Below, piece by piece: positions 1-11,446 of a stretch of 11,446 nucleotides of DNA. Location: the NCBI GenBank assembly GCA_030613165.1, contig JAUWMN010000022.1, positions 1-11,446 on the forward strand, in the 5' to 3' direction. Numbering within the stretch: position 1 is the first letter of the stretch; every line of letters starts with the position of its first letter. Position numbers and translations under genes: made by a program. The notes under the pieces were generated by a model that saw only the letters and a list, made by a program, of their open reading frames with translations, was not told where the DNA came from and made no database searches. This stretch comes from Desulfobacterales bacterium. GTDB lineage: Bacteria; Desulfobacterota; Desulfobacteria; Desulfobacterales; C00003106.

Positions 1-793
1 GCCCATAGTCACAGTGACCCTCAGCAGTCCAGGCGGTATAGTCGCGGGCTATATTACCGTTGAGAGTGAGGTCCGGCTGGTGGTCAATGCTTGCGAGAAT
101 GGACAAGACGTCCTTTTTCCCCAGGTATGTCTGGGGGTTGAAAAAACCCTTTTCCGGCTCCAGCAGGGATACGCTTACCTGGCCCGCATATCGGAGACTG
201 TCGTCAGGATTATCAGTAGTCTCTATTCCCTCACCGACAAAGATACGGTACCTGAGCATGTCGTCCGCAAGGTTGCCCCAGAGCATAACACCGTCGTCAC
301 GATTGGCGGACTTGCTCGGGAAAAAAGCGCCGCCTCGAATGCCGCCCTGGGTCCAGTCACAATCGATCATCAGAAGGGACTTTGTGGAGGGAGAGCGCGT
401 GACCGGCACATAGATCCGGCCGAGATTGACCATAAGGGCCTCACCCATGAGTTTTGCCCTCATCCACCCGTCTCGCAACTCGATATCATTATCATTGGTA
501 ACACCCAGCTGACCGCACCGGTCAAGAGCATAGTGGACAAAAAAATCGAGCACGGGTGTGGCTGACCCCTTTATACTCAGGTAAGCCCTGCGTACCAGGA
601 AATCATTCAGGGCTTTGTCCCCCTTATCATCAGCATCGTCACTATCCTGCCCATTTTCAACCCACTGGTACCATGCCTGGCCAAAGAAGCCGATATCCAG
701 GTGCGTGTCACCATCACGATACACCTCTACCGACCATGCCATGCTCGGCACAAGAAGCAATACAACAATGGCAATAAGAAATTTTTTACACAT
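1..793 (-). CDS. Phosphate-selective porin O/P family outer-membrane protein (partial, C-terminus beyond left edge)
   Basis: The minus strand is open from an ATG at 793 to the window edge, giving 264 residues with no stop. Residues 1-21 form a Sec signal peptide (Lys-Lys, then a long hydrophobic core ending near MAWS). After it come alternating polar/hydrophobic strands and segments typical of the OprO/OprP porin family: a DFLVRRAYLSIKG stretch (about 64-76), a DxW/KL segment (about 108-115) and a NLGRIYVPVTRSPSTKSLL segment (about 123-141). The family forms outer-membrane beta barrels that pass anions or other small solutes; the substrate here is unknown. A strong Shine-Dalgarno (AGGAGG) sits 8 bases upstream. 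The full-length family is about 350-450 residues, so the last third is missing. It lies about 500 bases downstream of the cytochrome operon on the same strand but has its own ribosome site and possible promoter, so it need not be co-transcribed. The family call is from recalled motifs, not a search. Confidence 0.8.
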   Translation of the reverse strand, partial: MCKKFLIAIVVLLLVPSMAWSVEVYRDGDTHLDIGFFGQAWYQWVENGQDSDDADDKGDKALNDFLVRRAYLSIKGSATPVLDFFVHYALDRCGQLGVTNDNDIELRDGWMRAKLMGEALMVNLGRIYVPVTRSPSTKSLLMIDCDWTQGGIRGGAFFPSKSANRDDGVMLWGNLADDMLRYRIFVGEGIETTDNPDDSLRYAGQVSVSLLEPEKGFFNPQTYLGKKDVLSILASIDHQPDLTLNGNIARDYTAWTAEGHCDYG

Positions 794-822
794 AAGCTTC
801 CTCCTCTTTTCAAAAAGTTAAC

Positions 823-828
823 AGTATA
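823..828 (-). promoter_or_regulatory. Possible -10 element for the O/P-type porin gene
   Basis: Read on the minus strand this is TATACT, 5 of 6 matches to the sigma-70 -10 consensus, about 30 bases upstream of the porin ATG. No good -35 hexamer lies 16-18 bases further upstream, so it is weak. Confidence 0.3.
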
Positions 829-929
829 AAACCTGACTGCTAAAACGATATGACCTTAACAAGTAGTAACTTGAACAAAAAGTATTGCGCTTTGTTGAGA
901 TTCATGATCCTATTTTGGCATCCGTATGC

Positions 930-1019
930 GTCATACCCGCGTAAGCGGGTATCCAGAAAATGCCGCTAACTGGATTCCCGCTCCCCGATCGGGTCGAGGA
1001 CAAGCTTCGCGGGAATGAC
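930..1019. repeat. REP-like palindromic intergenic element
   Basis: The left part contains ATACCCGC-GTAA-GCGGGTAT, a perfect 8-bp hairpin, flanked by GTC on the left and CCAG on the right. The right part begins CTGGATTCCCGC and ends GCGGGAATGAC, with its own inner CCCGATCGGG palindrome. The outer ends also pair imperfectly (GTCATACCCGC with GCGGGAATGAC), so the unit is a nested palindrome of about 90 bases. This GTCAT-(T/A)CCCGC...GCGGGAATGAC form is a widespread dispersed repeat of proteobacterial intergenic DNA. Sitting after the cytochrome operon, it could act as a terminator or stabilise the mRNA end; that role is inferred. Confidence 0.7.
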
Positions 1020-1288
1020 ACCTGACGAGCTTATCCGGCCATCTTTTTAGATCATCCATGGGGATTTCTTTTGTCCGGGTTAGACAACATATCTATTTGA
1101 GTTTACAAGAAATTGTGTAACGTTTCAGGGGTTAAGCTACGGTATAGATACGTTCTTAAACGTATAAAGTTATATTTATATATATAAAACAATATATTAT
1201 TACTGCAACAAAAAAAACACAATATATACAATTTTGCTGGTTTCGTAAAAAGTCGCAAACACGATTACGCATTAAGAGTTTGAAGTGC

Positions 1289-1897
1289 CTATTGTGGATG
1301 ACACAATCTACATTTGGCTACATTTCCGACATGTATCCAGGCAATCACTCGCGGATGACATACAGAACATCTCTGCGCCTGTCCGGCGGTGGCTATAGTT
1401 TTGCCGTGCACACTGTTCCAGTTGCCGCGATGATTAATCGGCTTGGTATTTTTGTGACAGCGGATGCAAAAGACCTCATCATGGCAATAAGCGCACGATT
1501 CCCGTTGCGCCACCCCCTTGATACCATGCCCTCTGGTTTTCCAAAACCCTGTGTGATCCTTTGGACGGGTTACCTGATGGCATTTCCTGCAAGCGTCATC
1601 AGTATGGCATAGATCGCAGTCATATACATGACCGGGCTTCAGCGGAGTTTTTACCCTTCGCGCAGGTCTCACCAGTGTCTTGACTTTGTGCCCATGTCTC
1701 TTTGTCCACTTGCCAGCAGGCTTGTGATATGAAGGGAAAAATCTTTCCTGTTCGTGGCAATCGGTGCACCGGACCTCTTCCAAATGGGCATCCAGGGATA
1801 ACCCGGTCCTAATGCAAGCTGAAAGCACAAAAAACAGGATAACCGACAAAATGATCGGCACACCCGCGATAATAACTATGTGACCCGGTCGTGACAT
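1289..1897 (-). CDS. Seven-heme c-type cytochrome, lipobox or membrane anchored (inner component of porin-cytochrome conduit)
   Basis: The 202-residue product has seven CxxCH heme-binding motifs, with first cysteines at 44, 94, 103, 135, 144, 177 and 196. Ten further histidines after residue 30 are enough for bis-histidine ligation of all hemes. Residues 7-27 are strongly hydrophobic and end in LSAC (Cys28), a good lipobox, so it is a lipoprotein or, failing cleavage, signal-anchored. Two similar units, HTGFW...GHG...CAYCH and HRGNW...HGK...CSVCH, point to internal duplication of a cytochrome-c3-like module. It is the last gene of the operon, 10 bases after the beta-barrel gene, with a GGGGGT ribosome site before the ATG. 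The likely job is passing electrons from periplasmic carriers to the porin-embedded outer cytochrome. The heme count is seen directly; the partner and location are inferred. Confidence 0.85.
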   Translation of the reverse strand: MSRPGHIVIIAGVPIILSVILFFVLSACIRTGLSLDAHLEEVRCTDCHEQERFFPSYHKPAGKWTKRHGHKVKTLVRPARRVKTPLKPGHVYDCDLCHTDDACRKCHQVTRPKDHTGFWKTRGHGIKGVAQRESCAYCHDEVFCIRCHKNTKPINHRGNWNSVHGKTIATAGQAQRCSVCHPRVIAWIHVGNVAKCRLCHPQ

Positions 1898-1907
1898 AGC
1901 TTACCCC

Positions 1908-3296
1908 CTATATCTCTAGACCCACTGTGGCTATGAATCGATGTTCGTAAATATCATAGATGTCTAATTCATACCGGGCGTCAAAGTATAATCCGGTTTG
2001 AATATAATAACGGGCATCGGCATAAACTGTATAGACATCAGTCTTTTCATCAGTATCCATAAAGTAGTCATATTTATAAAGTGAATAGAAGGAACCTATA
2101 GAAATATCGATATCTTCAGGCCTCCTATATCCTAATTCTCCGCCAAAAGTTAAGATCGTATCTTCATTATTGCTGTCCATAACCTCCCAGAAATCAGCCT
2201 GCAGCGAAAAGCGCAGACCCCTTATTGGCAAATTCTCTATTATCAAAGCCAAATATTCATGATTGTAGGAATGGTTGAAATCCGTCTCCTCCTCGCCGGA
2301 GTCTAATAATCTCAATTCTGTTCCGCCGGAAAGCCAGATATCCTCGTAAAGCCCCTTCATAATGTCTATGGTGACAAGGTGGTACGGCTTTATCCGCCCG
2401 GTTAAGGCAGTATACGGAGGCACAGTTGTCGGCATGTTGTCTATTTCCTTAAATTGGTAGAAGTATGAAGCATCAACATCAAGATCTAATTCATCAAATA
2501 AGGCAGAAAACATTGTATTTATATGCCTTGGAGAGTTATTGAGCATAAAAAGGGAGATAGAGCCGTAGCGCTTATTAAAAAAGGATCGCCTGATTGCAAA
2601 TGCAGAGAGTTGGTATCGTTTTTTTTCACTCGTCCCGTATGTTCCGGCTATGTCCGGCTTTTCTTCAATGAATTGATGTTCAAGGGTTATTTTAGTAGAA
2701 TTATCTAAAAAGATATGGGCGCCTCCTCCAACCTCCCCGGCATCAAAAGAACCGCCATCCTCATAAAGACGAACAGGAAGGCCGGCATAGGCAAATGGTT
2801 TGACTCGTGTACCAAAAAGGTTAAGGTCAAGTAACAAATTAAATCCATCAAGATGGGTAGTGGCAAGCTCATGACCTACATATTGTCTCCCAACACGGGC
2901 ATACTTTATACGATCCAACTCATATAGCTCTGCCTGGCAGATATATAAATATCCATGATAGAAAGAATTCCAGGTATCATGAATGGTTCTGGTTCTATCA
3001 GTTTGATCATCATCGTCTTGGGAGTCAATGTCCTCTATCATATCTCCGGACAGGGTAAATCTGTAATGTCCCCACTTATTTTCTTTAATGGTAATGTCGG
3101 CCATCTGACGAAGTTTATGATCGTCATCCTCACCATGAGATAGATAACGCCCATCATAGCGAAACTGAAGGAGACCGGATATGGAGGGTTCGTTTCCCTC
3201 CGCAAGGGCATGTCCGGCAAAAGATCCCGAAAAGAACCAGAACAGGATCAAGAGACAACCACACACCTTACAGATCATGTTTCGCTTTCTGCTCAT
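1908..3296 (-). CDS. Outer-membrane beta-barrel protein of a porin-cytochrome conduit
   Basis: The 462-residue product starts with a Sec signal peptide (basic SRKR, hydrophobic core 11-28, likely cleavage after HALA at residue 32). The rest is made of alternating amphipathic strands rich in Tyr, Phe, Asp and Glu, separated by acidic loops such as DSQDDDDQTDRT, down to the final strand RFIATVGLEI. There are no heme motifs. The last residue is Ile, not the usual Phe/Trp. Size and context match the barrel subunits of Geobacter-type conduits (OmbB-like) better than the roughly 700-residue MtrB/PioB barrels. It sits between two multiheme cytochrome genes, with gaps of 30 and 10 bases. Its expected role is to hold cytochromes so that hemes span the outer membrane. 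An in-frame ATG at residue 7 (3278) is a possible alternative start. Family assignment rests on architecture and neighbours. Confidence 0.75.
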   Translation of the reverse strand: MSRKRNMICKVCGCLLILFWFFSGSFAGHALAEGNEPSISGLLQFRYDGRYLSHGEDDDHKLRQMADITIKENKWGHYRFTLSGDMIEDIDSQDDDDQTDRTRTIHDTWNSFYHGYLYICQAELYELDRIKYARVGRQYVGHELATTHLDGFNLLLDLNLFGTRVKPFAYAGLPVRLYEDGGSFDAGEVGGGAHIFLDNSTKITLEHQFIEEKPDIAGTYGTSEKKRYQLSAFAIRRSFFNKRYGSISLFMLNNSPRHINTMFSALFDELDLDVDASYFYQFKEIDNMPTTVPPYTALTGRIKPYHLVTIDIMKGLYEDIWLSGGTELRLLDSGEEETDFNHSYNHEYLALIIENLPIRGLRFSLQADFWEVMDSNNEDTILTFGGELGYRRPEDIDISIGSFYSLYKYDYFMDTDEKTDVYTVYADARYYIQTGLYFDARYELDIYDIYEHRFIATVGLEI

Positions 3297-3306
3297 TCCA
3301 GCTACC

Positions 3307-3318
3307 TGTAATATTACA
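3307..3318. repeat. 12-bp perfect palindrome in intercistronic gap
   Basis: TGTAATATTACA reads identically on both strands and lies in the 30-base gap between the 15-heme cytochrome stop and the barrel gene start. It could be a protein-binding site or a chance AT palindrome. It is too compact to make a stable RNA hairpin. Confidence 0.4.
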
Positions 3319-3326
3319 AGATTACT

Positions 3327-5072
3327 CTAAAATGTTCGTCTTCCAGTGTCATAGAGGTCACCGTTCGTTATTGTTGGAGCAGTCAACAGCCAGCTATCAT
3401 CCCCGCCATGGAAATGGCAATTACTACAGATTGACAGTGGGCCTTCACCATATTTGCCCTCGAAATGGCAATCTACACATTCTCCGAGGTTAGTATTATA
3501 TGGTGCGTCGGCAGTAGCAAGCTGGTGATGAATATTCCACATGCTGTCTTGGTGACACCTGAGGCATAATTCCTTCAAGTCCCTATTATCAATACCAACA
3601 GTTCCGATGTTCACTTGGCCGCCATTTACTTCCCCTCTAATCAACATCTCGCCAGGTGCTCCATGAGGCTCGTGGCAGTCGGTACAGGAAAGAACAAGTC
3701 CGGAAACCGTCCATGCGGTTGCATATGGTTCGTTAAAGAAATGGGTGTTGCTTGTGGCGACATTGGCACCGTGTTTATCTCCCCCGGCTGAATCCGGCAG
3801 AGTCACCTCGTCGCCGGTAGTTGTCCAATCGATAGGTGTGTTGGAAAGGCCAAAATTATAGGGGGCTGAACCCATGTCGGTTGTATGGCAATCCTGACAG
3901 AATGTGACGTAGCATGTCAGATTGGAGCCGTTTGTGGTGTTAGAGTCATCCGGTTCATAATCATCGCCATCCCCCCCGAAACGATAAGGGGCCTGATATA
4001 GGTTCGTATAATCACTCATCATCTCGCATGCATCGTCTCCCCATAATATCTCACCTGCAACCGAACTCCCGTGTTTGCTCGGCAATGTCATGGGCCAGCC
4101 CCTGTCGCCCTCGATATGGGGGTCCTTGTGCGCGGCATGCGGGTTATGGCAGGCGGCACAGGGGTTGGAATCAGCCGTGTATCCCCATTTTCCCGTAATA
4201 AAGGTGAGTATGTCACCGAGATTATGGGAAGAGGCGCTCGAAAAGGCCTCCTTGACATCATCCAGGGGATCATCAGTCCAACCTCCCGCTCGATAGCTGT
4301 AGCTGCGTTGCTGCGGCATGTCCTTTTGAACACTGTCACATGTCGCTTGATGGCACTGAAAGCAGAAGTTTTCAGTCTGGCTGGTCTGATTCATGGGCGC
4401 AAAGAGTAAAAGGTCATTGGTAGAACCGGCAGGCAGATCATGACAGTGGGTGCAGTCTCCTTCTGTTCCTGTGCCTGAGCGATCGACCCCATATGAGGTG
4501 TTACCATGGGCGGAATCAGCATAGGAAATGGCAGCGCTGGTGTGACAATTACTACAGTTAAAGGCACTAATATCGCTGTGGCATGAGAAACATGATACAA
4601 GGCTATTTGCTCCGGTCAGGTCTGCTCCATGGCAATCGGCACAGTTATCTGTGTCAGGCAGAGTGTGATAATCCCCATGTTGCCATTTACCGACGGCATC
4701 TTCATGGTGGCACGAACTACAATCAGAGTTCGCATCTCCCCCGTTCAAGTCATCTCCGTGACATGCTTTGCAGTTGTCAGGGTTTGCAGCATACTCTTCG
4801 CCGTGGGTGCCGGTCCATCCGCTATGATGGCAAGCTCTGCATGATACACCTGAGGTGCCCCCGTCCAGATCCTCTCCGTGACAGGCGCTACAATTTTGTG
4901 GATCTGTATAGTAGTCATTTCCGTGCTGCGGATTATCTTTCCATCCCGAAGAATGGTAGGTGACAGTTTGATCGTCGCTTCCCGGCAAGCCGTCTTCAAG
5001 AGAGCTTGTACACCCATTAAGAAGGATAACAATTACTGGTAAAAGCGAGAGAGCCTTGGATAGTCTCTTCAA
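3327..5072 (-). CDS. Fifteen-heme c-type cytochrome lipoprotein, predicted outer-surface electron carrier
   Basis: The start is taken as the TTG at 5072 because GGAGG lies 5 bases upstream and the product then opens with a classical signal MKRLSK plus hydrophobic core and lipobox LNGC (Cys21). A TTG four codons earlier (5084) is also in frame but overlaps that ribosome site. The 581-residue protein has 15 CxxCH motifs, with first cysteines at 61, 78, 101, 118, 144, 161, 173, 207, 237, 305, 392, 463, 503, 532 and 549. Six N-terminal hemes form three copies of a CxxCHGxDLxG...CxxCH module with 17 residues between paired cysteines. The CAACHNPHAAH (305-315) and CTDCHEPHG (463-471) segments resemble those of deltaproteobacterial extracellular cytochromes. 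First gene of the operon. Its likely role is to accept electrons through the barrel and pass them to external acceptors or partner cells; surface location is inferred from the conduit layout. Confidence 0.85.
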   Translation of the reverse strand: MKRLSKALSLLPVIVILLNGCTSSLEDGLPGSDDQTVTYHSSGWKDNPQHGNDYYTDPQNCSACHGEDLDGGTSGVSCRACHHSGWTGTHGEEYAANPDNCKACHGDDLNGGDANSDCSSCHHEDAVGKWQHGDYHTLPDTDNCADCHGADLTGANSLVSCFSCHSDISAFNCSNCHTSAAISYADSAHGNTSYGVDRSGTGTEGDCTHCHDLPAGSTNDLLLFAPMNQTSQTENFCFQCHQATCDSVQKDMPQQRSYSYRAGGWTDDPLDDVKEAFSSASSHNLGDILTFITGKWGYTADSNPCAACHNPHAAHKDPHIEGDRGWPMTLPSKHGSSVAGEILWGDDACEMMSDYTNLYQAPYRFGGDGDDYEPDDSNTTNGSNLTCYVTFCQDCHTTDMGSAPYNFGLSNTPIDWTTTGDEVTLPDSAGGDKHGANVATSNTHFFNEPYATAWTVSGLVLSCTDCHEPHGAPGEMLIRGEVNGGQVNIGTVGIDNRDLKELCLRCHQDSMWNIHHQLATADAPYNTNLGECVDCHFEGKYGEGPLSICSNCHFHGGDDSWLLTAPTITNGDLYDTGRRTF

Positions 5073-5396
5073 TATATCCTCCAATAGTCTTCGTCATCCA
5101 CATGACAGGGGAGAATCTATAATACGGCCCCTTCAGCAGCCGCTACTGACACTTAGAGGCCACAAAGACATACCTGATTTGCCTGGTTATGATGATCTGT
5201 ACTCCAAGTAATGGGGGGTTTTTTCAGGAAATACAAATCGATAGGAATCATCAAGTTATGATCCAAGTACAGGAAATATCATCCAAGGTCAAGCCTTAGA
5301 GGTCGTTTGCCTTAGAGGATGAACAGGTCAAACCCAATAATAAATAAGTTTGCAACTGATGCCACGCATGATAATTATAACATTGGTCCTTATCCT
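5073..5396. promoter_or_regulatory. Divergent intergenic region between cytochrome operon and molybdenum-cofactor operon
   Basis: This stretch must carry the start signals for both operons. It holds three copies of CTTAGAGG (5152-5159, 5295-5302, 5311-5318), the last two within direct repeats GCCTTAGAGG. It also holds two versions of an ordered block set GTTATGAT, (T)CCAAGTA, CAGGAAATA (5186-5233 and 5255-5278). An imperfect inverted repeat, ATCAT-caagtt-ATGAT with GG/CC flanks, spans 5244-5264. I could not identify a convincing sigma-70 or sigma-54 promoter for the cytochrome operon. The first 78 bases before 5397 are in frame with the moaE-like gene and could be coding if it starts at 5319. 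Confidence 0.5.
5350..5378 (+). promoter_or_regulatory. Weak candidate promoter for the moaE-like/moaC/fdhD/moeA operon
   Basis: TTGCAA at 5350-5355 is followed 17 bases later by AATTAT at 5373-5378, within an AT-rich ATAATTATAA run. The -10 match is poor, and GATAAT at 5370-5375 is a better hexamer but is too close. If real, it would exclude the upstream 5319 start for the first gene. Confidence 0.2.
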
Positions 5397-5753
5397 ATGA
5401 AACTCACTGCGCTAATTGACAGAATTAAATCACACCCGGACTATCCCAAGGCAGGTATGATCCTGTGCCACAACGGTGTGGTGCGAGGGACTTCCCGTGA
5501 TGGACGACCAGTTTCAGGCCTGAGTGTCACCTTTGATCGCAAGGTCTTGGACGGCATCCTTGCCGAACAGAGACAGAGGCCCGGCATCATAGATATACTG
5601 GTGGAGTTCCGGGAAGGATCGCTTAAGGTTGGCGATGACGTGATGTTTATCGTGGTAGCCGGTGACTTGCGAGACCACGTTATTCCGGTGCTGGAAGATA
5701 CTCTGAATGCCATCAAAAAACGAGCGATCCACAAGAAAGAGCACTTTGTATAA
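5397..5753 (+). CDS. MoaE-like molybdopterin synthase large-subunit family protein
   Basis: From ATG 5397 the product is 118 residues, opening MKLTALIDRIKSHPDYPKAG. MoaE is the catalytic subunit of molybdopterin synthase, which adds the dithiolene sulfurs to cyclic pyranopterin monophosphate with MoaD. Family features are a VGDDVMFIVVAG strand (78-89, like the E. coli PGDEIVFVGV stretch) and the C-terminal IKKRAIHKKE helix. In that helix Lys107 and Lys114 keep the 7-residue spacing of E. coli catalytic Lys119/Lys126. It is shorter than E. coli MoaE (150) and opens with an MILCHNGVVRGTSRDG segment, which marks a divergent MoaE-like branch that I recall from sulfate reducers. A start at 5319 (144 residues) is possible, but the extra 26 residues look unlike a protein core and neither start has a good ribosome site. 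The Moco gene context supports the call. Confidence 0.75.
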   Translation: MKLTALIDRIKSHPDYPKAGMILCHNGVVRGTSRDGRPVSGLSVTFDRKVLDGILAEQRQRPGIIDILVEFREGSLKVGDDVMFIVVAGDLRDHVIPVLEDTLNAIKKRAIHKKEHFV

Positions 5754-5768
5754 AAAGATGTAAATATA

Positions 5769-5807
5769 CACCGCAGAGCTTTCTACAATATAGCAATCTT
5801 TGCGGTG
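5769..5807 (+). promoter_or_regulatory. Hairpin in the moaE-like/moaC gap
   Basis: CACCGCAGAG (5769-5778) can pair with CTTTGCGGTG (5798-5807), 10 pairs including one G-U, around a 19-base loop. No T-run follows, so it is not a standard terminator. It may modulate read-through, RNA processing or translation of moaC, which starts 24 bases further on. Confidence 0.4.
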
Positions 5808-5830
5808 AAGTCTGACTCGAAAGGAAACTC

Positions 5831-6313
5831 ATGCCAACATTCACACATCTTGATGAGGAAGGGCGGGTTCGCATGGTCGATGTGTCCGAAAAAGCATCCA
5901 CTGTCCGGGAGGCAGTGGCTCAGGGAGTAATTACAATGAAGCCCGAAACCTTTGACCTGATCAGTGAGCAAAAGGTAAAAAAGGGAAATGTATTTGAGAC
6001 TGCACGTATCGCTGGTATTATGGCTGCGAAAAGGACCGCAGACCTCATTCCCTTGTGTCATCCGCTCTCCGTCACGCCCCTGCAGGTAGATTTTTTCCCG
6101 CTCCCTGCGACCCACAGTCTCCGGATAGAAGCGGTTGTGCGGGTGCTCTGGCAAACCGGGGTGGAAATGGAAGCCCTGACAGCCGTGTCGGTTGCTGCCT
6201 TGACCATCTACGACATGTGCAAGTCATACGATCGCGCCATGACCGTCTCTGATATTTACCTGCTCAAGAAATCCGGAGGCAAGAGCGGGACCTTTGTGAG
6301 GGAATCATCATGA
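5831..6313 (+). CDS. moaC: Cyclic pyranopterin monophosphate synthase MoaC
   Basis: The 160-residue protein aligns without gaps through its active site to E. coli MoaC numbering. MoaC forms cyclic pyranopterin monophosphate from the 3',8-cyclo-GTP made by MoaA, the second half of the first step in molybdopterin synthesis, in the cytoplasm. All key residues are present: Lys51 in KKGNVF, His77 in IPLCHPL, Glu112 and Glu114 in GVEMEALTA, Asp128 and Lys131 in YDMCK, and the closing KSGGKSG loop (147-153). The ATG has an AAGGAAA ribosome site. Its stop overlaps the fdhD start by 4 bases (ATGA), which indicates translational coupling. MoaA and MoaD, needed for the same pathway, are not in this window. 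Confidence 0.97.
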   Translation: MPTFTHLDEEGRVRMVDVSEKASTVREAVAQGVITMKPETFDLISEQKVKKGNVFETARIAGIMAAKRTADLIPLCHPLSVTPLQVDFFPLPATHSLRIEAVVRVLWQTGVEMEALTAVSVAALTIYDMCKSYDRAMTVSDIYLLKKSGGKSGTFVRESS

Positions 6314-7095
6314 AAGATGCTTTTACTTATGATGTGATCGAATTTACCGGAGGCCGCTTTCAAGAAGCTCGGGTGACTGCCATCCAGGAAGTTCCTCTGA
6401 CCATCTATCTCAATGGTCATGAGGTGGTCACCCTCATGTGTACGGGAAAAAGCCCTAAGTTTCTGGCCGTGGGATTCTTAAAGTCTGACGGGCTGATTAC
6501 AGATCGGAAGCAACTAAAGAGTGTCCAGGTTGAGGAAGAGCCTGAGAGGTTCAGGGTGAACGTTGAGACATCTCACGATCCCTTCAAGATCCAACGCTTG
6601 GAGCGAACTATTACATCCGGATGCGGGAAGGGTACAAATTTTGAGCGTAATGTAGAAGTCATTGCCTCGACAACTGTTAAGGCAAAGCTGGCTGTGAAAC
6701 CTGAGCAGATCCTAAAGTTGGCGGATGAACTCGACGAACGCTCAACCCTTTACCGGGCTACCGGGGGGTGCCATAACGCCATACTTGCTACATCGGAAAA
6801 GATTCTGATCTTCCGTGAAGATATAGGCAGGCATAACGCCATTGACATGATTTGCGGTCAATGTTTTTTGGATGACATTCCCACCGAGGACAAGCTCATC
6901 GTCTCCACCGGCCGTATTGCTTCAGAGATTCTCTTGAAGGCGATACGACTTGGGGTGCCCATCCTTGTGTCCATGTCGGCTGCGACACGCTATTCCATTG
7001 ACCTGGCCCGAAGAACCAATATGACACTCATCGGACACGTACGACAAGGGCGTATGGTCGTTTACAATCAGGCAGGGAGAATAGCGGGGTTATGA
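6310..7095 (+). CDS. fdhD: Formate dehydrogenase accessory sulfurtransferase FdhD
   Basis: The 261-residue protein shows the FdhD hallmarks in order: EVPLTIYLNG (27-36), TSGCGKG (102-108), ATGGCHNA (150-157), REDIGRHNAIDM (169-180), STGR (199-202) and SMSAAT (221-226). FdhD binds the molybdopterin-guanine dinucleotide cofactor and delivers sulfur from a cysteine desulfurase to it before insertion into formate dehydrogenase. E. coli uses a CxxC pair at 121/124. Here the matching loop has only Cys105, while Cys154 lies in the GGCHNA motif, so sulfur transfer may rest on a single cysteine at that loop. It is coupled by ATGA overlaps to moaC before it and moeA after it. Its presence implies a Mo- or W-dependent formate dehydrogenase elsewhere in the genome. 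Confidence 0.95.
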   Translation: MKDAFTYDVIEFTGGRFQEARVTAIQEVPLTIYLNGHEVVTLMCTGKSPKFLAVGFLKSDGLITDRKQLKSVQVEEEPERFRVNVETSHDPFKIQRLERTITSGCGKGTNFERNVEVIASTTVKAKLAVKPEQILKLADELDERSTLYRATGGCHNAILATSEKILIFREDIGRHNAIDMICGQCFLDDIPTEDKLIVSTGRIASEILLKAIRLGVPILVSMSAATRYSIDLARRTNMTLIGHVRQGRMVVYNQAGRIAGL

Positions 7096-8330
7096 CTGGC
7101 AAAGAATTTTTCAAAGGGACCCCCCTGGCAACCGTACTCGAACTGACTCGTACCTTTCCGTGTGTCAGTGAAGAGGTCCTCCCCTTGGATCAGTGTGTCG
7201 GCCGCATTCTATCCACAGATATCGTCTCTCAGATCAATCTTCCGGAATTCAACCGTGCGACCATGGATGGCTATGCAGTTCAGGCCCGTTCGACATTTGG
7301 TGCTTCAGAGAGTATGCCGGCCCTGTTCACAATTGTTGGGGCAATCGAGATGGGAGAGGTGCCCACGGTTTCGGTAAAAGCCGGGGAAGCGGTTCGGATT
7401 GCAACGGGTGGTATGCTCCCGGATGGGTCAGACAGTGTGGTGATGGTGGAACATGCCGAGGCACTTGATGACTATACCCTTGAGGTCTTTAAGAGTGCCG
7501 CCCCATTACAGCACGTCATAGAGATCGGCGAAGACTTCCGTTTGGGTGAGCAGGTCCTTTCAAAGGGAAGCCCCTTACGTCCTCAGGAAATGGGTGTTTT
7601 GGCCGCACTTGGCAAAACCCACGTCCCGGTTTACAGGCAACCCATTGTAGCCATCATCTCCTCCGGCGACGAAATTGTACCCATTGAAAAGCCTCCGGGC
7701 CTTTCCCAATTGCGTGATGTCAATGCTTATACCCTCACGGGCCTTGTCAGGCTGTCCGGCGGAGTTCCCCTTTATCTCGGGATTGTTAGGGACAACCTTG
7801 ATGAATTGGATCGCTTCTGTCGAAGCGCGTTGGACCAGGCAGACATGGTCTTGATTTCAGGCGGCAGCTCGGTAGGCTCCCGCGATTTCACTCTAGAGGT
7901 AATCAAAGGACTCCCGGATTCTGAGGTCCTGGTCCATGGTGTTTCAATCAGCCCCGGAAAGCCCACTATTTTAGCCCGCAGCAAGCAAAAGGCTATCTGG
8001 GGGCTTCCCGGGCAGGTCGCATCGGCCATGGTTGTGTTCCAAGTTATGGTTCGCCCCATGCTTGAGACTATAGGGGGGCTTTCAGAAGACCGGTTAGGCG
8101 CAGCATACGAGGTCTCTGCCGTGTTAAGCCGCAACCTTGCGTCAGTTCAGGGGCGGGAGGATTACGTCCGTGTAAAGCTAGTTCATAGGGCAAATCAGAT
8201 GTATGCCGAGCCCATTCTGGGCAAATCCGGCCTGATCCACACTATGGTGAAAGCAGACGGGCTAATCAGGATCGATATAAATTCAGAGGGATTGGATAAG
8301 GGAGCCCCTGTGAGGGTTATTCTATTCTAA
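7092..8330 (+). CDS. moeA: Molybdopterin molybdenumtransferase MoeA
   Basis: The 412-residue length and domain order match MoeA: an N-terminal domain with NRATMDGYAVQA (54-65, Asp59 at the E. coli position), then the MogA-like domain with SSGDEIVP (190-197), ISGGSSVG (255-262) followed by Asp265, SPGKP (287-291) and GLPGQVASA (304-312), then the C-terminal beta-barrel domain (about 330-412). MoeA inserts molybdate into adenylylated molybdopterin to give Moco, in the cytoplasm. It could equally handle tungstate in an organism with W-dependent formate dehydrogenase; the sequence cannot tell these apart by eye. It is the last gene of the operon, starting 4 bases inside fdhD. No classical terminator follows; a 6-bp hairpin at 8371-8386 lacks a T-run. 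Confidence 0.97.
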   Translation: MTGKEFFKGTPLATVLELTRTFPCVSEEVLPLDQCVGRILSTDIVSQINLPEFNRATMDGYAVQARSTFGASESMPALFTIVGAIEMGEVPTVSVKAGEAVRIATGGMLPDGSDSVVMVEHAEALDDYTLEVFKSAAPLQHVIEIGEDFRLGEQVLSKGSPLRPQEMGVLAALGKTHVPVYRQPIVAIISSGDEIVPIEKPPGLSQLRDVNAYTLTGLVRLSGGVPLYLGIVRDNLDELDRFCRSALDQADMVLISGGSSVGSRDFTLEVIKGLPDSEVLVHGVSISPGKPTILARSKQKAIWGLPGQVASAMVVFQVMVRPMLETIGGLSEDRLGAAYEVSAVLSRNLASVQGREDYVRVKLVHRANQMYAEPILGKSGLIHTMVKADGLIRIDINSEGLDKGAPVRVILF

Positions 8331-8357
8331 TCCAGTAGCGTCCAAGATAAGTTGATT

Positions 8358-8645
8358 TTTTGCTCACTCAGCTATGTCTCCATAGCCATTCATAACGGGT
8401 GCGCCTAAATTCATTGGAGTAGTGCACTAGAGGTTGCTATTTAGAAATACCGGATAAAATAAAAAATTGTAACACTTTACATGTCTGAAAAGACCCGTTT
8501 TGTGAACGACATTAAGCAATTTTGGAAAAAGATTCATGAAGAGCAGAACGTTAAAATCGCAAACTGTTTTAGGGCATTAGCCCGAGTTTTCCGATTTAGT
8601 GAAGCGATTCATAAATCCCAAAATGGCTCACTGGAGTGAGCAAAA
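8358..8645. repeat. 12-bp inverted repeat pair flanking about 260 bases
   Basis: TTTTGCTCACTC at 8358-8369 recurs as its exact reverse complement GAGTGAGCAAAA at 8634-8645. The right copy also overlaps a short hairpin GCTCACT-gg-AGTGAGC (8626-8641). The pair could be the ends of a decayed miniature mobile element, or simply paired regulatory sequences. No target-site duplication was identified. Confidence 0.4.
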
Positions 8646-8777
8646 TAAGACTTTTTTCAATAAGCTAAACTCTTACAAAAAAGTACAATATTCGACCGCG
8701 AAGATAAAGCACTGACGAGCATGTTGAGCAATTCGTTGGGCCTTCAGTTGTATTCTAGACACTCCTCAACTTATTGA
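8481..8777 (+). pseudogene. Decayed open reading frame with three clustered in-frame stops, unknown function
   Basis: From ATG 8481 the frame codes 52 residues (MSEKTRFVNDIKQFWKKIHE...) before TGA at 8637. The same frame then shows TAA at 8646 and 8661 and reopens for 37 residues with a protein-like sequence (KSTIFDREDKALTSMLSNSL) until TGA at 8775. All three inner stops could come from single transitions of Trp or Gln codons, the usual mark of decay. I do not recognise the family. It could be the N-terminal part of the same mobile element as the 8988-9248 remnant, since the frames agree, but the stretch between them is full of stops. A weak alternative is a genuine 52-residue protein, but no ribosome site is seen. 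Confidence 0.4.
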
Positions 8778-8799
8778 AGTGATACGTGAAGTAATACGT
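8776..8799. repeat. Tandem pair of 12-mers GAAGTRATACGT
   Basis: GAAGTGATACGT (8776-8787) is directly followed by GAAGTAATACGT (8788-8799), one base different. An 11-base inverted copy, CGTATTACTTC, lies at 9012-9022. Confidence 0.55.
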
Positions 8800-8987
8800 A
8801 TAGTGGTCTCATAGACTTCGTTTGGGCCGGATATTGAACAGTCTCTTTGTAGCATTGCCGACCCAGTCCTTTTGCCTCCCTTCTACAAAACACAATAATT
8901 GCCTATAAATTAAATTAGTTGTTCGTATTCACCCTGCTTCTATACCAAATTCTCACCTCTTGGCACGTAACTTGAAGTAACGCATAA

Positions 8988-9248
8988 CCAAGCTACGCCC
9001 TAGCAATTTATCGTATTACTTCTTATAGAAGTGAACATGGACTTATGGTTCAGATCCTTTCGGGTTTGATAACCTATTTGCTGCTTGCGATCTATTGTTA
9101 CGAACAGCATAACGAAAAAGTCTCGATTAATAGGGTGCGGCAGTTACGTATCAAAATCCAAAATGAACTGCACGCTTCCTCTTTCAATGCAGAAAGTTTG
9201 CAAAACTTCAAAGAGCAAAATGACTGGCACTTATATGCAAAAACTTAA
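8988..9248 (+). pseudogene. C-terminal remnant of an IS4-type transposase
   Basis: The frame is open from just after a stop at 8985 to TAA at 9246, 86 residues. The only likely internal start is ATG 9045, which would give 67 residues with no ribosome site. The sequence runs YRSEHGLMVQILSGLITYLL, then AIYCYEQHNE, RVRQLRIKIQNEL, and ends with YAKT. A helix of the form xVQILSGLITYLLL followed by a basic RxLRIKIQNEL helix is the kind of C-terminus seen in IS4-family DDE transposases. The catalytic D, D and E regions are absent, so the element is dead. The call is from pattern memory. Confidence 0.5.
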
Positions 9249-9386
9249 CCGGAATTCACTGAGAGAATGTATGTTATGTTGTGAGCCGTTCAGTCAAGAC
9301 CAAGGCGAGAAAGCAACAGAATACGTGACCTCTGACGGTTTCGTCTTGGTGGGTAGTGTAAGGTTCATTGTGTAAAATCTGAATAG

Positions 9387-9415
9387 TTGACAGTCCCCTG
9401 TCTCGTGCTTACGGT
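9387..9415 (+). promoter_or_regulatory. Candidate sigma-70 promoter for the beta-helix gene
   Basis: A perfect -35 TTGACA (9387-9392) is followed after 17 bases by TACGGT (9410-9415), a poor -10. The -35 overlaps a small inverted repeat GACAG-tccc-CTGTC (9389-9402) that could be an operator. The transcript would have a leader of roughly 90 bases. Confidence 0.35.
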
Positions 9416-9512
9416 TTATATAACACACCTTGAAAAGAGTCCGGGTTCGAAAGTTAAACGCGAAAGGGGTAAAGCGACCTAACAATGCTGTCAGTTTAAG
9501 GAGGAACTTTCC

Positions 9513-11446
9513 ATGAAATCAAAAAAGGCATCTCTTAGCCTATCTTTCATGATTTTGTCCTCATTATTCGGGGTAGTCTTATCCAGCAATCCGGTCCTGG
9601 CGCTGGACGTGACTGTCTGTAAGCCGGCGGGATGTGATTATACTGTCATCCAAACGGCTATTAATGCTGTCTCCGCTGCTGGTGGTGGGACGGTTACGGT
9701 AACAGATAATAATATATATGATGAGCTTATTACGATGAAAGACGGAGTAGATGTGGTAAGTGATCCATATAAGGCGCATATAAGGCGTTCTTCCGGAATG
9801 GGTCGGGAGGAAGTTGTAAGTTTTTCCGGAGCAATTACCTGTGACCTGCGAGGGTTTGAGATAACAAATCCGGCAGGCGGTGCAGGAATTTTTATGGATG
9901 GTTCGGCGCCAGGAATTACTGCTACTATCGAAAACTGTGATATCCATGATTGCGACAGGGGCGCTGGAATTAGATTGAACGGAGTTGTAAAGCCGACCAT
10001 CACAGGGAGTAACATCTACAGCAATGATAGGGCAGGAATAGCTACTGCTAAAATGATGGCTACGGACCAAGTGACATCTGGTTCTTCTATAACTATTAAG
10101 GGAACTACCATAGGGGGTAGCGGTCAGGGTAATGGTAATGCTGGCATAAGGCTGGATGGCTCTGGAAGTGGTATTCAGGTTGCAATCGGCGGCAGCGTCG
10201 TTGACGACGCTAACACGATTTCTTACAACACAGATGCAGGAATAAGACTGGAGGATATAGACCAGGTCAGTATAGAGAATAATGATATCTCTAACAACTC
10301 AGAGGCAGGGATTCTTCTTATTGATGTGAGCACAGTAAGCCCACATATTAAGAATAACGATATTCATGATCATACCGATGAAGCCGGAATAAATATTGGA
10401 GGTGCCTCAAATGTGACTATTACCGGAGATAATTATAATAGTCTTATCCATGACAATCATGCCGGGATCGTGTTTTACGTTTCCAGGAATATGCGTCTTA
10501 CCGGGAGTGCCAGTTCCCAACCAGTATCGATTACAGGGAGTATGATTTACAATAATACCAAAGCCGGGATTGCCGTAATTGATAACGTTACCGGGACAAT
10601 AACCATAGATGATAACAAGATTTATCAAAACACAAAATCGGGGGTCGGAATCTTTAATAAGTGTACAGCCATTATTACCGATAATGACATCTATACTCAT
10701 ACTAGCGCCGCTGGAGTCTTCACGGGAGACTGGTCAGGGACTCCTCCACCAACCGGGACAGGGTTCTATAGAACCAACGGCCCTGCCAGCCTTACTATCA
10801 AACGAAATAAAGTGCACGGTAATATCGCGGGTATTCGTGTGGATCATGCCTCCGGTACTATTAACAATAATCTGGCTTATGGCAACTCCATGGTAGGCAT
10901 CAGGTTTAGTGGGGACAACACCGACCCCTATGCACCGTTTACGAGCTCCTGGGGCATTACGGAAATTATGAATAATACCGTGGCAGACAACGGTAGCTAT
11001 GTAGAGGAATTCCTTGAAGATAGAGGCAGTGGGTTTGCATATGATGCCATCTACGTCACTGCGGATCCGATTACAGGGCTTACCCGCAACTTTAATGATC
11101 CTCCCGTTGGGGCCACTCAAAATCCAATAACAATAAAAAATAATATTGTAGCCAATAACAAAAAGGCGGGTATCAAGTATTGTGCTGACAATTCAGCTAA
11201 TGATCGTTCCTACAACCTGTTTTACATGAATTTCCAGGAGACCTGTGCTACCGGCGGGAGTATAGATTGTGGTAGAATGTGTAGATCACGAACTCTCGGC
11301 AAGTGCTATGCTCCTGATGTAAACTGCTGCAGCGAAGAAGAGAGTTGGGTACATGCGCGGGTCGCATTTCCGGGGGCTTGGGCTACCGGTGAAATATGCG
11401 GACAAGACCCGTTGTTTAATGCCGACTATACCCTTCTGACCGGTTC
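9513..11446 (+). CDS. Secreted right-handed parallel beta-helix repeat protein (partial, runs past right edge)
   Basis: ATG 9513 has a strong ribosome site (AAGGAGG, 8 bases upstream) and the frame is open for 644 codons to the window end. Residues 1-30 are a Sec signal peptide (KSKK, hydrophobic core, cleavage after VLA). The TIQ-like opening (YTVIQTAINAVSAAGGGTVTV, about 43-63) and repeated N-D-I-x-x-N...AGI turns are typical of pectate-lyase-like/PbH1 beta helices. AGI/VGI-type rungs occur near residues 124, 151, 174, 210, 242, 265, 291, 317, 351, 377, 400, 439, 461 and 552. Late residues DPLFNADYTLLTG (632-644) resemble the end of such domains, so the fold may finish soon after. A segment at 557-629 has eight cysteines. 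Such proteins bind or cleave polysaccharides or act as surface proteins; no catalytic residues could be identified, so the function is unassigned. It has its own promoter region and is not in the moeA operon. Confidence 0.85.
   Translation, partial: MKSKKASLSLSFMILSSLFGVVLSSNPVLALDVTVCKPAGCDYTVIQTAINAVSAAGGGTVTVTDNNIYDELITMKDGVDVVSDPYKAHIRRSSGMGREEVVSFSGAITCDLRGFEITNPAGGAGIFMDGSAPGITATIENCDIHDCDRGAGIRLNGVVKPTITGSNIYSNDRAGIATAKMMATDQVTSGSSITIKGTTIGGSGQGNGNAGIRLDGSGSGIQVAIGGSVVDDANTISYNTDAGIRLEDIDQVSIENNDISNNSEAGILLIDVSTVSPHIKNNDIHDHTDEAGINIGGASNVTITGDNYNSLIHDNHAGIVFYVSRNMRLTGSASSQPVSITGSMIYNNTKAGIAVIDNVTGTITIDDNKIYQNTKSGVGIFNKCTAIITDNDIYTHTSAAGVFTGDWSGTPPPTGTGFYRTNGPASLTIKRNKVHGNIAGIRVDHASGTINNNLAYGNSMVGIRFSGDNTDPYAPFTSSWGITEIMNNTVADNGSYVEEFLEDRGSGFAYDAIYVTADPITGLTRNFNDPPVGATQNPITIKNNIVANNKKAGIKYCADNSANDRSYNLFYMNFQETCATGGSIDCGRMCRSRTLGKCYAPDVNCCSEEESWVHARVAFPGAWATGEICGQDPLFNADYTLLTG

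Follow-up and report, generated by a model that had tools for sequence, protein, structure and literature searches.

The analysed window, a stretch of 11,446 nt, lies on contig JAUWMN010000022.1 of a Desulfobacterales bacterium (GCA_030613165.1). Its coordinates bear out the initial annotation of three closely spaced minus-strand genes. A 15-heme open reading frame for a putative outer (surface) cytochrome (3327..5072) is followed, after a gap of 30 bases, by the gene of a 462-residue predicted outer-membrane beta-barrel protein (1908..3296) and, after another 10 bases, by that of a putative inner 7-heme cytochrome c (1289..1897). The gene order is thus outer-barrel-inner, and the trio is presumably co-transcribed as an operon. 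The 15-heme gene starts with TTG, five bases past a GGAGG on the minus strand (5078..5082) that is likely its ribosome-binding site; the alternative TTG at 5084, which would lengthen the protein, precedes this motif. Scans of the window with Rfam (gathering thresholds) and for tRNAs came back empty, and a promoter/terminator scan gave 14 and 7 sites, compared with 10.5 and 4.2 in shuffled sequences.

The heme motifs, signal sequences and lipoboxes had also been read correctly. The outer protein has an LNGC lipobox and 15 CXXCH motifs, whereas residue shuffles (n=2000) gave a mean of 0.12 and a maximum of 3; its Pfam matches are Paired_CXXCH_1, Cytochrome_C7 and cytochrome c3. Seven of the motifs form an N-terminal array (first Cys residues 61-173) of three closely similar pairs and one single motif, and the other eight form a core (first Cys residues 207-549). 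The homologues consist of this common core and a variable N-terminal heme array, three relatives carrying 15, 13 and 10 motifs, which suggests by parsimony that N-terminal heme units have been gained and lost in the surface partner. The lipoprotein presumably faces outward.

The inner protein, which matches Cytochrome_C7 in Pfam, has 7 CXXCH motifs, against a mean of 0.09 and a maximum of 2 in 2000 residue shuffles. Its signal sequence suggests a periplasmic location. An LSAC lipobox is found at residues 25-28, but, judged by eye, P0039 (90% identical) is the only one of 23 homologues to share it; P0052 and P0055 have a Cys at this position outside the lipobox consensus. Lipid anchoring is therefore not typical of the 7-heme partners, and we rejected it as a general feature. 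The inner cytochromes of relatives have 11, 8 and 7 hemes, and the protein studied here is homologous to, and aligns with, the C-terminal seven hemes of the 11-heme partners in sister conduits. By parsimony, the form in this subclade would derive from an 11-heme partner by loss of the four N-terminal hemes. A comparison with an OmaB-like protein gave 2e-12, which is not clearly below the 6e-11 and 1e-10 of unrelated multiheme controls. The structure prediction of the 7-heme protein reached a pLDDT of 47, and both cytochromes gave weak matches only to the sequences of solved structures.

The 462-residue protein, which the initial annotation had inferred to be a beta-barrel, was modelled by AlphaFold with 22 strands as counted by DSSP (pLDDT 82, pTM 0.75). 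The model supports a barrel, with closure of the first on the last strand judged indirectly, from near end-to-end alignment with solved barrels. The protein had no match in Pfam at E 0.01 or in NCBIfam at E 0.1, and its profile found nothing among the sequences of solved structures at E up to 10. However, profile-profile comparisons with sets of barrels from porin-cytochrome (Pcc)-like clusters gave E values of 4e-10, 3e-19, 6e-8 and 2e-92, whereas two presumed outer-membrane proteins, used as single-sequence controls, did not match (E 0.33 and 0.05). The OmbB-like reference sets were recognised by their layout alone, i.e., a barrel, an 8-heme protein and a 9-12-heme lipoprotein, in tandem at one locus (L050). 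For clusters whose inner gene encodes 5 hemes (L049 and L052), the profile match spanned only 101 columns. Direct BLASTP comparison with an OmbB-like barrel revealed one short shared stretch (E 0.026), and a second plain BLASTP with a reference barrel gave E 2e-4. These comparisons suggest that the protein belongs to a divergent branch of the Pcc barrels. Searches of one open-access library revealed no published name for this branch. A search of five near genomes with an alignment of the 12-heme-type barrel, run with no positive control, found nothing.

Homologues of the trio were expected to occur together, a test that had been set beforehand and that the genes passed. A multiheme gene lies directly downstream of the barrel gene in 37 of the 38 places found, and the remaining one ends at a contig edge; in the comparison set of other genes in the wider loci, none of 154 is followed in this way. 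The heme counts of the downstream genes are minima, because several of these genes are cut by the flank. A second, wider protein search, with scoring restricted to the 7995 candidates that had most words in common, gave an identical set of 38 proteins. Counts from the genome searches are lower bounds, since in many genomes no more than 4 to 6 candidates were scored and the cut-offs differed (1e-5, 1e-3 and 1e-10). Two barrel copies (L033 and L034) are truncated beside intact multiheme genes. At one of the six close loci (L002, in genome G721), no homologue of the 15-heme protein was detected, either within the 395 bases upstream or elsewhere in the genome, which is 89% complete; at another of the six (G763), the contig starts within the barrel gene. 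An outer cytochrome is described as present in most, not all, Pcc clusters (PMC4245776).

Taken together, the 22-strand model, the profile kinship with Pcc barrels and the conserved adjacency make it very likely that this putative operon encodes a Pcc-type conduit spanning the outer membrane, as the initial annotation had proposed. In such a conduit, the 22-strand barrel would sheathe the 7-heme cytochrome, whose heme chain would sit inside it and relay electrons to or from the 15-heme surface lipoprotein, with carriers in the periplasm at the other end; the lipoprotein would exchange electrons with something outside the cell. We infer that the complex moves electrons, in one direction or the other; extracellular or interspecies electron transfer may be the outcome.

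The same annotation had also taken the 15/7 heme pairing as the mark of a different version of the conduit, an idea that we rejected. The Pcc clusters described in PMC4245776 cover 18-22 strands in the barrel, 5-14 hemes in the inner cytochrome and 1-15 CX2CH hemes in the outer one, ranges that include the 22, 7 and 15 found here, and the counts vary among relatives. A constant total heme number was considered as well and dropped; one locus (L041) combines 7 hemes in the inner cytochrome with 6 CX2CH hemes in the outer one. The conduit is probably a distant relative of the Geobacter porin-cytochrome conduits and no new type of machine. It is possible, though we consider it rather doubtful, that these loci represent a separate Desulfobacterales radiation of Pcc conduits with both ends of the wire modular. 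In this scenario the barrel would fix the middle, the inner cytochrome would have shed four N-terminal hemes down to a barrel-crossing seven, the surface cytochrome would add N-terminal units, and the ends would thus be tuned to their partners.

OmbB-OmaB-OmcB of Geobacter sulfurreducens has the same three parts, a barrel with a small inner and a large outer multiheme cytochrome. However, OmaB and OmcB carry 8 and 12 hemes rather than 7 and 15, the Geobacter Pcc order is barrel-inner-outer, and the kinship of the barrel with OmbB-like sets is seen at the profile level, the identity being too low for BLASTP. The Ext conduits (ExtABCD, ExtEFG and ExtHIJKL), compared here at the level of layout, are built alike and differ widely in heme number (PMC6148476). 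MtrCAB of Shewanella works alike, with a sheathed heme chain and a surface cytochrome, but MtrB has 28 predicted strands (PMC4245776) and MtrA 10 hemes. With 22 strands and 7 hemes, the trio does not fit the Mtr conduits. Its barrel has no Pfam match; no MtrB-like chain was among the 50 matches listed in each of two fold searches, which excludes nothing. OetABI and the second conduit of Seep-SRB1g (LWX52_07950-07960), compared by description only, likewise consist of a porin with inner and outer cytochromes in sulfate-reducing Desulfobacterota. For the latter, no Geobacter homologues could reportedly be identified (PMC10553843). It is conceivable, if rather doubtful, that the conduit studied here is this so far unnamed second conduit type of ANME-partner bacteria.

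The best matches of the barrel model in the fold searches were ushers, TonB-dependent receptors and porins, as would be expected if the protein were an ordinary porin or exporter with the cytochromes as mere neighbours, or if it aided export of the 15-heme protein. Any large barrel may match these folds, however, and both the near-constant multiheme neighbour, absent from the comparison genes, and the failure of the presumed outer-membrane controls to match the barrel profile make this explanation very improbable. An extracellular reductase, with the 15-heme protein as a catalytic end acting on, e.g., a soluble oxyanion and no wire to solids or cells, is somewhat less improbable but still unlikely. 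The variable N-terminal array would suit it, and conduits are reported to exchange their outer partners often and to retain the periplasmic components (PMC6148476). However, neither cytochrome has a catalytic domain among its Pfam and NCBIfam matches, or a motif of the two odd heme-site kinds sought, CX3CH and CX4CH.

The Pcc-type conduit may also run inward, with a partner (by direct interspecies electron transfer) or reduced minerals supplying the sulfate reducer with electrons, instead of the cell delivering them to an acceptor outside; we give this a little less than an even chance. The aprA gene exceeded the cut-off in 5 of 8 genomes, with a fragment in the genome of the window, and dsrA in 5 of 9, with none found in the window's 67%-complete genome. 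Because relatives carry both genes, an internal electron acceptor is likely. The contig of one relative is recorded as CSMAG_806, a label also used by a global cold-seep catalogue (PMC10491686), and electron uptake by ANME partners via such conduits has been proposed (PMC10553843). On the other hand, the same genome has a NiFe-hydrogenase-like gene pair (L057, named by eye), and the direction of electron flow is unreadable from sequence. The inward reading concerns direction only and is compatible with the conduit itself.

In an earlier survey of SEEP-SRB1 genomes, BLASTP with known porins is described as having found none (PMC5539420). Since plain BLASTP barely detects the present barrel as well, and profiles provide the link, Desulfobacterales conduits are easily missed. 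With a profile of this barrel branch, electron-conduit genes, including candidates for interspecies electron transfer, could be located in sulfate reducers that have not been cultured. The inner cytochromes with 11, 8 and 7 hemes would form a natural test of the heme number required for crossing the membrane.

The three genes proposed to form the conduit lie side by side on the minus strand of the window. The outer cytochrome gene (3327-5072) opens with a TTG start five bases past GGAGG and encodes 15 CXXCH motifs and the lipobox LNGC; the barrel gene (1908-3296) encodes 462 residues with a signal peptide and 22 predicted strands; and the inner cytochrome gene (1289-1897) encodes 7 CXXCH motifs and an LSAC at residues 25-28. 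The intergenic gaps are 30 bases (outer to barrel) and 10 bases (barrel to inner), and shuffled sequences contain about 0.1 CXXCH on average. The gene arrangement, heme motifs and signal sequences described in the initial annotation all agree with our reading. Searches against Pfam and NCBIfam returned solely heme-protein domains for the 7-heme protein, heme-protein domains plus one weak, chance-like match for the 15-heme protein, and no match for the barrel. In the relative G450 the trio is intact although the preceding genes differ from those of the window, which argues for the trio forming a unit.

A first protein search collected 38 proteins, including the window's own. Profile searches with the barrel family, each count including the window's genome, gave matches at phylum level in 21 of 395 genomes (E 1e-5) and at order level in 7 of 242 (E 1e-3), and a broader barrel profile matched 13 of 389 at class level (E 1e-10). 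Among 38 distinct barrel places in 33 genomes, a gene with at least four CXXCH directly follows the barrel at 37, and the remaining place stops at a contig edge; at L033, one of the 37, an outer-type gene lies downstream of what is only a barrel fragment. At 23 wider loci, a heme-array gene begins within 100 bases after the barrel in 23 of 23 cases vs 0 of 154 other genes, counting other genes of at least 150 residues, with L002 and L003 omitted and barrel fragments under 150 residues uncounted. The homologues thus occur together, as the initial annotation had set out as a check. Truncated barrels of 134 and 132 residues also adjoin multiheme genes at L039 (8901-9305) and L035 (161-559), in genomes that contain a full barrel as well. 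The barrel P0022 and the 10-CXXCH cytochrome P0056, both of this branch, are listed under a Spirochaetota bacterium, each with 180,232 bases as longest contig, reflecting either interphylum transfer or a misassigned contig.

More distant barrel matches lie in loci whose layouts resemble Geobacter porin-cytochrome (Pcc) conduits: barrel, 8-heme protein and 9-12-heme lipoprotein at L048 (in tandem at L050), 5-heme sets whose outer cytochromes are very large (L049, L052), 10-heme sets (L046, L047) and 12-heme sets (L042-L045). Profile-profile comparison of our barrel with four such sets gave E values of 4e-10 (344 columns), 3e-19 (364), 6e-8 (101) and 2e-92 (415); two proteins of the same genome that presumably sit in the outer membrane reached no better than 0.33 and 0.05. 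One-to-one BLASTP gave 0.026 against an OmbB-like barrel, recognised by its layout with an 8-heme protein and a 9-12-heme lipoprotein, and 2e-4 against a 12-heme-type barrel. In a tree of 39 barrels the window falls in a fully supported 26-row branch apart from the OmbB-like, 5-, 10- and 12-heme groups; the deeper order is untrustworthy, the program warning of long branches meeting near the base. The profile kinship and conserved adjacency make it very likely that the trio is a real conduit cluster, as first proposed, and, judged from sequence, very likely a divergent new member among known Pcc-type conduits.

The seven inner hemes align, in the same order, with the C-terminal seven in the inner cytochromes of sister conduits, which have 11 hemes (L037-L040; hhalign with L037). 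The hhalign E values were 4e-50 to an 11-heme and 2e-29 to a 12-heme partner, far lower than the 6e-11 and 1e-10 for two unrelated multiheme proteins; the match to an OmaB-like protein (2e-12) is not clearly beyond these controls. Among 23 inner homologues, the low counts of which partly reflect fragments, 11 have 7 CXXCH, six have 10-12 (12 once, 11 twice, 10 three times), one has 8, four have 6 and one has 4. The long forms P0050 and P0056 and the 8-heme P0055 probably belong with barrels P0013, P0022 and P0017, respectively, as their longest contigs are equal in length. Because the sister branch has 11 hemes, loss of four N-terminal hemes appears the simpler reading under the presumed rooting. 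The inner cytochrome of L041 also has seven hemes but lacks different ones; shortening may therefore have occurred repeatedly.

The outer homologues have 13 (G450) and 10 (G554) CXXCH. They share with the window's protein a C-terminal core of 8 motifs (7 in G554), preceded by a variable N-terminal array of 7 motifs in the window and 5 and 3 in G450 and G554. Since this array varies among relatives, the alignment indicates that 15 is a repeat number rather than a class mark. The N-terminal region round the lipobox resembles that of the L041 outer protein (39% over about 100 residues). The outer gene precedes the barrel in four of six close loci (window, G450, G554 and G686, whose contig holds just the C-terminal 127 residues of the outer cytochrome); it was not found in G721, and the G763 contig begins inside the barrel. 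Sister-branch loci (L037, L038, L040, L041) start with the barrel, followed by the inner and then the outer gene. For Pcc clusters, PMC4245776 reports barrels of 18-22 strands, inner cytochromes with 5-14 hemes and outer ones with 1-15, and heme numbers vary likewise in the Ext conduits of PMC6148476; OetABI is described in PMC10553843, together with another, unnamed conduit in Seep-SRB1g that lacks identifiable Geobacter homologues. As the published Pcc ranges include both counts and relatives vary, the suggestion that the 15/7 pairing marks a different version of the conduit is not supported. The apparent modularity of the conduit ends is a modest but useful lesson.

By analogy with the Pcc plan, the trio most likely provides an electron route between periplasm and surface: periplasmic carriers would exchange electrons with the 7-heme protein seated inside the barrel, this with the surface 15-heme protein, and the latter would meet a mineral, a redox-active solute or another cell. 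Inward flow is a serious alternative, given the likely sulfate reduction inside the cell. The lineage is likely sulfate-reducing, since among the genomes examined aprA passes its cut-off in 5 of 8 (with a fragment in the window's own) and dsrA in 5 of 9, including a member of the window's genus; dsrA was not found in the window's own genome (1.77 Mb, 286 contigs, 67% complete).

This genome holds additional multiheme cytochromes. On contig C169 (L054), complement 215-1435 encodes a paralogue of the outer-cytochrome core (47% identical) with a single in-frame TGA that coincides with the first Cys of a CXXCH motif, a position occupied by Cys in two relatives. No SECIS match (Rfam) and no unusually stable downstream fold (z 0.73) were found; selB passes its cut-off in 7 of 8 near genomes but not in the window's incomplete one. 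The TGA may represent a mutation, an error or selenocysteine. On the same contig (6528-13317), an 11-heme cytochrome and a lipoprotein with 12 hemes are lined up with two beta-propeller proteins and a protein of 711 residues that weakly matches a barrel; the cluster, which gave no match to the Pcc barrel profile, is possibly another surface redox cluster. On contig C99 (L053, 9646-12588), adjacent proteins have 16 and at least 22 CXXCH with doubled CXXCH repeats, and similar arrays occur in the three other examined genomes of the genus and in G554.

Around the trio, a porin-like gene (2-793, minus strand) has a Porin_O_P match under its cut-off. Divergent from the conduit operon lie moaE, moaC, fdhD and moeA (5319-8330; the MoaE match is comparatively weak at 50.5 bits), with 4-base overlaps between moaC, fdhD and moeA. 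A right-handed beta-helix (NosD-like) protein with a signal-like N-terminal stretch occupies 9513-11444 and extends past the window end.
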